Positions 1 through 40,645 of a stretch of 40,645 nucleotides of DNA are shown piece by piece. The notes under the pieces are model-generated. The model made no database searches and was not told where the DNA came from. It saw nothing but the letters and a program-made list of their open reading frames with translations. The position numbers and the translations under genes were made by a program. This stretch comes from a virus. Where the stretch lies: IMG/VR virus record IMGVR_UViG_3300037493_000506, positions 1 to 40,645 of that record, one strand, 5' to 3'. Each line of letters begins with the position of its first letter. Position 1 is the stretch's first letter.

Positions 1-258
1 GATGTAACAGGCGTAGACGGTACTTATACTGCAAGCTTATCTAACAGCGCGCAGTTTAATACTGCTAGCGTATCGCCTTTTATTCCTTACGATCAACTTA
101 CTAACGATATTGTAGTAGGATGGATTCAGCAGGAATTGGGTGTTAATGGCGTAAACTCTATTGAAGCGTGTATTCAAGGGCAGATTGATTCTCAAATCAA
201 TCCTCCTGTTGTGCCTGTGGTAACGCCATTACCCCCGGATTTCTACCCAGTACCATAA
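1..258 (+). CDS. C-terminal end of phage appendage or tail-fibre-like protein (partial)
   Basis: The reading frame is open from the first base of the window and ends at TAA 256-258, giving the last 85 residues of a gene whose start lies off the left edge. The visible part has a segment containing FIPYDQLTNDIVVGWIQQEL followed by a conserved-looking helix with SIEACIQGQI and a proline-rich end (PPVVPVVTPLPPDF). From memory this resembles a small domain (DUF7936-like) found at the C-termini of many phage structural or fibre proteins, where its job is unknown. Position directly upstream of the lysis block fits a virion appendage gene. The function assignment is tentative because most of the protein is missing. 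Confidence 0.6.
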   Translation, partial: DVTGVDGTYTASLSNSAQFNTASVSPFIPYDQLTNDIVVGWIQQELGVNGVNSIEACIQGQIDSQINPPVVPVVTPLPPDFYPVP

Positions 259-270
259 AAATAAAATCAT

Positions 271-426
271 ATGAAATCAGAACAAGCAAAACAAATCATC
301 AGCGAGGCTTTACACATTGCAATCGCTAAAGGCTGTTATGGCCTAGTAGAAGTAACCAATATCGTAAAGGCGTTGGAATACATCAATAGCCAGCCAGACG
401 TTGAGTTTGGTGAAGTAACTGAATAA
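271..426 (+). CDS. small hypothetical protein (51 aa)
   Basis: A 51-residue frame starts at ATG 271, twelve bases after the preceding stop, and ends at TAA 424-426, four bases before the next gene. It is predicted mostly helical (MKSEQAKQIISEALHIAIAK near the N-terminus), acidic at the C-terminus and without a membrane segment or signal peptide. It sits snugly in the co-directional gene series, which is the main reason to call it real. I do not recognise the family and assign no function. Confidence 0.6.
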   Translation: MKSEQAKQIISEALHIAIAKGCYGLVEVTNIVKALEYINSQPDVEFGEVTE

Positions 427-430
427 CAAA

Positions 431-712
431 ATGACGGCAGCAAAGAAAGTTCCAAATGGGGTGCCCATTAATTTTGAACAATTCAAAAAGAATCCAGTTG
501 CTGCCGTTGCTTTTTGTATGCTTGTGGCTGTTAGCTATTTGTACATGGACTTGCGCTCGGGCTATAAAGACCAGATCGAGAAAGCCAATCAAAAGATTGA
601 AGCATTGGATGTCAAGATTGACAAGTTGACGTACGCCCTTAAAAGATCTGACTCGTGCTTGGCATCTGCCATGACCGAGATTCGTATCATGCAAACAATG
701 AAAAAACTATGA
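431..712 (+). CDS. small membrane-anchored coiled-coil protein, lysis block
   Basis: This 93-residue protein has one hydrophobic segment at about residues 22-39 (NPVAAVAFCMLVAVSYLYMD region), followed by a charged heptad-like stretch at about 45-72 (KDQIEKANQKIEALDVKIDK) that should form a coiled coil. The topology of an N-terminal membrane anchor plus an extended helix is typical of phage lysis accessory proteins such as inner-membrane spanins and some holin-like proteins, but no family motif settles it. The stop codon overlaps the next start as ATGA at 709-712, indicating translational coupling. A long antisense frame over it has no supporting context. Confidence 0.65.
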   Translation: MTAAKKVPNGVPINFEQFKKNPVAAVAFCMLVAVSYLYMDLRSGYKDQIEKANQKIEALDVKIDKLTYALKRSDSCLASAMTEIRIMQTMKKL

Positions 713-1059
713 GAACGGCATTGTTAGTTTTTACCGCCCTATTTATGACGGCTTATGTGTTCACAATTGCAAACGCAAAACAAACCCCCACAATCGATGA
801 GATTGATGCGTTGCTTAGCAAGGTGTCAAAAAATGTAGAGAGTGCGGGAGAGGTCACCAAAATGGCACAGAAGATGAACGCAGAGATGGTTGAGAGTAAG
901 GTGGCTGAGAAAGAAGCGTTGAAAGAAGATGTCGCAAAGGCGCAAGCCAAGGCTACCAAGTATGCGAATACCATGATGTACATGGGCATTGATACGGCTA
1001 TGGCCGACATGGACACGGCATCTATTGAAAATATGCTACGACTAAACGGAATGAAATAA
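709..1059 (+). CDS. secreted helical protein with signal peptide, lysis block
   Basis: The start chosen is ATG 709, which overlaps the upstream stop (ATGA) and gives a clean N-terminal signal sequence, MRTALLVFTALFMTAYVFTI, with a plausible signal peptidase I site after ANA. A start farther upstream at 655 would bury this signal inside the protein. The mature part (about residues 24-116) is a long charged helix rich in Lys, Glu and Ala (KMNAEMVESKVAEKEALKED), consistent with a periplasmic coiled coil. There is no cysteine for a lipobox. The next gene starts within the stop codon (TAATG at 1057-1061). A periplasmic lysis accessory role is inferred from position and topology only. Confidence 0.65.
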   Translation: MRTALLVFTALFMTAYVFTIANAKQTPTIDEIDALLSKVSKNVESAGEVTKMAQKMNAEMVESKVAEKEALKEDVAKAQAKATKYANTMMYMGIDTAMADMDTASIENMLRLNGMK

Positions 1060-1205
1060 TGGCAACAAAAGTAAAAACCAACACCGCTTCTTCATTCAAG
1101 CAAAAGCCCAAGGTCTCTAGACCGGGTGTTGTTTCCAAGAAGAAGAGTTCTTCATTGAAGACCTCTAAGAATTACGTCAAAAAATATAAAGGCCAAGGCA
1201 AATGA
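1059..1205 (+). CDS. small lysine-rich basic protein (48 aa)
   Basis: This 48-residue frame overlaps the preceding gene by one base (TAATG) and the following gene by ATGA at 1202-1205. It is extremely basic and polar (SKKKSSSLKTSKNYVKKYKG) with no hydrophobic segment, so it is probably disordered and able to bind nucleic acid or acidic membrane surfaces. The double overlap with real neighbours is strong evidence that it is translated. Short Lys/Ser-rich proteins ending in a similar KNY-KK-KGQGK pattern are, as I recall, common in phages of Bacteroidota, but their role is not known to me. Confidence 0.65.
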   Translation: MATKVKTNTASSFKQKPKVSRPGVVSKKKSSSLKTSKNYVKKYKGQGK

Positions 1206-1438
1206 AAAAGATATTAGAAATTTTTAAGGGAGACAAAGGCGAGTTCTCAAGCAAGCGCTTTGTCGGAATCATCGGTGCCTTCGTATTGTTTGGTACCATG
1301 GCCCATAACTCTATGTCTCCGCAAGAGATAGCGCCCAGCCCAGAACTAGTGGCTGCGGTAGAGTGGGTAACCATTCTATCATTGGGCTTCACATCCATTG
1401 ACAAGTTCAGCGGAAAGAAAAGCAATGTCGAAGAGTAA
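1202..1438 (+). CDS. holin-like membrane protein
   Basis: A 78-residue protein with two hydrophobic segments, at about residues 21-38 (RFVGIIGAFVLFGTMAHNSM) and 49-66 (LVAAVEWVTILSLGFTSI), separated by a short polar loop, and charged ends. Small size, two membrane helices, a basic N-terminus (MKKILEIFKGDKGEF) and location four genes upstream of a peptidoglycan peptidase fit a class II type holin, which makes the inner-membrane lesion that releases or activates the endolysin. No holin family can be named from the sequence alone. It overlaps the upstream gene by ATGA and the downstream gene by 14 bases. Confidence 0.6.
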   Translation: MKKILEIFKGDKGEFSSKRFVGIIGAFVLFGTMAHNSMSPQEIAPSPELVAAVEWVTILSLGFTSIDKFSGKKSNVEE

Positions 1439-1727
1439 CGCGTCTATATTGCTGTTATTGCTCCTTCTATTTGGTGGTATGGTATACCTAGAGTTTGCCG
1501 TGCCAAGACAAAAGGAGTTTACGCATGGCCCTGCTATACGCATTGTCCAGAAAGAATTGGACACCTTGTACAAAATCAAACTCAAGTACAAGAAACTCCA
1601 CGACACCCAAACCATTATTGACCAAAGATATGACACGATATACCTCACTCTTACTGGTGATACTTCTTGCGGTGCCACAAAGCGCCTCCTCGCAATGCAT
1701 CGATTCCTCGACAGTTGCGGCAAGTAA
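1425..1727 (+). CDS. inner-membrane spanin-like (Rz-like) protein
   Basis: The start is taken at ATG 1425, nine codons inside the longer frame, because it places a strong signal-anchor (ASILLLLLLLFGGMVYLEFA, about residues 6-25) at the N-terminus of a 100-residue protein. The rest is a charged, helical periplasmic-type domain (RIVQKELDTLYKIKLKYKKL) ending in a short Cys-containing tail. This is the usual i-spanin layout: N-terminal membrane anchor plus periplasmic coiled coil. Its last 98 bases overlap another gene in a different frame, as in Rz/Rz1 pairs. The role, joining inner and outer membranes for the final step of lysis, is inferred from layout and context. Confidence 0.65.
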   Translation: MSKSNASILLLLLLLFGGMVYLEFAVPRQKEFTHGPAIRIVQKELDTLYKIKLKYKKLHDTQTIIDQRYDTIYLTLTGDTSCGATKRLLAMHRFLDSCGK

Positions 1728-1935
1728 TTACTACCTAATCAAAGGCGCAGAAGCCAGAGAGAACTTGGCCCTATGCATAGAGTTCCGCAAGGTGGACAGC
1801 GCTGTCATTGCTCAGCAAGACAAGATACAAACCAAGTTGCTCAATGAGTTACAAAGCAGGGACAACAAGATCCATAAACTCAAGCGGATTTGCACGGCAC
1901 TTGCTATTGGATTAATATTCTTTATTTTTGTATGA
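1630..1935 (+). CDS. exported spanin-partner candidate with C-terminal membrane segment
   Basis: The frame stays open farther upstream, but ATG 1630 gives a signal sequence (MTRYTSLLLVILLAVPQSAS) at the very start of a 101-residue protein. It begins inside the Rz-like gene in another frame (98-base overlap), the arrangement classically used by Rz1. Unlike Rz1, the residues before Cys23 (SASSQC) are not a good lipobox, and the protein ends with a hydrophobic helix (residues about 87-101, ICTALAIGLIFFIFV), preceded by a charged helix at about 62-84. It may thus be anchored at its C-terminus rather than by lipid. Spanin partner is the best guess; other membrane-linked lysis roles are possible. 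Confidence 0.6.
   Translation: MTRYTSLLLVILLAVPQSASSQCIDSSTVAASNYYLIKGAEARENLALCIEFRKVDSAVIAQQDKIQTKLLNELQSRDNKIHKLKRICTALAIGLIFFIFV
1923..1930 (+). promoter_or_regulatory. Bacteroidota-type -7 promoter box upstream of endolysin
   Basis: TATTTTTG matches TAnnTTTG, and a TTG at 1901-1903 lies 19 bases upstream, the usual spacing for a Bacteroidota -33 element. The box ends 6 bases before the endolysin ATG, so a transcript from it would have almost no leader. Confidence 0.5.
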
Positions 1936-1936
1936 T

Positions 1937-2422
1937 ATGAACCTAACTGAAAACTTCTCATTGCGTGAGTTGACCTATAGTCAAACAGCAATTAAAAACG
2001 GGATTCCAAACATCCCCAAAGATCCACAAGTGGCTGAGAACCTAAAGACCTTGTGTGAAAAAGTACTCGAACCTTTAAGAGATGGTATGAAATGCCCAAT
2101 CAAAATCAGCAGCGGCTACCGCTCACCGGAGTTGAACAAACTCATTGGTGGTGTTAAGGCCAGCCAGCACAACATTGGCGAGGCTGTCGACATTGACTTG
2201 GATAGTAAGAACGCAGAAGTGTTCTCTTACATCGTGAACAACCTTGACTTCGACCAGATTATCTGGGAGTTCGGAGACGACAAGAACCCAGATTGGGTGC
2301 ACGTGTCTTACAAAGCCCATGGCAATCGCAAGCAATTGCTGAAAGCCATCAAGGTAAAAGGCAGTACTCAGTACCAAGTATTGGACGCGGCGAAGTTCAA
2401 AAAGAAAAAAGCTGCTAAGTAA
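1937..2422 (+). CDS. endolysin, peptidase M15 (D-Ala-D-Ala carboxypeptidase-like)
   Basis: This 161-residue protein is an M15-family peptidoglycan peptidase. The zinc-site pattern is complete: SQHNIGEAVD at residues 76-85 supplies His78 and Asp85 (S-x-H-x6-D), and DWVHVSY near 119-125 supplies His122; SSGYRS (58-63) carries the conserved arginine. The size is usual for single-domain phage lysins, and there is no signal peptide, so release would need the holin-like protein upstream. ATG 1937 is preferred to the in-frame TTG at 1928, since that codon overlaps a promoter-like box and the preceding gene. A Lys-rich tail (AKFKKKKAAK) may aid envelope binding. A strong terminator follows the gene. 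Confidence 0.9.
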   Translation: MNLTENFSLRELTYSQTAIKNGIPNIPKDPQVAENLKTLCEKVLEPLRDGMKCPIKISSGYRSPELNKLIGGVKASQHNIGEAVDIDLDSKNAEVFSYIVNNLDFDQIIWEFGDDKNPDWVHVSYKAHGNRKQLLKAIKVKGSTQYQVLDAAKFKKKKAAK

Positions 2423-2430
2423 TCATAACC

Positions 2431-2463
2431 ATCCCCCTCTAATCAAGGGGGATTTTTGTTTTT
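2431..2463 (+). terminator. intrinsic terminator closing the lysis block
   Basis: ATCCCCCT (2431-2438) pairs perfectly with AGGGGGAT (2446-2453) around a 7-base loop and runs into a T-rich tract (TTTTGTTTTT). It lies 9 bases after the endolysin stop and before a new promoter-like box. Confidence 0.9.
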
Positions 2464-2473
2464 AAAAAAGGCA

Positions 2474-2481
2474 TATATTTG
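2474..2481 (+). promoter_or_regulatory. -7 promoter box upstream of 76-aa gene
   Basis: TATATTTG matches TAnnTTTG and lies directly after the terminator and 5 bases before ATG 2487. No well-spaced TTG was found at -33. Position after a terminator makes a promoter function likely, since the next operon must be started here or fed by read-through. Confidence 0.55.
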
Positions 2482-2486
2482 TGCTA

Positions 2487-2717
2487 ATGAAATTAACTCA
2501 AGAGCAGTTGGAGACAATCCAACAAATGAACACAGAGTACACGCGTTTGAGAATGAGCATTGCTGATTTTGAAATGAACAAGTACGCTGCATTAAATGCA
2601 ATGGAAGCCTTGCGTGAGAAGTTCTCCAATCACGAAAGACTTTTGATCGATCTCTACGGAGAAGACGCGGTCATAAACATGAAGACAGGAGAGATAACAA
2701 AGAAGGAAAAAGAATAA
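2487..2717 (+). CDS. small helical phage protein of unknown function
   Basis: A 76-residue protein starting at ATG 2487; the GTG at 2481 overlaps the promoter-like box and is less likely. It is almost entirely amphipathic helix (EQLETIQQMNTEYTRLRMSI) with a short turn and a conserved-looking ending INMKTGEITKKEKE. Small prefoldin-like helical proteins ending in a similar N-x-x-TGE-I/V-T motif are, from memory, frequent next to structural genes in aquatic and Bacteroidota phages, without known function. It opens a new transcription unit after the lysis terminator and is followed after 4 bases by a virion-type gene. Confidence 0.7.
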   Translation: MKLTQEQLETIQQMNTEYTRLRMSIADFEMNKYAALNAMEALREKFSNHERLLIDLYGEDAVINMKTGEITKKEKE

Positions 2718-2721
2718 CAAA

Positions 2722-3324
2722 ATGAAAATTTCACAGTACGCCAACGCCACACCTCTTGGGGTATCTAGCAAGTTGATAGGAACCAACGTTTCTGCCAGCG
2801 ACGAAACCGCTAACTTTCTAATCTCTGACGTATTGGGATTGGGTGATGCATATTTCGCACCGAATGATTACGGTTCGTTCTTTGATTCAACCACTCAGAA
2901 TGTGACTTCGGGTCAGATAGCGGCTATGAAATATGCCACGACTGTGAATTCAAACAATGTGTCTATTGGTTTAGATGGTTCTTCTAATCCAACAGAGATT
3001 ACTTTCACAAATGCCGGTGTCTACAACATCCAGTTCTCTGCTCAAATTTACAGAGCCTCTGGCGGATCCGACAAGAAGGTTAGCATTTGGTTGAGGGTAA
3101 ATGGTGTGGATGTGCCTAATAGCGCAACCCACATTACCTTGAAAGCAAACGCAAACTACGCTGTTGCTTCTTGGAATTTCTTCCAACAAGTAACCAACGG
3201 GCAATACGCTGAAATTATGTGGAGCCAAGACGATACAATCTCTTTGCTTGCAGAAGTAGCAGATGTGGTATTACCACACCCTGCTGTTCCTTCAGTAATC
3301 TTAACTGTCAACAGGGTTTATTAA
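2722..3324 (+). CDS. virion protein with C1q/TNF-like jelly-roll domain
   Basis: This 200-residue protein has an N-terminal part (about 1-60) typical of small virion proteins and a C-terminal beta-sandwich (about 65-200). The C-terminal half shows the pattern of C1q/TNF-like phage domains: NAGVYNIQFSAQIYRASGG, then KVSIWLRVNGVDVPNSATHI, then a Trp-Asn-Phe strand, GQYAEIMWS and a final PSVILTVNRVY strand. Such trimeric jelly rolls commonly form tips or bases of fibres and capsid decorations. Which particle structure it belongs to cannot be told here. It sits between two small unknown genes, in a block separated from the main tail module. Confidence 0.7.
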   Translation: MKISQYANATPLGVSSKLIGTNVSASDETANFLISDVLGLGDAYFAPNDYGSFFDSTTQNVTSGQIAAMKYATTVNSNNVSIGLDGSSNPTEITFTNAGVYNIQFSAQIYRASGGSDKKVSIWLRVNGVDVPNSATHITLKANANYAVASWNFFQQVTNGQYAEIMWSQDDTISLLAEVADVVLPHPAVPSVILTVNRVY

Positions 3325-3365
3325 CTCTGTTGGCGGTAATTAAATTTAATCTAATCAAATGAAAT

Positions 3366-3593
3366 ATGGACATCAGGAAAATAGCGATTGGTCCGGACTA
3401 CAAGGGGGGTGCGATGCATTACATCGTTGGGCAAAAGGTTCTCAACGACACAAATGAAATACACCTAATCAAGTACGACGAGCGCCGACAATCAATTAAG
3501 ATTTATATCATCAACCCCAAGAATGAGGTGGTGCTGTGGAAAGAATTCTCTTCCACCATTCCTGTATCCATAGAATACAACATTAACTATTGA
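3366..3593 (+). CDS. small conserved-looking phage protein (75 aa)
   Basis: A 75-residue protein, mostly beta, with MDIRKIAIGPDYKGGAMHYI at the N-terminus and a run of alternating strands (SIKIYIINPKNEVVLWKEF). The ATG at 3366 is used; another ATG at 3359 opens only a 32-codon frame. The leader contains AATCTAATCAAAT, a sequence that recurs before the scaffold gene at 9619. The stop overlaps the next start (TGATG, 3591-3595). I recall similar small proteins near the terminase genes of Bacteroidota phages but know no function. Confidence 0.65.
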   Translation: MDIRKIAIGPDYKGGAMHYIVGQKVLNDTNEIHLIKYDERRQSIKIYIINPKNEVVLWKEFSSTIPVSIEYNINY

Positions 3594-4156
3594 TGCAGTC
3601 ACCATTCTATTTTATCGCTAGACCGGTCAAGGGAAAGCGATACAACAATACCAAAGAGATAGCGGGTATAGATTTAATCATAAGCACATCGGAGGAGGAC
3701 CACAAGTTTTCTAACCGGCAGGCAGAGGTGGTTGAAGTACCTAGGGGATACCGAGGCCCCATCGTCCCCGGGGATACTTTACTAGTACACCATAATGTTT
3801 TCAAATTCTACAACGACATGCGGGGAAACCGCAAGAGTGGGAAAAGTTTCTTTCGTGAAGATTTATTTTTCATCGAACTTGACCAGTTTTTCTTATTCAG
3901 ACACGCAGATGTATGGCATGCATACGACAGATATTGTTTCGTCAAACCCATACCTGCAAAGCACACTCACATATTCAAGCCGTTCAAAGACGAGCCGTTG
4001 ATGGGGCAGATGTGGTACCCAAATGAGTACCTACTCAGTAAGGGCGTCAACAAAGGAGACATTGTTTGCTTCCAACCGGAAAGCGAATACGAATTCGAAG
4101 TAGACGGAGAAAGACTTTATAGGATATTCGACCATCAGATAACGATAAAATTATGA
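3593..4156 (+). CDS. possible GroES/cpn10-fold phage protein
   Basis: This 187-residue protein starts at ATG 3593, overlapping the previous stop by one base, and overlaps the next start by ATGA. Residues about 44-70 carry AEVVEVP then GPIVPGDTLLVHHNVF, which resembles the region after the mobile loop in cpn10 proteins (a V-x-x-GD-x-V/L-h pattern). The N-terminal residues FYFIARPVKG could be a matching first strand. Phage GroES-like proteins assist folding of the capsid protein, and position upstream of the head genes is compatible. The match is weak and there is an extra domain after residue 85, so the fold is a suggestion only. Confidence 0.4.
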   Translation: MQSPFYFIARPVKGKRYNNTKEIAGIDLIISTSEEDHKFSNRQAEVVEVPRGYRGPIVPGDTLLVHHNVFKFYNDMRGNRKSGKSFFREDLFFIELDQFFLFRHADVWHAYDRYCFVKPIPAKHTHIFKPFKDEPLMGQMWYPNEYLLSKGVNKGDIVCFQPESEYEFEVDGERLYRIFDHQITIKL

Positions 4157-4632
4157 ACTTTATAGTATTAGACAATGTATTGATTGATCCCGATAGGTAT
4201 GTGAAGGACGTTCACCAGCGGGGATTTGTAGACGTAAACGATGGAGAGAAGACATTCAAGAACATTCAACCTCGTCCTAGCCACGATATGTTCGCGCGGA
4301 TAGTGATGGCATATCTAGGCCCCGACTATGACGTGACATTTAATTTTGTACGCAAATCACCCGAAGGGCAAGACGAGCCCAACTTCATCCACAAGGATGA
4401 CATGATGGGCGATGTCACCGCCATCCTTTATCTAAACAAGAACCATCCGCAGGATGATGGCACTACCATATACGACGAAGACGGGAATAAGTCATGTGTG
4501 TTCTACTCCAAGTACAACCGTATGGTTATATTTGATTCAGAACTCGCACACTCTAGAAACATATTCGAGAACTTCGGCAAAGACGAAGGAGCAAGGCTAG
4601 TGCAAGTGGTGTTCTTGAAAGGGAGGGTATAA
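4153..4632 (+). CDS. 2OG-Fe(II) oxygenase-like protein (DUF6445-like)
   Basis: A 159-residue protein with the key features of a small 2-oxoglutarate/Fe(II) dioxygenase double-stranded beta helix: FIHKDD at residues 79-83 gives the HxD pair (His80, Asp82), DVTAILYLN is the following strand, and FDSELAHSRNIF gives a distal His133, with Arg148 (ARLVQVVFL) placed to bind 2-oxoglutarate. Family members hydroxylate protein side chains or other small groups; the DUF6445 relatives are uncharacterised. The substrate is unknown. Overlapping starts and stops on both sides (ATGA upstream, TAATG downstream) place it in one translational chain with the TerS candidate and TerL, which suggests late expression. 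Confidence 0.65.
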   Translation: MNFIVLDNVLIDPDRYVKDVHQRGFVDVNDGEKTFKNIQPRPSHDMFARIVMAYLGPDYDVTFNFVRKSPEGQDEPNFIHKDDMMGDVTAILYLNKNHPQDDGTTIYDEDGNKSCVFYSKYNRMVIFDSELAHSRNIFENFGKDEGARLVQVVFLKGRV

Positions 4633-4913
4633 TGGACAACGATGAAATCAAACTAAGAATCATTAAGGCTGGCTACGCCGCTGTCGACAAGTTAATTATG
4701 GTCGCGGAGGAGGACATCATTAAGCCGGGCGAAGATGACGATCTGTCTGCCGATAAGTTAAAGAACGCGGCAGCAACCAAGAAGTTGGCTATATTTGATG
4801 CATTCGATATTCTGAACCGGATCACTACAGAGAAAGAGAATATAGACATGGCCAATAACGGCCCTAAAAAATCAGATTCTAAACGTGGCTTTGCAGAGAG
4901 ACGATCAAAATAG
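4632..4913 (+). CDS. terminase small subunit candidate
   Basis: A 93-residue helical protein directly before the large terminase. It has an acidic central segment (KPGEDDDLSADKLKNAAATK) followed by a helix (KLAIFDAFDILNRITTEKEN) and a basic tail (RGFAERRSK). Small terminase subunits bind packaging-initiation DNA and hand it to TerL; they are usually short, helical and encoded immediately upstream, as here. I recall this LSADKLKNAA-type motif in proteins beside TerL in other phages of this kind. No helix-turn-helix is obvious, so TerS is inferred from position. The final 29 bases overlap TerL. Confidence 0.5.
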   Translation: MDNDEIKLRIIKAGYAAVDKLIMVAEEDIIKPGEDDDLSADKLKNAAATKKLAIFDAFDILNRITTEKENIDMANNGPKKSDSKRGFAERRSK

Positions 4914-7137
4914 TTTATACACGGTCCTTGTTGATTACGTTCCGAAGGCCACCCTTAACCACAAGAATGCGGTGAAAGGATGGAGGTACGGATACAACGA
5001 GCAGTGTGACATGGTCGTTATCTCAAAGACGGGGCAGATTGGAGAGATATGGAAAGTGTCGGGGTTGATCATTGCCCTACCACTAAAGCCAGATAAGGTA
5101 AACTCAAGAAGCACCAAGCCATCCCATCAGTATTGGGAGAGGGAAGAGTACCCCAAAGAATTGCAGAGAATACAATCCATCTTCCAATGGAACGAACTCC
5201 CATCGGGGTTCAAGGACAATTGGATTGATTACGTGGAGAAGCAATATGATTACAGAGACCAAGGTTATTGGTTTATGAATGATGGCGTAGCCACTTACAT
5301 GACCGGAAGTCATTGGATGTACTTGCAATGGGCTAGTATTGACGTGGGCTACCCCGATTACCGAGAAGCCAACAGGGTGTTCTACATATTTTGGGAGGCA
5401 TGTGTTGCTGACGAGAGATGCTTTGGTATGATATACTTGAAGATACGTCGTTCGGGATTTTCATTTATGTGCTCGTCCGAGGTGGTGAACACGGCTACGC
5501 TTGCAAAGAATTCAAGGATTGGTATTCTGTCTAAGACCGGTATCGACGCCAAGAAGATGTTCACGGACAAGGTCGTTCCCATCAATAGCAAGTACCCATT
5601 CTTTTTCAAGCCTGTGATGGATGGTATGGATAAGCCAAAGACAGAATTGGCGTACCGCGTACCTGCATCGAAGATCACCAAGAAGAACATGTACGATGTG
5701 ACGATGGATGAGGTAGACGGATTGGACACCACTATTGACTGGCGTAATACAGAAGAGAACTCCTATGATGGGGAGAAGTTGCTACTTTTGGCTCATGACG
5801 AATCAGCCAAGTGGACCCGGCCAAATAATATCCTTAATAGTTGGGCTGTAACCAAGACGTGTTTGAGGGTGGGTAGCAGGATCATCGGTAAGTGCATCAT
5901 GGGTTCTACGTCAAATGCTTTGAGTAAAGGTGGCGATAATTACAAAAAACTATATGAGGATTCCAATGCTGCGGTTAGGAACTCAAACAATCAGACCAAG
6001 AGTGGGCTGTACAACTTGTTCATTCCAATGGAGTGGAACATGGAGGGATTCATTGACAGATATGGGATGCCTGTCTTCAGGGCGCCAAGTAATCCCGTGA
6101 AGGGAGTTGACAACGGCATGGTGAAGAACGGCGCGATTGATTACTGGGAGGCGGAAGTAGATTCATTGAAGAACGATGCGGATGCATTGAACGAATTCTA
6201 CCGTCAGTTCCCGCGCACGGAGTCTCACGCATTTAGGGACGAGAGCAAGCAATCATTATTCAACTTGACCAAGATATACCACCAAATAGATTACAATGAC
6301 TCACAGGTGCTAGCACACATGGTGACGCGCGGTAGTTTTATGTGGAAGGACGGGATCAAGGACACCAAAGTGATATGGTCACCCGATAACAAGGGCAGAT
6401 TCCTAGTTAGTTGGCTTCCAGATCAGAAGTTCCAGAATAGGATGGTCGAGCGCAATGGCATGAAGTACCCCGGCAACGATCATCTCGGTGCGTTTGGCTG
6501 TGACTCGTACGATATCTCGGCGACGGTGGACGGGCGTGGATCGAATGGAGCATTGCATGGCATGACCAAGTTCCACATGGACGATGCGCCATCAAATGAA
6601 TTTTTCCTAGAGTACATATCAAGACCACAGACAGCGGAGATATTCTTCGAGGATGTGCTGATGGCATTGGTATTCTATGGCATGCCGGTACTAGCGGAGA
6701 ACAACAAGCCGCGCTTACTATACCACTTGAAGAACAGGGGCTACCGAGGATATAGCATAAACAGACCCGACAAGTTGCTTCATAAGTTATCTGCCACTGA
6801 GAAGGAGTTGGGTGGTATACCTAACTCATCCGAAGACGTGAGGCAGTCACATGCATCGGCGATAGAGTCATACATTGAGAAGCATATTGGCTTTGACTTC
6901 GAGGGTAAATACAGAGATCCGGATTTAATTGGGTCGATGCCATTTAACAAAACGCTAGAGGATTGGGCCAAATTTGACATATCAAATAGAACCAAGTTTG
7001 ATGCATCTATCAGTTCGGGATTGGCAATCATGGCGAATCAGAAACACCTATACATGCCGGAAAAAAAAGAATCAAAAATAAGCATTACTTTTGCTAGGTA
7101 CACAAACCAAGGTAATACAAGTGAACTCATTCGATGA
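4885..7137 (+). CDS. terL: terminase large subunit (packaging ATPase-nuclease)
   Basis: This 750-residue protein drives DNA into the prohead and cuts it. The ATPase half shows a Walker-A-like IRRSGFSFM at about residues 187-195, Walker B LLLLAHDES at 299-307 with the catalytic Glu, and a coupling motif GSTSN at 340-344. The C-terminal RNase-H-fold nuclease is marked by FGCDSYDI (about 537-544) and acidic residues near 589-605 (FFEDVLMA, LAEN). Sequence style resembles crAss-like TerL proteins. No ATG gives this N-terminus: GTG 4885 is the best start and lies inside the TerS candidate; TTG 4891 is an alternative. The stop overlaps the portal start (ATGA). Confidence 0.93.
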   Translation: MALQRDDQNSLYTVLVDYVPKATLNHKNAVKGWRYGYNEQCDMVVISKTGQIGEIWKVSGLIIALPLKPDKVNSRSTKPSHQYWEREEYPKELQRIQSIFQWNELPSGFKDNWIDYVEKQYDYRDQGYWFMNDGVATYMTGSHWMYLQWASIDVGYPDYREANRVFYIFWEACVADERCFGMIYLKIRRSGFSFMCSSEVVNTATLAKNSRIGILSKTGIDAKKMFTDKVVPINSKYPFFFKPVMDGMDKPKTELAYRVPASKITKKNMYDVTMDEVDGLDTTIDWRNTEENSYDGEKLLLLAHDESAKWTRPNNILNSWAVTKTCLRVGSRIIGKCIMGSTSNALSKGGDNYKKLYEDSNAAVRNSNNQTKSGLYNLFIPMEWNMEGFIDRYGMPVFRAPSNPVKGVDNGMVKNGAIDYWEAEVDSLKNDADALNEFYRQFPRTESHAFRDESKQSLFNLTKIYHQIDYNDSQVLAHMVTRGSFMWKDGIKDTKVIWSPDNKGRFLVSWLPDQKFQNRMVERNGMKYPGNDHLGAFGCDSYDISATVDGRGSNGALHGMTKFHMDDAPSNEFFLEYISRPQTAEIFFEDVLMALVFYGMPVLAENNKPRLLYHLKNRGYRGYSINRPDKLLHKLSATEKELGGIPNSSEDVRQSHASAIESYIEKHIGFDFEGKYRDPDLIGSMPFNKTLEDWAKFDISNRTKFDASISSGLAIMANQKHLYMPEKKESKISITFARYTNQGNTSELIR

Positions 7138-9569
7138 AGGATGTCTTAATTAATATAACTGCAACAGGATTCCCAACTCAGTTTGTCTCTGACTCAGAGA
7201 AAGCATCAAAGGAGTATGGGCTACAAATAGCTCAGGCAATTTCTTACGAATGGTTCCGGAAAGACGGCAATCAGTGTAGGTTCTACGGCCAATGGAAAGA
7301 CTTTCATAGACTTAGACTCTATGCTCGTGGAGAGCAGTCCGTCCAGAAGTACAAGAACGAACTCGCCATCGATGGTGATTTGTCTTATTTGAATTTGGAC
7401 TGGACTCCGGTTCCCGTTATCCCAAAGTTTGTGGATATCGTTGTGAACGGTATGTCGGATCGTATGTTCAAGGTAAAGGCGTATGCTCAAGACGCAATGT
7501 CTCAAGCCAAGCGTAGCAAGTACCAAGACGTTATTGAATCTCAGATGGTATCTAAAGACATTTTAGAAATCATCCAGAACAAGACCGGTATCAATGCATT
7601 CACCATGGATCCAGATCAATTGCCAAGCAATGACGAGGAGTTGTCGTTGTACATGCAGTTGAACTACAAGCCAGCGATTGAGATTGCAGAAGAGGAAGCC
7701 ATCAATACAATCCTTGACGAGAACAAGTATCTCGATTTGAGAAAGCGTATCGATTACGATATGACTGTGCTTGGCATTGGTGTAGCAAAACATGAATTCC
7801 TTTTGGGGTCAGGCGTACAAGTTTCTTACGTCGATCCTGCAAACGTGGTTTACAGTTATACTGAAGACCCATACTTTAAAGATTGTTTTTATTGGGGAGA
7901 AATTAAAACAGTGCCCATCACGGAGTTACTGAAGATAGACCCCAAATTAACAAACACAGAATTAGAAGAAATATCCAAGAGCGGACAGGCTTGGTACGAC
8001 TACTACAACGTAGGTCAGTTCTACCAGAACAGCATTTTCTTCAGAGACACGACCACCCTTTTGTATTTTAACTATAAAACCACTAAGAAGATTGTTTATA
8101 AGAAGAAGTATTTAGAGGGCGGTGGTGTTCGTTACATTGAAAAAGAAGATACTTTCAACCCACCAACAGAGATGATGGAGGATGGAAAATTCGAACGCAT
8201 AGAAAAAACCATTGACGTTTGGTACGAAGGTGTGATGGTCATGGGTACAAACTACTTGCTCAAGTGGAAGATGTCAGAGAACATGGTTCGTCCGAAGTCT
8301 TCTTCTCAGCATGCGCTACCTAACTATGTGGCATGCGCTCCGCGTATGTACAAGGGAGTGATTGAATCTTTGGTGCGTAGGATGATTCCTTTCACTGACT
8401 TGATTCAGTTGACTCACTTGAAGTTACAACAAGTAATCGCTCGTACAGTGCCCGATGGTGTATTCATCGATGCCGATGGTCTTAATGAAATAGATCTTGG
8501 TACCGGCAATGCTTACAATCCAGAGGACGCCTTAAGATTATACTTCCAAACAGGTAGTGTGATCGGTCGTAGTTATACCCAAGATGGGGACTTCAACAAT
8601 GCAAGAGTGCCTATCACTCAGTTGACGTCCAACTCTGGTGCTGCTAAAACGCAGATGCTAATCGCAAACTACAACCACTACATGGACATGATACGCACCG
8701 CCACAGGACTCAACGAGGCCCGTGATGGTAGTAGCCCAGACCCGAACTCATTGGTTGGCTTACAGAAGTTGGCTGCGCTTAATTCAAACACAGCAACTCG
8801 TCACATCCTAGAGGGCGGTTTATACATATTCAGATCAATTGCGGAAGCATTGACCTATCGTGTGGCTGACATCCTTGAATACGCTGACTTCAAAGACGAC
8901 TTCATCAGTCGTATTGGCAAATATAATGTGTCTATCTTGAATGAAATCAAAGACTTGTACATCTATGATTTTGGTATTTTCCTAGAGATAGCACCGGACG
9001 AAGAAGAGCGCGCTCAACTAGAAGCTAATATTCAGATGGCTTTATCTAAGGGCGACATCAACCTTGAAGATGCGATTGATATCCGTGAGATTAAAAACCT
9101 CAAGATGGCAAACCAATTGCTAAAGGTGAAGCGTGTTAAGTTGCAAGAGCAGAAGGACAAGATGGCCATGATGCAGCAACAGATGACTGCACAGCAGAAC
9201 ATGGAGTTGCAACAGATGGCTGCGCAATCCTCACTTCAAAAGATTCAAGCAGAAAGCCAAGCCAAGATGCAGATCAAACAAGCAGAGGTGGCTTTTCAAA
9301 TTGAGATGTTGAAAGCGGAAGCAGGACTCAAGCAACAGTTGATGGCTGAAGAGTTCAGATACAACATGACTCTTGCTGGCATGGACGAACAACAGATCTC
9401 TAGCAGAGAGAAGTCGAAAGAAGATGCCAAGTCAAAGCGCATAAGCCAACAGAATAGCGAGCAATCAAAATTGATAAATCAACGTAAGAACGACTTACCG
9501 CCAATCAACTTCGAGTCTACAGAAGATTCGCTTGATGGCTTTGATTTGTCTGTGTTCGAGCCTCGCTAA
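7134..9569 (+). CDS. portal protein
   Basis: This 811-residue protein is the portal, the dodecameric ring at the head vertex through which DNA enters and leaves. It follows TerL with ATGA overlap and precedes scaffold and capsid genes, the standard order. The N-terminal region has RLRLYARGEQSVQKYKNELA and DLSYLNLDWTPVPVIPKFVD near residues 60-105, a pattern I know from crAss-like portals. The middle is a mixed wing and crown region, and the C-terminus from about residue 650 is a very long Gln/Met/Ala-rich coiled coil (KMAMMQQQMTAQQNMELQQM), consistent with a barrel extending into the head. The length is typical for this portal type. Confidence 0.88.
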   Translation: MKDVLINITATGFPTQFVSDSEKASKEYGLQIAQAISYEWFRKDGNQCRFYGQWKDFHRLRLYARGEQSVQKYKNELAIDGDLSYLNLDWTPVPVIPKFVDIVVNGMSDRMFKVKAYAQDAMSQAKRSKYQDVIESQMVSKDILEIIQNKTGINAFTMDPDQLPSNDEELSLYMQLNYKPAIEIAEEEAINTILDENKYLDLRKRIDYDMTVLGIGVAKHEFLLGSGVQVSYVDPANVVYSYTEDPYFKDCFYWGEIKTVPITELLKIDPKLTNTELEEISKSGQAWYDYYNVGQFYQNSIFFRDTTTLLYFNYKTTKKIVYKKKYLEGGGVRYIEKEDTFNPPTEMMEDGKFERIEKTIDVWYEGVMVMGTNYLLKWKMSENMVRPKSSSQHALPNYVACAPRMYKGVIESLVRRMIPFTDLIQLTHLKLQQVIARTVPDGVFIDADGLNEIDLGTGNAYNPEDALRLYFQTGSVIGRSYTQDGDFNNARVPITQLTSNSGAAKTQMLIANYNHYMDMIRTATGLNEARDGSSPDPNSLVGLQKLAALNSNTATRHILEGGLYIFRSIAEALTYRVADILEYADFKDDFISRIGKYNVSILNEIKDLYIYDFGIFLEIAPDEEERAQLEANIQMALSKGDINLEDAIDIREIKNLKMANQLLKVKRVKLQEQKDKMAMMQQQMTAQQNMELQQMAAQSSLQKIQAESQAKMQIKQAEVAFQIEMLKAEAGLKQQLMAEEFRYNMTLAGMDEQQISSREKSKEDAKSKRISQQNSEQSKLINQRKNDLPPINFESTEDSLDGFDLSVFEPR

Positions 9570-9589
9570 ACGATATTGAAAAAAATATA

Positions 9590-9597
9590 TAAATTTG
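9590..9597 (+). promoter_or_regulatory. -7 promoter box upstream of scaffold and capsid genes
   Basis: TAAATTTG matches TAnnTTTG in the 49-base gap between portal and the scaffold candidate, 21 bases before ATG 9619. The leader after it contains AAATCTAATCAAA. An internal promoter here would boost expression of scaffold and capsid protein. No correctly spaced -33 TTG is seen. Confidence 0.5.
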
Positions 9598-9618
9598 TAA
9601 AAATTAAATCTAATCAAA

Positions 9619-10710
9619 ATGGAAATCCAAGTAAGAGAAGTAAAGGCTATTGAGGCCAAAGGAGTACAGGAACTCGAGAGAGAGTTGCTAGAGAAACACG
9701 AAGAGCAAATCAACAATGTTGATCCCGCTCCAAGTTTAGAACCAGCACCAGATTTCGATCCGGCTCCACAACCAATAGAGGCTGAACTTCAAGAGCAAGA
9801 CGTTCTTTCTTATATTAGCAAGCGCTACAATAAACAGATCAACTCTTTTGATGAGTTGGTTTCTGAACGTTCCGACGAGCAATTGCCAGAAGACGTATCA
9901 GCATACTTGAAGTACCGCAAGGAAACAGGAAGAGGATTCGAAGACTTCGTCAAGTTGAAGGAAGACTTTGATTCTATGGAGCCTGACAATGTCCTTCGCA
10001 GTTACCTCAAGGTAACGCAGGATGGATTGGATGATGATGATATTGATGTCATGATGGAAGACTACTCATACAATGAGGACTTGGACGATGACTCAACTAT
10101 CAGAAGAGCCAAACTATCCAAGAAAAAAATGGTTGCAGAAGCCAAACAGTACTTCAACTCTCAAAAAGAGAAATACAAAACGCCCCTTGAGTCAAGTACG
10201 GCAAATGTTTCTCCAGAAGAAAAAGAAGAATTGCAGGCTTACAAGCAATATATATCGCAAGCAAAAACTATGGAGCAAGAGACCGAGCGTAAGCGTGAGT
10301 GGTTTTCAAAGAAGACCGACGAGGTATTTAACAATGAGTTCAAAGGTTTTGAATTTAAGTTAGACGACCAAGTTTTACGATTTACACCGGGGGATGCTGC
10401 TGAATTGAAGAAAGCCCAACTGACACCAACAAACTTCATATCGAAGTACTTGGATAAAGATGGGATGATCAATGATGCAACGGGCTACCACAGAGCGCTA
10501 GCGGTAGCAATGAATCCCGAAAGATTTGCCAAGTACTTTTATGAACAAGGCAGATCAGCCGCGACTGATGATGTTACTCGCAGAATTAAGAACATTAATA
10601 TGAGCGAGAGACAATCACCCCAGCCGATGGCGAGTGACGGGTTCCAGGTTAAAGTGGTTGATCCTGATGCCGGCAAAGGCTTAAAAATCCGAAGTATCAA
10701 AAAAATCTAA
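9619..10710 (+). CDS. scaffolding protein candidate
   Basis: A 363-residue acidic, highly charged and mostly helical protein placed between portal and major capsid protein, where scaffolds are encoded. It has a proline-rich repeat at about residues 37-53 (DPAPSLEPAPDFDPAPQP), a very acidic run (DGLDDDDIDVMMEDYSYNED) near 135-155, predicted coiled coil around 190-235, and a basic C-terminus (GKGLKIRSIKKI), which in scaffolds often docks to the capsid shell. Family membership is not recognisable by motif. No protease signature is visible, so whether it is removed by cleavage or simply exits is unknown. Confidence 0.65.
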   Translation: MEIQVREVKAIEAKGVQELERELLEKHEEQINNVDPAPSLEPAPDFDPAPQPIEAELQEQDVLSYISKRYNKQINSFDELVSERSDEQLPEDVSAYLKYRKETGRGFEDFVKLKEDFDSMEPDNVLRSYLKVTQDGLDDDDIDVMMEDYSYNEDLDDDSTIRRAKLSKKKMVAEAKQYFNSQKEKYKTPLESSTANVSPEEKEELQAYKQYISQAKTMEQETERKREWFSKKTDEVFNNEFKGFEFKLDDQVLRFTPGDAAELKKAQLTPTNFISKYLDKDGMINDATGYHRALAVAMNPERFAKYFYEQGRSAATDDVTRRIKNINMSERQSPQPMASDGFQVKVVDPDAGKGLKIRSIKKI

Positions 10711-10735
10711 AAACTAAAAACTAAACTAAACTACT

Positions 10736-12196
10736 ATGGCAGTTTTATCCACCCCGACCTATCAGTTGCAGCCGAGTGCGCAACAGGTCCCCCTATCTAC
10801 TAACTACATTACCGACTTCAACTTCTTGAACCAGTATCTTCCTGATACTTACGAGAAAGAATTTGAGCGTTACGGTAATCGTACTATCTCTTCTTTCTTG
10901 CGTATGGTTGGCGCCGAAATGCCATCAAACTCAGATATGATCAAATGGGCTGAACAAGGCCGTTTGCACATCAAGTACATCAACTGTACTACAACTGTTT
11001 TGACTACAGCCGATACTGCAACTTTCACTATCAATGACGTATTGGTTCCTAACCGTGCTTCTATTGGTTTGACTGCTGGTAGTATCGCTTTGCGTGTAGG
11101 CCAAACTGTTGTGATCACTCCTAACGTTGCTGGTCCTACCCAGAACAAAGGAATTATCACTGCTGTTGACACAACATTAGGCACTATCGATGTTGCTTTC
11201 TACGAAGCAGCCGGTATGACTAACGCATCTGCTGTTAACACTTTCACTATCTTCATCTACGGTTCTGAATTCAAAAAAGGAACTAACGGAATGCAAGGTT
11301 CTTTGGAAGCAGAAGATGAAATCTTCGACAACAGCCCTATCATCATCAAGGATAAGTATGCTGTATCTGGTTCTGACATGGCTCAGATCGGATGGATTGA
11401 AGTTACTACTGAGAACGGTGCATCTGGTTTCTTGTGGTACTTGAAGTCTGAGCATGAGACTCGTTTGCGTTTCGAAGATTACTTGGAGACCGCTATGATT
11501 GAAGCAGTTCCTGCCGTTTCTGGATCAGGTGCTGTTGCTGCTGGTTTCAAAGGTTCTGAAGGTGTATTCTACGTTGTAAACGACCGTGGAAACGTTTGGG
11601 GCGGTGGTAACCCAACAACTTTGGCTGACTTCGATTCTATCGTTTCTCGTTTGGACAAACAGGGTTCTATCGAAGAGAACGTAATCTTCGTAAATCGTGA
11701 TTTCAGTTTCGACATCGACGATATGTTGGCTACATTGAATGGTTACAATGGTTCAGGTTCTGCTAACGCTGCCTCTTTTGGTTTGTTTGAGAACGATGTG
11801 AACATGGCATTGAACCTTGGTTTCAGTGGATTCCGTCGTGGTTATGACTTCTACAAGTCTGACTGGAAGTATTTGAATGATCCTACCATGCGTGGTGGTT
11901 TGACTTCATCTACTACAGGTGCAAGTACTGCAAACGTTATCACTGGATTGTTGGTACCTGCTGGTTCTACAACTGTTTACGATCAGGTGTTGGGTAAGAA
12001 CGCTAAGCGTCCTTTCTTGCACGTTCGTTACAGAGCAACTGCTACAGAGGATCGTCGTTATAAGACTTGGATCACAGGTTCTGCCGGTGGTGCTGCTACT
12101 AGCGACTTGGATGCTATGGAAGTTAACTTCTTGTCTGAGCGTTGTGTATGTACCTTGGGTGCTAACAACTTCGTATTGTTCCGTTACGGTGCTTAA
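10736..12196 (+). CDS. major capsid protein
   Basis: This 486-residue protein is the main shell component. Position after portal and scaffold, length, and the N-terminal region (FLNQYLPDTYEKEFERYGNR then TISSFLRMVGAEMP) resemble HK97-fold capsid proteins of crAss-like phages as I remember them. The codon choice is distinctive: 20 of 21 arginines use CGT, while neighbouring genes mix AGA, AGG, CGC and CGT, and GGT and GCT also dominate, as expected for the most heavily made protein. An A-rich, C/T-punctuated leader (CTAAAAACTAAAAACTAAAC) precedes ATG 10736. An intrinsic terminator follows 36 bases after the stop, so capsid mRNA can end there. Confidence 0.9.
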   Translation: MAVLSTPTYQLQPSAQQVPLSTNYITDFNFLNQYLPDTYEKEFERYGNRTISSFLRMVGAEMPSNSDMIKWAEQGRLHIKYINCTTTVLTTADTATFTINDVLVPNRASIGLTAGSIALRVGQTVVITPNVAGPTQNKGIITAVDTTLGTIDVAFYEAAGMTNASAVNTFTIFIYGSEFKKGTNGMQGSLEAEDEIFDNSPIIIKDKYAVSGSDMAQIGWIEVTTENGASGFLWYLKSEHETRLRFEDYLETAMIEAVPAVSGSGAVAAGFKGSEGVFYVVNDRGNVWGGGNPTTLADFDSIVSRLDKQGSIEENVIFVNRDFSFDIDDMLATLNGYNGSGSANAASFGLFENDVNMALNLGFSGFRRGYDFYKSDWKYLNDPTMRGGLTSSTTGASTANVITGLLVPAGSTTVYDQVLGKNAKRPFLHVRYRATATEDRRYKTWITGSAGGAATSDLDAMEVNFLSERCVCTLGANNFVLFRYGA

Positions 12197-12232
12197 TCAC
12201 TAACGAAATAAAAAAGTTGATTCATTTAATCT

Positions 12233-12263
12233 GGAGAGTGCTGGCAACGGCGCTCTCCTTTTT
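12233..12263 (+). terminator. intrinsic terminator after the capsid gene
   Basis: GGAGAGTGC (12233-12241) pairs with GCGCTCTCC (12250-12258), nine pairs with one G-T, around an 8-base loop, followed by TTTTT. It sits 36 bases after the capsid stop. Confidence 0.88.
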
Positions 12264-12293
12264 AAAAAGTAAAAAATCATATCAAATTATATC

Positions 12294-13043
12294 ATGAAAA
12301 AACACGCAACACCCGTAGACAAAGTCTACAAATTAATTCACTCATCTCCCCTTTCGTTCACTATTCCTTCAAGGAGTACTAGGAGATTTCCACTATTGTG
12401 GTTTGACGAAGACCAAAATATTAACCGCCCATTGAGGTATGCGATAAACCAAAAGAGCCCATTCGAGGATGAGCAAGATGGTAATCCACTCATTGAGCCT
12501 GTGATATTCGAAGATGGTATGCTTCGTGTTCCAAAGAACAACCCAGTCCTTCAGCAGTTTTTGTATTATCATCCGATGATGAACAACGTATTCGCGGAAG
12601 TAAACCACGAGAAAGACGCTCAGTCAGAAGTGGAATTCTTGAACGAAGAGGTTGACGCTTTGATTGAAGCACGTTCATTAACCATCGATCAATTGGAAAA
12701 TGTATCTCGAGTTTTGTTTGGTAAAGACCCAGCGGTCGTGAGTACTGCCGAATTGAAAAGAGATGTATTGATTTACGCCAAGCAAGATCCAAGAGGCTTC
12801 TTGAACTTGATCAATGACCCAATGTTAAAACTAGAATCCAATGTACGCAAGTACTTTAATGGAAATGTTTTGACTTTCAGAAACGGAAACAAGGAAGTAT
12901 GGTTTAACACTCCTTCAAGCAAGAAGAAGATGATTAACATTCCTTTCGGATCAGATCCCTACGTTGAGGTTACTTTGTATCTACAGACTGACGAAGGTAT
13001 TGATGCATTAAAACTTCTAGACAAAAGTCTAGAGATGGCATAA
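12294..13043 (+). CDS. conserved-looking post-capsid virion or assembly protein (unknown)
   Basis: This 249-residue soluble protein lies alone between two terminators. The N-terminal third has STRRFPLLWFDEDQNINRPL and then KSPFEDEQDGNPLIEPVIFE-type segments with beta character; the middle is acidic helix (EVEFLNEEVDALIEARSLTI); the C-terminal part (about 175-249) has NGNVLTFRNGNKEVWFNT and a final VEVTLYLQTDEG strand. I recall similar proteins just downstream of capsid genes in other phages, which suggests a head-related role, but the function is unknown to me. No TAnnTTTG box is seen in its leader, so it may depend on read-through of the capsid terminator. Confidence 0.6.
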   Translation: MKKHATPVDKVYKLIHSSPLSFTIPSRSTRRFPLLWFDEDQNINRPLRYAINQKSPFEDEQDGNPLIEPVIFEDGMLRVPKNNPVLQQFLYYHPMMNNVFAEVNHEKDAQSEVEFLNEEVDALIEARSLTIDQLENVSRVLFGKDPAVVSTAELKRDVLIYAKQDPRGFLNLINDPMLKLESNVRKYFNGNVLTFRNGNKEVWFNTPSSKKKMINIPFGSDPYVEVTLYLQTDEGIDALKLLDKSLEMA

Positions 13044-13065
13044 TAAACTTTATTTCTTACGAAGA

Positions 13066-13096
13066 AGAGGGGGCAAACGCTCCCTCTTTTTTTTTG
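13066..13096 (+). terminator. intrinsic terminator before the neck and tail genes
   Basis: AGAGGGGGC (13066-13074) pairs with GCTCCCTCT (13079-13087) around the tetraloop AAAC, nine pairs including one G-T, and continues into a run of ten T residues. Confidence 0.92.
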
Positions 13097-13098
13097 TT

Positions 13099-13106
13099 TA
13101 TCTTTG
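13099..13106 (+). promoter_or_regulatory. -7 promoter box for the neck and tail genes
   Basis: TATCTTTG matches TAnnTTTG and starts three bases after the T-run of the preceding terminator, 14 bases before ATG 13121. The terminator-promoter juxtaposition supports a new transcription unit. A -33 TTG at standard distance is not visible because that region is the terminator stem. Confidence 0.6.
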
Positions 13107-13120
13107 CTTTAAACAATAAT

Positions 13121-14056
13121 ATGATTAACGAAGTAAGAAATACCGTGTTGTCCATATTGAATAAGAACAATTACGGATATATATCTCCATCAGACTTCAA
13201 TTTATTTGCTAGTCAAGCGCAGATGGAATTGTACGAAGAGATGTTTTCTGCCTACAATAAGATCATTACGATGGAGAACAATCGAGTGTCAGGCACTGAT
13301 TATGCAGACATGAGAAGAACTTACGAGGAGGCAATGGAGATTTTCATTTCAAACAAACCTCTTCAGAACTTTGCTGGCAGTGTATTTTTGATGCCAAGTG
13401 CAATCACCACTGGCGATGAGTACTACATGATGGTGAAGGTTATCTGCTACCCAACGGTGTTGGATAGTGGTGCCAATACATCTGTGGTATCTTTTCAGTT
13501 GGTTGATAGTGCTGCTACATTCACAACGGCTGGCATTATCCCCGGTGATCTAGTGGTAAATACCACCACCAATGCATTGGCCAATGTGGTATTGGTTTCT
13601 AGTAACACAGTTTTGTTATTGGACAATAACATATTTACCACTACCCCTGCGAACTTCTTGGTATTAAAAGCAAGCGCAGCGACGGAGGCAGAGAAGTTGA
13701 CGCAGTCAAAGTCAACATTATTGAACACATCAATGCTCACAGCCCCATCAACATTGTTCCCTGCATACACACAGCAGGCTACTGTAATGACAATCACACC
13801 TGTGAGTTACAAGATTCCTGGTCAAGTGATTGCCAACTACTTCAGATACCCATTTGTCCCAAAGTGGACATACATTAACTTGGCAGGTGGTGAGCCTGTG
13901 TTTGATCAAACACAACCCGACTACCAAGATTTTGAATTGTCTCCCGACTATGAGTATAAGTTGGCTACCAAGATATTGGAATACGCAGGTATGTCTATCA
14001 GAGAAGCTGAAGTAGTTCAATTCGGAATGACACAACAATCCCAACAACAACCATAA
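13121..14056 (+). CDS. neck or head-completion protein candidate
   Basis: A 311-residue protein when started at ATG 13121; the longer frame from 13094 would overlap the promoter box. The N-terminal 90 residues are helical (NNYGYISPSDFNLFASQAQM, then ELYEEMFSAYNKI), the middle is a Thr/Val/Ala-rich beta domain (about 125-205), and the C-terminus has FRYPFVPKWTYINL, FELSPDYEYKLATKILEYAG and a Gln-rich tail (GMTQQSQQQP). Such a protein first in the series before a tail-tube-like gene probably forms part of the head-to-tail connector. I recall similar proteins in crAss-like phages near the ring-protein genes. The exact ring assignment cannot be made here. Confidence 0.55.
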   Translation: MINEVRNTVLSILNKNNYGYISPSDFNLFASQAQMELYEEMFSAYNKIITMENNRVSGTDYADMRRTYEEAMEIFISNKPLQNFAGSVFLMPSAITTGDEYYMMVKVICYPTVLDSGANTSVVSFQLVDSAATFTTAGIIPGDLVVNTTTNALANVVLVSSNTVLLLDNNIFTTTPANFLVLKASAATEAEKLTQSKSTLLNTSMLTAPSTLFPAYTQQATVMTITPVSYKIPGQVIANYFRYPFVPKWTYINLAGGEPVFDQTQPDYQDFELSPDYEYKLATKILEYAGMSIREAEVVQFGMTQQSQQQP

Positions 14057-14059
14057 ACC

Positions 14060-14983
14060 ATGGCTTATATATCCCAATATCAATATTATGAAAATAGTGG
14101 CGCTGCTCCAGAGAATGAGAACTGGGGCTCATACCAATATGTAAGTCTGCAAGATATCGTCAAGAACTTTCAGTTGATGTACGCGGGCAACCACTCGCTA
14201 GTTAACAACGAAGAGCGATACCGCATATTATTCCATGCGAAGAGGGCCGTGCAAGAGTTGAACTACGATGCATTCAAGGAAATCAAAGTCCTTGAACTCA
14301 CCGTTGGTAGCAACTTGAGATACATTCTTCCTAGCGACTTTGTCAATTGGGTTCGCATTTCTTTGTACAGAGATGGTCTATTGAGACCAATGACGGAGAA
14401 CATCCAGATACTTTCTTCTAGCGCCTACTTGCAAGATAATAAAGCCAACATCCTATTTGATCAGAACGGAAATATCTTACAGCCACAGAACTCTCAGATA
14501 GACATGGAGCGATTGAAAGGAACCAAGAGAAACATCTACTTGAATCCGGGCGCAATGTTTGACGGTCAAGAAGGTTGGAACATTGATGGCAATTGGTATT
14601 TTGATTATGGTGTTGGCACCCGCTTTGGGTTAGAAACAGAGGTAGCAAACTTCAATCCAACATTCGCTATCGACAAGAAGGCCGGTGTAATCAACTTCAA
14701 CTCTGATATGTCAGACCAACAATGTATCGTTGAGTACGTATCAGATGGCATGGAGGGTGGTGATGATTCGCTGATAACTGTGAATAAGTTGTTTGAAAAA
14801 TATGTGTATGCCTATATTCAGTACGAGATACTCAGTTCAAAGTTGGGTGTACAAGAATATGTTGTGGCTAGAGCAAGAAAAGAAAAGTCTGCATTACTTA
14901 GAAACGCAAAAATAAGATTGAGCAACATTCATCCCGGTAGACTATTGATGAGTTTGAGGGGCATGGACAAGTGGATAAAGTAA
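14060..14983 (+). CDS. tail tubular / connector ring protein (T7 gp11 or P22 gp4-like role)
   Basis: This 307-residue protein starts three bases after the previous gene. The core between about residues 50 and 120 (RYRILFHAKRAVQELNYDAF, VLELTVGSNLRYILPSDFVN, then WVRISLYRDG) is a helix followed by strands, as in adaptor proteins that sit under the portal. The C-terminal 60 residues are helical and basic (KEKSALLRNAKIRLSN). I recall this pattern widely in podovirus-like phages of Bacteroidota, next to a long stabilisation-type protein, exactly as found here. The connector role is inferred from architecture and order; no enzymatic motif is present. Confidence 0.65.
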   Translation: MAYISQYQYYENSGAAPENENWGSYQYVSLQDIVKNFQLMYAGNHSLVNNEERYRILFHAKRAVQELNYDAFKEIKVLELTVGSNLRYILPSDFVNWVRISLYRDGLLRPMTENIQILSSSAYLQDNKANILFDQNGNILQPQNSQIDMERLKGTKRNIYLNPGAMFDGQEGWNIDGNWYFDYGVGTRFGLETEVANFNPTFAIDKKAGVINFNSDMSDQQCIVEYVSDGMEGGDDSLITVNKLFEKYVYAYIQYEILSSKLGVQEYVVARARKEKSALLRNAKIRLSNIHPGRLLMSLRGMDKWIK

Positions 14984-14984
14984 C

Positions 14985-17900
14985 ATGGCTAATACTACAA
15001 GGAATTTCATAGCAGGTAAAATGAATAAGGCCGTCGATGAACGCCTTATTCCCGATGGGCAATATATCGATGCTCTTAATGTTCGTATGGGTGCCACTGA
15101 GCAATCAGAGATAGGTGTCATAGAGAACTCAAAGGGTAACATATCTTTGACCGCGTTGACCTACATAGATGGTACGCCATTGAGTGCAGATGCAAGATGT
15201 ATCGGGTCGCTTGCTGACGGAGAGAAAGAAACTATCTATTGGTTTATCCATGACTCCAATTTCCCAGTTGGCGCTACGGGTAAACTTGATATGATTGTTT
15301 CCTTCAATGCACTATCAAATGTATTAACCTACCACATCATCAGTATTGATGATAGTAATGGCGACAATACCACGCTAAACTTCAATCCTAAATACCTAAT
15401 CACTGGCGTAAACATAGTAAAGACAGGTAATCTCGATGAGAGTTTGCTATTCTTTACAGACGATTATAACCCGCCAAGGTTTATCAATGTACGCAGAGGG
15501 TATCAAAACCCAGATCCCGCTACAAATGAAGATCAGTTTAGTGCTGAGTCAATTCTTGTTGTCAAGAAACCACCGGCCGAGTCTCCAACGATTAACCCTA
15601 TTATTACCGGAAGCCAAGACAACTTTATAGAAACTAGGTTCATTTGCTTTGCTTATAGATATAGGTACGCAGATGGAGAGTACTCTGCCACGTCTCAGTT
15701 CTCGCCACCAGCGTTTCTGCCGAACCCATTCCGATTTAGTATAGATAGTTATCTAAACGAGGGGATGATCAACAGAGCGAACGCTGTGGAGGTTACATAC
15801 AATACCGGCGGTCCGCTTGTTGTTGGTTTTGATTTGCTATTCAAAGAAGCCAATGGAAATGTAATTCGCGTTATTGAAAAGTTGGATAAGACCGGCAGTG
15901 ACTTTCAGAGTGTTACATTCACTTTTAACAACAGTAAGATCTTCACTCTGCTTCCGACATCTGAGTTGCTCAGACTCTACGATAACGTGCCATTGCTAGC
16001 GAAAGCCCAGACATTAATGGGCAATCGCTTGATGTATGGTAACTATGTGGAGGGCTACGACTTAATTGATAAGGATGGCTTTGCTGTAAAGTTGGAATAT
16101 CAAACTAGTCTAGTAACTGAAATCATTGGTGAAACAGAAATCTTAGATTCAACAAGCACAGGTACTTACAGTATTGATGGAGTTCAAACGATCCCTGCTT
16201 CTATATTTGAGATTGACTTGGCTGGTGCCGACTTAGTGGCAGGCTCTGCAATAAGCGTAGAGTTTACATTCAATCACCAATCTTTTAGTGGTTCACCCGT
16301 TCCATCTGAAACCACAACCAACATATCTTTAACCTTTTCATTCTATCTATCCACTTCATACTCATCTGTTTATGCATTAGCAACAAGCCCAGAGTTCCAA
16401 GAAGCGGTAGGAACAGTGGCTAATATAAAGCCTGTATTCTCTGCTGTCCCCGGTACAGAGACATCATGTGACGGAACAACACTTACTGACCAAGTAAACT
16501 GCGCTGCGCCTAATAACTTAGACGCATTGATTAAATTTGCTAGTGGTATCAGTGCAGTCGGCCAGCCTATCGGCATTATCACAAGCCCTGCTAGCACAGT
16601 GATTGGATTCCAATTACCGGCAATAGAATATGTTGACAACACAACTACACCAACGGTTCAAATCTATGAGTACTACGAGGTTGTATTTGTTGAGGCTACA
16701 TTCCAAGAGATTGCTAATCCGCAAAGTCTTCATAGTAACAGAGATTATGAGATTGGTATTGTGTATATGGACGAGTTCAATCGTTCAACTACCGCATTGG
16801 TTAGTGAGCAAAACACCACCCATGTTCCTTGTGCTTACTCTGCGAATCAAAACTCAATATACGTAACGATACCCACAACACAGGTGGCGCCAGTTTGGGC
16901 AAAGAGATACAAGTTCGTAATTAAACCCGATGAAGAAAAATATGAGACCATTTATACTTCTATATTCTTCCTTGATCCTTATTCGAATGATGCGTACTTC
17001 CTATTGGAAGGAGAGAATTCAAAGAAGGTCGAAACAGGAGATCGATTAATTGTAAAGGCCGACACTACCGGCCCTACTCAGCAGTGTGTATACGCTACAG
17101 TTCTTGAAAAAGAATCAAAGGCGGCGGACTTTATCACCATTCCAAGTACATTAGATCCATCAGTGGATCTTCCTGTGCCTTCTGGCGTTTACATGAAGAT
17201 CAACCCGAACAGTTTCAATGTGGTTAACGATGAGTTGGCTATCATAGCGCCGGGTAAAAGAGTTGTAAACCAAGACAATGCAAACGAGTATCCATTGCTT
17301 GGTTATCCAATGAATAGATTCGACACAGTAACATCTGCATATGTGGATTACGATGTTCCTGCTGGTAGTCGTATTCGTTTGTACTTCAAGTTCGAACGCT
17401 TGGGTACAGGAGATGGAAGTAGAAAATGTGAAAGACGTATTTATACATTGGACAAGACCTTAGTGGCATCGGCCAACTATGACAACATGGTTGATTGGTG
17501 GAACGGAGACAATGTTCAAGCAATATTGAATGATGGTATTAGTGATGTTGGGGGAAACAATTGCGCGGTAGACAACCAATACATTCCAACAATAACGAAC
17601 AACAACGTAGATATTCCTACTGCGCTGTGTACAAATTATTACAGATTCTACAGAGACCCGCTATCAAATCAATTGCTATTGTTAGTCACCGGAACTCAAA
17701 GTTGTTCTGGCGCATTCAGTGGTACCAAGAGAAGGTCTAGCATCACTGCGAACGTCGAGGTATTTAGAGCAGATACCACTTTGATATTTGAAACACAGCC
17801 TCTTGATGCGTTACCAGATGTATTCTTTGAGAACGATTTGTCTTTTTCAATCGATGTAAACGGTAACCATAGTGGTAACGTGACGAATCAGGATATCGCT

Positions 17901-19640
17901 TTAGGGATCGCTGGCGTAGTGGACACGAAGTTCTTTAACTGCTTTGCTTTCGGAAACGGGGCAGAGAGTTACAAGATACGGGACTCCATTGTTGGAAGAC
18001 CATTCAACCTAGGAAACAGAGTGACGGCAGTTTCAAAGCAAGACTATAAGCAGGTAGATCGCTATGCTGACGTTACCTATAGTGGTATATATAATGACGA
18101 GTCGAATCTAAATAGGCTGAACGAGTTCAACTTGGGTATACTAAACTTCAAGGCACTCGAGGATTCATTCGGCCCTATCTATACATTGGATGGTCGTAGA
18201 ACAGATGTACTTGTCTTACAAGAGGATAAGATATCTTATGTACTTGCAGGCAAGAACCTTTTGTCTGATGCCTCTGGAGGCAATGCGCTTACATCAGTAC
18301 CGGAAGTGTTGGGAACTCAGATTGCAAGAATTGAGAACTATGGTATCAGTTTCAACCCAGAGAGTTATGTCAATTGGGGGTACGATAGATACTTCACCGA
18401 TGTAAAGCGCGGTGCGGTATTGCAATTGAGGGGCGACTCATATGCTAACGACCAGTTGGCAGTGGTTTCTGAATTGGGAATGAGAACTTGGTTCCGTGAT
18501 GAATTCATTACATCATTCAACACTCAGAAACTTGGAGGATACGATCCTTACATGAATGAGTATGTGTTGGTTTCTAATGAGGTCGACCTTCCTGTGGTAG
18601 AGCAATGTTTGTCTTGCGGAGTTAGTCAGACGTTTAGTTTCTTCTTGCCCGGCGGATCAACATTCAGTTACTGCGTAAATGCAGGGCCATATGTTGGTGA
18701 CTTGAATATCAACTACACCGCTTCGGTTGATCCGGGCGCTACGTTCAATATCGAGGCTGACTACAATTCAAATGTCTATCAGACTGGGTTCATAAATACA
18801 TCTGGCGTATTGAGTTTCAATAAGAACTCTGGCAGCGAGGACGTTGTAAGCCTACAAATCACAACCACTGGCATCGTTACATTAACAGTGACTGTTGATT
18901 GCCCTGTGCAGCAGATAATGAGCGTAATCGAGGTAATGCTTACCAGCGACAGTGACTCTGGTCAGACCATCCATGCTCAATACAGGTATGCAGACGGCGC
19001 CTACATCTCTCCATTGCAGTCTGCCGGTGTGACATTCATCTCTGGAACAGCAAATCCGTTAGTTTCAAGATACAATGTAAGTGTAGGACCGCAAGGTGCG
19101 GGTAATATACCAATAGACAACAGCACGGTTAGTATCATCTCAAACAAATTATCTACAGATACGTTTGATTTTGATGTAGCAACCGACACGTTTAGATACT
19201 TGAGAACAAATACATTGTACCTAAACAACTCTGTTGATATCAATGCTTTGCTTGTTGCATCTAACTTGGCTACGCCAATCACTACAAGTGGAAACGCAAA
19301 CCAATCTACATTCAACTCTGGGACATTAGATGGCTACTTGTATTTGATTTGGGACCTAAGGGCATCAGCAGCTGCTGAGTTGTGCTTCTCGAACACAACT
19401 ATCGAAGATGTGTGTTGCAGTTGTACTCCTTGTGTTGATCCATGTTCTTACTATCAGTTTGAAAACAATGGAGCAACGACAGGTCAAGTGGATTACATCC
19501 CTTGCGCTGGTGGACCAACTATACCTATCATGCTTCCTCCATTTGAGTTAGCGAATGTATGTGCTCAGAACGGAACGGCCCCGATAGTAATCTCAGGTGA
19601 CATCACAATCACTGTAACTCAAGATTGTGGATGTCCATAA
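14985..19640 (+). CDS. large tail tube/nozzle or stabilisation-type protein (1551 aa)
   Basis: The N-terminus, with IAGKMNKAVDERLIPDGQYI and ALNVRMGATEQSEIGVIENS at residues 10-50, matches the start of large phage tail (stabilisation-type) proteins, which form the tail tube end or nozzle in podovirus-like particles. Most of the protein is beta-rich with repeated NxYxIGIVY-type and Gly/Asn segments. Around residues 1206-1310 lies an Ig-like domain opened by EQCLSCGVSQ. The last 85 residues are Cys-rich (VCCSCTPCVDPCSYYQ, then VDYIPCAGG, CAQNG, and the final CGCP) and share a pattern with the end of the next gene. Starts one base after the upstream stop. Tail location is likely; exact ring or nozzle assignment is inferred. 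Confidence 0.72.
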   Translation: MANTTRNFIAGKMNKAVDERLIPDGQYIDALNVRMGATEQSEIGVIENSKGNISLTALTYIDGTPLSADARCIGSLADGEKETIYWFIHDSNFPVGATGKLDMIVSFNALSNVLTYHIISIDDSNGDNTTLNFNPKYLITGVNIVKTGNLDESLLFFTDDYNPPRFINVRRGYQNPDPATNEDQFSAESILVVKKPPAESPTINPIITGSQDNFIETRFICFAYRYRYADGEYSATSQFSPPAFLPNPFRFSIDSYLNEGMINRANAVEVTYNTGGPLVVGFDLLFKEANGNVIRVIEKLDKTGSDFQSVTFTFNNSKIFTLLPTSELLRLYDNVPLLAKAQTLMGNRLMYGNYVEGYDLIDKDGFAVKLEYQTSLVTEIIGETEILDSTSTGTYSIDGVQTIPASIFEIDLAGADLVAGSAISVEFTFNHQSFSGSPVPSETTTNISLTFSFYLSTSYSSVYALATSPEFQEAVGTVANIKPVFSAVPGTETSCDGTTLTDQVNCAAPNNLDALIKFASGISAVGQPIGIITSPASTVIGFQLPAIEYVDNTTTPTVQIYEYYEVVFVEATFQEIANPQSLHSNRDYEIGIVYMDEFNRSTTALVSEQNTTHVPCAYSANQNSIYVTIPTTQVAPVWAKRYKFVIKPDEEKYETIYTSIFFLDPYSNDAYFLLEGENSKKVETGDRLIVKADTTGPTQQCVYATVLEKESKAADFITIPSTLDPSVDLPVPSGVYMKINPNSFNVVNDELAIIAPGKRVVNQDNANEYPLLGYPMNRFDTVTSAYVDYDVPAGSRIRLYFKFERLGTGDGSRKCERRIYTLDKTLVASANYDNMVDWWNGDNVQAILNDGISDVGGNNCAVDNQYIPTITNNNVDIPTALCTNYYRFYRDPLSNQLLLLVTGTQSCSGAFSGTKRRSSITANVEVFRADTTLIFETQPLDALPDVFFENDLSFSIDVNGNHSGNVTNQDIALGIAGVVDTKFFNCFAFGNGAESYKIRDSIVGRPFNLGNRVTAVSKQDYKQVDRYADVTYSGIYNDESNLNRLNEFNLGILNFKALEDSFGPIYTLDGRRTDVLVLQEDKISYVLAGKNLLSDASGGNALTSVPEVLGTQIARIENYGISFNPESYVNWGYDRYFTDVKRGAVLQLRGDSYANDQLAVVSELGMRTWFRDEFITSFNTQKLGGYDPYMNEYVLVSNEVDLPVVEQCLSCGVSQTFSFFLPGGSTFSYCVNAGPYVGDLNINYTASVDPGATFNIEADYNSNVYQTGFINTSGVLSFNKNSGSEDVVSLQITTTGIVTLTVTVDCPVQQIMSVIEVMLTSDSDSGQTIHAQYRYADGAYISPLQSAGVTFISGTANPLVSRYNVSVGPQGAGNIPIDNSTVSIISNKLSTDTFDFDVATDTFRYLRTNTLYLNNSVDINALLVASNLATPITTSGNANQSTFNSGTLDGYLYLIWDLRASAAAELCFSNTTIEDVCCSCTPCVDPCSYYQFENNGATTGQVDYIPCAGGPTIPIMLPPFELANVCAQNGTAPIVISGDITITVTQDCGCP

Positions 19641-19653
19641 TAAATAAAACAAC

Positions 19654-20952
19654 ATGGCTACTAGTTCAACATACTACTTAAACGGACCATCACTTGGGTC
19701 AGCGACCGCTGTGTTCACTGACCCCAACTTGACCCTCTGTGCGCCCAACGGGTTTTACTTTGACGGAATAATCGTAAGGGAGCAAGTCTCTTGCGTATTG
19801 CTTCCTCAACAACTTTGCCCTGCGTGTGCGGATGCTTGTGGCGGATTTCCAATCTCTGAGTTATCTGCTACCGGTGGGTACTACGAGATTGCAATCCAAT
19901 TAGGATCAGCAACAGGCGCAATTGTTATTGAGTTTGATCCATACACAGTACCTCTAGGTATCGAGGTGATATACAATGGAGTAGTTTACAACAAGTTGAG
20001 TTCAACAAACTATGGGTACTTGGCAGGCATAGCGAACTTACCAACATACGTTGGTGAAACTGCATCTGATTGTGGTATCGTTGCCGGTAGTCCATATGTG
20101 CTAGACAAGTACACTTTCTACGGGGGAGTGTTCACTCAGACTGCATTCACTGAGAATGTTACCGTCATTTCAAGTCAATTGGATTTGACGGTTACCAATC
20201 CCGGACCATGCTTTATCATTATACCAAAGACAGCGCCATCGCCAACAACGATGCAGGTAAATATAATTGGCGCATGTCCATCATCTCAGTTTGACATAAC
20301 CATCGCTTGCCCAACAGCGCTAGTTACTTTCAGTAGTAGCGATGCAAATGCAAGTGCTCTTCTTGCGTGTGCAGATGCAATTGATCAGCAGTATTATGTA
20401 GAGTATGTAAACGGTGGTGCCGGTACATTGGGTCTTTATGACTGGGTGTTTCAAGATGTCAATGGAGAGTTCGTTCTCCCCGATGGCTTCTATCATGGAC
20501 CAAATGCAGCTCCTCCACCATATGATTGGTTCCAAGTCCAGAATGGCGTGATTGTTCAGTTCGGTACATGCGTTTACGGAAACAACTACCGCGTATCTCG
20601 TTGTGGTGATGGACAAGAGTTGATTGTATCATCTGCAAGTCCGGTTAACTTGGGTGACATTGTCACGCTAACTGGGGTAGTAGATTGCGTGTACTCTGTC
20701 ATTGCCTATAGCGGAGGAACAGCAGTGGATAGCATCAACGCGGTAATACCATTTGTAACTTGTGACGACATATGTAACACATACGATATCACTAACAACA
20801 CATTGTTAACCGAAGGTGTTAGTTATCTTGATTGCGCTGGCGCGCCTCAGAGCACTACAGTTATTCCGGGTGCTACGGCTACGATATGTGCAAAGACCAA
20901 CTCAATAGTTACTAACTTAACGCCTGTATTCACAGTGTGTGGTTGCCCATAA
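19654..20952 (+). CDS. Cys-rich virion (tail appendage) protein
   Basis: This 432-residue protein begins YYLNGPSLGSATAVFTDPNL and then FYFDGIIVREQVSCVLLPQQ, followed by a cysteine cluster (CPACADACGG, about residues 51-60), a pattern I associate with structural proteins of Bacteroidota phages. The middle is beta-rich with Ig-like strands, and the C-terminus (about 370-432) has CDDICNTYDITNN, VSYLDCAGAPQSTT, TICAKTN and the closing FTVCGCP. This C-terminal layout copies that of the preceding 1551-residue protein. There is no signal peptide or enzyme motif. A tail-tip or fibre-base role is inferred from neighbours; the cysteines could form disulphides or bind metal in the mature particle. Confidence 0.65.
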   Translation: MATSSTYYLNGPSLGSATAVFTDPNLTLCAPNGFYFDGIIVREQVSCVLLPQQLCPACADACGGFPISELSATGGYYEIAIQLGSATGAIVIEFDPYTVPLGIEVIYNGVVYNKLSSTNYGYLAGIANLPTYVGETASDCGIVAGSPYVLDKYTFYGGVFTQTAFTENVTVISSQLDLTVTNPGPCFIIIPKTAPSPTTMQVNIIGACPSSQFDITIACPTALVTFSSSDANASALLACADAIDQQYYVEYVNGGAGTLGLYDWVFQDVNGEFVLPDGFYHGPNAAPPPYDWFQVQNGVIVQFGTCVYGNNYRVSRCGDGQELIVSSASPVNLGDIVTLTGVVDCVYSVIAYSGGTAVDSINAVIPFVTCDDICNTYDITNNTLLTEGVSYLDCAGAPQSTTVIPGATATICAKTNSIVTNLTPVFTVCGCP

Positions 20953-20961
20953 TACTAAGAC

Positions 20962-21768
20962 ATGCCAAATTATACACTTACATATAGCCCAAGCGCAGAA
21001 GGATGGCCTTCGTTCTATTCATACAACCCCGATTGGATGATCGGTATGAACAATTACTTCTATACATTCAAGGGAGGTAACCTGTACAGGCACAACGTAA
21101 ACGCTACGCGCAATAGATTCTATGGTGTAAATTATCCATCTACAATACAAAGCGTATTCAACGAGTCCCCATTGGTGAATAAATTGTTCAAGACAATCAA
21201 CATCGAAGGGGACGACACATGGGACGTAGACTTGTATACGGACATCCAAACGGATGGCTTCATCTTAGCAAACTACTTTGAGAAGAAGGAGCAAGCATAC
21301 TTTGCGTTCATCAGAAACTCGGGTACAGTTCCGGCAAATCAAGCGGAATACCCGCTTAGATCTGTCAATGGTATTGGACGGAGCGCGACGATTGTGTCCA
21401 CCACTCCATCGGCTGTGTTAGTGAACTACTCCATATCTCCATTGATCTCGATAGGTAGCATCATATCGATTGGTGATTATTTGTACTACTCACTTCCACC
21501 CACATACTCTACGCCTGTTTTGTTTGGCGAAGTGGTTGATATCAATGTGGATTTGAGGAATGGAATAAACCAATTGGTAGTAGACACAACCATCATTGGT
21601 GGTGGTATTCCTTTGATCCAAGACCCATACACAATGTACATAAAGAACTCTATTGCTGAGTCTCATGGCTTGCTTGGACACTACTGTGTGTTCACCCTAA
21701 CCAATGACAATACCAACAAAATAGAGTTGTTTACACTTGAGTCTGAAGTGATGAAAAGTTATCCTTAA
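20962..21768 (+). CDS. conserved tail protein (unknown specific role)
   Basis: A 268-residue beta-rich protein with an aromatic N-terminus (LTYSPSAEGWPSFYSYNPDW then MIGMNNYFYTFKGGNLYRHN, residues 5-46) that I recognise as common in tail modules of Bacteroidota and crAss-like phages. The second half has SATIVSTTPSAVLVNYS and SIISIGDYLYYSLPP segments consistent with a beta barrel or OB-like domain, and a final HYCVFTLTNDNTNKIELFTL strand pair. It follows the Cys-rich virion protein by 9 bases and is followed by a promoter-like box, so it ends the tail block. The family is conserved in memory but I know no experimental role beyond virion association. Confidence 0.65.
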   Translation: MPNYTLTYSPSAEGWPSFYSYNPDWMIGMNNYFYTFKGGNLYRHNVNATRNRFYGVNYPSTIQSVFNESPLVNKLFKTINIEGDDTWDVDLYTDIQTDGFILANYFEKKEQAYFAFIRNSGTVPANQAEYPLRSVNGIGRSATIVSTTPSAVLVNYSISPLISIGSIISIGDYLYYSLPPTYSTPVLFGEVVDINVDLRNGINQLVVDTTIIGGGIPLIQDPYTMYIKNSIAESHGLLGHYCVFTLTNDNTNKIELFTLESEVMKSYP

Positions 21769-21776
21769 AAAAATAA

Positions 21777-21784
21777 TATCTTTG
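21777..21784 (+). promoter_or_regulatory. -7 promoter box upstream of the GNAT-like gene
   Basis: TATCTTTG matches TAnnTTTG, in a short A-rich gap, 7 bases before ATG 21792. A transcript from it would be nearly leaderless. No -33 TTG at the expected distance. Confidence 0.5.
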
Positions 21785-21791
21785 TAAGTAT

Positions 21792-22202
21792 ATGGCACTC
21801 CATGCTAGGCTACTGACTCCCACAGATTACGATACCATTTTAGTAAAATGGTGGGGCGATTGGGGATGGGCAGCGCCACCACAAGACTTCCTTCCAGAAG
21901 GTGGATTGAGTGGTATCATGGTGTTAGATGACGACACGCCTGTGTGTGCCGGCTTTTTTTATACCACCAACTCCAGTGCAGCATGGGTGGATTGGATCAT
22001 ATCGAATAAGCAATATAAAAAGAAACCCGAGAGAAAGGAAGCGTTATTAATGTTAATTGAAATATTGACAGCGACTTGCAAGAACCTTGGGTTTAAATAT
22101 GTGTACGCATTAATCAAGCACCCCTCATTGGTTAATGTGTATAAGTCAATTGGATACGAAGAAGGGGACAGTTATAACAAAGAAATGATAATCAAACTTT
22201 AA
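21792..22202 (+). CDS. GNAT-family N-acetyltransferase-like protein
   Basis: A 136-residue protein with the secondary-structure order of GNAT enzymes: N-terminal RLLTPTDYDTILVKWWGDWG, strand LSGIMVLDDDTPVCAGFFYT, a central strand WVDWIISN, the acetyl-CoA helix region (YKKKPERKEALLMLIEILTA, residues about 76-95) and a final KYVYALIKHPSLVNVYKSIG followed by YEEGD. The usual Q/R-x-x-G-x-A loop is degenerate (KKPERKEA), so catalysis is uncertain. It sits between tail and ejection-protein genes with 4 bases to the next start. Acetyltransferase-like genes are frequent in phage virion operons, with unknown substrates. Protein, host factor or small-molecule acetylation cannot be told apart. Confidence 0.7.
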   Translation: MALHARLLTPTDYDTILVKWWGDWGWAAPPQDFLPEGGLSGIMVLDDDTPVCAGFFYTTNSSAAWVDWIISNKQYKKKPERKEALLMLIEILTATCKNLGFKYVYALIKHPSLVNVYKSIGYEEGDSYNKEMIIKL

Positions 22203-22206
22203 AGTC

Positions 22207-23112
22207 ATGGCAGCAACAACAGCAGCAGTAGTAGGAATAGCATCGACATTAGCCGGCACAGGCATGTCTTTCAGCGAAGCGTCTAAGCAACGCAAGGCAG
22301 CGACAACAGCAAGGATCGAAGCAGACAAAGCCATACAAGAGGCTAGAAAAAGAGCAGAAGAGAATGTGTACAAAGCATTGTCTCTATCTAAAGATCCGTA
22401 CAACAGAGCCAGAGAGGCCGCATTGGTTCAAGGCGCTCAAGCGATTGAGGCTGGTATCGAAAGCGAACGAGGCGTAGGCGCCACTGCCGGTCGTGTACAG
22501 ATGGCTCAGAACGAATTGCAAAGAGACATCGCGGGAGAACAGACTCAACAGATACAAGCCTTGAATATGACGGTAGCCGAAGAAGATGCTAGATTGAAAG
22601 ACTACGCTGCCAAGATCAGCATGGCTGAAGCAGAAGGGGCACAGTTGGCGATGAGGGATGCAGAGGAAAGAAGAGCAGCATCCATAACCCAAGGTGTTCA
22701 AGGACTTGCCAGTACGGCAGGCCAAGTAGGGGCAGCACTTCCATTATACTACAAGTCTCAAGGAGCAAAGGGTTTTGAAAATCTACAACAACAAGCCACG
22801 GCTGCGGGGTTAACACCAGAACAATTTCAAAACAAGATAGCAGAACAAGGAGGAGCCTTAGCCGGCACAGGGTACAGTAAAACTTCTGTTGACGCTAAAG
22901 GGAATCCAATTGCAAATGCAATGACTCCGATGCAGTTTCAAGACTACCTAAGCAACAAGCCAGACTTGATCAAGCAATTGCTCAAGCAAAACTTGTTTGC
23001 TCCGGCAATGAAAGGACCAGAAGATGCTGGGTCAATGTTCGATATGAACACTCCGCCGAGACCGAACCCAATGGCACCTACACAATTGAATCCATTTGAT
23101 ATATACGGCTAA
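22207..23112 (+). CDS. internal virion / ejection protein candidate (T7 gp14-like role)
   Basis: This 301-residue protein begins with a small hydrophobic, Ala/Thr/Gly-rich segment (TTAAVVGIASTLAGTGMSFS, residues 4-23), followed by a long Ala/Glu/Arg/Gln helix (about 25-160, e.g. ARIEADKAIQEARKRAEENV), a second Gly/Ala segment and a Pro-rich C-terminus (PPRPNPMAPTQLNPFDIYG). This composition and position, after tail genes and before two larger cargo-type genes, mirrors T7 gp14-type inner core proteins that leave the head with the DNA and insert in the host envelope. No sequence family could be confirmed; the call is from architecture and synteny. Confidence 0.6.
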   Translation: MAATTAAVVGIASTLAGTGMSFSEASKQRKAATTARIEADKAIQEARKRAEENVYKALSLSKDPYNRAREAALVQGAQAIEAGIESERGVGATAGRVQMAQNELQRDIAGEQTQQIQALNMTVAEEDARLKDYAAKISMAEAEGAQLAMRDAEERRAASITQGVQGLASTAGQVGAALPLYYKSQGAKGFENLQQQATAAGLTPEQFQNKIAEQGGALAGTGYSKTSVDAKGNPIANAMTPMQFQDYLSNKPDLIKQLLKQNLFAPAMKGPEDAGSMFDMNTPPRPNPMAPTQLNPFDIYG

Positions 23113-23115
23113 GAC

Positions 23116-24897
23116 ATGACATACTATAAATATGCCGAACGGGAGGCCAATAGTCAGATCAACTGGGCCGAGGTAAGCAAGGGTCTGTCTGATACCATCA
23201 TACAAGTAGATAAAGACAGACAGGCAAAGAAAGCCGCCATCGATGCTTCCACTAGGGAGGCGATGACTACGCTGGCTGATGGGCCAAAGGGGGAGAACAC
23301 CACTGCTTCTGCGTGGACGATTAACTATGCCAACGACATGATGAACTACAGGCTATCTCTTGACCGGTTACTCAAGTCGGGTCAAATGAAGTTGAGTGAC
23401 TACCAAGTGGCTGCGCAGAATAGCGTTGACTCAACTAATTTGGTCTTCACCCTATCTCAAGAATACCAAGATCAATACAAGGTAGTCATGGATAGATCAA
23501 GGGCGGGCGAATCTTCTAGGCTTGAGCCAGAATTAGCCGCGTTGAACGAATCATTCGCCAACATTTCCAACACTGTGCCTACCATTAACTCAACCAATGG
23601 TATGGTCTACTTATCCAATCCGGAAGTCGGAGAAGATGGAGTAGAGAAACTAGGCAAGAACTATGTCAGCCTACAGGCATTGCGCAATAGAGTGAACTCC
23701 AAGATTGATTCATATAGTGTACCACTTGGTATCAGTACAGCGGTAAGCACACTGGGAAAAAATACTATTAGTGAATTAGGCAAGACCAACTTTAGAAGAA
23801 CTGGAGTGGTGACTGACATTAGCGACCCTACACTTAGAAAGACTTACACCGACTGGGAGGATGCTACTATTGATGGTATTATGGCAAACAAAAACCAATT
23901 GGCTTCTGTACTAGCAGACAATATGAACATCAACCCTAGATCTGGAAAGCCATACACTGCGACATACAGCAAAGAGGAGTTTGACAATGACTTGGTTGGT
24001 GATATGATATTAATGGAGAACCGAAACGGCTCTGGTGTGATCACCCCCAAATTTAAGGAAGAGCAAATAGAAGATGCAAAGGCTTACGTCAAGAGTCAGA
24101 TGACTAGTTACATTGATAAGACCGCAGAGAAAAGTGTATTCCAAGAGCCGGACGTTTACCGTCCATCGCAATCGGAAATTGATGCGAGCAATGCGGTTAA
24201 AAAATCTAAAGAAAGCGGAAACATGTTGGCCAAATTATACAGTGGTGATTCAGCAGAGATTCAATCTGCTGTTGATTACTTCAATGGCTTGTCAGATGTT
24301 GATGCAGTAAAGAGAACTGCCGATGGTGTTGTTGTAACCTTAAGTAACGGAAACACCGATACCATAAAATTCAAGAACCCAGATGGAACACTAAAGACTC
24401 AAGCAGACTTTATCCGTTCCGCATCTAAACTATTGGTTGGAGATGACGCTGACTTGAGTGCAGTCCTTAAAGGCGCCGTAGGCACAGGAAAGAAAGCGTT
24501 CAATACTACAGGGTCTGCATCTGCTGCTGTTCAGAAGAATGAAGCAGCAACGCCACTTTCCCCACAACAGAAGGCAAAGAATTATATATCGGCCGCCATA
24601 ACGCCAGACATGATAAATAAAACAGAAAGCGAGGCAGTGCCCTTACTATTGGCATCACTCACTAAACTTGGTTTTGACGCAGAGGAAAGCGGAGCAGGTA
24701 GTTATGTTACAATAAAAGCACCCGGGTCAAAAGACAAAGCCGGCGCATCTAAGGAATTTTCTTTAAACGATGGACCCGATGCGGCCGCAAAGGTGAGACA
24801 AAGTATTGTTGACTTTGTAACTGCGAACCTAGGGCAAGAGGCATTGCTCAATGCTGATCAAGCGGGTGTTCTTGGAAACGCAGGGGAATTAGATTAA
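23116..24897 (+). CDS. internal virion / cargo protein candidate (593 aa)
   Basis: A 593-residue soluble, mostly helical and polar protein beginning 3 bases after the preceding stop. The N-terminal part has INWAEVSKGLSDTIIQVDKD, a start pattern seen in phage inner-core proteins; the middle (about 330-450) contains a small alpha-beta unit (VKRTADGVVVTLSNGNTDTI), and the C-terminus another (LGFDAEESGAGSYVTIKAPG). No catalytic motif is visible and I do not recognise a named family. Location between two other ejection-type candidates suggests that all three form a complex analogous to T7 gp14-gp15-gp16 (inference). Confidence 0.55.
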   Translation: MTYYKYAEREANSQINWAEVSKGLSDTIIQVDKDRQAKKAAIDASTREAMTTLADGPKGENTTASAWTINYANDMMNYRLSLDRLLKSGQMKLSDYQVAAQNSVDSTNLVFTLSQEYQDQYKVVMDRSRAGESSRLEPELAALNESFANISNTVPTINSTNGMVYLSNPEVGEDGVEKLGKNYVSLQALRNRVNSKIDSYSVPLGISTAVSTLGKNTISELGKTNFRRTGVVTDISDPTLRKTYTDWEDATIDGIMANKNQLASVLADNMNINPRSGKPYTATYSKEEFDNDLVGDMILMENRNGSGVITPKFKEEQIEDAKAYVKSQMTSYIDKTAEKSVFQEPDVYRPSQSEIDASNAVKKSKESGNMLAKLYSGDSAEIQSAVDYFNGLSDVDAVKRTADGVVVTLSNGNTDTIKFKNPDGTLKTQADFIRSASKLLVGDDADLSAVLKGAVGTGKKAFNTTGSASAAVQKNEAATPLSPQQKAKNYISAAITPDMINKTESEAVPLLLASLTKLGFDAEESGAGSYVTIKAPGSKDKAGASKEFSLNDGPDAAAKVRQSIVDFVTANLGQEALLNADQAGVLGNAGELD

Positions 24898-24903
24898 TAA
24901 ACA

Positions 24904-24911
24904 TATTTTTG
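24904..24911 (+). promoter_or_regulatory. -7 promoter box upstream of the giant protein gene
   Basis: TATTTTTG matches TAnnTTTG and ends 4 bases before ATG 24916, the shortest spacing in the window. A transcript begun here would be leaderless or nearly so. A -33 TTG at standard distance is absent. Confidence 0.5.
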
Positions 24912-24915
24912 TACC

Positions 24916-27900
24916 ATGGATGAATTGCAAAAGTTATACGATGTTCTCATAAGAGATGGGTACTATACCAAATCCTTTGATGATTTTAAGGTTAAGTTTC
25001 AAGACCCAGAATATCAAGACAAAGTGTATGGCGTAGTGGAGAGAGATGGTTTGTTTACAAAAGGGAAGGATGAGTTCATTAAAAAATATATCTCTTCACC
25101 TGTGGATGATCAATCAATGATTGCTGAACCTGTAAAAAAAAAAGAAGAGTCAGTTCCTCTGTGGCTTCAAAAGCAGGAGCAAGCAAAGCCAAAGCAAGAG
25201 CAAACACCCCCGTTTTTGGAATCCAAGCCTTCGGGTATTTCTTTGGGATCTCAAAGAGTTCCTGAGACTGCCCCTATGTTTGAGGCTCCTCCAATGAGGA
25301 CAGCCGAAGAAGCACAAGCAATAGTAGAAGCACCGGAATACAGAGAAGCCAAGTACTTTGAGGGGACATTTGGCGAGTTATTGAGTAACATGGATAACCC
25401 AGCCATCAGTCCCAACACTGCATGGATTGGCATGGGAGATTTTGTAGATGACTTTGGAAGAGCAATTGGACAGGGTTCTAAAACAGGAGATATCGTAGCG
25501 CCAACATCCAAGATATTTTTAAATGGAGCAAAGACATCTGATGAGGATATAGAAAAGTTTAGACAAGCATCTGAGTTGGCTGATAAACTTGGGCCATCAG
25601 ATGAAATGTTTAGATTCTCCAAAGAATACCAAGAGTCTGGCAAGACAACATCCGGATTCTTAAAAGCATTGGCTATGAATCCCGGGGCAATACCAGAGAT
25701 TATGGTATCTTCTTATTCAGCAATGGTCAACTCTACTTCATTGGCGGCAGGAGGCGCGGTAGTGGGAACCGGAGCAACAACAGGCGCAGCAGCAGGCGCA
25801 GCAGCAGGGGGAGTAGGAGCAATTCCGGGAGCAGTTGCGGGGGCAATTGCATCTATACCATACGCTATGGCAGCAATGGGTGCTACGCTCGAGACCAACC
25901 TATCATTGGCTGAGTCTATCAAAGACAAGTTGGCACAAGACGGGCTTGAGTGGAATGACGAGAACATCAAGAGCGTAATCAGCGATGAGAAGTTCTTGAA
26001 GGATGCCCGCATAAAGGCTGCCACAAGAGGCGTTACCATTGGTGCGATAGACGCATTGACAGGTAGAGTAGCCGGTAAGGTCGGAGCCAAGATACTTAAA
26101 GCACCCAAAGGTGGTGCAGTTAAGTCAGCAGTAGCGGCCGGTAGTATTGAAGCAGCCGGAGGATCTACAGGAGAAGCCACCGCACGCGCATTGACAGGAC
26201 AAGAGATGGACATTGCTGAGATTGGTCTTGAAGGTATCGCAGAGTTGCCGGGAACTGTAGTAAGTGTAGGGTCTGAGGTATTAAGAAAACCACTATACAA
26301 AGTCAATGGAGAAATTCGCCCAGAGGCAGACATAAAAGAAATCGTAGAGACTGCCGATGGCGATCAGTTAGCAAAGATAAACATCGAGATTACCAACGAT
26401 GATAAGGGATACAACGAACAAATCCAAGAGAAGGTTGTATCTGCACAAGTAAAGAATGAAGTAAAGGAAGTAAACCCAGACCTTGACGAAGAGACAGTCA
26501 ACGAGATTACCCGATTGGAGATGGAGCGCAAGAAGTTCGAAGGCAAGAAGACACAGTCAGCCAAGGACAAACTTGCTTCTATCAATTCACAAATAAAAAC
26601 ACTACAAGAAAATGCCGTTCAAAAGCCAAGCACAGAGGAAGGCGTGTTACGCCCAGAAGAATCCCAAGTGGGATTGCAAGAAGTGGGAGAAGGAAACGCC
26701 CAAGTCCAAGCCCCTACCCAAGAAGTTGTCAAAGAAGAAGTAGTAAGCCCCGCTATCGCCGAGATAGAAAGAAAAAGAAAAGAGGAGTTGAGTAAAGATG
26801 AGAATGTAGAACTTCTATATCCATTAACACTTGAAGAAAATCCAACAAGAGAGCAGAAAGAACAAATTGCCAAAAATGAACAAGACAAAAAAGACAGGCA
26901 ACAGAGAAGAGATGAAATTAACTTTAGGTACGACCTAGAACTGGCCGCCTTAGAACAGCCAAAAGAAGTAGTCACTCCCGAAGAGGACTTACAGACGGTA
27001 CTAAATCGTATTGAAATCCCCGAGGATACGGAAGCGTTGCCCGGAGTTGATGATGAGTTAAAGACAATCAACGAATCAATCGGCCGTATAAAAGAACCGG
27101 TGAGTCGGGAGAAGGATGATCAAGTTCTGCAAGATCTTGATGATAAGATTGCTAAAGCCAAAAGGAGAATAGCCACGGCAGATGATGCCGATGTTGCTAT
27201 CGAGGAATTTAAGCAGGCTCAGAAAGAAAAAGCAGACTTCGAGGAAACGATAAACAAAAAGAAAAACTTCAGTCAAGTAGATGGCTTAATCTCTGATGAG
27301 ATATATTTCAGAGACAGAGATAAGGGTCAATACGAATACCAAGAGTTATTCGATCAAGATCCACGTCTTGCTGCATTGCAAAGTGCAAAGGATATGGTGG
27401 AGTTTGCTAGAAAGAATCCCAATGAAAATATAAATATAGAGAACCGTGAGAGCGATATCAAGATACTTGAGGAAGACATTGCCAAGTTCCCTGTAAAGCA
27501 AGCAGAGGTTGCACCAAAAGTGTCTTCGAAGACACCAAAGGCAAAGACACCAAAGGCAAAGAGCGTTCCTATTCCTGTGGCCATTCCCAAGCCTACACCT
27601 GCTTCGGCACCCAAGCCTGTTGCTGTGGTATCACAACCTACGCCAAGAGTTCAAGGTCCAGAGGCATTGCAAGAGGAGTACAAGGCCAAGATGCTAGCGG
27701 TAACTCTTAACGAGGATAAGTCGCGTACAGCAAAGCAGATTGAGGAAAGGAAGAAAGAACTCGTAGAAGAGTATAAGAAACTCAAGGCTGAGATGACAGC
27801 GCCAAGACCGAAGGCAGAGCCCGAAGCAAAGGCCGCACCAAAGAGAGAGGCTAAGCCTGCTCCAAAGAAAGCAGCGCCGGCACCAAAGGCAGAGCCAGTG

Positions 27901-30900
27901 GTGTCGAAGAAAGACCAAGAAGAGATTAAGAAACTTGAGGATGAGATAGAGTACCAAGAGCGTCAGATTGAAGATGCAATTGAAGAAATTGGTAACACAA
28001 AATACAATCTCAAAGAAGCGCTTGCAGAAATCAAAAAGAAAAGAGACGCCCTCAAGACACAGAAGATGTCGTCTGATGCAAGAGCAGAAGCCAAAGAGGA
28101 TCTTGACGCGGAAATTGAAGATGCTAAGGAAGAGCATGATACATACTTAGAGCAGTACAATGATCAACTAGCAGAAGCAAAGAAAGAAAAGAAGAAAGCC
28201 GAAACAAAACTTGCCAAGTTGCAAGCCAAGCAAGTTGAGACTAAGGCAGAGCCTACGTCAGTAGTAGAGGAAGAGGAGCCATCATACGATGACATCAAAG
28301 ACCTTGATCCTACTGACGAAACTGCACTTGAAAAAGTCTTAAGGAAATTAGACAGCGGTGACGCATCGCTTAAACAGTTTGGCCGTGGGAATCTATCCAG
28401 CGGTATGGCTATACCATTGGCAAGGGCTATCATCAAAGCATTGAAGGTATTGGTTAAGGCTGGTATCACATTGCAAGAAGCCATTAAGCGTGTAGCCGCT
28501 GAGAATAATATCGAGGCTAAGGATATCGTAAACATGATAAAGGATATTGAGAAATCTCAATCTCCTATGGTCAAGTTAAAATCTCAGATTCAAAATGAAA
28601 TTCAAGCGGTGAAAGATGGTGCACGCGATGCCAATGAAGCAGTCAAAGCCATCGTGAAGTATTTCAACTTCAACGCAGAGCGTGGTAATTTGACGCGTAG
28701 AGACCTCGGAAGAGTAATCAATGCCATCGCCAAGGTTAAGGATCAAAAGTCCTTAGACAAGGCCGCAGATAAGATATTCGACATCATCAAGAAAGCAAAG
28801 ACTGACATTATCGAAGTGAGCGACTCAAAGTCGCGGAATATTCAAATCAGATTGGAAGCACGCGCGGCTCTTGGTGCCAAGAAAGACATCAATCAAAAGC
28901 GAAAGGACTTGTCTAATGTCATAAAAGAGATGGAGACTACCGGCAAGATTTCAGCAGCCAAGGCCAAGGCCATCCTTAATAAGATTGGCAAAGTGAACCT
29001 TGACAATCCGGCAGCAGTAGATACATTCCTAGACTACGTTGAAAATGTATTAGAGGATGCGGCATACGAGGTAGAGTTGACTGGCATAAATGCCAAACTT
29101 TCAAAGGCAAGAAACAATGTCAACAAGAAGATTGGTACAGCCAAAAACTTGACACCGATATTAAATAGATTGTTCAGCATTAAGCCATCATTGATACCCG
29201 CAGAGGTGTTCGACGCATACAAAGACTTGATTGATATGTTTGGCGATAGCGCAGCCGTGCTTGACCTAGCAGAAATCACTGAGGTTACACAGCAAGCGCA
29301 GTCAATTCTAGATCAGATAGACGATCAACTGTCTACCATCCCTGCGTTGGCTACCAAGTTATTCAATTACGGAAATGCTGTGCTTACCGAAGATGGTGCA
29401 TTAGACTACTCTGCCACCATTGAAAAGATGAAGGCAGATGACACCATTGATGAGGCTGAGTACGACTTGATGAAGAAATATAAGTCTTACATCTTACCAA
29501 AAGCAGTAAAGATCCCTAAGACCAAGCAAGAATTGGCTGATGAAAAGAAAGTACTGGTAAAGCAAGTCAAAGAAGCGGCAAGCGAGACAACCATATCTGA
29601 ATTGGCTAGCGACGACGAGAAGAAGATGGCCTCTAACATCATCAAGTTGGCAAAGACAAATGCTGTTGAAGCGTTGGACAATAGGCAGTTGGAAAATCTG
29701 CTCAAGATATTTGACAACTTTAGCAATGGGTATTTTCCTTCTTATGCCAATGGTATCAGTAACGATTTGATTGCCGGTGAGAATGCTACATTCTTGAGCA
29801 AGGCTATTGCCAAAGCCAAAATACCTAGCCTTGCATCAGTAAAATTAAGACTAAGGAACAAAAGAAAAGCATTGTTTGCCAAGGTGAAATCATCTCCCTT
29901 GTTTAACATTGATGAAATATTTGGAGACTTTAAGACCAAGGATATATTTAACTCTATATTTAATGCGTTGGCTCAGAACCAACAACGATATACGCTTGAA
30001 ATAGAGAAAATAAATCAAAGATTGGAAGACGCTCTTAATAAAATTGCCAAGACATACAACAACGACGAAAATAAAATCGTTGAATCAAAAATGAAGATGG
30101 CAATCTATCGCATACAGCGAGAGTTTCAATCCAACCCCGGTGACTCAAGAGTTAATCCTGCTATGGAGTACATCAACAAGACCATAGAAGCAATCAGAGA
30201 AGGAGATACAAACTACAGTGAAGAGGATGCTGACATGCTTGAGAAGATTGCCAAAGAGTATAGTGATGGTAAAAAGCCGAGTGGCATTGACGCCACCAAA
30301 TTAAAAGAATCATTCAATAGCGCAGAACTAGAAGCGCTTGATATATTCGACAAGGTCAATCAAGAGTTGGAGGGAAAGGCTACGTTTACTGGAGATGTAA
30401 TCCGTGGAGATAAAGTTTATCTGCTCAATGATTACAACCACGTCAGTGTTCTTCCAAAGAAAAATGAGAATCCCGATACCATTGCTGATGCAATGAGCAA
30501 GTTCGACCCAAAGAATGTGGTATCTACCAAGGCAAAGTCATTGATCGAAAGAACAAGCGGAGCCAAGCCAATTAACTTTGATATTTTCTCGACCGTTCAA
30601 CGAGGCGCGAACTTTGTATTGATGGACTATTACTTGACTAATCCAGTGAGGATTGCAAGGAAGAGTATCAATGCTGCTAGCAAAATGATGGAAGAGAATG
30701 GCACACTGAATGAGGATACCAAGACCATTGTCAATGTGCTTAAAGACTCAGTTGAGTTGGCATTGAAAGCATCGTTAGATCAAGCGGTAGTGAAAGACAC
30801 GTTCGCTGATAAGGTGATAAAGGAGATGGCAAAGACTGGGTACAGAGCCATGCTTGGTGGTATCCCTAGGGCGACCACGGAATTTACGTCCAACATGGCA

Positions 30901-32421
30901 TACGTAGCCATGGTGGCCCCAAAAGAGTGGTATACTGGCCTAAAGATGATGAAGGTAATCCGAGGTGGCAAGGCTGTGGATATCATGGAGGCTGTAGGAA
31001 GTAAGGTTATCAGCCGTGTATATGGCTCTGACCCACTAAAAGGCAGACTCGTAGACCCTAGTGTATTGAGCAAGCGCATTGGTATAGGTGTTAGTAAACT
31101 AAAAGGCGAGACGCTAAATGTCATAGCCACTATACACAACAACACCACAAAGAAAGTAAAGAACTCAGCGGAGTTTGTCGCGGACACATTGATTTCTACG
31201 CCCGATAAAATCATGATGAGACCACTGTGGTTCGGGGCATTCGATAAAGCATTTGAGGATTTGTCTGGATCAAAGCCGGACTACAATAAGATTTCTTCCA
31301 ATGATGCTGACTACATGATCAAGAACAAGGAGTCTCTTGAGGCGGCCGGTCGTGTAGCAGACGAAAAGGTGACGATGGCTGGTAACGTAGACAACCCATA
31401 TATGAATGCGCTTAGAACGCACATCTCTTCAGACATGTCTGGCTTGGTTAAGACATTCAAAGTATTTGATAACTTCATGTTGAAGTTCCAGATTGGAGAA
31501 TACTTGACAGCACGTAGAGGTCTTTATGCATTGATGGGAAATGGAAACATATCATGGCAGCAGGGAACAAGACTTATGGCGGCTGTTGTTACACGTATGA
31601 CAGTGTACACAGTGATGAGTAAGATGGCAGCGGAATTTATGTATGGATTATTCTTGGACGACGAGGAAGAAGATGACGACAAGTCATTTGCTCAGAAAAT
31701 GGGGCAAGGATTGGCATCTACCTTCACGAGTTTGTTACTGGGAAGGGATTTTGGAAACGCAGCGCGCTCAGTCGTGAACTATGGTATTGAGAAAACCAAC
31801 GAGAACTACCTTGAATTCCTACGAGATGGCGAGTACGATCCTTATGAAGATGCTATTCAATACACATTCATACCACCGGAGAAGAAAGGAAAATCTCTTG
31901 AGGCATTTGATGTGATAGCGAACATCTCTGGCCCTTATTCTCCTGCATTGAAGTCTCTTAACTTCGTTACAAAAAAACTAACCGAAGAGCCAAAGAAAGA
32001 AGCAGCAGCCATAGAGAGGCAGGACTCAGAGAAGGCTTTACGTATCCCACTAGAAATACTAGGGAACCTTGGATATGTGCCATTGTATAAAGACGTAAGA
32101 GCCATCGTAAACAAGTCAATCTACAGTGAACTCGATAAAGAACTAGATCAGCAAGGTCAAAAAGGAGAAGAGTTCAAGCCAATGGGCATGAATAAGACCG
32201 ATCTTGAGCGTTACTATCCAGAGATTTACGAGCAGTATTATGGTGCAGGTAGCGAGGCAGAAGCCACGCGCAAACTTGAATACGAAAAGAATCTACTTGA
32301 GCGTAAGATGAAGGACGACTATTACAATTACGTGCCAAAGAAACGACCCAAGAAAGGATCCATTAACAGGCAAGGTATCAACAGGGGCGGTATCAATCGA
32401 GGCTCACGAGGAAGTAAATAG
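24916..32421 (+). CDS. giant 2501-residue ejection/internal virion-type protein
   Basis: The gene fills about 18% of the window. Residues 7-28 and 37-58 are two copies of a 30-residue unit (LYDVLIRDGYYTKSFDDF and VYGVVERDGLFTKGKDEF). A Gly/Ala-rich hydrophobic region at about 265-323 (GAVAGAIASIPYAMAAMGA) could insert in membranes. From about 500 to 1140 it is charged coiled coil, broken by a Lys/Ala/Pro linker near 960-1000 (APKREAKPAPKKAAPAPK). The rest is helical, with a conserved-looking part near 1900-2020 (DYYLTNPVRIARKSINAA), an acidic run at about 2246-2256 (LDDEEEDDDKS) and a basic tail of INR repeats (SINRQGINRGGINRG). No metal-binding DxDGD of an RNA polymerase or a lysozyme/transglycosylase site was found. 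Injection of this protein with DNA is inferred from position and size. Confidence 0.6.
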   Translation: MDELQKLYDVLIRDGYYTKSFDDFKVKFQDPEYQDKVYGVVERDGLFTKGKDEFIKKYISSPVDDQSMIAEPVKKKEESVPLWLQKQEQAKPKQEQTPPFLESKPSGISLGSQRVPETAPMFEAPPMRTAEEAQAIVEAPEYREAKYFEGTFGELLSNMDNPAISPNTAWIGMGDFVDDFGRAIGQGSKTGDIVAPTSKIFLNGAKTSDEDIEKFRQASELADKLGPSDEMFRFSKEYQESGKTTSGFLKALAMNPGAIPEIMVSSYSAMVNSTSLAAGGAVVGTGATTGAAAGAAAGGVGAIPGAVAGAIASIPYAMAAMGATLETNLSLAESIKDKLAQDGLEWNDENIKSVISDEKFLKDARIKAATRGVTIGAIDALTGRVAGKVGAKILKAPKGGAVKSAVAAGSIEAAGGSTGEATARALTGQEMDIAEIGLEGIAELPGTVVSVGSEVLRKPLYKVNGEIRPEADIKEIVETADGDQLAKINIEITNDDKGYNEQIQEKVVSAQVKNEVKEVNPDLDEETVNEITRLEMERKKFEGKKTQSAKDKLASINSQIKTLQENAVQKPSTEEGVLRPEESQVGLQEVGEGNAQVQAPTQEVVKEEVVSPAIAEIERKRKEELSKDENVELLYPLTLEENPTREQKEQIAKNEQDKKDRQQRRDEINFRYDLELAALEQPKEVVTPEEDLQTVLNRIEIPEDTEALPGVDDELKTINESIGRIKEPVSREKDDQVLQDLDDKIAKAKRRIATADDADVAIEEFKQAQKEKADFEETINKKKNFSQVDGLISDEIYFRDRDKGQYEYQELFDQDPRLAALQSAKDMVEFARKNPNENINIENRESDIKILEEDIAKFPVKQAEVAPKVSSKTPKAKTPKAKSVPIPVAIPKPTPASAPKPVAVVSQPTPRVQGPEALQEEYKAKMLAVTLNEDKSRTAKQIEERKKELVEEYKKLKAEMTAPRPKAEPEAKAAPKREAKPAPKKAAPAPKAEPVVSKKDQEEIKKLEDEIEYQERQIEDAIEEIGNTKYNLKEALAEIKKKRDALKTQKMSSDARAEAKEDLDAEIEDAKEEHDTYLEQYNDQLAEAKKEKKKAETKLAKLQAKQVETKAEPTSVVEEEEPSYDDIKDLDPTDETALEKVLRKLDSGDASLKQFGRGNLSSGMAIPLARAIIKALKVLVKAGITLQEAIKRVAAENNIEAKDIVNMIKDIEKSQSPMVKLKSQIQNEIQAVKDGARDANEAVKAIVKYFNFNAERGNLTRRDLGRVINAIAKVKDQKSLDKAADKIFDIIKKAKTDIIEVSDSKSRNIQIRLEARAALGAKKDINQKRKDLSNVIKEMETTGKISAAKAKAILNKIGKVNLDNPAAVDTFLDYVENVLEDAAYEVELTGINAKLSKARNNVNKKIGTAKNLTPILNRLFSIKPSLIPAEVFDAYKDLIDMFGDSAAVLDLAEITEVTQQAQSILDQIDDQLSTIPALATKLFNYGNAVLTEDGALDYSATIEKMKADDTIDEAEYDLMKKYKSYILPKAVKIPKTKQELADEKKVLVKQVKEAASETTISELASDDEKKMASNIIKLAKTNAVEALDNRQLENLLKIFDNFSNGYFPSYANGISNDLIAGENATFLSKAIAKAKIPSLASVKLRLRNKRKALFAKVKSSPLFNIDEIFGDFKTKDIFNSIFNALAQNQQRYTLEIEKINQRLEDALNKIAKTYNNDENKIVESKMKMAIYRIQREFQSNPGDSRVNPAMEYINKTIEAIREGDTNYSEEDADMLEKIAKEYSDGKKPSGIDATKLKESFNSAELEALDIFDKVNQELEGKATFTGDVIRGDKVYLLNDYNHVSVLPKKNENPDTIADAMSKFDPKNVVSTKAKSLIERTSGAKPINFDIFSTVQRGANFVLMDYYLTNPVRIARKSINAASKMMEENGTLNEDTKTIVNVLKDSVELALKASLDQAVVKDTFADKVIKEMAKTGYRAMLGGIPRATTEFTSNMAYVAMVAPKEWYTGLKMMKVIRGGKAVDIMEAVGSKVISRVYGSDPLKGRLVDPSVLSKRIGIGVSKLKGETLNVIATIHNNTTKKVKNSAEFVADTLISTPDKIMMRPLWFGAFDKAFEDLSGSKPDYNKISSNDADYMIKNKESLEAAGRVADEKVTMAGNVDNPYMNALRTHISSDMSGLVKTFKVFDNFMLKFQIGEYLTARRGLYALMGNGNISWQQGTRLMAAVVTRMTVYTVMSKMAAEFMYGLFLDDEEEDDDKSFAQKMGQGLASTFTSLLLGRDFGNAARSVVNYGIEKTNENYLEFLRDGEYDPYEDAIQYTFIPPEKKGKSLEAFDVIANISGPYSPALKSLNFVTKKLTEEPKKEAAAIERQDSEKALRIPLEILGNLGYVPLYKDVRAIVNKSIYSELDKELDQQGQKGEEFKPMGMNKTDLERYYPEIYEQYYGAGSEAEATRKLEYEKNLLERKMKDDYYNYVPKKRPKKGSINRQGINRGGINRGSRGSK

Positions 32422-32429
32422 GAACGGGC

Positions 32430-32837
32430 TCAAGAATATTTTATATATTTGAAGTGCTTTTGTTTTGCATAGTAACACATTAGTTCTCCGTGTTCAGCAA
32501 GGTCAAGATGGGGGAGGAGACTTCCCCATTTGATTTCAGCCTCAATGTCTTTTAGTCTAGCGTAGATAATACCATCATCACATGCCCACATAACAACCGG
32601 GTTTAATCTTTTGTCGCACAACTTGACAGCGCGCGCGGCTTGGATGATTAATGGGTAAGCCATGGCTATCGTCTTGTAGCGTGGTGTCACCTCCATGTAA
32701 GCAACCAACTCTCCGTCTTTGAATATCTTGTAGTCAACATCACCCTTGGTCTGCCCTTGGTATGATCCTCCGAATGTTGATATGAATGTGTCGATTGCTT
32801 TTTGTTTCCGTATCTGAACTTCCTCGTTAGAAATCAT
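32430..32837 (-). CDS. PD-(D/E)XK nuclease-like protein
   Basis: A 135-residue protein, the last of the minus-strand unit, ending 8 bp from the convergent giant gene. Residues 32-51 read GDVDYKIFKDGELVAYMEVT: an Asp on a first strand, a hairpin, then an E-x-T strand, as in the PD-(D/E)XK fold, though the usual lysine is replaced by threonine. Later strands (LNPVVMWACDDGIIYARL) and a helix follow in the order of the fold. It may be an inactive or divergent nuclease, or a DNA-end binding protein. It overlaps the VRR-NUC gene by 11 bases, so the two may work together. Confidence 0.5.
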   Translation of the reverse strand: MISNEEVQIRKQKAIDTFISTFGGSYQGQTKGDVDYKIFKDGELVAYMEVTPRYKTIAMAYPLIIQAARAVKLCDKRLNPVVMWACDDGIIYARLKDIEAEIKWGSLLPHLDLAEHGELMCYYAKQKHFKYIKYS

Positions 32838-33273
32838 CGTCTGCTATTGATTTGATTAAATTTTTCATTTCGATAATCACTTGCTGTGCATTGGTGATGG
32901 CTCCATCATACTCCCTGTCAACCAACCCCTCGTATAAATTGGTGAGCATCTCTTGGCACTCTTCGATGTTGAACAGTATGCGCTCGGCTCGGTCGGATTC
33001 TTTTTTCTTCTGAGGGTCCATTTCGTTTTCTGTTAATCCACGGAATACCTCAGTACGTATACCTCGTTCCTTGAGTTCCTTGATTCTAAACTCCTGCAAC
33101 TTAGACAACCTACCAGTGGGAGTCTTGACTTCGCTGAACAGAACTCTAGATCTTGGTGGAATAGCGACGAGGTCGGGGATGCCATTCTTGTTGGTCTTAA
33201 TTAGTTTGATTACGTAGTAGCCGGCTTGCTCAAGTTGTTTGATCCTCTTGGATTGTATCTGTTGTTCGGTCAT
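32827..33273 (-). CDS. VRR-NUC (PD-(D/E)XK) nuclease
   Basis: The start is ATG 33273 (MTEQQIQSKRIKQLEQAGYY), giving 148 residues; the frame extends farther upstream but only inside the preceding gene. The VRR-NUC core is complete: an initial helix, strand YVIKLIKTNKNGIPDLVAI with Asp34, strand RVLFSEVKTPTGRLS with Glu48 and Lys50, then helix KLQEFRIKELKERGIRTEVF. The family cleaves branched or flap DNA, for instance in Holliday junction processing; stand-alone versions occur in many phages. About 60 extra C-terminal helical residues (from KKKESDRAERILFNIEE on) are added. It overlaps the upstream gene by 44 bases and the downstream one by 11. Confidence 0.8.
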   Translation of the reverse strand: MTEQQIQSKRIKQLEQAGYYVIKLIKTNKNGIPDLVAIPPRSRVLFSEVKTPTGRLSKLQEFRIKELKERGIRTEVFRGLTENEMDPQKKKESDRAERILFNIEECQEMLTNLYEGLVDREYDGAITNAQQVIIEMKNLIKSIADDDF

Positions 33274-33595
33274 AATTTGATTCCACGAAATGCATCGCTT
33301 CTTCAAAACTACTAAAATCTCCGATAACTTTCTTATTATAAGTCAATCTATTAAGCCAATATCCATCACCCCATACCCTTGTGATGACAACTTTGTCTAG
33401 GTATTGGTTGTAAGTGGTGCGGTAATAGTCGGCAGATGACTGCGACTTGAGCGCCCCATTGAAGTGGGAGTACTCGATCTCGTCCTTGTTGTGCTTAGCC
33501 ACTACTTCGCGATTATCGTTAAGCCAAATACAAAATTCCATCCACCTTAGTTCATCGAACTTGTTGAGAATTAACTGGGTTGTTGTTTGTTTCAT
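33230..33595 (-). CDS. hypothetical protein (121 aa)
   Basis: A soluble alpha-beta protein beginning MKQTTTQLILNKFDELRWME, with an aromatic central part (YYRTTYNQYLDKVVITRVWG) and SFEEAMHFVESNYDRT near the end. I see no known motif. It overlaps both flanking genes by 44 bases, unusual for this phage, but the frame is long, uses the same strand as the replication genes and there is no better frame for the interval 33274-33551. Function unknown. Confidence 0.55.
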   Translation of the reverse strand: MKQTTTQLILNKFDELRWMEFCIWLNDNREVVAKHNKDEIEYSHFNGALKSQSSADYYRTTYNQYLDKVVITRVWGDGYWLNRLTYNKKVIGDFSSFEEAMHFVESNYDRTTDTIQEDQTT

Positions 33596-33740
33596 TATCT
33601 TTCTTGTTTAAGTAGTCAGCGAAGCTAGTGGCTTGGTTGTACTGCGCAAACCTAGCGATAAGTTCTTGGTCATAGTAGATCCTCCATTCGATTACCTCAT
33701 TGACAATCGCTTGGATCACTCGTGCTTTATTGTATTCCAT
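33552..33740 (-). CDS. hypothetical protein (62 aa)
   Basis: A 62-residue protein from ATG 33740, five bases after the helicase stop in transcription order. It is helical with a Gln/Asn-rich tail (DNETNNNPVNSQQVR) and shows no recognised motif. The middle (RIYYDQELIARFAQYNQATS) could be a small interaction helix. Its 44-base overlap with the next gene weakens confidence slightly. Function unknown. Confidence 0.5.
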   Translation of the reverse strand: MEYNKARVIQAIVNEVIEWRIYYDQELIARFAQYNQATSFADYLNKKDNETNNNPVNSQQVR

Positions 33741-33745
33741 ATTTT

Positions 33746-35176
33746 TTACAAACTAAATAAATCTTTTTTGAAATGGTTAATAGTATAATCTTTTTTATCT
33801 TTCACTGCTTGGTAAATCTTATGTTCAATGCCATCCTTAGCGAAGACCCAGTACACTTGGTTCTTTAACCGGTCCATCGTTGTCATCCGGTCCCTGCTCT
33901 GCCAATAACTGGTAGCACTGAAGTCGATATTGTAGTACACCAAGTACTCAGCCTTCCTTAGTGAGATACCCTCACGCCCCGACACAATCTGAAGCGCGAT
34001 GTTCTTCCATGTGTCGTTGAACTCGTCCAAGTCCGTGGTCAACTCATCACCGAACACTTGCTTGAGCGACTCTAACTCCTCCTTGAACTTGTAGAAAATA
34101 CCAATCTTACACCCCTCAAAGTTTTCTTTGATGAACTCCGCCTTGCTCGTGTCGATAATCATTGACTTCCCGCTCTCGAACTTAATGGTGCCACTGTACA
34201 TCTGATGCATCTTGGTCATCAACTTCACCGATGTGTCGGCTAGTATCACCTCGTCCTTGCCCTCAATCACCAAATCCTTTTGGAGCCGTTTAATCATCTT
34301 ATAAGTTGATGGCTTCATCTCGACCTCAAGAATCTCTTCGGTGGTCTCTACGACGAAGCCTGCGTCTTTCTGCGTGTAGTTTATGGTGTATGGCTTGATG
34401 GCCTCGAGTATCTTCTCCTTACCATGGCTGTAGTCCTTGATGAAAAGGCTGTTCACTTTCTTCACCTTGATGTCAGCGTAGACCTCAGCAAAGCGGTAGA
34501 AGTTTTTGTACTCAGCGAATGGATTGCCGGGGATGGCATACACTTGGTGGTACATTTGGCAGTACGACTCGGGCGTTGGCGTACCCGACAGCAGTATCAC
34601 TACTGGCTTTTGCCTAGCGATAATCTGCCCGGCCAACTCAGCCCGTCCACTTGGCTTAGGGAATGCACCCAGCGAGTGTGCCTCATCCAAGATTACCACG
34701 TCCCACTTGTTGTCGATGGTGTGTAGACTCTCGTAGTTGATCACGTCAATCTCAAAGCCCGGCCCGAGCATCAGGTAATCCTGCTCGATGGATGAGATGG
34801 CTTTCTTCTTGGTGACGAACAGCACACGCTTAGCGCCAATCTTATCGCACATACCAAGAGATGTAAGCGTCTTGCCGGTGCGTACCTCCATGGCTAGGTA
34901 AAGGAATTTGTGTCTTCGAAGACACTCCACGCCCCTGTCTATGATGTCTATTTGGTAATCTCTAAATTCAATCTTTCCTTTTTCCATTTTTTCTAAATAA
35001 AATTTCACGCTGTTGCGGATCCTTTCTTCGACCGGTTCATTGGTCTCGAACATCCGCTCTGTCTTCTTGTTCTTCGTCACCACCGTAGACTCACAGGCAT
35101 CCTGTAGTTTCTTACACCACTGATACATGTCCATGTCGCTGAAGCCGGGGATTCTATTGATCAACTCCGTCATCAT
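33746..35176 (-). CDS. SF2 (SNF2/DEAD-type) DNA helicase
   Basis: This 476-residue protein is an SF2 ATPase with all main motifs: Q-region FRDYQIDIIDRG (71-82), motif I MEVRTGKTL (96-104), motif II ILDEAHS (162-168), motif III LSGTPTPE (196-203), motif V VSGREGISL (398-406) and motif VI QSRDRMTTMDR (426-436). Phage SNF2-like helicases translocate on duplex DNA and act in replication fork repair or recombination. It follows the primase-helicase with a 23-base overlap; reinitiation is helped by an unusually good Shine-Dalgarno (AAAGGAGGTG) 5 to 8 bases before the tandem ATG codons at 35176 and 35173. The length is at the compact end for the family. Confidence 0.88.
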   Translation of the reverse strand: MMTELINRIPGFSDMDMYQWCKKLQDACESTVVTKNKKTERMFETNEPVEERIRNSVKFYLEKMEKGKIEFRDYQIDIIDRGVECLRRHKFLYLAMEVRTGKTLTSLGMCDKIGAKRVLFVTKKKAISSIEQDYLMLGPGFEIDVINYESLHTIDNKWDVVILDEAHSLGAFPKPSGRAELAGQIIARQKPVVILLSGTPTPESYCQMYHQVYAIPGNPFAEYKNFYRFAEVYADIKVKKVNSLFIKDYSHGKEKILEAIKPYTINYTQKDAGFVVETTEEILEVEMKPSTYKMIKRLQKDLVIEGKDEVILADTSVKLMTKMHQMYSGTIKFESGKSMIIDTSKAEFIKENFEGCKIGIFYKFKEELESLKQVFGDELTTDLDEFNDTWKNIALQIVSGREGISLRKAEYLVYYNIDFSATSYWQSRDRMTTMDRLKNQVYWVFAKDGIEHKIYQAVKDKKDYTINHFKKDLFSL

Positions 35177-37562
35177 GTTGCACCTCCTTTGGTTTAAGTA
35201 CTAGCCATTTGCCAATCATATCCCTGCCTTCCTCCGGCATATTACCCGAGGTGAACACAGCGTAAGAGATAATCCACTTCCAAAACTTCTGCCGAGAGAC
35301 AGTCATGCGTGAGCGTGGTCCGTAGTCGGGGTAGTTATCTATAAAGTCCTCGTACAAATCGTTCGCCCTTAATCTCTTCCCGTGCTCCATCACTCTGTTC
35401 TCTTGGTTGTTGATTAGACCACACCACTCGATGAAGTCGTGGCAAGTCTCAGCAGACAACTGCCGTATCTTTAGGTTGACGAACTTGCTTTTGACTAGAC
35501 CGGTATGCAGATAGGATTTCAAGCAACCAATCATGTAGTTGTCAAACTCACACCACTCGTCGTCGTTCCAATCGCTGAACATCAACTTACCGAACTCATC
35601 CAATGGACTCAAGTTTTTGTTGTAGTGCTGATGCAGTTCCAACTCCCACTTCCTACGAGCGAACGAGTTACCCGCGCCTTTGATGGCGTAGTTGGTGGTG
35701 ATGGCAATCTTCGGTGATCTGCTGAATGGTATCTTGATGGCGTCCTTGTTCTTCTTCTCTAGCGTTAGACCTTCGGTCACAACGCTGAACAACCGCTCGA
35801 AGTCAAAGTATTTCTTCACATCATCGAACACCAAGATCTGCGTGTCAGCAGATACCAACTGATAGGCGAACGACCGCTCGAATGTAAACGACTTACCATC
35901 AATGGTTACCACCTTCTTCATCTGACCAAGGGCATTCATAAACAATCCCTTGCCCGTGCCACCCTCGGGGTTATCACTGATGACCTCATCGTTGAGTATC
36001 ACCGCAGGGCAGAACGACAAACTCTTGTGTGCATGCATCATGAATCCAATCGTGGATTGCATTGACTCGATGCGCGATATATCTTGGGCGCATATGTTCT
36101 CGATGAACCGGTTGTAATAGCAACTGGCTCTCACCTCACACAAAGTGAAGACACGGTCAATGACGTGGTCTTTCCAAACATAACCACCCAAGTCTAGGTA
36201 ATCAATCGACGATATGTCCTTGCTCGTAATCTTGACCGCGCAGTTGCGGTAGTACAAGTAGGCAGTGTCCTTTGAATCCTCGATGAAGTAGATGTCGATC
36301 GTTGATAGAAGCGATAAGAACTCCTCCTTAAAGAACCGCGTGTTGTCGGCGAAGTAATTGTATACTGAGATGTCATCCAACTCAATCAGATATGTGAGAA
36401 CAAAGTCCTTGATCTCTTTCTCCGATGCGTGGTCAATCAAGTTGTTGGTGACCTTGACGAACACATAGTTCTTGCTACCCTCCGGGCAATACTTGTAGAA
36501 GCCCGAGTCTTCCAAGAACTTCTTGAACTGAATGTGAATAATTTTGATGGCCCCTTTGTCAGTCTTTGCCCAGAATGTTTGCTTGGAATTCTCTTCCTCG
36601 ATTCGGGTAAGCACTGCATCGATTGTATCGCTATCCAAGTTGGAGTCCTGTAGTTGGAAGCGAATTTCTTTTTTTGGTACACCCCTCCTAACCTTAGCGC
36701 GTATCTGATTCATACGCTCCTCATCTTGGTATGCCTTGCTTCCGAAGTTCTGCTTGTTCACATAAGCAGAGTCGATGGTGCGCTGTATCTCAGAAAGCGG
36801 GAAGTCGGCGGTGGCGTATTGGTTCAGCACATAGGATGCTAGGCTCCTGTTCACGCCGAAGTCATTCAATGCCATAGCAAGAATGTAGGCGTTGTGATTG
36901 CGCTGGCCTTCGCTCATTGGGTACTTCTTAGACCACCACTTGATGAGGATGTCTACAATCTTATTCTCGTCGGTGATGGTGATGGTCGGTGCGTCTACGT
37001 TGCGTTGTACCTCGCGGTACTCAGCGTCCTCTATCTTGTCCCATATGGATGAGTTCTCATTGATGTGTATCAACGGATCGTAAGACTCGTAGCACACACG
37101 AGATATGTTCTTGGATGTCTTGTCGAAGTAGGGTGAATTGAAATGCTTCTCAAGGCTATTGAAATAGTTCTGATGGTTCTCTGCATCAGCCGGTATCTTG
37201 ACCAATACCTTTAAGCCATTGCCCGATGGGCTGACGAATACCGAGTAGACAAACTTGCTCTTGGATAAGTTCTCCTTGTCTTCAAGCAATGCCTTCTGCT
37301 TCTCGTAGCCATCAAAGTCCAAGCACATTAAACCACTATGATCGACGATGGCGCTGTCGTTTCGTTTGTTAAATGTACCGGAGAAACATATGGCAGGTAG
37401 TTGTTTCTTCAGTTCGTTCCGCTCTGTCTTATTTTTTTCAGAACGAATCCTCTTGACCAAGTCTTTGCTCGATCCATCTTTGACCCGTTGTAAAATACCC
37501 ATCACATCACGATGAAATGGAGTCGAAGTATCTTTTATATTTTGAAAAATGGTTACATTCAT
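35154..37562 (-). CDS. primase-helicase (BT4734/VirE-N type primase fused to SF3-like helicase)
   Basis: Started at ATG 37562 (MNVTIFQNIKDTSTPFHRDV); the longer frame would reach into the repeat array. The 802 residues hold an N-terminal BT4734/VirE-N primase-like domain with LMCLDFDG (78-85, Asp82 and Asp84), a SPSGNGLKVLVKI strand (111-123) and Arg155; a PriCT-like helical region (about 217-268); and a C-terminal SF3/D5-like ATPase with Walker A NPEGGTGKGLF (531-541), Walker B ILVFDDV (576-582), sensor PKIAITTNYAIKG (617-629) and arginine finger in FARRKWELEL (634-643). It would unwind and prime phage DNA. Directly downstream of the origin-like repeats, it is the natural replisome core. Confidence 0.85.
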   Translation of the reverse strand: MNVTIFQNIKDTSTPFHRDVMGILQRVKDGSSKDLVKRIRSEKNKTERNELKKQLPAICFSGTFNKRNDSAIVDHSGLMCLDFDGYEKQKALLEDKENLSKSKFVYSVFVSPSGNGLKVLVKIPADAENHQNYFNSLEKHFNSPYFDKTSKNISRVCYESYDPLIHINENSSIWDKIEDAEYREVQRNVDAPTITITDENKIVDILIKWWSKKYPMSEGQRNHNAYILAMALNDFGVNRSLASYVLNQYATADFPLSEIQRTIDSAYVNKQNFGSKAYQDEERMNQIRAKVRRGVPKKEIRFQLQDSNLDSDTIDAVLTRIEEENSKQTFWAKTDKGAIKIIHIQFKKFLEDSGFYKYCPEGSKNYVFVKVTNNLIDHASEKEIKDFVLTYLIELDDISVYNYFADNTRFFKEEFLSLLSTIDIYFIEDSKDTAYLYYRNCAVKITSKDISSIDYLDLGGYVWKDHVIDRVFTLCEVRASCYYNRFIENICAQDISRIESMQSTIGFMMHAHKSLSFCPAVILNDEVISDNPEGGTGKGLFMNALGQMKKVVTIDGKSFTFERSFAYQLVSADTQILVFDDVKKYFDFERLFSVVTEGLTLEKKNKDAIKIPFSRSPKIAITTNYAIKGAGNSFARRKWELELHQHYNKNLSPLDEFGKLMFSDWNDDEWCEFDNYMIGCLKSYLHTGLVKSKFVNLKIRQLSAETCHDFIEWCGLINNQENRVMEHGKRLRANDLYEDFIDNYPDYGPRSRMTVSRQKFWKWIISYAVFTSGNMPEEGRDMIGKWLVLKPKEVQHDDGVDQ

Positions 37563-37570
37563 GGTAAAAA

Positions 37571-37698
37571 TATGTTGAAAATGGTACAAATATGTTGAAA
37601 ATGGTGGCAGATATGTTGAAAATGTACGAAAATATGTTAAAGTTGATTTTGTTAAGTTGTTGATTACTAATTACTTAACTATAAATATGTTGAAAATG
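37571..37698 (+). repeat. iteron array, direct copies of TATGTTGAAAATG
   Basis: Exact copies of the 13-mer start at 37571, 37591, 37612 and 37686; a degenerate copy (TATGTTAAAGTTG) starts at 37633. The first four including the degenerate one are 20, 21 and 21 bp apart, two helix turns, so proteins bound to them would face the same side. On the opposite strand the core reads CATTTTCAACATA, whose TTTTCAACA differs from the DnaA box TTATCCACA at two positions. Confidence 0.85.
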
Positions 37699-37712
37699 TT
37701 AATTTTAACCCC

Positions 37713-37778
37713 TTTTTAAAAATAAAAAATAAAAAAGAGAGAGATAGAGAAATAAATAGAGAAGTAGGAAAAGTAAAT
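37713..37778 (+). other. C-free, A-rich tract (possible unwinding element)
   Basis: Sixty-six bases with no C on the plus strand, beginning with TTTTTAAAAATAAAAAATAA and continuing as a GA-rich run (GAGAGAGATAGAGAAATAAA). The tract sits between direct and inverted iterons. Low stability and strand asymmetry fit a DNA unwinding element, but function is inferred. Confidence 0.5.
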
Positions 37779-37781
37779 CAA

Positions 37782-37793
37782 CATTTCAACATA
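37782..37793 (-). repeat. inverted copy of the iteron
   Basis: CATTTCAACATA is the reverse complement of the iteron core with one A deleted. It faces the direct array across the C-free tract, about 85 bp from the nearest direct copy. Confidence 0.7.
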
Positions 37794-37803
37794 TTCTTGG
37801 AGA

Positions 37804-37828
37804 CAAAAAAGGGGAGCGAACTCCCCTT
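37804..37828 (-). terminator. minus-strand intrinsic terminator after the SSB-like gene
   Basis: Read on the minus strand, AAGGGGAG pairs perfectly with CTCCCCTT around the stable tetraloop TTCG, followed by TTTTTTG. It lies about 20 bases after the SSB-like stop and separates that operon from the iteron region and primase-helicase gene. Confidence 0.9.
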
Positions 37829-37847
37829 AGTCCCAGTGTTTGTTGGT

Positions 37848-38156
37848 CTAGAACGGTAATTCGTCATCCAAATCAACCTCTTTTACGGGTGTATTTTTCG
37901 ACATGGAATCAACATTTTTTGACATATTTCCAACATTTTTCGACATGGATGATGGTTCGAAGTTGTCTAGTTCGCAGTATGGGTTACCACTTCTGCCGTA
38001 CTTGATGGAGATATTAACCCATCCATTCTTTTGGTTTTCCTTCATGAACGCTACCGCGTCTTCAACTTTGATAGCCAGTCTTCCAACTACAAAATCGGGG
38101 GCGTTCTCATTTCTCTTGAAAGAGAAGCCGTCTGCAAATACTTTTTCTTGTGACAT
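37848..38156 (-). CDS. single-stranded DNA-binding (SSB-like) protein
   Basis: A 102-residue protein with a beta-rich N-terminal domain (about 1-66: VFADGFSFKRNENAPDFVVG, then GWVNISIKYGRSGNPYCELD) that resembles small phage SSB proteins, a flexible linker made of three 7-residue repeats (MSKNVGN, MSKNVDS, MSKNTPV; 71-91), and an acidic tail ending DLDDELPF. The D-D-x-L/I-P-F ending is the classic SSB tip that recruits repair and replication enzymes. Neighbours upstream are the annealing protein and exonuclease, so it would protect strands during replication and recombination. The linker DNA is a perfect 21-bp periodic repeat. Confidence 0.75.
   Translation of the reverse strand: MSQEKVFADGFSFKRNENAPDFVVGRLAIKVEDAVAFMKENQKNGWVNISIKYGRSGNPYCELDNFEPSSMSKNVGNMSKNVDSMSKNTPVKEVDLDDELPF
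37894..37955 (+). repeat. 21-bp tandem repeat inside the SSB linker
   Basis: Three units start at 37894, 37915 and 37936 with exact 21-base spacing, each opening TTTTT(C/T)GACAT. The middle unit contains TTTGACATATTT, close to TTTCAACATATTT of the nearby iterons, and CCAACA and TCAACA also occur. Translation gives the MSKN heptad repeats of the linker. Confidence 0.75.
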
Positions 38157-38161
38157 GTGTG

Positions 38162-38899
38162 TTATAAAATTTCGTTAATGTAATGATTGATGATATCCTC
38201 GCTGGCATTCTGCCCGAAGTATCGTTGGTAAACTTGAGATGCTCTCTCTACTTTCTGCGCTCCGTATTCAACGAACTCTGTTGATGGTTTATACATACCC
38301 AACTGACAGGTCTCTTTGTCTACGACAAGGAATACCAATGGCTTACCAAACAACTGTTGGTAGATGTAGCATTGGCTGTCGTAGTTGTAGGCACGGGCCG
38401 AGTACTTGAACTTGTTGATGTCACCGGTGGTTTTCAAATCAACAACGAACTCGGGGGTGACGATGTCAGCCTTGCCCTTCCATGGTAGATCGTGGAAGGT
38501 GGTAACCTCGGGCACCTCGTACTGATTGCCTTGGCCGTAGATCAATTCGTAGAACGAATAGTTCTGACGAACAGCATCCACCCACCTGTTGACCTCAGCA
38601 ACTTCTTTGGTCAGCATGCAGAACTCAACGCCCAACTCTTGGATGAAAGCCTTGTACTCTTTCGTGGTCCGTGTTGATGTGTCGCAGACGGGGAAGTCAA
38701 CTGCCTTCTCCGGCTCAAGTAAAAGTTGGTGGAACAACCGCCCTTCAGCAAAGGCTTTGCCATCCTTACGGAATGTACCAAAAGCGGTAGGATTATTCAA
38801 CAAAGTTCCTACATCTGAGTTTGACAGGAACTGTTTGCCTATCCCAGTATAGTATTCTTGGTCGTTTTTAAGCGATTTAAGAACCTCTAACCTATCCAT
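38162..38899 (-). CDS. RecE/Cas4-like PD-(D/E)XK exonuclease
   Basis: Started at ATG 38899 (245 residues; the TTG farther upstream lies deeper in the preceding gene). The RecB/RecE-type nuclease signature is complete: helix with AEGRLFHQLLLEP (residues 51-63, His57), Glu131 in VPEVTT, GKADIV with Asp145, VVDLKTTGD with Asp154 and Lys156, and YNYDSQCYIYQQL with Gln176. Such phage exonucleases (DUF3799/PDDEXK_1-like) resect double-strand ends to give 3' tails for the annealing protein, which is encoded immediately upstream with an 8-base overlap. Together with the SSB-like gene downstream this is a classical Red/RecET-type recombination cassette. Confidence 0.85.
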   Translation of the reverse strand: MDRLEVLKSLKNDQEYYTGIGKQFLSNSDVGTLLNNPTAFGTFRKDGKAFAEGRLFHQLLLEPEKAVDFPVCDTSTRTTKEYKAFIQELGVEFCMLTKEVAEVNRWVDAVRQNYSFYELIYGQGNQYEVPEVTTFHDLPWKGKADIVTPEFVVDLKTTGDINKFKYSARAYNYDSQCYIYQQLFGKPLVFLVVDKETCQLGMYKPSTEFVEYGAQKVERASQVYQRYFGQNASEDIINHYINEIL

Positions 38900-39578
38900 T
38901 GGTACCAAGTATTGCCCCGAGTTCTTTGAGTGCAGCAGGAGCGATTGTAAAGCGTGACTTTAAAATCTTCTCTACTTCTTCCATGCTCTTGTCCTTGTTG
39001 TCGCCAATCCACTTGACAACTTTGTCCCAGTCTTCGCTGTCTTTCTTGAGTTGTGGCTTGGCCGCAGGCTCTGATGTCTTGGCAGCCTTAGCCAACGGCT
39101 TGGTAGTGGTGTTAGCAATGGCGTCTGACTCTGACTCGGGAATATCCTCACCGGCAAAGATGTAGTGACCTAGACCAAACATGGCTAGGTTCTTAACCAA
39201 GCAGCGCATCAATGTCTTGTTGATGTCGAACATGCTTGCTTGCTCAACTGACTTGTCGCCATAGCGGGTAGAGTAAGAGTAAGCCTCGTTCTTCATGGCC
39301 TTGTTCGCTCCGTCCATAACCGGAAGCCACATCTCAAGCGTCTGCCCTTGGATGGTTACGCTGGTCATCACCATGTAGCCTAGAGCCTCATCGAATGAAT
39401 AGATCTGCTGAGATACCGGACATCTCACGATTGAGTACGTTGCATCGGGGTAGGTCTTCTTTACTTCGGCCCAAGCCCAAGCCCATGACAGGTAGGTCAG
39501 CCCGCTTTTCTTTTCGACCTTCTCGTTGACATTGATAGCGCTCAATGTTTCGAATACTGATTTTGTTTTTTCTGACAT
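38892..39578 (-). CDS. Sak3/DUF1071-like single-strand annealing protein
   Basis: This 228-residue protein matches the Sak3/DUF1071 annealing-protein pattern: TYLSWAWAWAEVKKTYPDAT (residues 28-47), GYMVMTSVTIQGQTLEMWLP, VMDGANKAMK, and the C-terminal core MFDINKTLMRCLVKNLAMFG followed by LGHYIFAGEDIP. The family belongs to the Rad52-like group of phage recombinases that pair complementary single strands. The core ends near residue 150; a Lys/Ala/Pro linker and a small helical tail (about 180-228) follow, possibly for SSB or exonuclease contact. The leader contains AATTTAATCAAATCTAAT, similar to leaders at 3366 and 9619. Confidence 0.88.
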   Translation of the reverse strand: MSEKTKSVFETLSAINVNEKVEKKSGLTYLSWAWAWAEVKKTYPDATYSIVRCPVSQQIYSFDEALGYMVMTSVTIQGQTLEMWLPVMDGANKAMKNEAYSYSTRYGDKSVEQASMFDINKTLMRCLVKNLAMFGLGHYIFAGEDIPESESDAIANTTTKPLAKAAKTSEPAAKPQLKKDSEDWDKVVKWIGDNKDKSMEEVEKILKSRFTIAPAALKELGAILGTNG

Positions 39579-39589
39579 ATTAGATTTGA

Positions 39590-39913
39590 TTAAATTGTTT
39601 TTTCTAATTCAAAGCCCACTGACTTTTGGATTCTATCTACTAAGAATTTATAGTCGGGATCTGATTCTACTTTCTCTTTGATCTTCTTGATACCATTGAC
39701 AACTGCCGGGTACTTCAATGGCAATCCTCTGTCCTCCATTAGCCTTCTAATATCAGCAAGTGATATGTCTCTTGCCGAGCATAGGTAGCACAGCAACTGT
39801 CTTGCATCCACCACGTCTTGTCTTTTTGTCCTAAGGAACATAGCCTCCGGATCCCTCATAGAGAAGGTCTTCGCCACTCGGTCTACGAATTGATTGAATA
39901 ATATTTTCTTCAT
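39590..39913 (-). CDS. stand-alone DnaA domain IV-like DNA-binding protein
   Basis: A 107-residue protein whose residues 29-100 align by eye with the C-terminal DNA-binding domain of DnaA: TKRQDVVDARQLLCYLCSAR matches the basic-loop/R-x-R-Q helix region, DISLADIRRLMEDRG the helix-turn-helix start, and YPAVVNGIKKIKEKVE the recognition helix and beyond. The usual D-H-T-T-V signature that reads the DnaA box is changed to KYPAV (67-71). No AAA+ ATPase part is present. Phages and plasmids sometimes keep only this domain as initiator or regulator. Its likely targets are the DnaA-box-like repeats at 37571-37793 (inference). It overlaps the upstream gene by ATGA. Confidence 0.75.
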   Translation of the reverse strand: MKKILFNQFVDRVAKTFSMRDPEAMFLRTKRQDVVDARQLLCYLCSARDISLADIRRLMEDRGLPLKYPAVVNGIKKIKEKVESDPDYKFLVDRIQKSVGFELEKTI

Positions 39914-40281
39914 TTGTTTCTGTTAAATAGTTTGTCCGCTTCATATCTCCATATGAAACTGATGATGTCTTTAATTTCTTTTGACTTGACCCTAGTGTGC
40001 ATCTCGTCCGCCTCTTCGTTGTCGAACACTTCATACAAGTGGTAGCCATCATCCAGTATCTGAACGTGAAACCCACCGGCATAACTCATTACATGCACGC
40101 AGTTGGTCTTGAACTTTTCTCTGAAGGTGAACTCATCAACCGGTGATATGAGCGCGGTGTTTGCGAACTCAGTCTTGGTTACTTGGTGCCCATCAATGGA
40201 TCGTTGTAAAAAGTGAACGGCATTCCTGTTGCCGTATACCTTCATCTTTTCTTCTAGCAATTCTTTATGTAAGTCTTTCAT
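39910..40281 (-). CDS. hypothetical protein (123 aa)
   Basis: A soluble alpha-beta protein with N-terminal helix (KDLHKELLEEKMKVYGNRNA), a beta-rich centre (CVHVMSYAGGFHVQILDDGY) and a C-terminal helix ending EADKLFNRNK. No catalytic or DNA-binding motif is visible. ATGA overlaps on both sides (39910-39913 and 40278-40281) show tight translational coupling with the DnaA-like gene, so a role in replication control is possible but not supported by sequence. Confidence 0.6.
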   Translation of the reverse strand: MKDLHKELLEEKMKVYGNRNAVHFLQRSIDGHQVTKTEFANTALISPVDEFTFREKFKTNCVHVMSYAGGFHVQILDDGYHLYEVFDNEEADEMHTRVKSKEIKDIISFIWRYEADKLFNRNK

Positions 40282-40523
40282 ATATCCTTTTCTTTATTTA
40301 TGTTTTTGATGTACCATTCAATCAATTCCAATGCCCGTTTGTAACCTTCCCTATAACCATCGGAGTAACTCATTTCTTTTCCCATAATTTCCATTTCACT
40401 GGCTTGTTCAAAAAGGATTTGATATTTTGCGGTTACCTTATCCCCGTATGTTGTTTTATCAACAACGATAATTTTGTGTTCCACCAATTGATTATACAAC
40501 CACGGGGCGATTAAATTATTCAT
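40278..40523 (-). CDS. hypothetical protein (81 aa)
   Basis: The start is ATG 40523 (MNNLIAPWLYNQLVEHKIIV) rather than the longer frame from 40622, because GGAGGT lies 5 bases upstream and the other choice would cover the coding end of the preceding gene. The protein is mixed in its first half and helical in the second (SYSDGYREGYKRALELIEWY). The motif YxDGYxxGYxxAL is a helix common in small phage proteins. Function unknown. It overlaps neighbours by 8 and 4 bases. Confidence 0.55.
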   Translation of the reverse strand: MNNLIAPWLYNQLVEHKIIVVDKTTYGDKVTAKYQILFEQASEMEIMGKEMSYSDGYREGYKRALELIEWYIKNINKEKDI

Positions 40524-40645
40524 TGTTACCTCCGAATGTTTCGTTGTAATGTTCCTCAATAGTTGCTGCCACATCAACTCCACCTCCCAATAAAGGCCCA
40601 TTGCAATACCAATCTTCAACAAAATCTACCACCTCCTTATGGTGC
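40516..40645 (-). CDS. C-terminal end of a hypothetical protein (partial)
   Basis: The minus-strand frame entering from the right edge is open for 42 codons and stops at TAA 40518-40516. The visible part includes KEVVDFVEDWYCNGPLLGGG and ends TIEEHYNETFGGNNE. It overlaps the next start by 8 bases, the same coupling seen through this operon. The rest lies outside the window, so no function is assigned. Confidence 0.5.
   Translation of the reverse strand, partial: HHKEVVDFVEDWYCNGPLLGGGVDVAATIEEHYNETFGGNNE

Follow-up and report, generated by a model that had tools for sequence, protein, structure and literature searches.

Candidate private origins and a stand-alone DnaA domain IV protein in a family of aquatic phages

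DnaA is thought to require its ATPase for origin opening. What use, then, would a phage have for a DnaA reduced to its DNA-binding part? The question is raised by a 40,645-nucleotide stretch of viral DNA, which we call the window (positions 1 to 40,645 of IMG/VR virus record IMGVR_UViG_3300037493_000506), in which a gene for a 107-residue DnaA-like protein lies near a set of repeats resembling DnaA boxes. Since the part of DnaA that reads DNA has been kept together with oriC-like arrays of altered sites, these phages may mark private origins without the host's starter protein. The reading towards which we lean, on comparative sequence grounds, is that the protein is an initiator consisting of DnaA domain IV alone, with which the phage marks a private origin, or perhaps two, for its own primase-helicase.

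The DnaA-like protein and its operon

The 107-residue protein is encoded on the minus strand at 39590..39913, inside a recombination and replication operon with Sak, exonuclease, SSB and primase. The original prediction took it to be the DNA-binding domain of DnaA without the ATPase, and AF2, Foldseek, Pfam and NCBIfam all agree with this. The Pfam family Bac_DnaA_C matches the protein with E=2.7e-5 and 24.5 bits, which is below its gathering score of 31.5, and an HMM match to A. aeolicus DnaA has E=4e-9. The NCBIfam DnaA model is matched over positions 347-435 of 437 only, from which it follows that the protein represents domain IV alone; the AAA+ ATPase domain III is missing, as are domains I-II. 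A structure prediction, which had been proposed as a check of the claim, gave a model with a pLDDT of 95, and the best eight PDB matches to this model in Foldseek are all DnaA domain IV (probability 1.00, TMq 0.72-0.75). The protein, as modelled, is a stand-alone DnaA domain IV fold.

Its recognition helix carries K-Y-P-A-V in place of D-H-T-T-V, a genuine change that had also been predicted, and its basic loop reads TKRQDVVDAR. The residues of D-H-T-T-V have base-contact roles in the DnaA recognition helix, for which the closest published DNA-contact map is said to be that of Fujikawa 2003. Across the family, the Asp433 position is altered in 109 of 114 members, while the His is retained in 90 of 114.

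The neighbouring genes, all on the minus strand, include those for a Sak single-strand annealing protein (38892..39578), a PDDEXK exonuclease (DUF3799, exonuclease VIII-like; 38162..38908) and an SF2-type helicase (ResIII; 33746..35176), each assigned by profile match. An SSB-like gene (37848..38156) encodes 102 residues ending in DLDDELPF, an acidic tip of the SSB type, and its product has no match in Pfam or NCBIfam. The 802-residue primase-helicase (35157..37562) has a BT4734-like_N or PrimPol-like N-terminus (E=1e-10, yet below the cut-off) and a C-terminal part matching DUF5906 (E=2e-7). The latter match points tentatively to an SF3 helicase; a sequence search found no PDB relatives, and its AF2 model, with a pLDDT of 51, is too poor for use in checking the SF3 fold.

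Boxes upstream of the primase gene

The non-coding gap between the SSB-like gene and the primase gene (37563..37847, 28% GC) holds array I, a candidate origin whose layout is kept in relatives. The original prediction described five direct copies and one inverted copy of an iteron; the repeats are real, but the number of boxes is eight, since two that directly adjoin other boxes, at 37696 and 37776, had been overlooked. It was correct that the iteron core matches the DnaA box TTATCCACA at 7 of 9 positions.

Scored with the family box described below, the array consists of 9-bp boxes, six on the minus strand and two on the plus strand. Nearest the primase gene are TTTCAACAT at 37572..37580, 37592..37600 and 37613..37621 and CTTTAACAT at 37634..37642, all on the minus strand, followed by a match to the IHF consensus on the same strand, AATCAACAACTTA (WATCAANNNNTTR), at 37653..37665. 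Next comes a tandem pair at 9 bp spacing, also on the minus strand, made up of TTTCAACAT (37687..37695) and AATTAACAT (37696..37704). Exact copies of TATGTTGAAAAT occur at 37571, 37591, 37612 and 37686. The tandem pair is separated by an AT-rich tract (37705..37775; 70-85% AT in 20-nt steps), purine-rich on the plus strand and a candidate unwinding element, from an inverted pair on the plus strand, AATCAACAT at 37776..37784 and TTTCAACAT at 37784..37792. Beyond it, on the minus strand at 37804..37828, a hairpin with a T run resembles an intrinsic terminator at the end of the SSB-like operon (MFE -16.6 kcal/mol, z=-2.5), and its stem is identical in all five clade members. The primase gene begins with the ATG at 37562, which places the first box a short way upstream of its coding sequence; the array, past the terminator, ends about 10 bp from that ATG.

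Eight boxes fall within 250 bp, against a maximum of four across 20 dinucleotide shuffles of the window, and at least three boxes are present in 46 of 54 non-redundant primase-upstream gaps of the family, against 0.2% of random windows. A chance origin of the repeats in array I was rejected on these two comparisons. De novo 7-mer enrichment in the same 54 gaps gave ATCGACA 75 times, with 1.1 expected; this retains ATC.ACA of the DnaA box. The family box is WWTYRACAT, most often AATCGACAT. Its arrangement follows a fixed order: an inverted pair, an AT-rich tract of about 80 bp, a tandem pair with 9 bp spacing, the IHF-consensus site and finally boxes spaced by 11 bp. The commonest spacings are 9 (42 times), 11 (21 times) and 41 (20 times), and the distance from inverted to tandem pair is 77-83 bp in 28 of 32 gaps. 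An exact IHF consensus occurs in 26 of the 54 gaps, against 2.5 expected, on one strand throughout and always between the tandem pair and the downstream boxes; in the window clade the site is displaced by 11 bp, equal to one helical turn.

Proteins matching Bac_DnaA_C were found in all 50 primase-related records (34 of them above the Pfam cut-off). By these sequence criteria, the combination of a DnaA domain IV protein with arrays of altered boxes is common to a large family of aquatic phages. Bacterial carriers were also considered: one scan of genome contigs gave only three loci, on short MAG contigs of which one is 61.6 kb, the size of a phage genome, and all three are probably phage contigs.

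Are these simply boxes of the host type? The canonical TTATCCACA is not clustered: across 32 records, the window among them, it occurs exactly only 13 times, at scattered places, although the host's own box may differ. We have rejected host-type canonical boxes for these phages on this basis, and the comparison supports the boxes being private sites.

Box-like sites also occur inside the SSB-like gene, where five of them, on the plus strand at 37896, 37907, 37917, 37928 and 37938 (37896..37946), lie in the coding linker at spacings of 11, 10, 11 and 10 bp and encode MSKN repeats. Synonymous recoding of the linker gives 1.4 sites on average, and the observed five were reached in 4 of 5000 recodings, suggesting that in the window clade private boxes have spread into SSB coding sequence by overprinting.

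A second array and the reader of the boxes

About 10 kb upstream of array I, outside the window, related genomes carry array II, which adjoins groEL in a divergent intergenic region and has the same layout, so that the layout is independent of the neighbouring gene. The IHF consensus is present in 14 of the 20 second-array stretches examined. In array II the inverted pair is directed towards groEL and the tandem side towards about 1 kb of mostly non-coding DNA, while array I has its tandem boxes on the side of the primase gene's start. A 63.8-kb member of the window clade has the A-type box in both arrays, most other genomes are G-type or G-majority, and two distant relatives (G060 and G057) have mixed types within one genome. 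In the complete relative MW202828, the GC-skew minimum is at 43.9 kb, at a divergent gene junction near array II and not array I; GC skew was set aside as origin evidence, being confounded by gene direction.

With two copies per genome, phased tandem sites and a spread of the array through overprinting of the SSB gene, one might suppose that the arrays serve as centromere-like, packaging or titration sites, where the protein would bind in order to segregate or package the DNA or to control its copy number, and not to initiate replication. We regard this as very improbable, given that array I is within the replication operon and away from the terminase genes, and that no partition gene is annotated near the arrays of MW202828.

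The main alternative, though unlikely in our judgement, is that the arrays are operators, the domain IV protein being a transcription regulator that switches the primase operon from array I and the groEL or early region from array II. DnaA itself acts as a regulator at its own promoter. Because array I follows a terminator and adjoins the primase ATG, the promoter must lie at the array; this operator-like overlap with the expected primase promoter region counts against the origin reading, and array II, in its divergent region beside groEL, is also placed as an operator might be. Against this, the two arrays differ in their orientation to the genes, presenting the tandem side to primase and the inverted pair to groEL; eight boxes, together with an IHF site and 80 bp of AT-rich spacer, exceed what an operator needs; and the protein's own gene, inside the operon, is without boxes.

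Could something other than the 107-residue protein read the boxes? Many related genomes encode a second domain IV protein with a DHTT-type helix. This protein, host DnaA (the sites do look like DnaA boxes) or the primase-helicase might be the reader, with the 107-residue protein doing something else, but we consider this improbable. The second protein retains its DHTT-type helix, yet canonical boxes matching it are unclustered in these phages; it was not detected in the 63.8-kb clade member or in G044, despite the dense arrays of both; and phages with the canonical-helix type alone have no such array. Recruitment or exclusion of host DnaA, which the original prediction offered as a role for the 107-residue protein, fits the second protein better.

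That protein and sites may have diverged together was likewise suggested. Both are indeed altered, but a residue-level link is not significant. On a primase tree of 75 rows, box position 6 switched between A and G at least four times independently; Pro at the T435 position accompanies the switch in about two of four cases, and never in the reverse direction (p=0.5). A P435-like residue is also found with G-type boxes (L045, L069 and L081). The mixed array types of G060 and G057 also speak against a strict pairing of protein and sites. Co-divergence at the residue level is only suggested by these sequences.

Returning to the origin reading, we envisage that the domain IV protein, lacking AAA+, would read the altered WWTYRACAT boxes (here mainly TTTCAACAT), which at helical-turn spacing surround the AT-rich tract and the IHF site. 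The bound multimer, bent by a host protein of the IHF or HU type, might mark and distort the origin and bring in the primase-helicase encoded beside the array, which would provide the ATPase otherwise supplied by DnaA. Array II would be a second origin. Box binding by the 107-residue protein, melting, helicase recruitment and origin activity are all steps that we infer from sequence. It counts against them that domain IV by itself is unable to melt DNA in the manner known for DnaA. A fuller history, possible but held tentatively, is that this lineage cut DnaA down to domain IV, retuned it to a new box and built two private origins served by its own primase-helicase, with the second protein acting on host boxes; phage initiation would then be independent of host DnaA, and the two domain IV proteins would be split between phage and host origins.

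If the origin reading is true, a conserved viral system using one domain would show which part of DnaA defines an origin, separating recognition from melting. It would offer a natural orthogonal pair of box and protein, allow origins to be placed in hundreds of genomes of uncultured phages, and suggest a job for the genes annotated as 'DnaA' in many cultured phages that encode domain IV only.

Comparison with known systems

In the literature searched, which covered DnaA in phages, its domain IV and phage origins, we found 'DnaA' annotations, as in HTVC010P-type and Polaribacter phages (PMC6811365, PMC4615864), and did not find a description of such a system. Stand-alone DnaA-type HTH proteins are annotated in Flavobacterium mumin9-1 (gp28), Tenacibaculum Gundel_1 (gp36), Cellulophaga phi46:1 (gp40) and Pelagibacter HTVC035P (gp24). 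They share a domain IV without ATPase and a place in early or replication gene regions, but their helices are DHTT-like (DHATI, DHATV, DHSSM and DHTTI) in contrast to KYPAV in the window, and no box clusters were found in the stretches examined. Elemovirus and Maribacter phage Panino have an annealing protein, an exonuclease, an annotated 'replication initiation protein' and a BT4734_N primase/helicase with a related primase N-domain; they differ in that the initiator encoded ahead of the primase is another protein, and they lack a WWTYRACAT array.

In its parts the system is like bacterial DnaA and oriC. E. coli oriC has DnaA boxes TTATnCACA and the IHF site IBS1 (PMC10380432), and the phage system resembles it in the domain IV fold and basic loop, in multiple oriented 9-bp boxes with an IHF-consensus site among them, and in an AT-rich tract. 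The phage protein, however, is without domains I-III and therefore without the ATPase and the helicase-loading domain; the Asp433 position is altered in most family members, the box has a purine at position 6 and an additional T, and a primase-helicase is encoded beside the array.

In the way it would work, the system is like the repBAC/oriV layout of IncQ plasmids of the RSF1010 type (PMC7557826). There RepC is not a DnaA domain, the iterons are about 20 bp, and primase and helicase, fused in the phage, are separate; in likeness to the phage, iterons beside an AT-rich region are bound by RepC, which acts with the RepA helicase and the RepB primase.

A DnaA domain IV protein standing alone

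The gene at 39590-39913 (minus strand) encodes a 107-residue protein that the original prediction took for the DNA-binding domain of DnaA without its ATPase. Pfam Bac_DnaA_C matches it at E=2.7e-5, and the NCBIfam DnaA profile covers it only by profile positions 347-435/437, which is exactly domain IV. AlphaFold2 prediction, which had been proposed as a check, was run on a 42-sequence alignment of the window's protein and those of related phages, and returned a model (mean pLDDT 95, pTM 0.88) whose best eight PDB matches are DnaA domain IV throughout (3pvp, 1l8q, 1j1v, 3r8f, 8btg; probability 1.00); the fold comparison gave no scoring match other than DnaA domain IV. The recognition helix reads K-Y-P-A-V where DnaA has D-H-T-T-V, a loss that had also been predicted. 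By profile and fold the protein is thus a DnaA domain IV, lacking the DHTTV signature, and it is not a full DnaA. The domain IV family also has a weak HMM match to PDB 9z7o_A, an entry named Escherichia VapS (E=0.017).

Clustered boxes upstream of the primase gene

Scanning IMG/VR with the domain IV protein found four close relatives, and scanning with the primase found 325 contigs encoding it, while the alignment query yielded 367 candidate stretches encoding a relative of the domain IV protein. Close relatives share the window's gene order (domain IV, Sak, exonuclease, SSB, gap, primase, helicase), and Bac_DnaA_C proteins are present in 50 of the 50 records searched whole (34 above the Pfam cut-off). 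Judged by the primase relatives, the host group is likely Bacteroidota. Small genes, including one for a VRR-NUC nuclease (32827-33306), lie between the helicase gene and the convergent junction (32430-33740).

In a 7-mer enrichment run without prior motif on 54 non-redundant stretches upstream of the primase gene, the top 7-mer was ATCGACA (75 observed vs 1.1 expected). The family box is WWTYRACAT, most often AATCGACAT; it keeps ATC.ACA of the DnaA box TTATCCACA, whereas C at position 6 is replaced by a purine, which in the window's clade is A (A-type rather than G-type), with T-rich flanks. Family gaps average 4.0 boxes, compared with 0.24 in random windows from the same loci, and 46 of the 54 hold at least three (0.2% of random windows). 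Our conclusion is that the domain IV/box system is real, family-wide and strongly conserved. For the suggestion that protein and sites had diverged together the signal is at most suggestive, the co-evolution test of protein and box being non-significant.

Scored with the family-derived box, the window's gap (37563-37847; array I) contains eight boxes, at 37572, 37592, 37613, 37634, 37687 and 37696 on the minus strand and at 37776 and 37784 on the plus strand. All eight fall within 250 bp, against a maximum of 4 in shuffles, so the clustering originally described stands, while its count of five direct copies and one inverted copy does not. The gap is 28% GC (whole window, 43.5%), and a terminator-like hairpin closes the SSB-like operon ahead of the boxes. 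GC skew, another of the proposed checks, does not discriminate.

Across family gaps, tandem boxes are spaced by 9 bp (42 cases) and further boxes by 11 bp (21 cases); the next box group lies 41 bp from the tandem pair (20 cases), and an AT-rich spacer of about 80 bp separates the inverted pair from the tandem pair. The exact IHF consensus WATCAANNNNTTR occurs in 26 of the 54 gaps (2.5 expected), between the tandem pair and the downstream boxes and on a constant strand in all 26; in the window it matches 37653-37665. Its distance to the tandem pair is 30 bp in the window's clade vs 18-19 otherwise, a difference of one helical turn.

Five further box-like sites (37896-37946, plus strand; spacing 11, 10, 11, 10 bp) lie within the linker of the SSB-like gene (37848-38156), whose product ends in DLDDELPF, and encode the MSKN repeats of that linker. 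Random synonymous recoding gave 1.4 sites and reached the actual five in 4 of 5000 trials. The 21-bp pattern is shared with L002, L003 and L005 of the window's clade, whose linkers also exceed recoding, the four sequences being related and not independent; the other family linkers examined lack it, with at most one stray box each. Because of this excess, the linker is likely under selection as DNA as well as peptide.

A second array and a second domain IV protein

MW202828, a complete circular relative of 60,850 bp, has at 42.6-42.8 kb (L117:42619-42805) a second array built from these parts, and another related stretch has one of the same design (L287:2542-2883); both are in a divergent intergenic region beside phage groEL, roughly 10 kb upstream of the primase gene. 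Box-bearing second arrays occur in the twenty records examined, 14 of which have the IHF consensus there. Where the distance to the primase gene was checked, the second array is some 9-11 kb upstream of it; in the partial window this position falls outside its coordinates. In eleven stretches read at length the neighbouring gene has a GroEL-like product start, and early genes come after the array; in MW202828 the neighbour is annotated groEL. Genes resembling groEL flank the second array in the stretches read, and MW202828 also encodes GroES/GroEL and an FAD-dependent thymidylate synthase (L117:40671-42561; L116:14225-14899). A 63.8-kb member of the window's clade has A-type boxes in both arrays, while two relatives combine A- and G-type boxes in the second array (G060:C1:10469-10571, G057:C1:53340-53443), unlike their A-type primase-side array. 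Relative to adjacent genes the two arrays are oriented differently, an observation that favours a DNA-structural role over that of a promoter operator.

Many relatives encode a second domain IV-only protein of about 170 residues downstream of the primase gene (for example L116:15374-15940 and L086:1198-1698). Most copies have a DHTT-type helix, and the protein ends in a C-terminal extension of coiled-coil appearance; it was undetected in the 63.8-kb clade member and in the related record G044. DHTT-like domain IV proteins also occur in the cultured phages mumin9-1 (L284:9961-10299), HTVC035P (L285:8307-8828), Gundel_1 (L286:8310-8735) and phi46:1 (L300:29088-29600), in whose examined sequence neither box type forms an array. 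From this pattern the altered-helix type seems to serve private arrays, and we infer that the canonical-helix type serves host boxes. The family's phage genomes contain no TTATCCACA clusters; because matching phage boxes are absent, the second protein is possibly aimed at host oriC.

A candidate initiation scheme

DnaA domain IV alone neither hydrolyses ATP nor loads DnaB by the known DnaA route. Most likely, multimers of the domain IV protein on phased boxes, with bending by IHF or HU, would mark the origin, and would deliver to it the adjacent primase-helicase, which by profile match has a PrimPol-like N-terminus and a DUF5906 part. Relatives with the same primase N-domain have a different annotated initiator protein upstream of the primase, which fits exchange of initiator modules. 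The arrays are not a canonical oriC; as far as anatomy tells, they work like oriC, where in E. coli an IHF consensus likewise has its position among the DnaA boxes (PMC10380432), or like an iteron system. For the domain IV protein and primase-helicase, the division of labour among RepC, RepA and RepB of IncQ serves as the model.
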